47,459 nt of DNA from Erysipelotrichaceae bacterium (GTDB taxonomy: Bacteria; Bacillota_I; Bacilli_A; Erysipelotrichales; Erysipelotrichaceae). The DNA lies in contig JAAYWN010000012.1 of the NCBI GenBank assembly GCA_012516665.1, positions 1 to 47,459 of the forward strand, given 5' to 3'. The position numbers were made by a program, and so were the translations under genes. This document shows, piece by piece, positions 1 through 47,459 of this stretch (within the stretch, counting starts at the first letter, position 1; each line of letters opens with the position of its first letter). The notes under the pieces are model-generated. The model made no database searches. It saw only the letters and a list, made by a program, of their open reading frames with translations, and was not told the DNA's origin.

Positions 1-2
1 CA

Positions 3-101
3 AGGAAAGTTTATATTCCACCAATGTCACATCCTTGGAAGCGCGCAACCTTCTTACGGGCACAAGAAAAAGCCCATAAGCACCACCAATTTGGCTTCTA
101 A
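3..101 (+). pseudogene. C-terminal fragment of a transposase (ISNCY-like?), truncated by the window edge
   Basis: Frame 3 reads RKVYIPPMSHPWKRATFLRAQEKAHKHHQFGF* with no start in the window. The PPMSHPWK...F...K tail resembles transposase C-termini from memory. May be an intact gene extending left of the window. Confidence 0.45.
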
Positions 102-104
102 AAA

Positions 105-126
105 CAGCGGGAGAAAACTCCCGCTG
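105..126. terminator. Perfect hairpin CAGCGGGAG-AAAA-CTCCCGCTG, terminator-like
   Basis: Perfect inverted repeat just after the transposase-like stop codon. The flanking A-run gives a T-run on the minus strand. Confidence 0.6.
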
Positions 127-474
127 ATATCTCATCTATTCTGTGTCATTTTCGCTTGATATTGACATTTTACCCGCATATTCCTCTTCCGCAGGCCGGT
201 ATTTTGTTTGCTCCCCCTTTACAAAGATTTGATCCGTGCTATTCTATTGAAACAAATCAGTGTCCTCAGCAAGTCAGCAATCTTTTTGATTGCGGAAAAG
301 AGGACACTTTCTTTATGAAAAAATCAGCTGGAGCACTTTCTGTCATAGGAAGAGAATAAACGAGCAGATAGGCCGGCACACATGAAGAAAAAGCGTGGTT
401 CCATCGCAAAAAGAAGAACATACATATCATTTTCCGCAAGATGCATATTTTTATGCATCAATGGAGGAACTCTT

Positions 475-1071
475 ATGAAATATGATGCTGAAACTGAATT
501 AGTTGCTGTGGAACATGGAAATCATGGTGACGTGCACTATGGTCACCGTATTCCTCGGTATCCATCACTTACTGCGGATATTGTCTGCAGGACGAATGAA
601 GGATCTCCTGAGAAAAAGCGAGGCGACCCAGGTTTTATTTCTATTGAGCGTGTGCCAAAGATTGCCAGTCTAACAGTGATTTATGACTATGATCCGATGA
701 CGGATAAAAAAATACCGCTGGGGTATGCTGATCATGATGACGAATGCTGGAAACATGGTGATACCAAGACCGTCGATGTCTATGATCCTGTTTGGAATCT
801 GGAACGTCTTGGGTACTTTCATAATGGATCCAGTATGGGCTGCAGCTATGATGCGGATGCTTTTAAAGCACTGATCCGCAATGAATACACTTCTTCTGAA
901 TCTATTCGAATGGCGAAACTTGATGAACTGTACCTCACCTATTCCTATCGCCCGAAATTTGCCTGTCTAAATGATGATGCAGACTGTATTAAGAAAATGA
1001 ACTTTGTAAACTTTGATGATGAGGAAGCTGACTTCCCTGTGTATACTGTGAAACTGCATCGGCTGAAATAA
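475..1071 (+). CDS. Hypothetical protein of unknown function
   Basis: ORF 382..1071. GGAGG at about 463-467 places the likely start at ATG 475 (MKYDAETELVAVEHG...). Confidence 0.65.
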   Translation: MKYDAETELVAVEHGNHGDVHYGHRIPRYPSLTADIVCRTNEGSPEKKRGDPGFISIERVPKIASLTVIYDYDPMTDKKIPLGYADHDDECWKHGDTKTVDVYDPVWNLERLGYFHNGSSMGCSYDADAFKALIRNEYTSSESIRMAKLDELYLTYSYRPKFACLNDDADCIKKMNFVNFDDEEADFPVYTVKLHRLK

Positions 1072-1073
1072 TA

Positions 1074-1106
1074 GTCTGGAAGACCCTATGGTCCTCCAGA
1101 CCTTTT
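1074..1106 (+). terminator. Rho-independent terminator
   Basis: GTCTGGAaGACC-ctat-GGTCcTCCAGAC followed by CTTTT, directly after the stop at 1071. Confidence 0.7.
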
Positions 1107-1144
1107 GGATATTGAAAACTTCTGCATTATTCAGAACATTCAGA

Positions 1145-1768
1145 TCATAGTTTTCTCATACTATCAAGGACTCTGCCTTCATATGTAAAGAAGATTGGAC
1201 CTCGAAGAGATTTCTTGTTCAGCAGTTTCTCTGCCAGAGCAGATAGAGTGGAAGTTTCTTTTCCATACTGAACATGCGTGTCATCCACAATAGTTGCTGC
1301 TACTTTCTTATTTTTGATAAAGACAACCTTATCTCCCGGCTTGAGACCAATCATTGAGAAACAGAACCGTTTCTTCCTAGCAGCATTTTCCTTAGCTGTT
1401 TTATCTTCCTTCATTTCTTCTGTGCTCATTTTGAAAAGATGCAGATATTTTTCTGTTCCGGATATCTTCGCAACGGATTGCAGCAGATCATAAGCATCTT
1501 CTGCACTCATCGCATAAAACTCCCTGACTCGTTTCTTCCCTTTAAGCTCTTCCACAGACCGCAGATCGGGATTTAACTTGTCGATCAGCTTATGCACTTC
1601 TACATCTGAAAGCCTTTGATCCGTATCATACGTAGCATAAATACGAAAAGCAAAAGGCACAGCAGTTGAACGGTTCAGTTCATCAAGCCGTTTCTGCGCA
1701 TCAGCCGCATACCCAATCTTCACGTATTCCTTGAAGGAAGGATTTGTCATGATATAAATTGATCCCAT
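1145..1768 (-). CDS. GIY-YIG nuclease family protein (T5orf172/MUG113-like N-terminus)
   Basis: N-terminal GSIYIMTNPSFKEYVKIGYAADAQKRLDELNRSTAVPFAFRIYATYDT matches the T5orf172 pattern. Confidence 0.8.
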   Translation of the reverse strand: MGSIYIMTNPSFKEYVKIGYAADAQKRLDELNRSTAVPFAFRIYATYDTDQRLSDVEVHKLIDKLNPDLRSVEELKGKKRVREFYAMSAEDAYDLLQSVAKISGTEKYLHLFKMSTEEMKEDKTAKENAARKKRFCFSMIGLKPGDKVVFIKNKKVAATIVDDTHVQYGKETSTLSALAEKLLNKKSLRGPIFFTYEGRVLDSMRKL

Positions 1769-1877
1769 AGTGGTTTCCTCTTATTCGATCATCATATCAC
1801 AAAGACGATTCTGCAATGAACAATACTGAACGGAATTCGATCCTTTCTGCTTAAAGCAAAAATCTTTTAAGTATTTT

Positions 1878-2507
1878 TCACTCCCATTCTTCCTTCTTTT
1901 TCCACTTTTTTCCTTCATTGTCTGCCGCTGCTGCATAGATCAGAATATGGTGCTTTGTTCGATCAAGACAATGCAGTGCTCCTTTGAGCGTTGCGCCAGT
2001 TGTTATGACATCATCGCAGAGGACGATCTTTTCTGGCAGTGCGATATTTTTCTGCAGTGAGATCTGATCTGCGATCTTCTGTCTGCCGGCATATGTCAGT
2101 TTTTTCTGTATAGTACTGTCATTTTTGATGAATGGTTCCATCATCGGCAGACCTAAAGAAGCATACATCTCCATCAGATGCGAAAAGCCTCTTTCTTTTT
2201 TCTTCTCTTCTGCACTTGGCATCATGCATAAAGTCATACCACGATATCTCCGCCGCAGTTTTCTGATCATCGGATGCAGAAAAGCATCCTTCAGTGCTTC
2301 ATCGCCGCATTCTTTATACTGGATCAAGTTTGCCGAGAACCCCTCACGATATAAATAATCACTGTCTGCCTGTATCCCATCAACAAAGAAGCTCTGCGGA
2401 TAATATTTCCATTGTTTCCGACAAGTCAAGCAAAGCGGATCATCGCCAAACAGAATGTCTCGGATACTGCATTCTCCCAGTTCCCTTCCGCACATCAGAC
2501 ATCGCAT
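1878..2507 (-). CDS. comFC: ComF-family phosphoribosyltransferase-like protein
   Basis: N-terminal C-x2-C...C-x2-C zinc ribbon; VLCDDVITTGATLKGA PRPP-binding motif; sits downstream of comFA. Confidence 0.88.
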   Translation of the reverse strand: MRCLMCGRELGECSIRDILFGDDPLCLTCRKQWKYYPQSFFVDGIQADSDYLYREGFSANLIQYKECGDEALKDAFLHPMIRKLRRRYRGMTLCMMPSAEEKKKERGFSHLMEMYASLGLPMMEPFIKNDSTIQKKLTYAGRQKIADQISLQKNIALPEKIVLCDDVITTGATLKGALHCLDRTKHHILIYAAAADNEGKKWKKKEEWE

Positions 2508-3643
2508 GATGCATTTGCCTCCTGCAGGCTCTGTACGCACTTTTCGCAGAGCTCGCTCTTTTCACTGCATAGGAACAGGACATCTCCATAAGGATCTTCA
2601 AAAGATCTTCCTGCTCTGCCCGCCATCTGGATCAGCCCTGCCTCATCAAAAATGCCGTGATCTGCTTCATAGACACAGATATCTGCCCGCGGGATCGTCA
2701 CACCTCTTTCCAATACTGTCGTTGCCACAATGACACTGTGTTCTTTGGCCCGGAATGATGAAATGACAGCGTCCCTTTCTTCTGTCTTTGAAGTGCATAC
2801 GGAACAGTCATACAGAAAAGACAGAAATAGATGCAGGCGCTTGGCTTCCGCAATGGTAGGCACAAAGATCATCCGCGGATGATCATCATGATTTTCCAGC
2901 CATCGCAGAAGATAGAAGAGCAGAATGCCTTTCGGCCCTACATGAATCTTTGGTACAGGGATGGGCTTGCCATGCGGCCGCTGATTCAGCGTCAGACAGA
3001 TCATCGTTCCTTCTCTGACTTGCTTCATCAGCTCATCATCCGGCGTAGCTGTCAGATAAATGCTGTGTCCCCGGCATGCCGTTTTTGCAATGCCATGCAG
3101 CACCTCACTGCCGCGGAAAGGGAACGCATCCGGTTCATCAAGGATCAGCAGATCAAAGGCATCATAGTAGCGATACAGCTGATGTGTCGTACAGACGATC
3201 AGATCGCCGTCGGTAACCGCAGTATACCCTTGGCATACGGGAATCACATTCGCATTCACAAAGTATTTCTGCAGGCGTTCAGCCACTTCCAATACGACCT
3301 GCCGTCGGGAAATCGCAAAACATACTTTTAAATGATGCTTCAGGAACATGGCGATGGAGCCAATCGAAATTTCAGTCTTGCCAGCTCCGCAGCAGCATCG
3401 CAAGAGCACGTCATATCTGACAATGTTTTTCATGCATGCATCGCTGATCATCTTCTGCTGCTCTGTCAATGGATACGTCAGGACATATTCTTCGCTGTTT
3501 TCGCGGATCGGTGCAAGAACAGCGGGATCCTTTTCTTCCTCGATCATTGCTCTGCCGAAAGAAATACATTTCCGACAATACCATCCTGCTGTGCCATGGC
3601 AGAAAAAAGCTGGATCTTCATTCAGACATCTTGGACATCTCAT
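2495..3643 (-). CDS. comFA: ComFA-like DEAD/DEAH-box helicase
   Basis: N-terminal four-Cys motif (CPRC...CRKC); CGAGKTE Walker A; LILDEPDAFP; TATP; QMAGRAGR. Confidence 0.88.
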   Translation of the reverse strand: MRCPRCLNEDPAFFCHGTAGWYCRKCISFGRAMIEEEKDPAVLAPIRENSEEYVLTYPLTEQQKMISDACMKNIVRYDVLLRCCCGAGKTEISIGSIAMFLKHHLKVCFAISRRQVVLEVAERLQKYFVNANVIPVCQGYTAVTDGDLIVCTTHQLYRYYDAFDLLILDEPDAFPFRGSEVLHGIAKTACRGHSIYLTATPDDELMKQVREGTMICLTLNQRPHGKPIPVPKIHVGPKGILLFYLLRWLENHDDHPRMIFVPTIAEAKRLHLFLSFLYDCSVCTSKTEERDAVISSFRAKEHSVIVATTVLERGVTIPRADICVYEADHGIFDEAGLIQMAGRAGRSFEDPYGDVLFLCSEKSELCEKCVQSLQEANASCDV

Positions 3644-3703
3644 ACCTTTTTATACGCGGCAAAGCTTCTCATTCTCAAAAAAAGTCCATTTTCCAATGAA
3701 CTT

Positions 3704-4345
3704 TCACTTCAGATCTTCCGGTGTCGTGATCTTGATATTTTCATAGCTTCCTTCAATTGCTTTAATTCTGACATCAGAATACCGTTCCACCAATGAGGCA
3801 TCATCCGTACCGACAAATCCCTCGGCCAGCGCTTTTTCCATGCATTGCAAGATCAATTCTGTATTGAATGCCTGCGGTGTCTGCGCCGCAGCCAAAGAAG
3901 AACGCTCATACGTTTCTTTGACGTAGCCATTCTCAATTTTTTTGATTGTATCTTTGCACGGGACCGTCAGCAGACAGGCTTGTTCGGTCTCCATGGCCTT
4001 CTTCAGATCATTTAAGTTTTCCAAAGAAAGATACGGTCTGGCGCCATCATGGATCATGACGATATCTCCGATAACAGCCTGCAATCCACTGTTCACGCTC
4101 TCTTGGCGTGTTTTCCCGCCAGCACACAATACGACCCTGCCAGAGAATCTTTCAGTCATATGATGTCTGTATTCCTTAGCGTCGGTCACGACGATCACCT
4201 GACAGCATTCCGGATCCTGCATAAAAACATTGACGGTCTTTTCCAAGATCATTTCGCCGCTGCTCAATTTGGCATAGACTTTATTAAAGCCAAGCTTCAT
4301 CCGCGATCCATTTCCGGCTGCTACGATCAATGCACTGTATTCCAT
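3704..4345 (-). CDS. ispD: 2-C-methyl-D-erythritol 4-phosphate cytidylyltransferase
   Basis: SALIVAAGNGSRMKLGFNKVYAKL, MIHDGARPYLS, VPCKDTIK, QTPQAF and TDDASLVE motifs. Start placed at MEYSALIV. Confidence 0.93.
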   Translation of the reverse strand: MEYSALIVAAGNGSRMKLGFNKVYAKLSSGEMILEKTVNVFMQDPECCQVIVVTDAKEYRHHMTERFSGRVVLCAGGKTRQESVNSGLQAVIGDIVMIHDGARPYLSLENLNDLKKAMETEQACLLTVPCKDTIKKIENGYVKETYERSSLAAAQTPQAFNTELILQCMEKALAEGFVGTDDASLVERYSDVRIKAIEGSYENIKITTPEDLK

Positions 4346-4390
4346 GCCATCCCCTTTGTTGTATCCATTAAAGCACAATTCTGAACAAAG

Positions 4391-4420
4391 TTAAAAAAAA
4401 TCTCCTGAAACTCAGGAGAT
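4391..4420 (-). terminator. Rho-independent terminator overlapping the stop codon of the 4412..4903 gene
   Basis: On the minus strand: ATCTCCTGA-gtt-TCAGGAGA followed by an 8-T run. Confidence 0.85.
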
Positions 4421-4903
4421 CAAAGCGCCCATAAAGCCATAGGATACAATTGTCATGATCACGGCTGCCAAAAAGATACCGAGCAGGATGGACAGCGAAG
4501 CCTTTTTCAGATCCATGTCAAATAAAGCAGCGGCCAATGAGCCTGTCCAAGCACCTGTGCCAGGCAGTGGAATACCAACGAACAGAGCCAATCCCCAAAA
4601 GCCAAATTTTTCAATCTTCGGTCTGTTCTTATCTGCTTTCTTTTCGACCCATTCAGCTAATTTAGAAAAATGATGATCGCTCAGCCAATGCAGAAATTTT
4701 TTAATACCAAGCAGAATGAACGGAATAGGCAGGATATTTCCAGCAACGCACCAGAATACCCCGGACCAAAGCGGCATATTCAGCATTCTTGCTAGGATCA
4801 ATCCACCTCTTTCTTCAATCAAGGGAATCATTGACACGAGAAATACCGACAGCCAATTTGGCAGCATCACATGTGCCGCCCACCAAACAACAAAAGACTC
4901 CAT
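4412..4903 (-). CDS. Small multidrug export-type membrane protein (COG2426-like)
   Basis: SMIPLIEERGGLILARMLNMPLW...GIPLPGTGAWTGSLAAALFDMDLKKASLSILLGIFLAAVIM. Confidence 0.85.
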   Translation of the reverse strand: MESFVVWWAAHVMLPNWLSVFLVSMIPLIEERGGLILARMLNMPLWSGVFWCVAGNILPIPFILLGIKKFLHWLSDHHFSKLAEWVEKKADKNRPKIEKFGFWGLALFVGIPLPGTGAWTGSLAAALFDMDLKKASLSILLGIFLAAVIMTIVSYGFMGALIS

Positions 4904-5013
4904 TGCATTCTCCTTTTTATACGACCCGTGTACTATATCATAGTGCGAAATTCACTGCAAACCAAACTGCTGACGGCTGCCGCAAAAACTATCACATTGA
5001 GTAAAAAAGATTG

Positions 5014-5042
5014 TTGACACAGGTATATCGTTGGGGTATTAT
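5014..5042 (+). promoter_or_regulatory. Strong sigma-A-type promoter for tRNA-Ile/tRNA-Ala
   Basis: TTGACA - 17 nt - TATTAT, 21 nt before the tRNA. Confidence 0.8.
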
Positions 5043-5062
5043 AAACAGGCAGTCGATGAAAC

Positions 5063-5139
5063 GGGCCTGTAGCTCAGGTGGCTAGAGCGCACCCCTGATA
5101 AGGGTGAGGTCGTTGGTTCAAGTCCATTCAGGCCCACCA
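5063..5139 (+). tRNA. tRNA-Ile (GAT)
   Basis: Cloverleaf GGGCCTGTAGCTCAGGTGGCTAGAGCGCACCCCTGATAAGGGTGAGGTCG...GGTTCAAGTCC...CAGGCCCACCA; anticodon GAT; CCA encoded. Confidence 0.97.
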
Positions 5140-5155
5140 TTCCATTGACTAATAT

Positions 5156-5228
5156 GGGGTTATAGCTCAGCTGGGAGAGCACCTGCTTTGCAAGCAGGGG
5201 GTCAGGAGTTCGATCCTCCTTAGCTCCA
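5156..5228 (+). tRNA. tRNA-Ala (TGC)
   Basis: GGGGTTATAGCTCAGCTGGGAGAGCACCTGCTTTGCAAGCAGGGGGTCAGGAGTTCGATCCTCCTTAGCTCCA; anticodon TGC; CCA not fully encoded. Confidence 0.97.
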
Positions 5229-5231
5229 CTG

Positions 5232-5264
5232 AAAAAACAGACAATGAAAGTTGTCTGTTTTTTT
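5232..5264 (+). terminator. Rho-independent terminator after the tRNA pair
   Basis: AAAACAGACAA-tgaaag-TTGTCTGTTTTTTT. Confidence 0.9.
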
Positions 5265-5310
5265 CTGTTTTTCAGCAGATTTTGCGATACTCTAAAGATG
5301 AGGTGAATGT

Positions 5311-6297
5311 ATGACAGTTTTAAAAAAAATCAGAATACAGGAAATTGAAGGATTCCATATCGGAAATGCAGAATATCCTGAAGCAGGAACAGGCTGCACA
5401 GTCATCCTGCCGGAAAAGAAAACGCTCTGCGGTGCAGATGTGCGCGGAGGTGCGCCAGCAAGCAGAGAAAATGCTCTGCTCAGCCCTTTAGCAGCCAATG
5501 ACGGTGTACATGCCGTGCTGCTCTCAGGCGGTTCGGCGTATGGCTTAGATGCAGCCGGAGGAATCATGCAGTATCTAGAAAATAAAGGCATTGGCTTCCC
5601 CGTCGGCGGCGGGACCGTAGTGCCTATTGTCTGTGCATCCTGTATTCTTGATCTTGGATGCGGCAGCTCTGAAGTACGCCCTGATGCCGCTTTAGGCCAT
5701 CAAGCATGCATCAATGCTGAGAATGATCATTATCAGGATGGCTGCTATGGTGCCGGCACCGGTGCTACCTGCGGCAAATTCAGCGGTATGGAATACATGA
5801 TGAAAAGCGGTATCGGATCGGCGGCCTATCAGATCGGAGATCTCAAAGTTGGAGCCGTCATCTGTGTCAACTGTGCAGGTGATGTCTATGATGCTGGCAC
5901 AGGCAGAAAGATCGCCGGTGCCTTTAAGACAGCGGATCATGCATGGATAGACAGTGAAGAAGCACTGTATGCATCATTGACCAATGTATCTATGGGCGCC
6001 AATACAACGATTGGAGCGATCCTGACAAATGCCGCCTTTACAAAGACAGAACTTACGAAGATCGCCGGGATGGCACATGATGGTCTGGCTCGATCCATTC
6101 GGCCTATCCACACAATGTATGATGGCGATACACTGTACGCTCTAGGCACAGGCAAGATCAAAACAGATCTTAATCTTGTCGGTACTTTAGCTGCCAAAGC
6201 TGTCTCTGCTGCTATCGTCAATGCCATTGAAAGCTCTGTTTCTTTATTCGGCATTCCCGCAGCCGCAGATATACAGAAGGGAGAAGCTCATGAATAA
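5311..6297 (+). CDS. P1 family peptidase (DmpA/NylC-like N-terminal nucleophile hydrolase)
   Basis: RIQEIEGFHIGNAEYPEAGTGCTVILPE...LSGGSAYGLDAAGGIMQYLE...GATCGKF...NTTIGAILTNA. Confidence 0.88.
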   Translation: MTVLKKIRIQEIEGFHIGNAEYPEAGTGCTVILPEKKTLCGADVRGGAPASRENALLSPLAANDGVHAVLLSGGSAYGLDAAGGIMQYLENKGIGFPVGGGTVVPIVCASCILDLGCGSSEVRPDAALGHQACINAENDHYQDGCYGAGTGATCGKFSGMEYMMKSGIGSAAYQIGDLKVGAVICVNCAGDVYDAGTGRKIAGAFKTADHAWIDSEEALYASLTNVSMGANTTIGAILTNAAFTKTELTKIAGMAHDGLARSIRPIHTMYDGDTLYALGTGKIKTDLNLVGTLAAKAVSAAIVNAIESSVSLFGIPAAADIQKGEAHE

Positions 6298-7732
6298 TGA
6301 TTTTCATTTTGAGCTGACTGATCACGATGTATCGATCTGGCGCGAACCATCAATGACAGAAGCAGAGGACGTTCGTGTTGCCTTCCAAAACAGCCAATAT
6401 ATTGCCGCAAACAATCATATCGAATTTTATGATCTGAAAGCAGATACTTCCTATGACATCCTGCTGAATGATCAGCACTATTCTTTTCATACTCTGCCAG
6501 CTAAGCGGCTCATCGACATCACCAAAGAGCCATACAGTGCAGAACCAGGCTGCCTCTGTACTGAAGCTCTGCAGAAAGCATGCAATGACTGTGATGAGAA
6601 CAGTGCCGTCTATATCCCGCAGGGCGTCTTCCTGACAGGAGCAATAGATCTGCATAGCTATTCATCCCTGTATTTGGCGAAAGGTGCTGTTCTGCAGGGC
6701 ACTGAAGATCCGGCTGATTATGAGCCAAGGATCTTGTCTCGCTTTGAAGGCACGGAAAGAATGTGCTACCGCAGCCTGCTGAATCTTGGTCATCTGGATC
6801 ACACAGCGGGACCGAACTGCACAGATGTGCTGATCTATGGACGCGGTGAGATCCGCGGCGGGGGCTTCCCGCTTGCGCAGAGATGCGCTGCTGCTGAGAA
6901 AGAGAATCTCAAATCATATCTTCATGATCATCCCGAAGAAGTCGCTGCCTGTGAAAATGAGAATACCATCCCATATCGATGCCGCGGAAAACTGATCAAC
7001 CTGTCAAACTGCAAAGATATACGCATCACCGGTCTGACCTTGGGCTATGGTCCGTCCTGGAACATCCACATGATCTATTCTGAGCATATCATTACGGATC
7101 ACTGCCGCATTCTTTCCGAAGGCGTATGGAATGGGGATGGATGGGATCCTGACAGCAGTGAAAACTGCATTCTGTATGCTTGCATCTTCAATACAGAAGA
7201 TGATTCCGTTGCCATCAAATCCGGCAAGAATCCCGAAGGCAATCTGATTGCCCGTCCGACAAAGCACATCCGTATCTTTGACTGTATTTCTCAATACGGT
7301 CACGGCATCTGCATCGGCAGTGAAATGTCCGGTGGGGTTGAAGATGTCCAGATCGCTGACTGCAGCCTTGAACATACCATGTGCGGCATCGAGATCAAAG
7401 CGACCAGAAAGCGCGGCGGCTATGTCAGACAGATTGCTGCAGCCAGATGTACTGTCGGTCATGTGCAGATCCATGCTGTTGCATACAATGATGACGGTAT
7501 TGCTGACAGCAGTGTACCGCTTCTGGAAGACTTTGCTTTCCATGATCTCCGGCTGACGGGCAGATACTATGGTGCAGATCATCAATGGTATGACTGTTCC
7601 AGCATCCTGATCCAGGGGTTTGATGCCCAGCATCCAGTCCAGAATATTCTCTTTTCACATCCCGAGATCCTGCAGCATAACGGCCTGCCGGTCGAAGATA
7701 TCAAATACAGCATCAATTATCAAAAGCAATAA
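6290..7732 (+). CDS. Glycoside hydrolase family 28 (polygalacturonase-like)
   Basis: Pectate-type beta-helix: NGDGWDPDSSENCILYACIFNTEDDSVAIKSGKN and GHGICIGSEMSGGVEDVQI. ATG at 6290 overlaps the upstream stop. Confidence 0.9.
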   Translation: MNNDFHFELTDHDVSIWREPSMTEAEDVRVAFQNSQYIAANNHIEFYDLKADTSYDILLNDQHYSFHTLPAKRLIDITKEPYSAEPGCLCTEALQKACNDCDENSAVYIPQGVFLTGAIDLHSYSSLYLAKGAVLQGTEDPADYEPRILSRFEGTERMCYRSLLNLGHLDHTAGPNCTDVLIYGRGEIRGGGFPLAQRCAAAEKENLKSYLHDHPEEVAACENENTIPYRCRGKLINLSNCKDIRITGLTLGYGPSWNIHMIYSEHIITDHCRILSEGVWNGDGWDPDSSENCILYACIFNTEDDSVAIKSGKNPEGNLIARPTKHIRIFDCISQYGHGICIGSEMSGGVEDVQIADCSLEHTMCGIEIKATRKRGGYVRQIAAARCTVGHVQIHAVAYNDDGIADSSVPLLEDFAFHDLRLTGRYYGADHQWYDCSSILIQGFDAQHPVQNILFSHPEILQHNGLPVEDIKYSINYQKQ

Positions 7733-7761
7733 AAAAAAGCTCTGGAAATATCCAGAACTTT
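7733..7761. terminator. Probable bidirectional terminator between convergent genes
   Basis: AAAAAAAGcTCTGGA-aata-TCCAGAaCTTTTT. Confidence 0.75.
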
Positions 7762-7796
7762 TTCTTTGAACCATCTGCAGTGCAGATCCAAAGTGA

Positions 7797-8204
7797 TTAA
7801 CGCTTTGAGAACTGCGGTGCTCTTCTCGCACCCTTTAAGCCGTACTTCTTTCTTTCCTTCATACGTGAATCACGTGTGAGGAAACCAGCCTTCTTCAGGA
7901 CTGCTCTGTAATCAGCGCTTGCCTCAAGAAGTGCACGGGAGATACCATGACGCATAGCGCCTGCCTGGCCTGCATATCCGCCGCCAGCGACGTTGATCTT
8001 GATATCAAACTGATCCTTTGTTTCTGTCAAGACAAGCGGTGAGTTGACCATCATTCTCAGTGTTGCCTGAGGGAGATACTCATCCAATGTCTTTCCATTG
8101 ACTGTGATGTTTCCTGTGCCCGGAGTCATAAAGACACGGGCAACGGACTCCTTACGGCGTCCTGTTCCGACATAAGTTACTGTCTTCTTCTTAGCTGTAG
8201 CCAT
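7797..8204 (-). CDS. rpsI: 30S ribosomal protein S9
   Basis: [28 protein letters not shown]...[24 protein letters not shown]. Confidence 0.98.
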
Positions 8205-8219
8205 CTGTCCCTATCCTCC

Positions 8220-8654
8220 TTACTTGACCTTCAGCTCAATTGGCTTCTGAGCTGCATGCGGATGCTCTGCACCTTCGTATACAAACAAATGTGTACGCTG
8301 TACATCACCCAGCTTCGTATGAGGAAGCATACCCTTGATGGCTTTTTCGACCCATTCAACAGTGTACTGCTCACGCATGTTCTTTGTGCTTCTGACACGA
8401 AGTCCGCCTGGGTACATGGAATGAGAGAAATAGTCCTTCTTGTAATCCTGGTCACCTGTTACCTTGATCTTGTCTGCATTGATTACAATAACGTAATCAC
8501 CGCAGTCAACATTCGGCGTAAAAGTTGGCTTGTTCTTGCCTCTTAATACTGAAGCTACCACCGTAGAAAGACGTCCAAGTGTGCAGTCTGTCGCATCTGC
8601 AACATACCACGCATGGACAACTTCACTAGGCTTGATCATAGTTGTCTGACGCAT
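8220..8654 (-). CDS. rplM: 50S ribosomal protein L13
   Basis: WYVADATDCTLGRLSTVVASVLRGKNKPTFTPNVDCGDYVIVINADKIKVTG. Confidence 0.98.
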   Translation of the reverse strand: MRQTTMIKPSEVVHAWYVADATDCTLGRLSTVVASVLRGKNKPTFTPNVDCGDYVIVINADKIKVTGDQDYKKDYFSHSMYPGGLRVRSTKNMREQYTVEWVEKAIKGMLPHTKLGDVQRTHLFVYEGAEHPHAAQKPIELKVK

Positions 8655-8730
8655 ATTAATTTTCTCCTTTTTCAATATGTAGTTTCCGGGGCTACATTTG
8701 GCATGGAGTGCCGTATATCATTCTAGCATT

Positions 8731-9819
8731 TCACTCCTTGAAGTCAAACTTTTTTTGCGGTTCAGCTTGTGGAATCAGGACATCCGCTTCACAGATCGGA
8801 TCCATGCCCTGTTTCTGCATCCACTGTTCCATCTGAGGAAGAAGTGATTCCCCGGCCGCAAGATCCCGGCGATCAAAAACAATCAGCTGACCATGTCCCG
8901 GCTGCAGAACAAAATATCCCAGGTTCTTCTGACTGTGGCGGGAAGTAAAGGCATAGATGCGATCGACGCTCTTCTGCTGTACCCTCTTTTCCAATTCAGG
9001 CAGAGAAAAACCGCTTGGCAGAGGATCGCCAAAAAGATATTCCCGGATCATCCCATGTTCATTCATGGCACAGATTTCAAAATAATCCACTTCTTCTAAA
9101 CGCAGGCCGCAGGCCGGTGCATTTTTATGCGGCGTATTCTTGCTTTTAGCATCCAGCAGTTCCTTAATATGCATAGGCGGATACTTATGCCGGCCAATCT
9201 CGATCAATGCCGAGCTCATCATTCTGACCATATAGCGCAGAAAGCCTTTGCCTTGGAAAGTCAGGATGATATTCTGATGATCCTCTTCCAGCTGAATATC
9301 AAATATTGTCCGCACCTGATCAGGATACTCACTGAGCGGCGAAGAATTCAAGGACGTAAAGTCATGGGTCCCGATCAGATAGGGAATCGCCTGCCGCATT
9401 GCCTGCGTATCCAAAGCAGTGGGGCATTGATATGCGGTATCAATAGAAAACACATCATATGGTCCGATATTGATACGATAGACATATTTCTTCCAGCGCA
9501 CATTGTACCTGGCATGAAATAAGACGGGGTCCGTTTCGATACAGCTCAGGATATGAATATCCGCCGGCAGCGACCCATTCAGAGCACCCATCCATTTCCG
9601 GCCAGTCATCTCTTTATCAGTATCAAACATAAACACCTGTGCTGAAGCAGATACGCCCGCATCGGTCCTGCCGCTGGCGATAATATTGATCTTCTGCTGG
9701 GCAATAGACTGCAGAATGCCTTCAATTGCTTCCTGGATCGATGTTCCTCTGGTCTGGGATTGCCACCCTTCATATCCAGCACCGTCATAAGAGACAATGC
9801 ATGCATATCTGTGCATCAT
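8731..9819 (-). CDS. truA: tRNA pseudouridine(38-40) synthase TruA with long C-terminal extension
   Basis: RYACIVSYDGAGYEGWQSQ, ASGRTDAGVSASAQV, FHARYNVRWKKYVYRI. The canonical end at ...ACGLRLEEVDYF is followed by about 115 extra residues. ATGA overlap with ecfT. Confidence 0.95.
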   Translation of the reverse strand: MMHRYACIVSYDGAGYEGWQSQTRGTSIQEAIEGILQSIAQQKINIIASGRTDAGVSASAQVFMFDTDKEMTGRKWMGALNGSLPADIHILSCIETDPVLFHARYNVRWKKYVYRINIGPYDVFSIDTAYQCPTALDTQAMRQAIPYLIGTHDFTSLNSSPLSEYPDQVRTIFDIQLEEDHQNIILTFQGKGFLRYMVRMMSSALIEIGRHKYPPMHIKELLDAKSKNTPHKNAPACGLRLEEVDYFEICAMNEHGMIREYLFGDPLPSGFSLPELEKRVQQKSVDRIYAFTSRHSQKNLGYFVLQPGHGQLIVFDRRDLAAGESLLPQMEQWMQKQGMDPICEADVLIPQAEPQKKFDFKE

Positions 9820-10616
9820 CTGAAGTATGCCAGCCATATCATGCATGCAAGCAGGCATACAGCTGACAGCAGCAGGATATCATCCCGTCCTTCCATCTTC
9901 AGTACTTTATAGCGCGTACGCGGCTGACCTGGTGCATAGCCTCTTGCTTCCATCGCATTGGCCAGATCTTCTGCTCTTTGAAAAGCAGATACGAACAAAG
10001 GAACGATCAAAGATAGGATCGCCATGATCCTCTCCGACAGTTTTCCTTCTTTCATATCGACTCCGCGGGACTCCTGTGCCTTCATGATCCGCTCTGTTTC
10101 ATCAATCAGATCAGGGATAAAGCGCAGGGCAATCGATATCAGCATAGCAATTTCATGTGCCGGAACACCGATCCGCTGAAATGGTTTCAGCAGGTCCTCG
10201 ATGCCAAGCGTCATATCCAATGGTTTTGTTGTCGCTGTAAGACAGGTCGTGATCATGATCATCAGAAGCAGTCTGACAGCAATATACAAGGTCTGGGTGA
10301 CCGCATCACTGTATACCTGGAACGATCCAATCTGCAGCCAGACATTGCCGGTCTTAACGACCAGAATATTGATGATCAGCAAAAACAGCAGCATGAACAG
10401 CATCGGCCTCATCGCTTTCCAGATAAAGCCCCAGGATAGCTTTGCAATCATGATCACGCAGGCGATCACAGCAAACATCACCGCATAGCCAAGCCATCCG
10501 GATGGGAAAAAGATCGCCACTAGAGCAATCAGCATCGCTCCGATCTTGGCCCGCGGATCCATGCGATGGATCGGTGAATTCAATGGCAGGTATCTTCCTA
10601 ATGTAAAGTTATCCAT
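9816..10616 (-). CDS. ecfT: ECF transporter transmembrane component
   Basis: GRYLPLNSPIHRMDPRAKIGAM...IMKAQESRGVDMKEGKL...AMEARGYAPGQPRTRY (EcfT ARG motifs). Confidence 0.95.
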   Translation of the reverse strand: MDNFTLGRYLPLNSPIHRMDPRAKIGAMLIALVAIFFPSGWLGYAVMFAVIACVIMIAKLSWGFIWKAMRPMLFMLLFLLIINILVVKTGNVWLQIGSFQVYSDAVTQTLYIAVRLLLMIMITTCLTATTKPLDMTLGIEDLLKPFQRIGVPAHEIAMLISIALRFIPDLIDETERIMKAQESRGVDMKEGKLSERIMAILSLIVPLFVSAFQRAEDLANAMEARGYAPGQPRTRYKVLKMEGRDDILLLSAVCLLACMIWLAYFR

Positions 10617-11469
10617 GGATCTTCACCTGCTTTGCAATATCAGATGCTAATGCATCTATATCCTGGACATCGTCCGGAATCTTAAAGCCATTTTCATTCA
10701 AAAGATCTCGCATCTGGATCAAGGACGGCGGCAGAATATTCATCGATCTGCACAAAGCTATATCGCGGAAGAAATTCTTTGCATCGGTATGCACGAGGAT
10801 CGAGCCATCCGCAACTACGGCAACATCATCGCAATAGGCAAAAACATTCTCCATATCATGTGTCACCATCAGGACCGTCTTGCCATATTTCTGATTCAGT
10901 TCGTAGAACAGTGCCATCATTGCTTTGGTCCCGGCCGGATCCAGACCGGCCGTCGGTTCATCCAGGACAAGCACTTTCGGATCCATCGCCAAAATTCCGG
11001 CAATGGCCGTTCTCCTCTTCTGCCCGCCAGACAATTCCAGCGGCGATTTCTCATAGCAGTCTTCCGGCAGATCAACAAGTTTCAATGCTTTTCTTGCGCG
11101 CTGCATGGCCTCTTCTTCGCTCAGGCCGAAATTCTTCGGTCCAAAAGCAACATCTTTCAGCACTGTTTCTTCAAACAGCTGATACTCGGGAAACTGAAAG
11201 ACCAGCCCAACATCGCCGCGCAGGCTCTTCAGTTTCTTCGGCTTCTCATCGGCTTTGATCACCCGATCAAGAATATCGATCTCTCCTTCATTCGGCAGAA
11301 GCAATGCATTCAGGTGCTGTACCAGTGTCGATTTGCCTGACCCAGTCTGTCCGATGATCGCTGTGATCTTTCCCTCGGCAATATCTAAATTGACATCTTT
11401 CAGTGCCGCATACTGATATGGTGTGCCTTCACTGTATGTATGGCTTACATGTTTGAATGCAATCGGCAT
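10609..11469 (-). CDS. ecfA2: ECF transporter ATP-binding protein
   Basis: IGQTGSGKSTLVQHLNALL, LELSGGQKRRTAIAGILAMDPKVLVLDEPTAGLDP. Confidence 0.95.
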   Translation of the reverse strand: MPIAFKHVSHTYSEGTPYQYAALKDVNLDIAEGKITAIIGQTGSGKSTLVQHLNALLLPNEGEIDILDRVIKADEKPKKLKSLRGDVGLVFQFPEYQLFEETVLKDVAFGPKNFGLSEEEAMQRARKALKLVDLPEDCYEKSPLELSGGQKRRTAIAGILAMDPKVLVLDEPTAGLDPAGTKAMMALFYELNQKYGKTVLMVTHDMENVFAYCDDVAVVADGSILVHTDAKNFFRDIALCRSMNILPPSLIQMRDLLNENGFKIPDDVQDIDALASDIAKQVKIHG

Positions 11470-12272
11470 AGTTCCTCCAATAATGCATCCATCGTGATGC
11501 AGCGTTTCAATTCCACGCCCCGTTCAGCCAGTTTCTTTTCCAGCTTCATCGAAAATGGAATATCCAATTGAATCTCTTGCAGTTTTTCTTCCTGGGCAAA
11601 GATCTGATCCGGTGTCCCGGTCATAGCGACCTTTCCCTCATTCAAAGCAATGACTGCATCAGAAGCAGCCACTTCATCAATATCATGCGTGATCGACAGG
11701 ATCGTCAGGCCGGTCTCATGATGCAGATCCATAATAACTTTCTTGATCTCATCTTTTCCCTGCGGGTCCAGCATTGCCGTTGCTTCATCAAAGATAAGAA
11801 TATCCGGCTTCATAGCCAATACTCCTGCAATGGCAACTCTCTGCTTCTGTCCCCCCGACAGTCTTGTCGGTTCCTGGTTCAGGTATTTCGTCATTTTTAC
11901 GCGCTTGGCATTGGCTGCAATAATATCATCCATGTCTTCCTGTGCAACACAATGATTCTCTAAACCAAAAGCAATATCATCCCTGACCGTCGAACCGATG
12001 AACTGATTGTCTGGGTTTTGAAAAACAATACCGATCTTAGAACGAATCTGATTCAGATTCTCTAAATTCAGCTCCAGGCCGTCGATCATGATCGACCCGC
12101 TTTTTTTCTCTAAAAGGCCAGCAATCAGTTTGGCAATTGTCGACTTGCCGGAACCATTCTGTCCGATGATCGTTGTATATGTTCCTTTTTCCACAGAAAA
12201 AGACACATTGTCAATGGTCTCGCTGTTCTCGTCATATGAGAAATTCAGATTCTTTACTTCAATCATTCCCAT
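11445..12272 (-). CDS. ecfA1: ECF transporter ATP-binding protein
   Basis: MIEVKNLNFSYDE...IGQNGSGKSTIAKLIAGLL...RLSGGQKQRVAIAGVLAMKPDILIFDEATAMLDP. Confidence 0.95.
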   Translation of the reverse strand: MGMIEVKNLNFSYDENSETIDNVSFSVEKGTYTTIIGQNGSGKSTIAKLIAGLLEKKSGSIMIDGLELNLENLNQIRSKIGIVFQNPDNQFIGSTVRDDIAFGLENHCVAQEDMDDIIAANAKRVKMTKYLNQEPTRLSGGQKQRVAIAGVLAMKPDILIFDEATAMLDPQGKDEIKKVIMDLHHETGLTILSITHDIDEVAASDAVIALNEGKVAMTGTPDQIFAQEEKLQEIQLDIPFSMKLEKKLAERGVELKRCITMDALLEELCRLHSNM

Positions 12273-12315
12273 GGCTTCTCCCTTGCAACATGTCTTATTA
12301 TACCGCAATTTTTAT

Positions 12316-12990
12316 TCAGCCCTCATTTTCACGTTTCAGGATCGGCAGCAGTTCAGGCAGGCTGTGGATCCGGCGGCATTCTGCGTCCATATGTTCTCCG
12401 CGGCGATCCAGCAGGATCGGTACAATACCTGCATTCTTAGCCCCTTCCACATCGCCTTCCAGATCATCGCCGACATGAATGACTTCGTCCGCCTGACAGC
12501 CAGCCAATGTCAATGCTTTGGCAAAGATCTCTTTTCTAGGCTTATATGCTTTTACATCTTCTCCGGAAATGATCGCATTTGCATGCAGACCGTTTCTCCG
12601 CAGACATACCTTTGCATAATCCCCAGAATTATCCATCAGAATGTGGATTGGCAGTTTCACCAGATCAAAGAAGCTCTGTACATCACTGAATAAAGGTGCA
12701 TACATCCAATAATTCTGAAGATACGTATAAAGCTGATTATGGTCTGCCTTCAGCTTGATCTCCGTATCTGCCAGATCCATCATTTTAACTGCCAGTTCTT
12801 CCTGGCTCATAAAAGAATCCTGATAGCATTCTCTTTCCATCACTCGCAGATGGTCATAATACCAGGCAACTGCTTCATCTTTATCATTGATCGTTGTATT
12901 CTCAATAAAACAGTTCAGCAATTCATCAAATTCATTTCCGCGTAACTGCAGGATCGTTCCTGTATAATCCAAAAAAACAGCTTTGATCAT
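12316..12990 (-). CDS. HAD-superfamily hydrolase (YjjG-like)
   Basis: MIKAVFLDYTGTILQLRG...MDNSGD...YKPRKEIFAKAL...VIHVGDDLEGDVEGAKNAG. Confidence 0.88.
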   Translation of the reverse strand: MIKAVFLDYTGTILQLRGNEFDELLNCFIENTTINDKDEAVAWYYDHLRVMERECYQDSFMSQEELAVKMMDLADTEIKLKADHNQLYTYLQNYWMYAPLFSDVQSFFDLVKLPIHILMDNSGDYAKVCLRRNGLHANAIISGEDVKAYKPRKEIFAKALTLAGCQADEVIHVGDDLEGDVEGAKNAGIVPILLDRRGEHMDAECRRIHSLPELLPILKRENEG

Positions 12991-13045
12991 ATTTTCCTCT
13001 TTTAAAACGCCACAATTATACCATGTTTTGATTTTGATGCACTTT

Positions 13046-13711
13046 TCATTCTACCTGAAGGATGAGCTTCTCCATTGCTTCCCTAGTTAAAGGTTCTTTC
13101 CAGGCAGCTATAAAATAGCTGTATTCGCCAGAGACCCATTCTGCAATCGACACATCTGTGCCATCGCCATATTCTGTCACTTCATGATCGCCTACCGTCA
13201 CAATGTTTGTGCTCTTATACTTCTCATTGACATCATAGACAGGATTGCCGCAGACCTTTCCCTTAGACAGACGCATGATCTCTTCATCGCTGTCATTGAA
13301 ATACTGTATCTCGTAGATCTGCAGACTGTAGACCCTGTATTTTTTTGAAGCATAGCCTTGAATAGGATCCTCCGGCACATGAAAGGAGAATTTGGCTCCC
13401 GCTTCCGCGCCATCTGCTGTATCCAAGTCCATCCAGACCTGCTGCGGTCCTTGGCCAAACGCAGAATGAGATGTAACATTGCAGGCTTTTTCGCCGCTGC
13501 TGCCCCCTACATTCAGCTGCCGCACTGTTAAAATACCGACAACAAGTGCCGCCGCAATGAGCAGATAGATGGTAATGCTTTTCTTCTTTGCCGGCTGCGG
13601 TCCCTTTTCTGCCGCTTCCGGCCCTTTATCAGAAGATGATTCCGTTACCGGTCCTTCTTCAGACAGCTTCTGCATCTCTTCTGACTGATCTTTTTTTTCT
13701 TCCTGATCCAT
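13046..13711 (-). CDS. Hypothetical single-pass membrane-anchored protein
   Basis: Charged N-terminus, then KKSITIYLLIAAALVVGILTV TM segment and an extracytoplasmic C-domain. Confidence 0.65.
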   Translation of the reverse strand: MDQEEKKDQSEEMQKLSEEGPVTESSSDKGPEAAEKGPQPAKKKSITIYLLIAAALVVGILTVRQLNVGGSSGEKACNVTSHSAFGQGPQQVWMDLDTADGAEAGAKFSFHVPEDPIQGYASKKYRVYSLQIYEIQYFNDSDEEIMRLSKGKVCGNPVYDVNEKYKSTNIVTVGDHEVTEYGDGTDVSIAEWVSGEYSYFIAAWKEPLTREAMEKLILQVE

Positions 13712-13774
13712 GATGCATTTCCTCGACTTCATTGCTTAATATACAGGAAATTCCTTCCTTTGGCGACCCATTTC

Positions 13775-13800
13775 AAAAAAAAGCTCTTGTTTCCAAGAGC
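13775..13800 (-). terminator. Rho-independent terminator
   Basis: GCTCTTGGAAACAAGAGC + TTTTTTTT on the minus strand. Confidence 0.85.
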
Positions 13801-13808
13801 AGTTCTGC

Positions 13809-14360
13809 TTATTTTGCAATGACTTGAGACTCATAGACACCATGCAGTGCGGCCGTCTGATTGGCTACATTCAGGATGTCGCTGAGGATCGCCCCTTCTT
13901 CTGTGAACAGCTTCTTCTGCGCTGTCATTTCATGATCAGACAGCTGTACACAGATATATCCAGCTGCGTCCATGATATCTAAGAAGGATTCCAGATTGGC
14001 ATGATCTTCAAATGTCACTTTATGTGTCACCGTGATCAAAGTATCATTTTCAAACATACCATTGAATTCACCATTCTTCGCCAGCATACCTTCTACAAAG
14101 TCAGGGTCCAAGTATGGATAGACACCGCATACTTCCTGCACCTGCTGAGGCTTGTCTGAAGCATCCGGAGACGGTTCTTTTTCTTCTTCATCCGCATCAT
14201 CCGGATCTGCATCGATCTTAATGAAGTGGACCTGGTCATCATCTTCGTCCTGATCACTGTCCTGCTCATCATTGAGACGATCCAAAATGGTCTTTGTCAA
14301 AAGCACTGCACCTGCTGCCGCTGCAATCACAGCAGCTCCTATAATTGTTTTACGGAACAT
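13809..14360 (-). CDS. Hypothetical membrane-anchored protein with acidic linker
   Basis: N-terminal TM helix IIGAAVIAAAAGAVLLTK followed by an Asp/Glu-rich segment. Confidence 0.65.
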   Translation of the reverse strand: MFRKTIIGAAVIAAAAGAVLLTKTILDRLNDEQDSDQDEDDDQVHFIKIDADPDDADEEEKEPSPDASDKPQQVQEVCGVYPYLDPDFVEGMLAKNGEFNGMFENDTLITVTHKVTFEDHANLESFLDIMDAAGYICVQLSDHEMTAQKKLFTEEGAILSDILNVANQTAALHGVYESQVIAK

Positions 14361-14413
14361 ACAATACCTTCCCTTCTTTTAGGAATCTGTATCTATATTT
14401 TAGCACAACCAAA

Positions 14414-14453
14414 AAGAAAAAAACCGGAATCTCTGTCGAATGAACATTCCGGT
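14414..14453 (-). terminator. Rho-independent terminator of the butyrate operon
   Basis: ACCGGAAT...ATTCCGGTTTTTTT on the minus strand, directly after ptb. Confidence 0.8.
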
Positions 14454-14461
14454 CAAACTGT

Positions 14462-15388
14462 CTATTTATTATGTTTTTTCACATGCTCAGACAATACCGC
14501 TGCCAAGCATATAGAATTTACCTTCACGTCTTTGGAATCGGAACGAGAGGTCAGGATGACAGGAGAGGATGTTCCTAACAGCATCGCACCTGCTTTTACG
14601 TTCGGCACCATATGGCCGATTGCTTTATAGGCAATATTGCCGCTGTGGATATCTGGGAAGATCAGGATATCTGCCTTGCCTGCGCACGGGCGGTCCTGCG
14701 CCCCTTTTTCTTCAGCTGCAGATGGATAAAGAGCAATATCCAATGACATCGGTCCATCCACGACACATCCTTTGATCTCACCATCCACACATGCCTGATG
14801 CAGCTGTTCCGCCTCCACCGTTGCCGGCATCTTCGGATTTACGATCTCCACGGCTGCCAAAGGTGCTACCTTTGGTTCCGGTACACCGCATGCCTGCGCA
14901 ACTTCTGTGCAGTAAGCGATCATTGCTTTCTTGTCTTCCAAAGTAGGATATGGAATGAAAGCAACATCTGATAAGAACAGCAGACGGTCAATGCCAGGAA
15001 TCTCAAATACTGCAACATGCGATAAAGGTCTGCCTGTCCTTAAACCATTCTCTTTATTCAGAACACTCTTCAAGAAATCCTTAGTAGGCAGAATTCCTTT
15101 CATATACATATCTGCTTTGCCATCATGGACCAGCTTGACAGCGGTCAATGAAGCTTCGATCTTATCCGGCACATTGATGATCTGATACTCATTCATCGCC
15201 ATGCCGATCTTCTCACCGATTGCTTTGATCTCGCCTTCATCTCCGACTAAGACTGCATCCACGATACCAAGTTCATGTGCTTCCTTGACTGCTTCCAGGA
15301 CTGGTTCATCCTGCGCACATGCTACAGATAATATTTTCTTTTCACATTTTGAGATCTCAGCAAAGAGATCTTTGAAAGTTCTGCTCAT
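14462..15388 (-). CDS. ptb: Phosphate butyryltransferase
   Basis: VEAVKEAHELGIVDAVLVGDEGEIKAIG-type phosphotransacylase; DGPMSLDIALYPSAAEEKG; adjacent to buk. Confidence 0.92.
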   Translation of the reverse strand: MSRTFKDLFAEISKCEKKILSVACAQDEPVLEAVKEAHELGIVDAVLVGDEGEIKAIGEKIGMAMNEYQIINVPDKIEASLTAVKLVHDGKADMYMKGILPTKDFLKSVLNKENGLRTGRPLSHVAVFEIPGIDRLLFLSDVAFIPYPTLEDKKAMIAYCTEVAQACGVPEPKVAPLAAVEIVNPKMPATVEAEQLHQACVDGEIKGCVVDGPMSLDIALYPSAAEEKGAQDRPCAGKADILIFPDIHSGNIAYKAIGHMVPNVKAGAMLLGTSSPVILTSRSDSKDVKVNSICLAAVLSEHVKKHNK

Positions 15389-15409
15389 ACATTTTCTCCT
15401 TTGAATGAT

Positions 15410-16531
15410 CTACTTCTGATCTTTGAATCCCTGCCAAACAGGGTGGCCAAGATATGTCTTAGCCTTCAGTTCTCCGCGCAGTACCTTCAGGGCATTGAAA
15501 GCCATGGCTTCCTGTTCAAATTCACCCGGATATACAACGATCGGCGCCAGCCAGCTGCACGACTCTTTGATCTGTTCAGCAATATCATCAAACCTCAGCA
15601 GACCGCCCGTCAGGACAATGCCATCGACCTTGCCCTTCAGAACAGCTGCCATCGCACCGATCCACTTCGTGATCTGATAAGTCATTGCCTGCCATACACG
15701 TGTATACTGCGGATCGCCTGCTTCTACCTTTGCATGAATGACATCGGAATCAGAAGTGTTGAACCAGCTTGAGAATCCTCCGCCAGCACTGCACAGAACG
15801 CGGAGCTGATCATTGGTGACATCCTTCATATCGGTCGTCAGTGTCGTGACAGGCATCGAGCCCATACGTGTTGGCGTAAATGGGCCTTCACCGCCGCCGC
15901 CATTATTGCCGTCGATCATGCGTCCATGGGCATGAGCAGAGATCGTGATGCCGCCGTCAATATGGCACACGATCAGATTCAGATCTTCATACTCGCGGCC
16001 AATAGATTCTGCATAGCGTCTCGCAGCTTCCTTTGTATTCAGTACATGAGATGCCGGTCTGCGATAGACACCCTTGACACCTGTGATCCTTGCAAGATCG
16101 CAGTATTCATCAACGACTGTTGGATCAACAGTGAACATCTGCGCACCGTATTTATCATGGATCCTCTGCGCCATCTGAACGCCGAGCATGGATGCATGAT
16201 AGAGACCAGCTACATGATTTCTGGTATCTGTGACCATCTGCTGATCGATCTTATAAATGCCGCTCTCCATCGGATAGCACGCACCGCCTCTGCCGACGAC
16301 TGCATCCAAGCCGGTCAGATCGATATGATTGTCCTTCAGGAACTGTTCAATGACCTCCATGCGATAATCCAGCTGTGCGTTGATATCGCCGAACTTTCTC
16401 AGCACGGTAGAATCATGAAATACATTTTCTTCAAAGATCAGTTTCTTGTTTTCAAATAAAGAAAGCTTTGTTGAAGTAGAACCTGGGTTGATCACAAAGA
16501 TACGATATACTTTTTCTTCCATATGATTCAT
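15410..16531 (-). CDS. buk: Butyrate kinase
   Basis: RIFVINPGSTSTKLSLFENKKLIFEENVFHDS...VGRGGACYPMESGIYKI...HIDGGITISAHAHGRMIDGNNGGGGEGPFTPTRMG. Confidence 0.95.
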   Translation of the reverse strand: MNHMEEKVYRIFVINPGSTSTKLSLFENKKLIFEENVFHDSTVLRKFGDINAQLDYRMEVIEQFLKDNHIDLTGLDAVVGRGGACYPMESGIYKIDQQMVTDTRNHVAGLYHASMLGVQMAQRIHDKYGAQMFTVDPTVVDEYCDLARITGVKGVYRRPASHVLNTKEAARRYAESIGREYEDLNLIVCHIDGGITISAHAHGRMIDGNNGGGGEGPFTPTRMGSMPVTTLTTDMKDVTNDQLRVLCSAGGGFSSWFNTSDSDVIHAKVEAGDPQYTRVWQAMTYQITKWIGAMAAVLKGKVDGIVLTGGLLRFDDIAEQIKESCSWLAPIVVYPGEFEQEAMAFNALKVLRGELKAKTYLGHPVWQGFKDQK

Positions 16532-16537
16532 TTTACC

Positions 16538-17596
16538 TCAGGCATCTTTCTTTGCCAGTTCTGCTTTCAGTTCTTTCGTCAGCAATGGGACGATCTTCTT
16601 CAGATCGCCGACAATGCCATAATCTGCTACATCAAAGATCGGAGCCGAAGGATCGTTGTTGATGGCAATGATGATATCGGATTCTTCCATGCCGGCAACA
16701 TGCTGGATCGCACCGGAAATACCAATGGCAAAGTAAACATGCGGGCGCACGGTCTTGCCCGTCTGCCCTACCTGCAGTTCCTTAGGCTGCCAGCCGGCAT
16801 CTACAACGGCACGGGAACATGCTACATTTCCATGCAGCACTTCAGCCAGATCTTCCAGCATCTTAAAGTTCTCCTGACTGCCGACGCCTCTGCCGCCGGA
16901 TACTAAGATCTTAGCATCCTGAATATCAGCTGCTGTACTGATCTCTTTGACGATCTTCAATATCTCAACATCGCATGCATTTGGCTTGATCTTTGGATCA
17001 TAGGCAATGATCTCTGCCTTTGCACCAGCGATCGGTGCAATCTTCTTCATGACACCTGGACGCACGGTAGCCATCTGCGGACGATGATCTGGGCAGGCAA
17101 TCGTAGCAATTGTATTGCCGCCGAAAGCAGGACGGGTCATCAGCAGCAGACCATGTCTCTGCTCTGCTTCATGGCCTGGAATAGCATTGATCGGGAAATC
17201 ACCGATCTCCAGCTGCGTGCAGTCTGCGGTCAGTCCGGTATGGACACGGGCCGATGTCTGCGGGCCTAGATCTCTGCCGATGGCGGTTGCACCGACCAGC
17301 ATGATCTCCGGCTTATATGTATTGATGACGGATGCCAAAGCAAAGGCATATGGTTCTGTACGATAATCTTTCAGCGCAGGATCATCAACGAGAATAATAC
17401 GGTCAGCACCATAAGCTGCCAATTCATCGCAGAGTCCCTTTACATCATGTCCCAGCAGTACAGCCGTGATCTTCTTTTCTTCTAAGCTCTGTGCCAATTC
17501 CTTAGCTTTGCCCAATAGCTCTAATGAAATATTGGAAAGCTGATTATCGACCTGCTGTGCAAAAATAAACACACCTTTATATTCATTTAAATCCAT
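16538..17596 (-). CDS. etfA: Electron transfer flavoprotein alpha subunit
   Basis: [22 protein letters not shown]...[45 protein letters not shown]. Confidence 0.95.
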
Positions 17597-17618
17597 TTTG
17601 TTTTCCTAGCCTTCCTTT

Positions 17619-18410
17619 TCAGATTACATGCTTCTCAGCAAGTCTCTTCACGATATAATCTGCTGCATCCTCAGCTGTTTCAGGTGTTACGATCGTGCCT
17701 TTGCCCTTAGCAACTTTGTCAGAAGCCTTGGCAATGACAGTCGGTGAACCGACTTTGCCGATATTCGCATCGTCTACATCCAGATTGCTGCGTCCCCATA
17801 CAGTGACATCTGCATCATATGCATCAAAGATCTTTCCTGGCTGCATATAGCGCGGCTCGGTCGCTTCGCCCAATACCGTTAAAAGGCAAGGCATCTTGGC
17901 CTTCACAATGTGATAGCGATCCTCGAACTGGCGCTTAGCTGTTACATACTCGCCATCGACCTTGATATCTGAAGCATAGGAAATGACCGGAATATTCAGA
18001 TGCTGAGCAATCTGCGGACCGACCTGCGCTGTGTCCCCGTCAATTGCCTGACGGCCAGTGATCACCAGATCATATTCCATATTCTTCAAAGCACCGGCAA
18101 TCGTTGAAGAGGTTGCCCATGTATCCGCACCGCCCAGGACTCTGTCCGTGACCAGTACACCGTCATCTGCGCCCATGGCCATTGCTTCACGCAGAACTTC
18201 ATCTGCTTTTGGCAGTCCCATAGTAACGGCTGTGACTTTAACATTTTCCGGATCGGTATCCTTGATCCGCAGAGCTGCTTCCAGACCTGCTTTATCATCT
18301 GGATTCATGATCGCTAGCATAGCTCCGCGGTCCAATGTTCCATCTGGTTTAAAGCGGACACCTCCTGCGGTGTCTGGAACCTGCTTGATGCAAACAACTA
18401 TTTTCATCAT
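17619..18410 (-). CDS. etfB: Electron transfer flavoprotein beta subunit
   Basis: MKIVVCIKQVPDTAGGVRFKPDGTLDRGAMLAIMNPDDKAGLEAALRIKD...VITGRQAIDGDTAQVGPQIAQ. Confidence 0.95.
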   Translation of the reverse strand: MMKIVVCIKQVPDTAGGVRFKPDGTLDRGAMLAIMNPDDKAGLEAALRIKDTDPENVKVTAVTMGLPKADEVLREAMAMGADDGVLVTDRVLGGADTWATSSTIAGALKNMEYDLVITGRQAIDGDTAQVGPQIAQHLNIPVISYASDIKVDGEYVTAKRQFEDRYHIVKAKMPCLLTVLGEATEPRYMQPGKIFDAYDADVTVWGRSNLDVDDANIGKVGSPTVIAKASDKVAKGKGTIVTPETAEDAADYIVKRLAEKHVI

Positions 18411-18426
18411 ATCTGCCTCTTCCCTC

Positions 18427-19581
18427 TTACTTCAGCAATGCACTGGAGATGACCATCTCCTGTACTTCCGATGTACCTTCATAGATCTCCGTGATCTTAG
18501 CATCGCGCATCATGCGTTCAACTTCACAATCACGAATATAGCCATAGCCGCCCATCAGCTGAACGCACTTTGTTGTAACATCCATTGCTGCTCTGGCTGC
18601 ATAGAGCTTGGCTTTAGCTGCTTCTTCTGAATAGCTCTTCTGCACTGCTTTTGCTTCAGCTGCTTTATAGACAAGCAGCTGTGCTGCTTCGATCTCTACG
18701 GCCATATCAGCCAATTGGAACTGGGTATTCTGGAACTGTGACAGAGAACGGCCGAACTGCTTGCGCTCCTTGACATATGCCAATGCACGGTCAAAGGCGC
18801 CTTCAGCAAGACCAAGTGCCTGTGCCGCAATACCGATTCTGCCGCCATCCAATGTATGCATGGCAATCGGGAATCCTCTGCCGCGATCGCCCAGCAGGTT
18901 CTCCTTTGGAATCCGGCAGTCCTGGAAGATCAATTCATATGTAGCGGAACCTCTGATGCCCATCTTCTTTTCTTTTGTGCCGAAGGTAAATCCCTTGGTT
19001 CCCTTTTCAACAATAAATGTAGAGAACTTCTTTTTCTTTCTGCCCTTCGCATCTGTTACAACATCTGTATAGGCAACAATGACATATACATCTGCTTCTT
19101 TGCCATTGGTAATGAAGCACTTTGATCCATTCAGCACCCAGCTGTCACCGTCTTCAACGGCTCTGGTCTGAACGCCTTGAGCATCCGTTCCGGCGCCTGG
19201 TTCTGTTAAAGCAAATGCGCCAAGCTTCTCACCTTTGGCCAACGGTACAAGGAACTTTTCTTTCTGCGCCTGTGTGCCGAACTGTGCAATCGGATCGCAG
19301 CACAGAGATGTATGAGCAGACAGTGCAACTGCTGTGGTGCCGCAGACTTTTGCCAATTCTTCTACGCACATGACATAGGTCAGCGGATCGCATCCCTGTC
19401 CGCCGAATTCCTTTGCCACTGGGATTCCTAAGAATCCATTGGCTGCCATCTTCTGAATGGTCTCACGCGGAAATTCTTCTTTTTCATCTACTTCAATTGC
19501 ATACGGCTTCACTTCTTTCTCAGCAAATTCCTGAAAAAGGCGGCGTGCCATCTGATGTTTCTTATCCAGCTGAAAATCCAT
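18427..19581 (-). CDS. bcd: Acyl-CoA (butyryl-CoA) dehydrogenase
   Basis: FALTEPGAGTDAQGVQT...LNGSKCFITNGKEADVYV...QLMGGYGYIRDCEVERMMRDAKITEIYEGTSEVQ. Confidence 0.95.
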   Translation of the reverse strand: MDFQLDKKHQMARRLFQEFAEKEVKPYAIEVDEKEEFPRETIQKMAANGFLGIPVAKEFGGQGCDPLTYVMCVEELAKVCGTTAVALSAHTSLCCDPIAQFGTQAQKEKFLVPLAKGEKLGAFALTEPGAGTDAQGVQTRAVEDGDSWVLNGSKCFITNGKEADVYVIVAYTDVVTDAKGRKKKKFSTFIVEKGTKGFTFGTKEKKMGIRGSATYELIFQDCRIPKENLLGDRGRGFPIAMHTLDGGRIGIAAQALGLAEGAFDRALAYVKERKQFGRSLSQFQNTQFQLADMAVEIEAAQLLVYKAAEAKAVQKSYSEEAAKAKLYAARAAMDVTTKCVQLMGGYGYIRDCEVERMMRDAKITEIYEGTSEVQEMVISSALLK

Positions 19582-19666
19582 ATCTGATTCCTCCTATATT
19601 TTCTTATTCCTATGAAAGCGTCAGATCACAGATCTCTGTTTCTCTGACGCCTTCCATTTAGATAGA

Positions 19667-20581
19667 TTATGCTGTTTTCTTTGTATCCGCTGCAGATACT
19701 GCTTCTTTTGCTACATCGATCGGTCTCTTGCCGCCATCAGCGTAATCATAGAAACCAATCTTTGTCTTCACGCCCAGATGATTGCCGCGGACCATCTTCT
19801 TCAGCAGAAGAGAAGGACGATACTTCGAATCAGCTGTCTCACTGTAGAGGACATTCATGATTGCCAAGACAACATCCAGACCAATATAATCGCCTAATTC
19901 CAGAGGTCCCATCGGGTGATTGCAGCCAAGTCTCATACCGCTGTCAATGCCCGTAATATCCGCAACTCCTTCAGAATATACTTCAATTGCTTCATTGATC
20001 ATTGGGATCAGCAGACGATTGACAACAAAGCCTGCACTTTCTTCGACCTGCACTGGTGTTTTATCCAGCTTCAGGGCGATCTTCTTGACTTCTTCTACGG
20101 TCTCCTTCGGTGTATTCAGTCCGGCAATGACTTCGACCAGCTTCATGACAGGAGCTGGATTGAAGAAATGCATGCCGATAACTGGCTTCTTCAGACCGAC
20201 ACCGATCTCCGTAATGGAGAGAGAAGATGTGTTTGTTGCATAGATGCAGTTTGGATTCTCAACGATCTCATTCTGCATATGCTTGAACAGCTTCTTCTTC
20301 ATTTCCATATCTTCGATAACTGCTTCAACGACCAGATCTGGATCCTTGGCAATTTCATCTTTGCCTGTCTTGATCTTGCCTAAGATCTTGCCAGCTTCCT
20401 GCTGCGTCATCTTCTTCTTTGCAATCTTCTTTGAGAAGACACTGACGATCTGCTTTAAGCCATACTCCGCATATTCCATTTCAATATCGCATAAATATAC
20501 GGTCTCTACATCCTCACACTGTGCAAATGTCTGCGCAATGCCCCGGCCCATTGTGCCGGCGCCAATCACTGCTACTTTCAT
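19667..20581 (-). CDS. hbd: 3-hydroxybutyryl-CoA dehydrogenase
   Basis: VAVIGAGTMGRGIAQTFAQ...GMHFFNPAPVMKLVEVI...NHPMGPLELGDYIGLD. Confidence 0.95.
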   Translation of the reverse strand: MKVAVIGAGTMGRGIAQTFAQCEDVETVYLCDIEMEYAEYGLKQIVSVFSKKIAKKKMTQQEAGKILGKIKTGKDEIAKDPDLVVEAVIEDMEMKKKLFKHMQNEIVENPNCIYATNTSSLSITEIGVGLKKPVIGMHFFNPAPVMKLVEVIAGLNTPKETVEEVKKIALKLDKTPVQVEESAGFVVNRLLIPMINEAIEVYSEGVADITGIDSGMRLGCNHPMGPLELGDYIGLDVVLAIMNVLYSETADSKYRPSLLLKKMVRGNHLGVKTKIGFYDYADGGKRPIDVAKEAVSAADTKKTA

Positions 20582-20595
20582 ATTTTTCTATCTCC

Positions 20596-21372
20596 TTATT
20601 GATTGATGAAATTTTTATCTCTGCGTTTTTCAAGAAAGGCGCTCATGCCTTCCTTCTGATCATGTGTTTCAAAGCAGGAACCAAAACGATGCTCTTCAAT
20701 GCTTTCTGCTTCTTCCATCGGTCTCTCGATGCCTTCGTTGATCGCTGCCTTTGCATTGGCAACAGCAATCGGAGCATTCTTAGCAATCTGCCCGGCAATC
20801 TTTTCGGCAGCTGCCATCAGCTGATCTGCCGGTACAACACTGTTGACCAGACCAATGCGCATAGCTTCATCTGCCTTGATATTGCGAGCGGTATAGATCA
20901 TCTGCTTCGCTGCTCCCGCACCGATCAAGCGTGCAAGTCTTTGCGTACCGCCGAAGCCAGGGGTAATGCCCAGGCCTGTTTCCGGCTGACCGAAGACAGC
21001 ATTTTCTGATGCAATGCGGAAATCACATGCCATGGCCAATTCGCATCCGCCGCCAAGGGCATATCCATTGACGGCCGCAATGACCGGAATGGACAGTGTT
21101 TCAATTTTACGGAACAGATCATTTCCCTTTTTCGAGAAAGCAATGCCTTCCGCTTTCGTGAGAGCAGACATTTCCGCAATATCTGCACCGGCCACAAAGG
21201 ATTTCTCACCAGCACCGGTAATGATCAGACAGCGGATCGTTTTCAGATCAACATGATCGATCACAGTATTCAGATCATCCAGCACCTCGGAATTCAAAGC
21301 ATTCAGCGCGCTTGGACGATTCATCGTAATGACCGCGATGGCATCTTTTACTTCATATTCTGCAAAGCTCAT
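20596..21372 (-). CDS. crt: Enoyl-CoA hydratase (crotonase)
   Basis: ITMNRPSALNALNSEVL...GAGEKSFVAGADIAEM...GYALGGGCELAMACDFRIAS. Confidence 0.95.
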   Translation of the reverse strand: MSFAEYEVKDAIAVITMNRPSALNALNSEVLDDLNTVIDHVDLKTIRCLIITGAGEKSFVAGADIAEMSALTKAEGIAFSKKGNDLFRKIETLSIPVIAAVNGYALGGGCELAMACDFRIASENAVFGQPETGLGITPGFGGTQRLARLIGAGAAKQMIYTARNIKADEAMRIGLVNSVVPADQLMAAAEKIAGQIAKNAPIAVANAKAAINEGIERPMEEAESIEEHRFGSCFETHDQKEGMSAFLEKRRDKNFINQ

Positions 21373-21377
21373 ATTGT

Positions 21378-22571
21378 TCAGTCTCTTTCAACGACAGTCG
21401 CACATCCCATGCCGCCGCCGATGCATAATGTTGCTAAGCCTCTGTGTGCATTCTTCTGCTGCATTGCATAGAGCAGTGTGACCAGGATCCTTGTGCCGGA
21501 AGCTCCGACAGGATGTCCGAAGGCAATAGCGCCGCCGTTGACATTCAGCTTGCTTGGATCAAACTTCAATTCCTTAGCAACTGCACAGCTCTGCGCTGCG
21601 AATGCCTCATTTGCTTCATAGAGATCAAAATCATCAATAGATAAGCCTGTCTTCTTCATGACCTTTCTGGTCGCCGCAACAGGTCCGACGCCCATGATGC
21701 TTGGATCAACACCAGCTAAGCAGCCAGCGACCCAAGTTGCCATTGGCTTGACACCAAGCTCCTTGGCCTTCTCTTCGCTCATGACCACAACAGCTGCCGC
21801 ACCGTCATTGATGCCTGATGCATTTCCTGCGGTAACAACACCGCCTTCTTTGCCAGAGCAGCATCTCAGTTTTGCTAAGATCTCCGGTGTCTGTCCTTCT
21901 CTTGGGCCTTCATCTGTATCAACTGTAACAATGCCCTTTTTCTTGCCGAGATTGACTTGGATCGGTACGATCTCTTCTTTCAGAGCACCGGACTTCTGTG
22001 CTGCTACTGCTTTATTCTGTGAAGCAGCAGAGAACTCATCCAGTTCTTCTCTTGTCAGATGCCACTGCTCCGCTACATTCTCTGCGGTGATCATCATGTG
22101 ATAATCATTGAATGCATCCCACAGTGCATCATGCACCATAGCATCGACCAGGCCATCCTTCGGTGTATTCATCCGATAGCCAAACCGTGCATGAGGCAGA
22201 AGATAAGGAGCATTGCTCATGGACTCCATACCGCCGGCAACAACAATATCTGCATCCCCGGCCTTGATCATTTCTGCAGCGATGTTCACTGCATCCAATC
22301 CTGATCCGCATACAACATTGATGGATACTGCTGGGACTTCGACCGGCAGACCTGCTTTAATAGAAGCCTGTCTGGCAGGGTTCTGTCCCTGTCCAGCCTG
22401 AATTACATTTCCCATGTAGACCTGATCAACCTGCTCCGGCTGAATGCCAGCACGTTTCAATGATTCCTTGATCACTGCTGCACCTAGATCTGATGCGGAT
22501 AAAGTACTCAGTTCGCCGCCCATTTTACCGATGGCTGTACGGCATGCACCTGCCAAAACAATTTTCGTCAT
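21378..22571 (-). CDS. thl: Acetyl-CoA C-acetyltransferase (thiolase)
   Basis: [18 protein letters not shown]...[13 protein letters not shown]...[20 protein letters not shown]...[15 protein letters not shown]. Confidence 0.96.
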
Positions 22572-22608
22572 ATTTTTTTCATCTCGTTTTCTATCAAATG
22601 TTAACCAG

Positions 22609-22626
22609 TTGTGATTTCTTTAACAT
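22609..22626. promoter_or_regulatory. Candidate Rex operator (proximal)
   Basis: TTGTGAT-TTCT-TTAACAT versus TTGTTAA-N4-TTAACAA; 11/14 specified positions match. Confidence 0.4.
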
Positions 22627-22672
22627 TTACAAGTATGAATGGTATCACATCCTTCAAAACCTTCAATAGGAA

Positions 22673-22690
22673 ATGTTAATATTTTCACAT
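22673..22690. promoter_or_regulatory. Candidate Rex operator (distal)
   Basis: ATGTTAA-TATT-TTCACAT, near-perfect dyad with the 7-4-7 spacing of Rex sites. Confidence 0.5.
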
Positions 22691-22731
22691 GTAACCGTTT
22701 TCACTTGTGAACATTTTCTTTATTTAAATTA

Positions 22732-22745
22732 TCAAAGCGCTTACA
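22732..22745 (-). promoter_or_regulatory. Candidate cre (CcpA) site upstream of thl
   Basis: Minus strand TGTAAGCGCTTTGA versus TGWAARCGYTWNCW; 13/14 match. Confidence 0.5.
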
Positions 22746-22835
22746 TTCAAAATGCTGCCTGATGCCATCACCGTGTCTATGCGTTCATTCTTTCTGTGTG
22801 TTTTATATGCATGCATGTTCATGCCTGCATAAAAA

Positions 22836-22862
22836 AAGATCCGTATGCTTCACGGGTCTCTT
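22836..22862 (-). terminator. Terminator after asd
   Basis: Minus strand AGAcCCGT-gaagcat-ACGGaTCTTTTTTT. Confidence 0.75.
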
Positions 22863-23851
22863 CAAGCTGATTCATGATCCAGATATTCGATGATCTGCAC
22901 TGCATTGGAAGCAGCCCCTTTGCGGATCTGATCGCCGCAGCACCATAGGACCAGGCCTTTTTCATTGCATAGATCCTGACGGATCCTGCCGACATAGACA
23001 AGATCCTGATCGCTTGTTTCCAAAGGCGTAGGAATATGGTCTGTGCAGAGGACGTCTCCGGCAAAAGAAGCAATGGCCTTTTCAGCTTCTGCTATAGAGA
23101 GCTTCTCTTCGGTCTGAAATGTGACGGCAATTGAATGGCTGCGAAAAACAGGTACTCTGACACAGGTGCATGTCACTTTCATATCCGGCAGATGCAGGAT
23201 CTTTCTGCCTTCATTCTGCATTTTCATTTCTTCCGTTGTATAGCCGCTGTCAAGCATGGTGCCAATATCTGCGATGCAGCTATAGGCGATCTGTGCCGGG
23301 AAAACATGCGGATGCACTTCTTCCTTCTTCCGTACCGCTTCGATTTCATCTTCCAGCTCACTGATGCCATTCATGCCTGCACCAGAAACAGCCTGATAGG
23401 TACATGCATTGACGGCCGTGATCTTAGACAGTTTGGCAATAGGTGCCAATGCCATGAGCGCAATGATCGTTGAACAGTTTGGATTGGCAATCACATTGTG
23501 ATGCCCCTGCAGATCTTCTCCATTGATCTCCGGCACCACCAGCGGTATGCCTTCCTCCATGCGGAAGGCAGAACTGTTGTCAATATAGACCGCACCTGCT
23601 TTCTCGATCATCGGACGATATTTTTTGCTGAGCGAATTGCTGACAGCACCAAGCACATAATCCAAGCCATTCAGCCTTTCCTGCGATACCGTCTCTACCG
23701 TAAGTTCTGTTCCGCCAAAAGGGATCTTTTTGCCAAGTGACCTCTGTGAAGCAAACAAGCGCACTTCGCTTGGCTGCAGTTTTCTTTCTTCGATGCATAT
23801 CAGCATCTGTCTGCCGACCGCACCAGTCGCCCCCAATATACCTATCTTCAT
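22862..23851 (-). CDS. asd: Aspartate-semialdehyde dehydrogenase
   Basis: GATGAVGRQMLICIEERKL...VIANPNCSTIIALMAL...YQAVSGAGMNGISELE...RVPVFRSHSIAV. Confidence 0.96.
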   Translation of the reverse strand: MKIGILGATGAVGRQMLICIEERKLQPSEVRLFASQRSLGKKIPFGGTELTVETVSQERLNGLDYVLGAVSNSLSKKYRPMIEKAGAVYIDNSSAFRMEEGIPLVVPEINGEDLQGHHNVIANPNCSTIIALMALAPIAKLSKITAVNACTYQAVSGAGMNGISELEDEIEAVRKKEEVHPHVFPAQIAYSCIADIGTMLDSGYTTEEMKMQNEGRKILHLPDMKVTCTCVRVPVFRSHSIAVTFQTEEKLSIAEAEKAIASFAGDVLCTDHIPTPLETSDQDLVYVGRIRQDLCNEKGLVLWCCGDQIRKGAASNAVQIIEYLDHESA

Positions 23852-25188
23852 GCAAGCCTCCTAGCCTGCGATACGAACTTGTCATATATCGCATGAATTG
23901 CTTTTTCAAAATCACGGTCATCGACCCCGACCGCAATTGAAAGTTCATCACTGGACTGATTGATGACTTTGATATTAATGCCATTCTTGCCGAACTCGCT
24001 CAGAAACTGTCCGGACATGCCTGGCACTTTCTTCATGCCGCGGCCGACAACGGCGATCATCGCCAAATGATCTTCAATGCGCAGATCATCCGGTACAAAC
24101 TCTTTCTTTAAACGAGAGACAATCTCATATAAGCATTTTTCGACTGCTTTGGTCTGAACGATCACGGAGAAAGTATCTACGGTGATCGGCACGCTCTCAA
24201 TAGAGACATGATATTCTTCAAAGATCGAAAGGATCTTTCTTAAGAAACCGACTTCCGCACTGCTGTGGCTCTTAACGATCGTGATCACCGTAAAATCCTT
24301 GCGGCCGGTAATGCCGGTCACCGCATGCGGCGGTTCTTTCTGATCCATATCACTGCAGTCGTTGAGGATCATTGTGCCCGGGTTTTCCGGATCATTCGTA
24401 TTCCGCACATTGATCGGTATATTTTTTGAACGCACGGGGAACACCGCATCATCATGCAGTACATTCGCCCCCATATAGGACATTTCCCGCAGCTCATTGT
24501 AAGTAATTCTTGGGATCCTCACGGGATCGGCAATGATCCTTGGATCGGCGACCAGAAAGCCAGATACATCCGTCCAGTTTTCATAAACATCTGCGTCGAC
24601 AATATTTGCAAGCACGGCGCCGGTAATATCAGAACCGCCTCTGCTCATCACCTTGATCACACCATTCGGCAATGCTCCATAGAAACCAGGGACCAGGATC
24701 TTCCGGCCTTTCTGCACATGGCTGTTCAGCAGTTCTGCCGTACGTTCCAGATCGATCGAACCATCATAATGAAAAGCCATGACCTGCGAAGCATCCACAA
24801 ATTCCGCTTCCAGATACTCCGCCAGCAGCAGGCCGGTCAGATATTCTCCGCGCGAAACAAGATAATCTGTATTCAGATCGCGGTCGATCACAGCCCGGAT
24901 CTTTTTAAATTCTGCTTGGAGATCTGTCTTCAGGCCCAGATCATTCTTGATGCTCATGTATTTATCTTCGATCAGCTGAAAGATGCTGTCATAGGAAACA
25001 CCATATTTAATATGCGCTGCACAGAGATACAAAAGATCTGTCACCTTATGATCTTCATGTGTTTCCTTCCCGCAGGCACTGGTCACAATGAATTTGCGGT
25101 CATGATCCGCATCAATGATCTTTTTAACTTTTCGGAACTGTGTGCTGTTAGCCACAGATGACCCGCCGAACTTTGCGACCTTGATCAT
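23848..25188 (-). CDS. lysC: Aspartate kinase
   Basis: VAKFGGSSVANSTQFRKV...SRGGSDITGAVLANIVDADVYENWTDVSGFLVADPRI plus C-terminal ACT repeats. Confidence 0.95.
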   Translation of the reverse strand: MIKVAKFGGSSVANSTQFRKVKKIIDADHDRKFIVTSACGKETHEDHKVTDLLYLCAAHIKYGVSYDSIFQLIEDKYMSIKNDLGLKTDLQAEFKKIRAVIDRDLNTDYLVSRGEYLTGLLLAEYLEAEFVDASQVMAFHYDGSIDLERTAELLNSHVQKGRKILVPGFYGALPNGVIKVMSRGGSDITGAVLANIVDADVYENWTDVSGFLVADPRIIADPVRIPRITYNELREMSYMGANVLHDDAVFPVRSKNIPINVRNTNDPENPGTMILNDCSDMDQKEPPHAVTGITGRKDFTVITIVKSHSSAEVGFLRKILSIFEEYHVSIESVPITVDTFSVIVQTKAVEKCLYEIVSRLKKEFVPDDLRIEDHLAMIAVVGRGMKKVPGMSGQFLSEFGKNGINIKVINQSSDELSIAVGVDDRDFEKAIHAIYDKFVSQARRLA

Positions 25189-26336
25189 TCTGCTACCTCC
25201 GCCAAGAAAACAGATTCATCATTCAGGCTTTCGACAGCTACCCGCATATCCATGAAAGAGATCTTCTTTGTCACAAATGTATTGCTGCCGACACGATGGT
25301 CGATCAGGCTTGGATTGAAAAGAGCCGTTTTCTTCGTGCGAAGATAGAAAACGCCCTGATCATCGCCTGCGGATACCGGCTTGCGCACAGGTGCATGCAT
25401 GTCCGTATGTTCCTGCTGTGCCGTATCGATCAGATCCTGTACAACCGCATGGGCCGTTGGCAGAGAGCCCGCGCCCTGGCCGATAAAGACCGCTTTGCCA
25501 AGCGTATCGCTGTCGCATTCCAAAGCATTGTAATTCAGCGGAATACTGGCAAAGATATCTTCCTTCTTTACAAAGCATGGGCGGACAAAGATCGAGACAA
25601 AGCTGTCATGATCCGCGCCGCTGCCGATCAGCTTGCATACATAGCCATGTTCATGACAGAAAGCAATTTCTTCTTTGGCAATATTGCGGATGCCAAACGT
25701 CGGAATTTCCTCCGGATCAACGATCGCATGAAAAGCTGCCATACTGGACAGCACTGTCTTATAGCGGACATCCCATCCATCAATATCATCCGATGGATCT
25801 CTTTCGGCATAGCCTAGTCCCTGCGCTTCTTTGATCATGGCGCCGAACTCCTTATTCTCATTATTCATGCGTGTAAGAATATAATTGCTTGTGCCATTGA
25901 AGATGCCCTTAAAATGATGGATCTCATCGATCCTCTGAATATGTTCCAGTTCATGGATCCAAGGAATGCCGCCGCCGCAGGCTGCTTCATATTTCAGCTG
26001 TACATGATTCTCCTGGGCTAGGAAAAAAAGTTCTTCGGCAAATGCTGCCAGCATCTTTTTATTAGATGTCACCGCATTCTTATGTTCCTGCAGAGCCTTC
26101 TTGATAAAACTGTGAGCAGGCTCCAGACCGCCCATGCATTCACATACCGTATCAATAGATGGATCATTCAGAATATCATCCGCATCCAAAGTCATGCGGG
26201 CATCTGTCATCTCTGCTTCGCTCTTAACTAAGATTTTAACAATCTCAAGCTTCTTTGTTTCTTCACTCAGCTGCCGGTCAATGATCTTCCTGACCCCGCT
26301 GCCTACGACTCCATGTCCCAACAGTCCTATTTTCAT
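25185..26336 (-). CDS. hom: Homoserine dehydrogenase (no C-terminal ACT domain)
   Basis: IGLLGHGVVGSGVRKII...GIFNGTSNYILTRM...EAQGLGYAERDPSDDIDGWDVRYKTVLSSM. Confidence 0.95.
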   Translation of the reverse strand: MKIGLLGHGVVGSGVRKIIDRQLSEETKKLEIVKILVKSEAEMTDARMTLDADDILNDPSIDTVCECMGGLEPAHSFIKKALQEHKNAVTSNKKMLAAFAEELFFLAQENHVQLKYEAACGGGIPWIHELEHIQRIDEIHHFKGIFNGTSNYILTRMNNENKEFGAMIKEAQGLGYAERDPSDDIDGWDVRYKTVLSSMAAFHAIVDPEEIPTFGIRNIAKEEIAFCHEHGYVCKLIGSGADHDSFVSIFVRPCFVKKEDIFASIPLNYNALECDSDTLGKAVFIGQGAGSLPTAHAVVQDLIDTAQQEHTDMHAPVRKPVSAGDDQGVFYLRTKKTALFNPSLIDHRVGSNTFVTKKISFMDMRVAVESLNDESVFLAEVAE

Positions 26337-26433
26337 AGTATCCTCTTTTCTGAGTGTTTCTGTTATAGATACACTTGTTTTTAAAACACAAACATAGTAT
26401 CATTTCTGAGAAATGGAATCAAGGAGAAAATTT

Positions 26434-27927
26434 ATGATCAAGTATGTCAGCAGCAGAAATAAGCAGGAAGCAGTTTCATTTCATGAAGCAGTGATCCATG
26501 GATTGGCCGAGGACGGGGGCCTCTATACGCCCGATCATATCAGCCAAAAGATCCTTCCGCAGGAAATCCTGAACAGCAGCTATCCTGAAATAGCCGCTAA
26601 GATCATCGGCACATTGCTTGATGATTACAGTGCCGCCGAGATCAATGCATGTGTGCATGGCGCGTATGATACGCATTTTGATATTAAAGAGATCGTCCCT
26701 TTAACAAAGATCCATGATGGATACCTGATGGAACTGTGGCACGGTCCGACCAGTGCTTTTAAGGATATTGCTTTGACCATCCTGCCGCATCTGATGATCA
26801 GTGCTTATCAGAAAGAAAAAAGGAACGATACCATTGCGATACTGACAGCGACCTCCGGCGATACCGGCAAAGCAGCCTTAGCTGGTTTCAGCGATGTCAG
26901 GCATACTGCCATTACCGTCTTCTATCCGGAGATCGGCGTCTCGCCGATCCAGAAGCGCCAGATGCAGACAAGCCTTGGCCGCAACGTTGACGTGATCGCT
27001 GTCAAAGGAAACTTTGATGACTGTCAGCGCATGGTAAAGCAGGCAATGAGCAATCAGGAAGTTCTGGCTTCTTTAGACGGTGTCACTCTGTCCTCTGCCA
27101 ACAGCATCAATATCGGCCGCTTGGTCCCGCAGATCGTATACTACTATTCTTCCTATGCAAAGCTGGTGAACAGCGGCGCGATTGCCCTTGGCGATGCCGT
27201 TAATTATGCCGTACCGACCGGCAATTTCGGTGATATTCTGGCCGGCTGGATTGCTAAGCAGCTTGGTCTGCCGATCCACAAACTGATCTGTGCCTCCAAT
27301 CGAAATCATGTCCTGACTGATTTTCTGCAGACGGGTATCTATTCGGTCAAGCGGCCCTTCCATACAACGATGTCACCATCCATGGATATCCTGATCTCTT
27401 CCAACTTAGAAAGACTGCTCTTCATGATGAGCGGCAATGATGACAGCTTTGTCAGAGAAATGATGCTGCAGCTGAAACAGAACGGCAGATATGCGGTGCC
27501 TCAGGAGCTCAGAGAAAAGATCCAGGAGAGCTTCTGCGGCTATTGGACAGATGAAGAAGAATGCTCCTCCGCCATGCATGATCTATACCAGAGCGAACAT
27601 GTACTGATCGATCCGCATACGGCTGTTGCCATGCATGCATCAGAGCAGTACAAAAAAGAAACCGGTGATACTGCACCATGCATCATCCTTTCGACTGCTT
27701 CTCCTTATAAGTTCTCGCATGATGTATTGAAAGCCGTCGCTGATGAAGATATTGCCGATGACTTTGCGGCCATGGACAGGCTCCATGAGCTTTCGAAGAT
27801 GCCGATACCGCAGGGCCTGGCCGAGCTCAGGAAAATGCCGATCCGTTTCCACCGTTCTATTGAGATCAAAGATGGCATGCATGTTATTGCGGATAGGATG
27901 AAGGAGATCGCTCATGCTGAAGATTAA
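26434..27927 (+). CDS. thrC: Threonine synthase
   Basis: YVSSRNKQEAVSFHEAVIHGLAEDGGLYTP...LWHGPTSAFKDIALTILPHL...TATSGDTGKAALAGF. Confidence 0.96.
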   Translation: MIKYVSSRNKQEAVSFHEAVIHGLAEDGGLYTPDHISQKILPQEILNSSYPEIAAKIIGTLLDDYSAAEINACVHGAYDTHFDIKEIVPLTKIHDGYLMELWHGPTSAFKDIALTILPHLMISAYQKEKRNDTIAILTATSGDTGKAALAGFSDVRHTAITVFYPEIGVSPIQKRQMQTSLGRNVDVIAVKGNFDDCQRMVKQAMSNQEVLASLDGVTLSSANSINIGRLVPQIVYYYSSYAKLVNSGAIALGDAVNYAVPTGNFGDILAGWIAKQLGLPIHKLICASNRNHVLTDFLQTGIYSVKRPFHTTMSPSMDILISSNLERLLFMMSGNDDSFVREMMLQLKQNGRYAVPQELREKIQESFCGYWTDEEECSSAMHDLYQSEHVLIDPHTAVAMHASEQYKKETGDTAPCIILSTASPYKFSHDVLKAVADEDIADDFAAMDRLHELSKMPIPQGLAELRKMPIRFHRSIEIKDGMHVIADRMKEIAHAED

Positions 27928-28792
27928 AGCACCTGCAAGTTCCGCCAATTTAGGGCCTGGCTTTGACTGTCTGGGATTGGCATTGGATCTTTACAATACC
28001 TTTGATGTTGAAACATGCGAGCAGGACAGACTGGAAAACGTTGAAGACCGTTTTAACAATTCCGACAATCTTTTCCTGCAGGCCTACCACTACGGTATGA
28101 CAAAGATCGGCATCGAAGATGGCATTCATGCCATCTTTCACTGTGATATTCCGGTCTCCCGCGGACTTGGCTCCAGTGCATCCATGATCACAGCCGGTCT
28201 CTGTGCCGCCAGTGCGCTGCACCAGGATGCACTCAGTGAAAATGAGATCTTCCAGTATGCCAGCCAGCTGGAAGGCCACCCTGATAACGCAGCTCCATGC
28301 TTCTTCGGCGGTCTGACTGCTTCGACTGAATATAAAGATCGCTATGTCAGCCATCATCTCAGTCTGCAGGAAGATCTGTATTTCACAGTTCTGATCCCTG
28401 ACTTTGAAGTTTCTACAGAGGAAGCCAGAGCGATCCTGCCGGAAAGCTATCCAAGAGAAGTGGCTGCTGCCAATGGCGGACGCCTTCTCTATATGTGCGA
28501 AGGCCTGCGGACCGGTTCTTTCTCGCTCTTACAGATCGGTGCCAGAGATGCTCTGCATGAACCATACCGCCGCCAGCTGATTCCTGGCTTTGATACGATC
28601 AAGGAACTGACGGAAAGAGAGAGCCATGGCATCCTGCTGATCAGCGGTTCCGGATCGACCTGTCTCTTGATTTCGAAGATCCCTCTCTCGGAAACAGTGC
28701 GCTGCCGGATTGCACAGATCAAAGATCATCATTGGCAGATCAAAGAGCTTCGTCCAGCCATCGGCACAGAGATCGAAGGTGACCGTGAATGA
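27914..28792 (+). CDS. thrB: Homoserine kinase
   Basis: [25 protein letters not shown]...[23 protein letters not shown]...[13 protein letters not shown] (GHMP kinase). Confidence 0.96.
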   Translation: [292 protein letters not shown]

Positions 28793-29226
28793 CATCTGAT
28801 TATTTATTTGTAAACAAAAAGATCCTGCCGGATTATCTCGACAAAGTCATTCTGGCAAGAGATCTCTTAGCTTCGCATGAAGCAGATACAATTACTGATG
28901 CAGTTGCCAAGGCCGGCATTTCCAGGAATACTTACTACAAGTACAAGGATTATGTATTTTCTGCCGATTCACCGACCGTCGGGCGGCATGTTGTGCTCTC
29001 CATGATCCTGAAAGATGAAGCAGGCGTACTGAATTCCGTACTGACCAGGCTGAATGAACTGCACACCTCTGTGCTGACCATCTCGCAGGCTCTGCCGATC
29101 GGCCATAAAGCAAATGTGCTGATCTCTTTGGATATTTCCAAAGTCACCGTACCTGTAGATGAGATCACCAAAGAGCTAAAAGAACTGAATCACGTCCGCA
29201 GCGTCCACATGGATGCCATGGACTAA
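28789..29226 (+). CDS. ACT domain-containing protein (UPF0735/PheB-like)
   Basis: N-terminal helical segment GISRNTYYKYKDYVF and C-terminal ACT VLSMILKDEAGVLNSVLTRLNELHTSVLTISQALPIG. Confidence 0.88.
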   Translation: MTSDYLFVNKKILPDYLDKVILARDLLASHEADTITDAVAKAGISRNTYYKYKDYVFSADSPTVGRHVVLSMILKDEAGVLNSVLTRLNELHTSVLTISQALPIGHKANVLISLDISKVTVPVDEITKELKELNHVRSVHMDAMD

Positions 29227-29236
29227 AAAGGAGAAA

Positions 29237-29638
29237 ATGAACAATACCTTAAAACAGATCTTATCCGGCATCATGATCGCCGGCGATGCTTTCCTGATGC
29301 TGGTCGCTGTCATACTTATGACTGAGGGCGATACCGGCATTGCCATCTTCATGCTGATATTTTTAACTGTCGATGCTTTTCTCAGCGTGGACTACATTCT
29401 TGCCCTGCATCGTCAGAATACAGTTCTGAAAGAACAGGAAGTGGAAGAACAGATTGCTTCTCTTCACTCCCAAATGGAAGAAGAACAGTTCGCCCAGAAA
29501 GAAAAAGAGCTTCAGCGAAAAAGAGAAGCAGAAGACGATGCCTTTGTACAGGATATCCGTGAAGAGAAAGATGATTCGCTTGAAGAGCTGAAAGATAAAC
29601 TGACAAAGAAAGAACAATCCATACCATCAAAAAAATGA
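29237..29638 (+). CDS. Hypothetical membrane protein with charged coiled-coil tail
   Basis: Two predicted TM segments, then an E/K/Q-rich C-terminus; start at ATG 29237 after AAGGAG. Confidence 0.7.
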   Translation: MNNTLKQILSGIMIAGDAFLMLVAVILMTEGDTGIAIFMLIFLTVDAFLSVDYILALHRQNTVLKEQEVEEQIASLHSQMEEEQFAQKEKELQRKREAEDDAFVQDIREEKDDSLEELKDKLTKKEQSIPSKK

Positions 29639-29661
29639 CTCTGTACGGCAGTCATTTTTTA
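29630..29661. terminator. Bidirectional terminator
   Basis: AAAAAAATGACT-ctgtacgg-CAGTCATTTTTT. Confidence 0.75.
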
Positions 29662-30180
29662 GTCCGTGATATTTTCTTCTGCCCATTTTTGGATCGCTGC
29701 TTCGGAAGATACAGCATCCTTTCCGTGAATGGAAAGTCCGCTGCCGATCTTTGCGCCTTGGCAGATCTGCGCCAGATCACTGACGCAATGGCCCAATCCA
29801 GATCCTTCATTGCTCATAACAGGAAATACGTTTTTTCCTGTAAAATCCAAGCGTTCAAGCTGACTGAAGACAGGCATCGGATACGTACCGCACCAGCATG
29901 GTCCGGCAACAACAATGTTTTCATATCCATCAATACTGGTCAGATATTCTTTCAATGCAGGCCTGGCTTTTTCTTTTGCTTCTTTTTTTTCTTCATTGAC
30001 ACATTCTGTATAATTCTCAGAATAGTCATGCAAAGGCTTGATCTCAAAGACATCTGCCTGCAGTGCTTTGACAATATACTGTACCGCAATTTCTGTATTC
30101 CCCTTTTTCAGGACTTCAATGTTTCCATTGACATAATTCTCTCCGCGGCGCGAATAATAGATCACCAGATCTTTTGCCAT
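29659..30180 (-). CDS. Flavodoxin family protein
   Basis: MAKDLVIYYSRRGENYVNGNIEVLKKGNTEIAVQYI...VVAGPCWCGTYPMPVFSQLERLDFTGKNVFPVMSNEGSGLG. Confidence 0.9.
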   Translation of the reverse strand: MAKDLVIYYSRRGENYVNGNIEVLKKGNTEIAVQYIVKALQADVFEIKPLHDYSENYTECVNEEKKEAKEKARPALKEYLTSIDGYENIVVAGPCWCGTYPMPVFSQLERLDFTGKNVFPVMSNEGSGLGHCVSDLAQICQGAKIGSGLSIHGKDAVSSEAAIQKWAEENITD

Positions 30181-30218
30181 ATTTTTCTCCTTTGTTTCAT
30201 TTATCTGCATTTATTCTA

Positions 30219-31124
30219 TCATTGTGCCTGTTTTTCTTCACGGTCTCTTTTTGAGATCAGCGCAAGCATCAGAAAGACGCAGAAAAAGCCGGCAGCATCA
30301 TAAAGGGTAAATGGGCTGTTCATAAAGAGGAACGTTGTCAGAGCGGCTGTAATCGGCTCTGAGAAGCCATAGAGGATCGCTTTGGAAGGCCCAATCAGAG
30401 CTACGCCCTTCATATAGCAGAGAAAGGCCAGAATGTTGCCGACCACGACAACAAAGGCAATGCCGGCTAAACCAAGCAGCGTAGGCGTATATGACATGGT
30501 CCAAATATGAAACACCAAGGCAAAGAAGACACCTCCCATTAAAAAGGCCCATCCCTGCAGAATGGCAATCGGGAACTGCTTCAGCAGCCTGGCCGGTTCC
30601 ACATTGTAGATCATGACGCAGAATGCACAGCCGATCCCGCTGAGCAGTGCTTCCGGCGCAATCGCATTGCTGGAAAAACAGCCATGCGTTGTAATCAGAA
30701 AGACACCGAGCATTGCCAAAGCGATTGCACCTGCTTCGCTCCATCTTGGCCATCGGGAAGAAAGTATGCATGTCACAGCCAGAATAAAGATCGGTGAAAG
30801 ATCCTGCAGGATCGTTGCTGCGCCGGCAGAACTTAACTGAATGGTCAGAAAGTAAAGATACTGACAGAAGCTGATACCGCACAAGCCATAAACGATCATA
30901 TCCAGAATGTTGCGCTTCGTCTTCCATGGTCCCCAGATCTTTTTTCCATATCGGAATATACAGTAAACAAACAGAAGGATCCCAGCACATCCCAAACGGA
31001 TCGGCACAAGCCATCTGCTGTCCATGCCCTGCTGGGTAAATAAATACTGTCCGACTGATCCGCTCAATCCCCAGCAGACCCCGCCGAAGATTGAAAGAAA
31101 AGCACCCTTCACTTCATCGCTCAT
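30219..31124 (-). CDS. DMT superfamily (EamA) transporter
   Basis: Ten-TM pattern; GGVCWGLSGSVGQYLF; SSAGAATILQDLSPIFI; VALIGPSKAILYGFSEPITAAL. Confidence 0.9.
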   Translation of the reverse strand: MSDEVKGAFLSIFGGVCWGLSGSVGQYLFTQQGMDSRWLVPIRLGCAGILLFVYCIFRYGKKIWGPWKTKRNILDMIVYGLCGISFCQYLYFLTIQLSSAGAATILQDLSPIFILAVTCILSSRWPRWSEAGAIALAMLGVFLITTHGCFSSNAIAPEALLSGIGCAFCVMIYNVEPARLLKQFPIAILQGWAFLMGGVFFALVFHIWTMSYTPTLLGLAGIAFVVVVGNILAFLCYMKGVALIGPSKAILYGFSEPITAALTTFLFMNSPFTLYDAAGFFCVFLMLALISKRDREEKQAQ

Positions 31125-31139
31125 ATGGGTGCTATTATA

Positions 31140-31520
31140 CTATTCTTTTGAGATGTCTGAAACATCATCCTTCATCTCTTCTTTGATCCAAGACATCAAA
31201 AGATGAACGATCTGTTCCTGCTGTCTGGCATTCAGTTCTATATTCTGCGGCACATGATACCACTTGTTCAGACACCCGCGGCAGCAGCACGCCGTCGCAT
31301 GCTGAGCAATAAATACCGGATGGCCCCTCATCGGTGTCTGTTTCCCATCATTGACAATCTCTGCCGGCGCCAGCCGTTCCCGCACAAAATCACGGGCATG
31401 ATCCTCAATGACATCCATACCTTTTTCTGCAATATACTTCCGATCCTTTTCCTTCAGGTGAAAGGAAGAACGGAATTTCGATCTCTTCAGTTTGATCAAT
31501 GCTTCTTCAATCGTCTGCAT
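31140..31520 (-). CDS. DUF4186 domain-containing protein
   Basis: RSKFRSSFHLKEKDRKYIAEKG...HARDFVRERLAPA...GKQTPMRGHPVFIAQHATACCCRGCLNKWY. Confidence 0.85.
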   Translation of the reverse strand: MQTIEEALIKLKRSKFRSSFHLKEKDRKYIAEKGMDVIEDHARDFVRERLAPAEIVNDGKQTPMRGHPVFIAQHATACCCRGCLNKWYHVPQNIELNARQQEQIVHLLMSWIKEEMKDDVSDISKE

Positions 31521-31527
31521 CCCTTCA

Positions 31528-31560
31528 TTTTAAAAAAAGACACTGGTTTTTTCCAGTGCC
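31528..31560 (-). terminator. Rho-independent terminator downstream of typA
   Basis: GCACTGG-aaaaaa-CCAGTGTC + TTTTTTT on the minus strand. Confidence 0.85.
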
Positions 31561-31566
31561 TCTTGC

Positions 31567-33405
31567 TTAATCATCAGATTCGTCTTCAATCTTGCCAAGC
31601 TCTCTTGCGTGTCTTCTGCGTTCAACTGCAGTCAGATACTTTTTGCGGATACGGATATCCGTCGGTGTGATCTCAACAAGTTCATCATCATTGATAAACT
31701 CAATCGCCTGTTCCAATGTCAGTACCTTCGGCGGAACAAGTTTCATAGCCTCATCATTTCCGGTAGAACGAACGGCTGTCATCTTCTTGTTCTTGATCGG
31801 GTTGACGCCCATATCCATATTCTTAGAAGAGACACCGACGATCATTCCTTCATAAACAGGTGTCTGTGCATCAATGAACAGCTGTCCTCTGTTCTGGATA
31901 TTCCACAGAGCATATGTCATAGCACCGCCTGTTTCCGTTGAGATCAAAGCACCGTTCTCACGCTGCGGGATCTCGCCCTTCCATGGCTCATAGTCTGCTA
32001 AGCGCTGCACCAATGTGCCTTCGCCATGTGTCATGTTAATGAAATCAGAACGGAAGCCGATCAGACCGCGGGTAGGGACCGCATAAGTGATCCTTGTATA
32101 AGTTCCCTGGTCTTCCATATTGTTCAGCAGGCCCTTGCGGACATTCAGCGTACTGATGACAGATCCTGAATATTCGTTCGGCACATCGATAACGACTTCT
32201 TCAACTGGTTCACATGTCACCCCATTGATCTTCTTTAAGATGACCTGAGGTCTGGAGACGGCTATTTCAAAGCCTTCTCTTCTCATCTGTTCCAGCAGGA
32301 TCGTCAGATGAAGCTCACCTCTGCCGGATACTTTGAAGGTATCCGTAGAATCTGTATTTTCAACTTTCAGACCCACATTGACTTCAAGTTCCTTATCCAA
32401 TCTTTCACGGATATTCCGAGAAGTCACATATTTGCCGACCTGGCCGGCAAATGGTGAATCGTTGACCATGAAATTCATGGACAGCGTCGGTTCCTCGATC
32501 TTGATCGCAGGCATTGGATCCGGTGCTCCGACTGGGCAGAGCGTATCGCCGATATCAATATCCGGAATGCCGGAGATCATGCATATCTCGCCGCACTGGA
32601 TCTCAGAAGCAGGGATCCGTGACAGTCCTTTATACAGGAAGACCTGATTTGTCTTTCCCTTATGCGCATTGCCATTGGCATTGCACACTTCATATTCAGT
32701 TGCTTCTTTCAGCGTTCCTTTATAAACACGTCCGATGCCCAAGCGTCCAATATAATCATCATAAGCCAAAGCAGAGATCTGCATCTGCACAGGTTCATCC
32801 ATTAAGTTCGGATACGTCTGCGTATGATGAATGATCGTTTCAAACAGCGGCACAATGTCATTGTTCTTATCTGTCCATTCATAGCGGACAATGCCTTCTC
32901 TGGCAACACCATACAGAATTGGGAAATCCAGCTGATCATCTGTTGCATTCAATTCCAGCATCAGATCATACACTTCATCAATGACTTCCGTAGCTCTCTG
33001 ATCCTGCTTATCCATTTTATTGATCAGCAAGATCGGTCTCAGACCGCACTCCAAAGACTTTGAAAGGACAAATCTCGTCTGCGGCATCGGTCCTTCTGCA
33101 GAATCAACAAGCAAAATGACAGTATCGACTGTTTTGATAATACGTTCAACCTCAGATGAGAAATCTGCATGCCCTGGGGTATCTATAATATTGATCTTAT
33201 AGTCCTTGTACTGCACTGAACAGTTCTTAGAATAAATCGTTATTCCTCTTTCACGTTCCAAGTCATTGGAATCCATGATGCAGTCAACAACCTTCTCATT
33301 GTCCTTGAAGACATGCGACTGCTTGAGGAATGCATTGACCAGAGTGGATTTGCCGGCATCAACGTGCGCAATGACAGCGATATTTATAATCTTCTGATAG
33401 TCCAT
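31567..33405 (-). CDS. typA: Translational GTPase TypA/BipA
   Basis: [23 protein letters not shown]...[13 protein letters not shown]...[15 protein letters not shown]...NKMD. Confidence 0.96.
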
Positions 33406-33504
33406 AGTTCACACTCCTTTACTTTATTTAATATAAACATTTGGAAACCTGCTTATTATAAGGTCAAAGCCCCTAAATTACAACAAAAAACCGTTCCAGA
33501 CACG

Positions 33505-33534
33505 TTGACTTTATTTCCAATGCCGATATATAAT
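33505..33534 (+). promoter_or_regulatory. Promoter of tRNA-Leu
   Basis: TTGACT - 18 nt - TATAAT just upstream of the tRNA. Confidence 0.75.
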
Positions 33535-33544
33535 ACTCAGGCAT

Positions 33545-33625
33545 GCACCAGTGGTGGAATGGCAGACACGTACGCTTGAGGGGCGTATGGGGCGACCCGT
33601 GCAAGTTCAAGTCTTGTCTGGTGCA
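33545..33625 (+). tRNA. tRNA-Leu (GAG)
   Basis: GCACCAG...TGGTGGAATGGCAGACACG-TACGC-TTGAGGG-GCGTA...long variable arm...GTTCAAGTC...CTGGTGCA; anticodon GAG. Confidence 0.95.
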
Positions 33626-33627
33626 CC

Positions 33628-33660
33628 TAAAAAGCTCGCATAATCTGCGAACTTTTTTTA
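33628..33660 (+). terminator. Terminator downstream of tRNA-Leu
   Basis: AAAAAGcTCGCA-taatc-TGCGAaCTTTTTTT. Confidence 0.7.
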
Positions 33661-36462
33661 TTTCTTTGATGTCCGAATATTTGCCGCTATGGTACGGAAC
33701 ATTGTTTCTGGTTCGATCGGTTTAGCCACATGGGCATTCATTCCCGCATCCAAGCACTGCTTGATATCATCTTCAAAGGCATTGGCAGTCATGGCAATGA
33801 TTGGGATCGTATCCGCATCCCTGCGGCCGCTGCGGCGGATCGCACGGGAGGCATCCAAGCCATTCATGACCGGCATCCGAATATCCATCAGGATCGCATC
33901 ATAGTAATATTCTTCCGATGCTTTGTATTTCTGCAGTCCATCTTCGCCATTGACAGCAGCATCGACGGTCATGCCTTTCCTCTGCAGGATCTCTTTGGCA
34001 ATTTCACGATTGAGCGAATTGTCTTCGCAGATCAGGATCCTCTTTCCCGCAAGTGCCGTCTCTGGATGACTGTCTGTTTTCAAAGAGATCTGTTCCGGTG
34101 CACACGTGAAATGGAAATGCAAGGTGAAGCACGTTCCTTGGTTCTTTGTGCTTTCCACTTCGATAGAACCATGCATAATATCCACCAGATTCTTCACAAT
34201 GGATAAGCCAAGACCTGTGCCGGAGGATTCCCCGCCGGTATTGTCTTCCTGCAGGAACGGATCATAGATATGCGGCAGAAATTCTTTTGAAATACCAATG
34301 CCGTTATCAATGACCTGGATGATTGTTTCTGCCGACTTTCCTTCTTCCGGTACGACCTTTACCTTCAGCAGGACTTTTCCCCCTGCAGGTGTATATTTGA
34401 CCGCATTGGTCAGCAGATTCAGCAGGATCTTTTCCAGATGCAGCGTATCTACCATCAGCGTTCTGCTTGGGCATTCTGTACGATCGACGGTGAAAGCAAT
34501 GCCTTTCTTTACTGCCATATCCTGGATCGGCGAACATATTGCATCAAAGATCTCATCGGTATTGGCCGCCTTCGGATGGACTGTCATCTTGCCGCTGTTG
34601 ATCTTAGAAATAGTCAGCGTGTCATTGATCATGTCATTCAGAAGTCTGCCGGATTTTTTTATTTTCTCCAAGTATTCTTTGGTCTTCACCGAAGCAGTTT
34701 CTTCATAAGCCAGATCCGAGAAGCCAATGATAGCATTCAATGGTGTACGCATATCATGACTGATATTGGAAAAGAAATGGTTCTTTTCCATCGTCTGTTT
34801 TTCAGCTGCCGAAAGTTCTATCTCACGGCGGTCATTCTCTGCTTTGATCTGCATCAGGGCATTTTTTTCTTTCTGATGCTTTACCAGCATAATGATCATG
34901 GAGATCAAGGCAATCGCCAAAGCGATCAGACCGCAGGAGATGCCAAAAAGGACCGCAGGCGACATGCGGGTGATAGCTGCTTTCAGATCATTGGATGGCA
35001 GCGTGTTGGTATTGACCAGTTCATTGAACTGATAGGAAATAGAAGTCAATGCTTTGGAAAGGATCGTGCACAGCATCGTGCTTTCATAGGCCAGCGCACC
35101 TGAGATCTCAATGGCACCGGAGGCTATCGTTGTTACGCTGTAAGTTGATGCATTGTTCTGGTTGATCAGCCAGCTCGCACTTGGCTGCCCGCAGACCATC
35201 GCATCCACCTCGTTCTTCTGCAGGGCCGCAAAGCATTCTGCACCGGTATTATACGCAGCCAAGTCTGCATCAACGCTGCTGCTAAGGACCGTTTTCAAAG
35301 TGCTCTGGGTACGTTTCTTTACAGCGATCGTATTGATATCTTTTACGGAAACACCGTTATGCGTGATCAATACAGCATCTGCATCCGCATATGGAGATGT
35401 CACCCGCAGATCAGAGTTGTACGCAATGATCTGACCATCGCTGTAAAGACCAAGCACATCCGCTTCACCGTTCTTAACAGCCAAGACCGCATCCTCTTCG
35501 TTTTCATACTCTTGGTAAGAGAACTGCAGGCCCGTCAGCAGTGCGACTTTGCTGTACAGATCCGGGATCACACCTGTATCCCCGCCGGATGAATCTTTCG
35601 CATAATATGGCTGATCATTGGTCAGCACCGCGATCTTTACGTCCGGATGGAAGAGAATATATTTTTTTTCTTCATCGGTCAAAGCTTCCATATCCTGCAC
35701 CGTATGACTTGCATAGCGGCTGATCAGCTTATTGCGATAGAGCGGATCCTGGGTCAGGATGGCATTCATGGCATCGTCGATCTTATATTTCAGAGCTGTT
35801 CTGTCCTTAGCAAAGGCAAAGTAATATGGCTGCGGTGAAAAGGTCCTGATCGTGCGGTATCCTTCAACAGAAGGTGCACTGTAGACCCCGCCGTCAATCT
35901 CGTGAGCATCAATTGCTTTTTTGATCTCATCGATCGAAGCATATTCTTTTAGATGCGGATCAATATCATGCGCATGGCACCACGTCAGGAAAATATCTTT
36001 GGCGGCATCTTCTTCAGCTGCTCCAATTGTCATGATATTGATCTGCTGATCGCTGTTATAAGAGTAGCGAGCATCATCTTTTGCGGCAAAGACACACAGC
36101 GGAATATTGCCGATCTCCTTCTCCGAAAAAAGATATTTTTCAGAACGTTCTTCTGTTTTAAACATATTGCACAGCATATCAAGCTGACCGTTTTCAAGAT
36201 CATCGATGGCTTCTTTGCCATTTTTATATAAAATGACCTTGATATTCAGATTTGCGTACTGGGCGATCTTATAAGCAAACTCCACATCAGAGCCCGTATA
36301 GGTCCCATCTTCTTTCTGTGAAGCATAGCCTTCCATTTCCAGCATGCCTACGGTAATGATCGAACTGCTGTCTTCTCCATGTATAGGGAATGGTGAAAAG
36401 ATCATGGCGAGCACCATCATGATCATAATCATTTTTCTGTATCGGCCATTCTTCTTTCTCAT
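33658..36462 (-). CDS. Hybrid sensor histidine kinase/response regulator with two periplasmic SBP_bac_3-type domains (BvgS-like)
   Basis: Two tandem PBPb-like regions (IITVGMLEMEGYASQKEDGTYTGSDVEFAY... and VKIAVLTNDQPYYAKD...), TM, FFSNISHDMRTPLNAIIGFSDLA (HisKA), DNGIGIS/GTGLGLSIVKNLV (HATPase), ILICEDNSLNREIA...ILMDIRMPVMNGLDASR (REC). Confidence 0.92.
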   Translation of the reverse strand: MRKKNGRYRKMIMIMMVLAMIFSPFPIHGEDSSSIITVGMLEMEGYASQKEDGTYTGSDVEFAYKIAQYANLNIKVILYKNGKEAIDDLENGQLDMLCNMFKTEERSEKYLFSEKEIGNIPLCVFAAKDDARYSYNSDQQINIMTIGAAEEDAAKDIFLTWCHAHDIDPHLKEYASIDEIKKAIDAHEIDGGVYSAPSVEGYRTIRTFSPQPYYFAFAKDRTALKYKIDDAMNAILTQDPLYRNKLISRYASHTVQDMEALTDEEKKYILFHPDVKIAVLTNDQPYYAKDSSGGDTGVIPDLYSKVALLTGLQFSYQEYENEEDAVLAVKNGEADVLGLYSDGQIIAYNSDLRVTSPYADADAVLITHNGVSVKDINTIAVKKRTQSTLKTVLSSSVDADLAAYNTGAECFAALQKNEVDAMVCGQPSASWLINQNNASTYSVTTIASGAIEISGALAYESTMLCTILSKALTSISYQFNELVNTNTLPSNDLKAAITRMSPAVLFGISCGLIALAIALISMIIMLVKHQKEKNALMQIKAENDRREIELSAAEKQTMEKNHFFSNISHDMRTPLNAIIGFSDLAYEETASVKTKEYLEKIKKSGRLLNDMINDTLTISKINSGKMTVHPKAANTDEIFDAICSPIQDMAVKKGIAFTVDRTECPSRTLMVDTLHLEKILLNLLTNAVKYTPAGGKVLLKVKVVPEEGKSAETIIQVIDNGIGISKEFLPHIYDPFLQEDNTGGESSGTGLGLSIVKNLVDIMHGSIEVESTKNQGTCFTLHFHFTCAPEQISLKTDSHPETALAGKRILICEDNSLNREIAKEILQRKGMTVDAAVNGEDGLQKYKASEEYYYDAILMDIRMPVMNGLDASRAIRRSGRRDADTIPIIAMTANAFEDDIKQCLDAGMNAHVAKPIEPETMFRTIAANIRTSKK

Positions 36463-36547
36463 AACCAGTCCCATGGTATTTTCATGCGTGCAGATGATTC
36501 TTTGACAAATATATGCTATCAAAAAATACCATCATGCACAATCCTTC

Positions 36548-37579
36548 TCACCATCGATTCAGTACCTTTTCTGCAAAGCCCAGGAAATGATCTAAATGGA
36601 TCGTCTGGCCGTCATCCAGCACAGCTTCACCTGTAAAGGTACCGAAGACCTGGTTCTGATCTGATTTCAGGATCAATGCATCTGTACAGGAACGGCGATC
36701 AAGGATCGGTTCAAAGATCATTTCAAAACGCCGGTCATTGGAAGTGAACTTCCATGCATGCAGCCAATCTTCTCTGCCAGCCGCATTTTTCGGGATCTGG
36801 AACTGCACACGGTCAAGCTTATGCCCAATGCCGTCATAGAAAAGCATATTTTCACTGGCCGCTGTAGTATCACCGAAGCCATAGCCAAGATTGAAGCCAA
36901 AGCGATGTCCGTTCCATATTCCCGAGGCTGAAGCCCAATACCAGGTATTCTCGTAGGTCCATACGCCTCTGCCCCAATCCAAAGAACCAAACGATCCAGT
37001 GCGGAAACTGTGCATATGCGTACCGACACTGACATAGCCGGAAGCTTTCAGACAGTTGATCTTCTGATTATAGTAGAACGCTTTGGGGTCATCGCTGTAT
37101 GGTGTCATGATGACCAAAGAATCCTGCGGCACATCCGTCAGTTCAATCTCTGCATGCAGTTCTTCCCCATTCTTAAATCGCGGATAGGTACAGGAAAGTC
37201 TTCTTCGGTGCCCATCGTTCAAAAATTGAATGTCGATCTTTTTGTTATGGAACTGCACGTCGCCCTGCACCGATGTTTCCGGCAGATGAGTCTTTCCTTT
37301 TGGCAGCAGTGTCATTATGGACTGTGTTGTCTCTGCTTTCTGCGTAAAATCAATCCATGAAACAGAGCTCAGTCCCATGTAGCTGTTGTCCGCAATCGTC
37401 ATGCAAAGCGCATATTCCTGATCATAGATCAGATAGTAATCCCATTCTTTGATGCGCAGTGCATTGGCTTTTACGGCCGTTCTTTCGTACGTCTTGATCA
37501 GGCTCTTGGCGTACCCCGCCTCGCAGAGACTTCCGTCTTCTTTCAGAAGCGGTCCTTTCTCAATGATCAATTTTTCCAT
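36548..37579 (-). CDS. DUF2804 domain-containing protein
   Basis: ARIKEWDYYLIYDQEYALCMTIADNSYMGL-type N-terminus; GSLDWGRGVWTYENTWYWASASG; overall DUF2804 pattern. Confidence 0.85.
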   Translation of the reverse strand: MEKLIIEKGPLLKEDGSLCEAGYAKSLIKTYERTAVKANALRIKEWDYYLIYDQEYALCMTIADNSYMGLSSVSWIDFTQKAETTQSIMTLLPKGKTHLPETSVQGDVQFHNKKIDIQFLNDGHRRRLSCTYPRFKNGEELHAEIELTDVPQDSLVIMTPYSDDPKAFYYNQKINCLKASGYVSVGTHMHSFRTGSFGSLDWGRGVWTYENTWYWASASGIWNGHRFGFNLGYGFGDTTAASENMLFYDGIGHKLDRVQFQIPKNAAGREDWLHAWKFTSNDRRFEMIFEPILDRRSCTDALILKSDQNQVFGTFTGEAVLDDGQTIHLDHFLGFAEKVLNRW

Positions 37580-37642
37580 ACTGCATTCTCCTACAGAAAT
37601 CATAATCCTTTTTTCAGAAAAGATAATAGACTGAAGCAGAAG

Positions 37643-37675
37643 AAAACCTCCGTTTGGGCAAGAATCCCATACGGA
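37643..37675 (-). terminator. Rho-independent terminator
   Basis: CCTCCGTaTGGG-attcttg-CCCAaACGGAGGTTTTC on the minus strand. Confidence 0.75.
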
Positions 37676-37684
37676 GGCTGTATC

Positions 37685-39499
37685 TTACAGCAAATGCTCT
37701 GTTTCAAATGATGCAATTTCACTCACCGATGGCTGATATCCAGTAACGCCCTCCCCTGTATTCGGATGGAAATGTGAATATACCATATCACCGGCAAACA
37801 GCGTGCATAGGATGAGTGCAAGCGGAATGATCACCTTCTGCGGGATCTTAGATAGAATAGTATCAATGGTCGGTCCAAGGAAATAAATAAAGATCATACC
37901 GCCGACCGCAAAGACGAAGAGCCCCTCAGCACAGATACGTCCATCAAGATTCAGGAAGTATCCTGTATAGTCCCACCAGCGCATACCGTACATCATCTCC
38001 ATTGCCCATGAAGTCGCAAATTCAATGATGCCGCTGACGATCACTGCACCGATTGCTTCCAGCATCGGGTTCTTGCGCATTGAGCTCAGCAGGATCATGA
38101 TCATCATCGCACCGGTGCCATAGATCGGGATCCATGGTCCAAAGAGATAGCCGCGATTGACAAAGCCACCCGTATTGACTAAATACAAGCTCACTTCCCA
38201 GATCCATCCCACAAAGGAAATGATAAAGAACATCATGATCAATGACCATATCGTATAGCTTCTGAGAAACTGAAAATTCAGCACAGCTTTTTTCTTCTGC
38301 TTCCACAGAGGATTCAGCCGCATCGGATAGCAGTTTCCTTCTTCGGCATCCAGATCATTCTGATTCTGGTATCGCATATTCTCGATCTTCTGGTAGGCAT
38401 TCTTTTCCTGCACCGAACCGAGCCAGATACCGAAGGTATTGCTCATGAACTGCTGTGCTTTGGTCAGCGGAACAGTATTCTGCTGAATATACGCAGCCTT
38501 TTCGACCGTATCCGCATAGGTCTGGGCCAGAAGATCTTTCTCTGCCGTGCCATAGAGATATGCATCGTTCAGTTGTTCAGCAGAAGCAATGGAAGCATCT
38601 TTTGCCTTCATTCTCAGGTCCGCATAATATTCGGTATATACCGCTGTCTCATAGGCATTGAAATAGAAAATATCCGATATGCCGAAGGTAAAGATCGATA
38701 CCAGATACCAGCCGATAAAGCTGACATCGAGCTTAAAGCATTCCCATTTATGTCCATTCATCATTTTTCTTGACAGGGTGATAGCTTCATTTGGCTTGAT
38801 ATCAGGATCCTCGGCCAAAATATAGTCAGTCATAATATAAGAATAATGCTTGATCACGCCGCCGATGATCGTCAATGTCCAGAAGAACAGATAGATGTTC
38901 TCCAGCATGATGCCCAGCGCTGCCCTGGCCCATCTGCCCACCGAACGAAAGTAGCCGATATGTGAAAGCGGGACTTTCTGATAGGAACGTGCTTCCAAAA
39001 AAAGTCTGCGCAGAACAGCCCGGAAGATCCCGACGACAAAGATACTGAAGGCTAAAGTAACAGCTAGGTAAATCAAAATGAACAGTACGGTTGCAATACT
39101 GCTGGACTTGGTGATCGACTGGAGCGCCTTGATCAGCATGACATAGACCTTGCCGGAAGATACCGTATTGACGACCTTGGCCAGAATACCTTCTGTATGT
39201 CCCAGGGAATCTGTATCTTTTGTATTTTTCTGCAGACTGTCAATGACCGTCTGCGCCGTCTCATCTCCCTGTTCTACCCGATTTTCAAGAATATCTGTCA
39301 GGACATCCGAAGCACTGGTGCTGCTTTCCTGCAGGACACTGCTTGTTTCTGATGTCGGCTGATCCAGATTCTGAATAGGATTGGAACTGGAAAATTCACT
39401 GCCCAATAAAGATGCTGCCAAACATAGCATGATCAGCAGAAAGTAATGTTTCTTAACTGTCTGATGCGCCGCCTTTTTCCAATCTTTCCGTGTCCTCAT
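37685..39499 (-). CDS. DUF975-like membrane protein fused to a CmpB-type putative ABC permease domain
   Basis: N-half DUF975-like (SHIGYFRSVGRWARAALGIMLENIYLF...); C-half SFVGWIWEVSLYLVNTGGFVNRGYLFGPWIPIYGTGAMMI...EFATSWAMEMMYGMRWWDYTGYFLNLDGRIC. Confidence 0.85.
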   Translation of the reverse strand: MRTRKDWKKAAHQTVKKHYFLLIMLCLAASLLGSEFSSSNPIQNLDQPTSETSSVLQESSTSASDVLTDILENRVEQGDETAQTVIDSLQKNTKDTDSLGHTEGILAKVVNTVSSGKVYVMLIKALQSITKSSSIATVLFILIYLAVTLAFSIFVVGIFRAVLRRLFLEARSYQKVPLSHIGYFRSVGRWARAALGIMLENIYLFFWTLTIIGGVIKHYSYIMTDYILAEDPDIKPNEAITLSRKMMNGHKWECFKLDVSFIGWYLVSIFTFGISDIFYFNAYETAVYTEYYADLRMKAKDASIASAEQLNDAYLYGTAEKDLLAQTYADTVEKAAYIQQNTVPLTKAQQFMSNTFGIWLGSVQEKNAYQKIENMRYQNQNDLDAEEGNCYPMRLNPLWKQKKKAVLNFQFLRSYTIWSLIMMFFIISFVGWIWEVSLYLVNTGGFVNRGYLFGPWIPIYGTGAMMIMILLSSMRKNPMLEAIGAVIVSGIIEFATSWAMEMMYGMRWWDYTGYFLNLDGRICAEGLFVFAVGGMIFIYFLGPTIDTILSKIPQKVIIPLALILCTLFAGDMVYSHFHPNTGEGVTGYQPSVSEIASFETEHLL

Positions 39500-39517
39500 T
39501 ATTATTTTTCCCCTTCG

Positions 39518-40708
39518 TCAATAGTTCAGATTGATCACAGTGATCTCGCTCTTTGTACCGATCCGCAGAGGCGGTCCATAATAGCCAACGCCCGAAGTAA
39601 CAATGGTATCCATGCCTTGGATCATTTTTTCACCGCAGGAATTTTCATACATGAGCGAGACCAGGAGATTGCCTGGAAAGATCTGGCCATCATGCGTATG
39701 TCCGCACAAGGCAAGATCTGCACCGTATTCTGCCATTTCTTCAAAGTCCTTCGGCTCATGCTGAAGAACTACGACCGGTCTATCCGGACTGACTTGGCTC
39801 ATAACATCCTTCGTTGACTCTCTGTCTTCCGTACCATCGCCAGCCTTCTCACGGTCTTTGCGTCCAACGATCTGGATGCCATTGACGGTGGCCGTCTCAT
39901 CTTCCAGCATGGTGATATTCGCATCCTTCATGAACTGGGCCATATCTTCCGAACGGAAAGCCTGGGAAGGAGGTGTCAAAGCAAAACCGCACAGCAGCGG
40001 TTCAACGACATCATGATTGCCCCATACACCATAGACACCGTATTTTGTCTGGATCCCAGAAAGGATCTGTGCCTGCCGATCAGGATCCGTCAATCCGTCA
40101 TACGTACTGTTGAAGATATCCCCCGCCGATCAGCACAAGATCCGCATCCTGTTCATTGATCTTCTGTACCATATCTTCCAATTGTGAGATAGAACTGTTG
40201 ACACCTAAATGCAGGTCGGCAATCAGTACGATCTTCATCTTCCCATGTTCGCTGAATGCGCTCTCATCCAATGAGACGGTGTAGTTCGAAGTATAGATCG
40301 TATGCGCTGTATATGTCCCATAGACATTCATGCCAATGGAAATGACAAGGCAGACGATCAATGAGATCAGCGCATGCTTTGCACTCAGCTCTTTCTTCCG
40401 GCTGCATAGACGACAGATCTGAAAGATCAGAAGCGCTGCCATATAGATCAGAATAAAGCCAGCCAGATATTAGCGAATCCCTGCAGCTGATTCCGGAAAG
40501 CACCAGCCTGCGACCAATTGATCGCTATGACCGGAATGATCCCCATCAGTGCCAAAAAGACAGCAGACAGTACCGCCGGCCATTTCTTGGCAATGATTCG
40601 TTTCATTAAAACAACTGTCTGCCAGATTGCATATGCATTCAGCAGAACATAGAGCAGATAGATCACCCAAGCGCTCATAAATTTTCCTCGCTTCAAATAT
40701 AGGTACAT
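39518..40708 (-). pseudogene. Calcineurin-like metallophosphoesterase with N-terminal TM region, interrupted by two frameshifts
   Basis: ORFs 40448..40708, 40098..40442 and 39518..40093 together rebuild one protein: TM helices, ADLHLG, LIGGD(IFNSTYDGL)TDPDRQ, WGNHDV, LCGHTHDGQ. Outer segments share a frame and the middle is shifted. Confidence 0.85.
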
Positions 40709-40868
40709 TATACCCTTCGCTTTCTTCGATCAAAAGGGAAAGCTCATTTTTCAGCCTGTCAGATAAGATTATCGATTGTCCCTGATCTGCCGTATGTTAA
40801 TTTGCGTTGCTTGCAGCAATGCACAGCTGTCATCTATCATGGGAGCACAGACAGAGGAGATATATGCC

Positions 40869-41378
40869 ATGCTGAGCGAAAATATCAGATCCGTCAGAAG
40901 ATCAAAGGGACTGTCGCAGGAAGAACTTGCCGTCAAGCTTCATGTCGTGCGCCAGACCATATCAAAATGGGAACAGGGATTATCCGTTCCCGATGCACAA
41001 ATGCTGATTTCCTTAGCTGAGGTCTTTGAGATTCCTGTAAGTACACTGTTAGGAGAACCAATAGCTGCATCGCATACAGATGACCTGAAAGCAATTTCCG
41101 AAAAACTGGAAGTCATCAATCTGCAGCTTTCACAGAGAAAAGCAGAAAGACAAAATGCCTTTCATTGGGCCTTCCTCTCACTGTGTGCTGTGATCATCAT
41201 CATTGCAGCGATCCTGATCGCTCTTGGTAGTCCTTATCTGAGCTGGAATTTTGCTGATCCGGAAATGACCGCTGCCGGAACACTGCTGCATGCCTTTGAA
41301 TGGCTGTTTTCCAGAAGTGCGCCTATTCTTCTGATGGGCGGGATCATCGGAGCTGTGAAGACAAGAAAGAAAGAATAG
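40869..41378 (+). CDS. XRE-family HTH regulator with C-terminal TM segments
   Basis: MLSENIRSVRRSKGLSQEELAVKLHVVRQTISKWEQGLSVPDAQMLISLAEVFEIPVSTLLG, then two hydrophobic segments; start preceded by AGAGGAG. Confidence 0.9.
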   Translation: MLSENIRSVRRSKGLSQEELAVKLHVVRQTISKWEQGLSVPDAQMLISLAEVFEIPVSTLLGEPIAASHTDDLKAISEKLEVINLQLSQRKAERQNAFHWAFLSLCAVIIIIAAILIALGSPYLSWNFADPEMTAAGTLLHAFEWLFSRSAPILLMGGIIGAVKTRKKE

Positions 41379-41418
41379 AATGGTGTACCTGATCATTCCA
41401 GCTCAGAACACGGCAGTA

Positions 41419-41453
41419 TAAAAAAGAATGCATGCATACTGTCCTGCATTCTC
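41419..41453 (-). terminator. Terminator downstream of the 41463..42125 gene
   Basis: GAATGCAggacagtaTGCATGCATTCTTTTTT on the minus strand. Confidence 0.65.
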
Positions 41454-41462
41454 CTAGATCAT

Positions 41463-42125
41463 TTATTTCTGATGACGGATCGCCCAGTCATAGAAGAAAG
41501 AGCCCGTATTGCCTCTTTCAGGATAGGCCGTATCCGGTACATCCAGTACATATTTTCCGCAGCAGTTGATCACCTGCGCACCGCACGGATGATTCCGTAC
41601 ACGCTGGAAATCGCCGTAGTTCTGATGGACATGGCCATACAGCATATATTTCGGCTGATAGGCATTCAGCAGTGCATTGAAGCAGGCAAAGCCATGGTGA
41701 GGCAGATCTTCCTGATCGCCATAATTCTCTGCCGGTGCATGGCTCAGCAGAATATCAAAGCCATTGGTAAAAGAGAACGTGCCTTTCAGCCGACGGATCC
41801 GTTTTGCCATCTCCGCTTCACTGTACATATCGGCACGATTGCCGTAGCGCATAGAACCGCCTAAGCCAAGGATGCGCAGCCCTTTGAAGTTATAGACCTG
41901 ATCATCAATATCAATGCAGCCCAGCGGCGGTTTCTGGTCATATTTTGTATCATGATTGCCGCGCACATACAGCAGCGGAAGATTGCTCATCGTTGTTAAG
42001 AATTCCAAATACGTCGGATCCAGATCACCGCAGGAAAGGATCAGATCGATCCCCTTCAGTTTTTCCGGTGTGTAATAATCCCATAGACCAAGATCTTCCT
42101 GATCGGATAGACATAGAATTTTCAT
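41463..42125 (-). CDS. Metallophosphoesterase (calcineurin-like)
   Basis: ILCLSDQEDLGLWDYY...LILSCGDLDPTYLEFL...YVRGNHDTKY...LSHAPAENYGD...YGHVHQNYG. Confidence 0.9.
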   Translation of the reverse strand: MKILCLSDQEDLGLWDYYTPEKLKGIDLILSCGDLDPTYLEFLTTMSNLPLLYVRGNHDTKYDQKPPLGCIDIDDQVYNFKGLRILGLGGSMRYGNRADMYSEAEMAKRIRRLKGTFSFTNGFDILLSHAPAENYGDQEDLPHHGFACFNALLNAYQPKYMLYGHVHQNYGDFQRVRNHPCGAQVINCCGKYVLDVPDTAYPERGNTGSFFYDWAIRHQK

Positions 42126-44035
42126 CGTTCCTGTGTCCCTTTGATACCGCTCATGATAGTCATGCGCTTCATATCATCTTTCAATTCTCCAGCGAATGGG
42201 ATTGATCCGATCACATTGTGATTCAGCCAATCCATCGCAATGATATCTTTGCTGGCAAGGCGCTCCGTTCCGGCATCCTGGATCTTTTCCGTCTGACTGT
42301 GCAGTTCTCCTTCAAAAGGATTCCATGCATTCTGGATCAATAAACGCTTATAAATATCTGCATCTTTTCTGATCATCCAATTCAGGGAAGGATCCATTGT
42401 CAAATCGATCACCCCAGCATCCATGCCCCACCAGCAGTTCAGTGCCTTGCCATTGGAAGCATAGCGAGCCTGATCCCATTGCCGTTCAAGGATCATCTGT
42501 ATGATCTTTTCATAGTAGCAGTCCCAATGCCACAATGGTGCAGCCAAGACAGTTTCTCCCTGTTCCGTGATCTGATGAATGCCATGCACCGGCCGTGCAT
42601 CTTTTTCATCCTGCCAATGCGGGCCGGCATAGATATGCACATTTTCTTCGGCAAAGTACTGGCTCCAATGCCCATCTTTTTTTCCTGACCACGCCAAATA
42701 GATCTGCGCCTGCGGATCGACCAAAGAAGCGCCGATCGCAAAAGCATTGATCTCTGAAAGTCTGCCATAGACAGGCGCATTGGCCACATATCCGATCTTA
42801 TGATTGTCGGAAAGCTTCGCAGCGATCCGGCCTAACAGGAACATCACTTCATACATCCGTCCGAAGTAGCCGATGACCGATTGATGATTCAGATAAATAC
42901 TGCAGTTGAAGAAACGCACCTGCGGATATTTCAAAGCAGCCCGCAGCGTATCTGTCATCAATTCACGCCGGGTCGTGAAGACGGCATCATAATTCTTTAC
43001 TTCATCCCCAATGCGCATGGGATTGTCACTGCCCGCAGCCGCGATCTTTTTTTCGGTATGGACAATGCCGGCATATTTCTTTTCAATGTCCAGCCGTCCG
43101 CGCTCATGCGCCTGTTCCCAAGAATCCGTTTCCGGATCCCGTCCATAAATGAACAGCACCTGCAGCGGATGATTCTCATTGTACAGAGAACCTAAAGAGA
43201 AGAAGTTCTTTTTATCTTCCTTCATTGGTTCTTTGATCAAGGATACTTTCACGGCTTTGGTCTCCAGCAGCACTTCTTTCCATACAGCATCCAAGCGTTC
43301 TTCGATATCATCGCGGCTGCGGTCCAGCAGGGAATCAAAACGATAGACCTGCAGATACAGCAGGAATGCATCGCCAGCCGTAATGGGGAGCTTATCGCCG
43401 CCCTTCTTTTCAAAGACACTGTAAAAGCGGAAAAAAGATCCGCGGATGATATTGATGAAATCCAGATCCCATTTCTTTGTCAGATCATGATTGACCATGG
43501 AGGCAAAGCGATGATAGGATCCGTGCTGGGTAAAAACAATGTCATAGATAGGTGCACAGGCATAGAATTCCAAAAATTCCTGATACATCAGATACTCTGG
43601 ATCCTCTGATCTCTTCGGCAGGATCCTGGTGATATCTGCCTCAATAGAAGGAACATCCAGATATTTCAATACCGAGACACGCTTATTGCCTTCCTGCACA
43701 TAAAAGTGCAGCATATATTCATAGACCTGGATCGGATCCCGGATCCCTTCTTCGATCTGGGCATCATACAGATGCGCCCACTTTTCGGATAATTCCGTAT
43801 GTTCTGCCATGATCGGCATAAAACTGCAGGAAAAAGCATTGGCCCTGCTCTTATTCTTGGTGCCAACGATCATCCGCAGAGGAATCTCCTGTACCCCAAC
43901 ATGTTCCCTCAGCAGGCTGTCCGCTTCCGGCAGGATCTCATCTAAGACAGGCAGATATGGATCTCTGCCTTCATTCCGGGCCCGACGGATTGCTTTCTCG
44001 CCAAGCTTTCTTGCTTTCACATATTCTTCGTTCAT
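42122..44035 (-). CDS. Soluble ParB-like/BMP (PnrA-like) domain protein
   Basis: No signal peptide. N-terminal ParB/Srx-like YVQEGNKRVSVLKYLDVPSIEADI; C-terminal BMP-like GYVANAPVYGRLSEINAFAIGASLVDPQAQIYLAWSG. Confidence 0.7.
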   Translation of the reverse strand: MNEEYVKARKLGEKAIRRARNEGRDPYLPVLDEILPEADSLLREHVGVQEIPLRMIVGTKNKSRANAFSCSFMPIMAEHTELSEKWAHLYDAQIEEGIRDPIQVYEYMLHFYVQEGNKRVSVLKYLDVPSIEADITRILPKRSEDPEYLMYQEFLEFYACAPIYDIVFTQHGSYHRFASMVNHDLTKKWDLDFINIIRGSFFRFYSVFEKKGGDKLPITAGDAFLLYLQVYRFDSLLDRSRDDIEERLDAVWKEVLLETKAVKVSLIKEPMKEDKKNFFSLGSLYNENHPLQVLFIYGRDPETDSWEQAHERGRLDIEKKYAGIVHTEKKIAAAGSDNPMRIGDEVKNYDAVFTTRRELMTDTLRAALKYPQVRFFNCSIYLNHQSVIGYFGRMYEVMFLLGRIAAKLSDNHKIGYVANAPVYGRLSEINAFAIGASLVDPQAQIYLAWSGKKDGHWSQYFAEENVHIYAGPHWQDEKDARPVHGIHQITEQGETVLAAPLWHWDCYYEKIIQMILERQWDQARYASNGKALNCWWGMDAGVIDLTMDPSLNWMIRKDADIYKRLLIQNAWNPFEGELHSQTEKIQDAGTERLASKDIIAMDWLNHNVIGSIPFAGELKDDMKRMTIMSGIKGTQER

Positions 44036-44124
44036 AAATATATTCTACCGCAGATCATGCATTCTCATGCTCAGATTTGACGCATTTGATATAATAGTAT
44101 GGCACGAAGGAAGAAGGAAAAGAT

Positions 44125-45183
44125 ATGACAAAAGTAGACGTAATATCAGGTTTTCTTGGAGCTGGTAAGACGACTCTGATACAGAAACTGATCAAAGATG
44201 TATTTGCTGGGCAGAAGGTCGTCCTGGTAGAAAATGAATTCGGTGAGATCGGCATTGACGGAGGCTTCTTAAAAGAAGCAGGCATTGTGATCAATGAAGT
44301 CAACGGCGGATGCATCTGCTGCACACTGAAGGGAGACTTCCAGGCAGCGCTGAAGAAGGTCGTAACGGAATATCATCCAGACCGGATCGTGATCGAGCCA
44401 TCCGGTGTCGGCAAGCTCTCGGATATCTTGAAGATCGTAAAGTCGGTCGAAGGATTGGAACTGAACAGCTACAGTGCTGTTGTGGATGCGAAAAGATGCA
44501 GGATCTATCACAAGAACTTCAAAGAATTCTTTGATGATCAGATCGCTACTGCGACCTGCGTGATCCTGTCCAAGACACAGATGGCCGATGAAGCTGTGAT
44601 CCAGGAGGATCTTGATATCATTCATGAACTGAATGCCAAGGCAAGAGTCATCACCACACCTTGGGATGATCTGAACGGCACTTCGATCTTTGCGGCCATG
44701 GAAGGGTCCTCTTCTGGTTTTCCTGAAGGCTTAGGAGAATTGGAAATGGATGACGACGATGACGATGATGACGATCACGATGAACATGAACACCATCATG
44801 AACATGGCGGTGCCGAAGAACAGGTCAATGCTGGCTTAGCTGAAGGCAATCACATTCATTTGGGCGGTGAAGATGAACATGAACATCATCATCACCATCA
44901 TGAAGACGAAGTAGATGCCGATGATGTCTTTGATTCTATTGGTGTTGAAACGATCAATCAGTACAGTGAAGCAGAGATCAAAGCTGCTTTGGCTGGACTT
45001 GGTGAGAACATTGTCCGGGCCAAGGGCATTGTCCCTAGTACAGATGGTTCTTGGCTGTTCTTTGACTATGTCCCAGGCGATACCGATATCCGTCCAGGTG
45101 CACCTGCCTATACAGGTCTGATCACAGTCATTGGTGAACATGTCGACGTTGAGCAGATCAAGCAGCTCTTCAAGGTAAAGTAA
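44125..45183 (+). CDS. CobW/COG0523-family GTPase (putative metal chaperone) with His/Asp-rich region
   Basis: SGFLGAGKTTLIQKL Walker A; NEVNGGCICCTLKGDF (CxCC); DDDDDDDDDHDEHEHHHEHGG and HEHHHHHHEDE metal-binding stretches. Confidence 0.93.
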   Translation: MTKVDVISGFLGAGKTTLIQKLIKDVFAGQKVVLVENEFGEIGIDGGFLKEAGIVINEVNGGCICCTLKGDFQAALKKVVTEYHPDRIVIEPSGVGKLSDILKIVKSVEGLELNSYSAVVDAKRCRIYHKNFKEFFDDQIATATCVILSKTQMADEAVIQEDLDIIHELNAKARVITTPWDDLNGTSIFAAMEGSSSGFPEGLGELEMDDDDDDDDDHDEHEHHHEHGGAEEQVNAGLAEGNHIHLGGEDEHEHHHHHHEDEVDADDVFDSIGVETINQYSEAEIKAALAGLGENIVRAKGIVPSTDGSWLFFDYVPGDTDIRPGAPAYTGLITVIGEHVDVEQIKQLFKVK

Positions 45184-46125
45184 ATGGCATCCCCTGTCTA
45201 TGTATTTACGGGCTTTCTGGATGCCGGAAAGACAACCCTGATCAAAGATACATTGAATGATCCGCAGTTCATGGAAGGTGTTTCCAGGACACTGATCATC
45301 TGTCTTGAACAGGGTGAGGTCTCCTATAATGAAAAATGGCTGGAAGAATATCATACGAACATCGAATATATTGATGACGTATCTAGTTTGACTGCCGAGA
45401 AAATGCATGAACTGGATACGATCTATCATCCTTCGCAGGTCTTCATTGAATGGAACGGAACGGTAGCTCTGCCTGATCTGATCCTGAATCAGATGCCTGA
45501 TTTCTGGCCTCTGGTGCAGATCCTGACACCGGTAGATGCAGAGACCTTCTCAAGCTTCATGGGCCCTCTGCGCCAGATGATGTATGAACAGATCCGCTAC
45601 TCCGATACGGTCATATGCAACCGCTGCACCGCGGATACTTCCGGCTCCATGCTGCGGGGAAATATCAAAGCGATCAACCGCCGGGCCCAGATCTACTATG
45701 AAGGAAGCTTCGGCGAACCGGTAGAACTGAAAGACGGAGGTCTGCCGTTTGACATCAGCGCAGATGTCATCGACATCAAGGATGATGACTACGGTCTCTG
45801 GTATATGGATGCCGTTGAAGATCCAAAGAAATATGATGGCAAAGAGATCATTCTGCGCGGATACTATGCAGATGATATTCCCGGATATAAACAGACGTTC
45901 ATTATGGGACGCCAGGCCATGGTATGCTGTGCCAATGACACTTCTCTCTGCGGGATCACGGTGACCAACGTCAAGATCTGGGAAATGAAAAAAGGCGATT
46001 GGCTGGAAGTCCAAGGCAAATTAAAGGCCATCCCGATGGAGAATGGCGGCGAGACCGTTGTCCTGTATGCATCAAAAGTTGCGCGGTACCAGAAACCGGC
46101 AGAAGAATTCGTTACTTTCTCATAA
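45184..46125 (+). CDS. COG0523-like GTPase lacking CxCC, with DUF1980/TIGR03943-like C-terminal domain
   Basis: TGFLDAGKTTLIKDTL Walker A; no GCxCC; C-terminus DPKKYDGKEIILRGYYADD...FIMGRQAMVCCANDTSLCGITV...WLEVQGKL resembles the DUF1980 C-domain. Confidence 0.8.
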   Translation: MASPVYVFTGFLDAGKTTLIKDTLNDPQFMEGVSRTLIICLEQGEVSYNEKWLEEYHTNIEYIDDVSSLTAEKMHELDTIYHPSQVFIEWNGTVALPDLILNQMPDFWPLVQILTPVDAETFSSFMGPLRQMMYEQIRYSDTVICNRCTADTSGSMLRGNIKAINRRAQIYYEGSFGEPVELKDGGLPFDISADVIDIKDDDYGLWYMDAVEDPKKYDGKEIILRGYYADDIPGYKQTFIMGRQAMVCCANDTSLCGITVTNVKIWEMKKGDWLEVQGKLKAIPMENGGETVVLYASKVARYQKPAEEFVTFS

Positions 46126-46172
46126 TAAATTGTTCAGAAGCGCCATATTCCGAAATGAATATTACGTTTTAT

Positions 46173-46260
46173 ATACAATCAAGGGATTTATTTTCATACA
46201 TTTGAAGGATTTTTTTCGTTATAATTGAAGGATTTTTTTCATACATTTGAAGGATAAATG
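46173..46260. repeat. Imperfect tandem repeats, 4 units of about 22-23 bp
   Basis: atacaatcaagggatttattttc / atacatttgaaggatttttttc / gttataattgaaggatttttttc / atacatttgaaggataaatg. Confidence 0.85.
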
Positions 46261-46314
46261 ATGGACGGCAGTTCATAAAAGCGCTATTATAAAGAAGAAA
46301 TGGAGGGTCCTGAA

Positions 46315-47459
46315 ATGGAATATAAAAGCAGAATAGCCGACACGATTCTTCTCGATAAACTGGAAGAAAAGGGAGCTGTTGTGATTGAAGGACCAAAATG
46401 GTGCGGTAAAACAACGACAGCGATGCAGGCTGCCCACAGTATTCTCCGAATGGATGAGCCAAGCAGGCGGGATGAAAATATCATGATGTCTGAGCTTGAC
46501 CCAGAAAAGCTGCTGGAAGGAGATACTCCGCTGCTGATCGATGAATGGCAGATTGCGCCAAAGATCTGGGACTCTGTCAGATATCAAGTTGACATGAGAA
46601 ATAAAGAGGGCCAATTCATTTTAACTGGATCCTCTGTACCCATTGACTCAAAAGAAATTACGCATTCAGGAACAGGGCGATTTACATGGCTGAAAATGCG
46701 TCCTATGTCATTATACGAATCTAAGGAATCCACAGGTGAGGTCAGTCTCGAAGATTTATTTTTGTCTCCAGAGAAAATAAGCGGAAAGAATCCCTTTGAT
46801 ATTGACCGTCTTGCATTTGCCATCTGCCGAGGCGGATGGCCGCATGCTGTCGGGATGAAAGAAAAGTCTGCTCTTGCACAGGCATTTGATTATTACGATG
46901 CTGTTGTTCGCTCAGATATCAATCGAGCAGATGGAATCAATAAAAACCCAGAAAGAGTAAAACTTCTCATGCGATCATATGCAAGAAATCTGGGAACTTC
47001 CGTTTCTAATTCATTGCTACGAAGCGATATGATCAGCAATGACGCAGAAACATTAAGTGTGGATACTGTCATTTCATATGTGAATGCCTAAAAAAATATA
47101 TTCGTTGTCGAGGATATGCCCGCATGGAACCCGAATCTTCTTTCTAAGACGGCCATCAGAATATCTGATGCACGATATTATATTGACCCGTCGATTGGAA
47201 CGGCAGCACTAGGTATTTCCCCTCAGGATCTGAAAAGCGATCTGAATACTTTTGGATTTCTTTTTAAGACATTATATGTCCGTGATCTTCGCGTATATAC
47301 AGAATATCTGAATGGGGAAGTACTGCACTTTCGCGATCAGACAGGACTGGAATGCGATACGGTCATTCATCTTAGAAATGGCTCTTACGGTCTTGCAGAG
47401 ATCAAGCTTGGAGGTGAAAGGCTCATCGAAGAAGGTGCAGCCAATCTAAAAAAGCTGGC
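46315..47459 (+). pseudogene. AAA-type ATPase with DUF4143 C-terminal domain, interrupted by an in-frame TAA at 47089-47091 and running off the window
   Basis: GPKWCGKTTTAMQAAHS Walker A; LLIDEWQIAPKIWDSVRYQVD; ILTGSS; after the stop the same frame continues KNIFVVEDMPAWNPNLLSKTAIRISDARYYIDPSIGTAALG...ECDTVIHLRNGSYGLAEIKLGG. Confidence 0.88.

Follow-up and report, generated by a model that had tools for sequence, protein, structure and literature searches.

A GTPase without CxCC, fused to a DUF1980_C domain, is paired with a canonical COG0523 GTPase in Erysipelotrichaceae and their relatives: a possible soluble metal-delivery unit

Organization of the locus

The window analyzed here (the whole stretch of 47,459 nucleotides, contig JAAYWN010000012.1 of assembly GCA_012516665.1, from an Erysipelotrichaceae bacterium) contains two adjacent genes on the forward strand that both encode predicted GTPases. 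Gene A (44125..45183) encodes a 352 aa protein identified as a canonical COG0523 GTPase by PF02492, a weak match to CobW_C (PF07683) and profile A4. Gene B (45184..46125) encodes a 313 aa protein which, according to domain profiles, is a fusion of a CxCC-less GTPase with a DUF1980_C domain and has no membrane helix. The earlier note on this DNA stated that B begins straight after the stop of the first gene, and this is the case: the two genes are in one frame, and the ATG start codon of B at 45184 immediately follows the TAA stop of A (45181–45183), so that the junction occupies 45181..45186 on the forward strand.

Such tight junctions are common among relatives. In a collection of 130 A–B junctions (107 distinct B proteins; A was required to contain GCxCC), the commonest form, seen in 48, is a TAATG overlap, and in most of the others the genes are 0–4 nt apart. 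Furthermore, where presence of the motif was not a selection criterion, a GCxCC-containing A is located directly upstream of B wherever the contig reaches far enough. Judging from these overlaps and short spacers, A and B are probably translationally coupled.

A TATAAT sequence upstream of A (44090..44095, forward strand) is a -10-like element and the probable promoter of the pair; a similar box also precedes A in relatives. The same region contains no operator palindrome that we could find, and none is common to the relatives; a Fur/Zur-type operator was therefore rejected for this region, where only the -10-like box stands out. Together, the recurrent box and the lack of a common palindrome fit constitutive expression of the pair.

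Two other places in the window contain apparently interrupted genes. An open reading frame for an AAA_14-type ATPase at 46300–47457 (forward strand) stops at 47089–47091 and resumes in the same frame from 47116; either an in-frame stop or an assembly error appears to have divided this gene. On the reverse strand, at 39518–40442, two adjacent open reading frames appear to be the two parts of a single gene for a membrane metallophosphoesterase, with a possible frameshift.

The GTPase domains of A and B

Protein A displays the membership features of COG0523, namely the cobW domain (PF02492, E = 1.4e-38), the GCxCC motif and CobW_C (PF07683, E = 6e-5), the latter with a score of 23.2 bits that barely exceeds the cut-off of 22. 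The metal motif, GCICC (residues 62–66; 44308..44322, forward strand), is invariant in alignment A4. The translation also contains an Asp/His-rich loop (44746..44910, forward strand) that is predicted to be disordered (pLDDT <50 at residues 212–260). At the guanine-specificity position, A has SKTQ, which, as in B, is not the N/T-K-x-D motif.

The N-terminal half of B (residues 4–170; 45193..45693, forward strand) is a cobW/G3E-type P-loop domain, with an E-value of 3.3e-11 for PF02492 (43.5 bits compared to the cut-off of 20.7). Among solved relatives, the best and only significant match by sequence is YjiA (1nij/4ixm/4ixn; residues 3–172). Conservation was assessed in alignment A1, which consists of 51 B sequences that are 37–81% identical to the window protein. 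The AF2 model of B built on A1 (pLDDT 89.8, pTM 0.72) has an N-terminal fold similar to those of HypB and UreG, and a Foldseek search against PDB matches this half to HypB, UreG and SRP GTPases. Conserved in A1 are the Walker A core, E42, G44, E89-x-N91-G92, N146-R147, D202-Y-G-x-W-Y-M and R243-x-A-M-x-C-C-x-x-D252.

As the earlier note had proposed, B keeps the Walker A motif, GFLDAGKTT (residues 10–18; 45211..45237, forward strand; G10, F11, L12, G15 and K16 are invariant), and lacks the GCxCC metal site: CxCC is absent from the window protein, and none of the 107 distinct relatives contains one in the first 190 residues. There is also no match to CobW_C (PF07683) in B at E ≤ 1, and DUF1980_C is found in its place. 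The EWNG sequence (E89-x-N91-G92; 45448..45459, forward strand), located where A carries E-P-S-G, belongs to an E-x-N-G signature common to permease-fused and free GTPases of the B type. The G4 position is occupied by N-R-C (N146-R147; 45619..45627, forward strand), with N and R invariant in A1 and C variable in more distant relatives; over the 107 distinct B proteins, neither NRC nor E-x-N-G is strictly kept in the more distant ones. Because this motif departs from N/T-K-x-D, the GTP specificity of B is only putative. A quick, unrooted tree of GTPase domains separates all CxCC-less types from all CxCC types (95% SH-aLRT), suggesting that in B the motif was likely lost rather than never present.

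The DUF1980_C domain and its CC..D motif

The C-terminal half of B was thought, in the earlier note, to resemble DUF1980, and the proposal was staked on this relationship, which is confirmed: residues 193–310 match PF21537, DUF1980_C (E = 1.3e-15; 57.8 bits, cut-off 25.9). The TIGR03943 profile matches B by its C-terminal part alone (positions 105–220) with a score of 64.9 bits, below the curated cut-off of 88.8. The N-terminal DUF1980 membrane region (PF09323) gives no match in B, which contains no hydrophobic segment. The domain (45760..46113, forward strand) is predicted to adopt a five-stranded OB-fold, given the strands in the AF2 model (residues 221–301) and the Foldseek matches of the C-terminal half to OB-folds in PDB (PriB, SSB). 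Nucleic acids and proteins are frequent ligands of OB-folds, which counts against a role in metal delivery. The two domains of B are connected by a hinge, DDDYGLWYM (residues 200–208; 45781..45807, forward strand), that is near-invariant in A1; a related D-x-x-F/Y-x-x-W lead-in is seen in some TIGR03943 proteins.

The candidate metal site of B is the motif R-x-A-M-x-C-C-x-x-D (R243 to D252; 45910..45939, forward strand), which includes C248, C249 and D252. The R....CC..D pattern is kept in all 107 distinct relatives of B and in 17 of 23 separate TIGR03943-type proteins. Of the CC...C motif described in the earlier note, the CC pair is invariant, but the third cysteine, C256, is not conserved among relatives and was rejected as a ligand. 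In some TIGR03943 proteins (L268, L270 and L273), HC replaces CC; Cys/His exchange is typical behavior of metal ligands.

An adjacent pair of cysteines is able to form a vicinal disulfide and, on this general ground, the CC pair could be redox-active, as a disulfide or persulfide switch, in which case A and B would serve oxidative damage or cofactor sulfur rather than metal. We consider such a function improbable. The Cys/His swap makes a pure disulfide role less likely, since the histidine takes the place of the first cysteine and excludes a common disulfide role in these proteins; moreover, the partner A is a CxCC-containing, His-rich metal protein, and genes for Fur and metal transporters adjoin relatives of the pair.

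Given that B is soluble, its DUF1980_C domain is expected in the cytosol, suggesting that the C-domain of YcgQ/ScfB faces this side of the membrane too. ScfA and ScfB are described as uncharacterized membrane proteins, for which 8 and 2 TM segments, respectively, are predicted (PMC5584981).

Distribution and genomic context of the pair

Full-length B is encoded in 55 of 60 genomes of close relatives; some match is detected in 57, two of which lack the full protein. In 392 genomes across the phylum, A (counted with a separate profile, threshold E ≤ 1e-55, in the same genomes as B) is present in 56, B in 57 and both in 56. In the sole B-only genome (G395), the contig ends <500 bases from B, on the side expected to contain A. 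The co-occurrence of the two GTPases anticipated in the earlier note thus holds in every genome with A (Fisher p = 1.5e-67, to be read with caution because the genomes are related). The 57 carriers belong to several families of one class, and 17 listed genomes from the family to which the window belongs contain neither gene. The full-length fusion is also found in 10 of 399 genomes of the phylum that includes the Lachnospiraceae genome G441, and a B protein 97% identical to that of the window is present in a Solobacterium sp. MAG. Far from being peculiar to a single genome, the B fusion constitutes an old and widely distributed family, and DUF1980_C is not unique to gene B.

Across about 100 A–B loci, no third gene is conserved nearby, and a wider operon was rejected. 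Neither is there a conserved zinc gene in these loci; this, like the lack of a conserved operator palindrome, counts against the metal-delivery unit, most likely for zinc, that is proposed below.

A YcgQ/YcgR-like system, which the earlier note suggested seeking in the same genome, is not present there: no DUF1980_C domain other than that of B was found in this genome. Also, no ArsP_1 permease partner of the window B was detected, so the pairing with a permease that is a feature of DUF1980/TIGR03943 proteins is lacking. The sole ArsP_1 permease gene in the genome overlaps a gene for a small thioredoxin-like CxxC protein (contig C34, L123 1118–1540 and 1477–2235) and is unrelated to the pair. 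Among the 60 relatives, an ArsP_1 permease occurs in 21, compared to 55 for B, and dependence of A–B on this permease was rejected.

Membrane relatives and origin of the modules

In distant Firmicutes, standalone TIGR03943 genes adjoin an ArsP_1 permease gene. In three genomes (G753, G813 and G792), a CxCC-less GTPase with the E-[YW]-N-G motif forms the N-terminal part of the ArsP_1 permease, which is encoded beside a GCxCC-containing COG0523 gene and TIGR03943 (fusions at L226 3277–4896, L228 6576–8150 and L282 4405–6054); Pfam-confirmed genes of the Fur family are present in the loci of G753 and G813. In two further genomes (G597 and G649), the permease–TIGR03943 loci encode a free CxCC-less GTPase of 208–214 aa with a C-terminal hydrophobic helix (L276 7966–8610 and L278 7310–7936). 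Reading of the sequences, without profile searches, identified neighboring transporter genes: CbiM-like in L226, ZnuB/ZnuC-like in L228, ZnuA-like in L276 and ZnuABC-like in L227, L280 and L281. The earlier note's assertion that DUF1980/permease systems occur near COG0523 genes is therefore accurate for other Firmicutes, where they are fused or adjacent and accompanied by Fur and metal-transporter genes.

Compared with these loci, the window pair appears to derive from a membrane metal system composed of A, B, ArsP_1 and TIGR03943 and to have become soluble, without the permease. In such a derivation, B would have acquired the DUF1980 C-domain by fusion, with loss of the permease and of the membrane part of DUF1980; the tree is unrooted, and this direction of module evolution is one that we infer. 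The same exchange of modules with permease fusions could also mean that B, like its counterpart in the membrane system, gates transport by an ArsP_1 permease to which it docks via DUF1980_C. This possibility is highly improbable, being largely refuted by the poor co-occurrence of the permease with B and by the thioredoxin-like CxxC protein that is found instead in the ArsP_1 locus of the window's own genome.

Paralogs of B beside alcohol dehydrogenases

Three genomes from two genera (G023, G033 and G952) encode a divergent paralog of B without A. In all three, the paralog follows the same zinc-type MDR alcohol dehydrogenase gene on the same strand (L229 5499–7454, reverse; L230 323–2222, forward; L303 4406–7674, forward). 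In G952, an iron-type alcohol dehydrogenase also adjoins the paralog and is encoded by the next gene in locus L303. In this small sample of three genomes, the neighborhoods agree with a role in enzyme metalation. A second B-type fusion without A, in G588 (L225 4203–6597, forward strand), adjoins an iron-type alcohol dehydrogenase gene; a terminator-like stem separates the two, and this copy of B has its own promoter-like region.

These contexts bear on the identity of the metal. The CbiM-like gene in L226 and the Fe-type alcohol dehydrogenase genes near two B paralogs are compatible with another metal, Co, Ni, Fe or Mn, and cobalt is served by some COG0523 proteins (CobW); nevertheless, such a specificity appears unlikely in view of the ZnuA/B/C-like genes in L227, L228, L276, L280 and L281, as read from sequence, and the zinc-type alcohol dehydrogenase genes located directly before the B paralog.

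The paralogs without A are also relevant to the possibility that B is a regulatory GTPase that senses nucleotide or metal via the OB-fold and switches A on or off but passes no metal. The non-canonical G4 (NRC), the altered E-x-N-G, the lack of CxCC in all B proteins and the strict 1:1 pairing and coupling with A are all compatible with this function. We nonetheless regard it as rather unlikely because CC..D is fully conserved in B and appears as CC or HC in the TIGR03943 relatives, which suggests ligand chemistry, and because the paralogs without A occur beside metal-dependent dehydrogenases.

Proposed mechanism

The interpretation that we favor, tentatively and at slightly less than an even chance, is that A and B together constitute an obligate unit of two soluble GTPases for metal delivery, most likely of zinc. 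The two-GTPase metal relay suggested in the earlier note is partly supported. The linkage between A and B is strong; the metal, the direct contact and the relay, including its direction and clients, we infer. Protein A would be the metal-loading COG0523 GTPase, binding the metal at GCICC in switch I with the help of the His-rich loop. B would be its partner GTPase, in which the CC..D site of the OB-fold would probably accept or present the metal, or else dock or position a client. The two proteins would form a hetero-complex of SIMIBI GTPases, and nucleotide turnover on A, on B or on both would time the transfer of the metal from CxCC to CC..D and, finally, to an apo-enzyme. An AF2 model of A and B joined into one chain, in which the TAA is read as Gly and the one-residue join is thus forced, has a pTM of 0.54 and does not place the two proteins confidently relative to each other. 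The proposal combines the sequence motifs, the comparative genomics of pairing and module exchange, and the published knowledge of COG0523 proteins, those studied so far being Zn- or Co-binding proteins that deliver their metal (PMC2770081, PMC7895991).

The more specific notion of a heterodimeric two-gene G3E metallochaperone, with the CxCC site contributed by one GTPase and the CC..D OB-fold by its paralog, is possible but doubtful. Each of the domains is already known; the combination and the obligate pair are not described in the searchable literature. Our search, which covered mostly literature available without subscription, found nothing that links DUF1980/YcgQ/TIGR03943 with COG0523 and nothing on an obligate pair.

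COG0523 proteins are usually viewed as single-protein metallochaperones, with mostly unknown clients. The obligate pair is spread widely among gut Firmicutes of one class and found also in Lachnospiraceae, and its CxCC-less GTPase bears a domain from DUF1980 (YcgQ, ScfB), a family of membrane proteins of unassigned function. Through the exchange of their modules, the GTPase, permease and DUF1980 families, all three poorly understood, are linked to a single process, and metal handling by the DUF1980 C-domain on the cytosolic side is suggested. If the heterodimeric arrangement is correct, it would represent a cytosolic division of labor that the searchable literature does not describe for COG0523 proteins and would hint at a metal-related role, in the cytosol, of the uncharacterized YcgQ/ScfB C-domain. 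As a simple two-gene soluble system, A–B allows a direct test.

Comparison with known systems

The COG0523/CobW GTPases (G3E, SIMIBI; YjiA, ZagA, ZigA, ZNG1, CobW) share the P-loop domain PF02492 with the N-terminal half of B. Unlike these proteins, B lacks CxCC, the presence of which in switch I is given as a feature of all COG0523 members (PMC2770081), as well as CobW_C; it has NRC at G4, E-x-N-G and a DUF1980_C end, and accompanies a CxCC-containing paralog. The TIGR03943/YcgQ/ScfB (DUF1980) proteins, which accompany the YcgR/ScfA permease (ArsP_1), have in common with B the C-domain with R....[CH]C..D and, in some cases, the lead-in to it, whereas B has neither the N-terminal DUF1980 membrane part nor a permease partner and is fused to a soluble GTPase. 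The GTPase–permease fusions of G753, G813 and G792 resemble the window pair in the CxCC-less E-[YW]-N-G GTPase, the adjacent GCxCC COG0523 gene and the DUF1980_C protein; there, in contrast, the GTPase is joined to ArsP_1, DUF1980 is a separate membrane protein, and Fur and transporter genes are neighbors. Finally, the SRP–FtsY heterodimer and the UreG and HypB dimers are SIMIBI GTPases that act as dimers, and the paralogous A–B pair may be viewed, by analogy only, as their analog.
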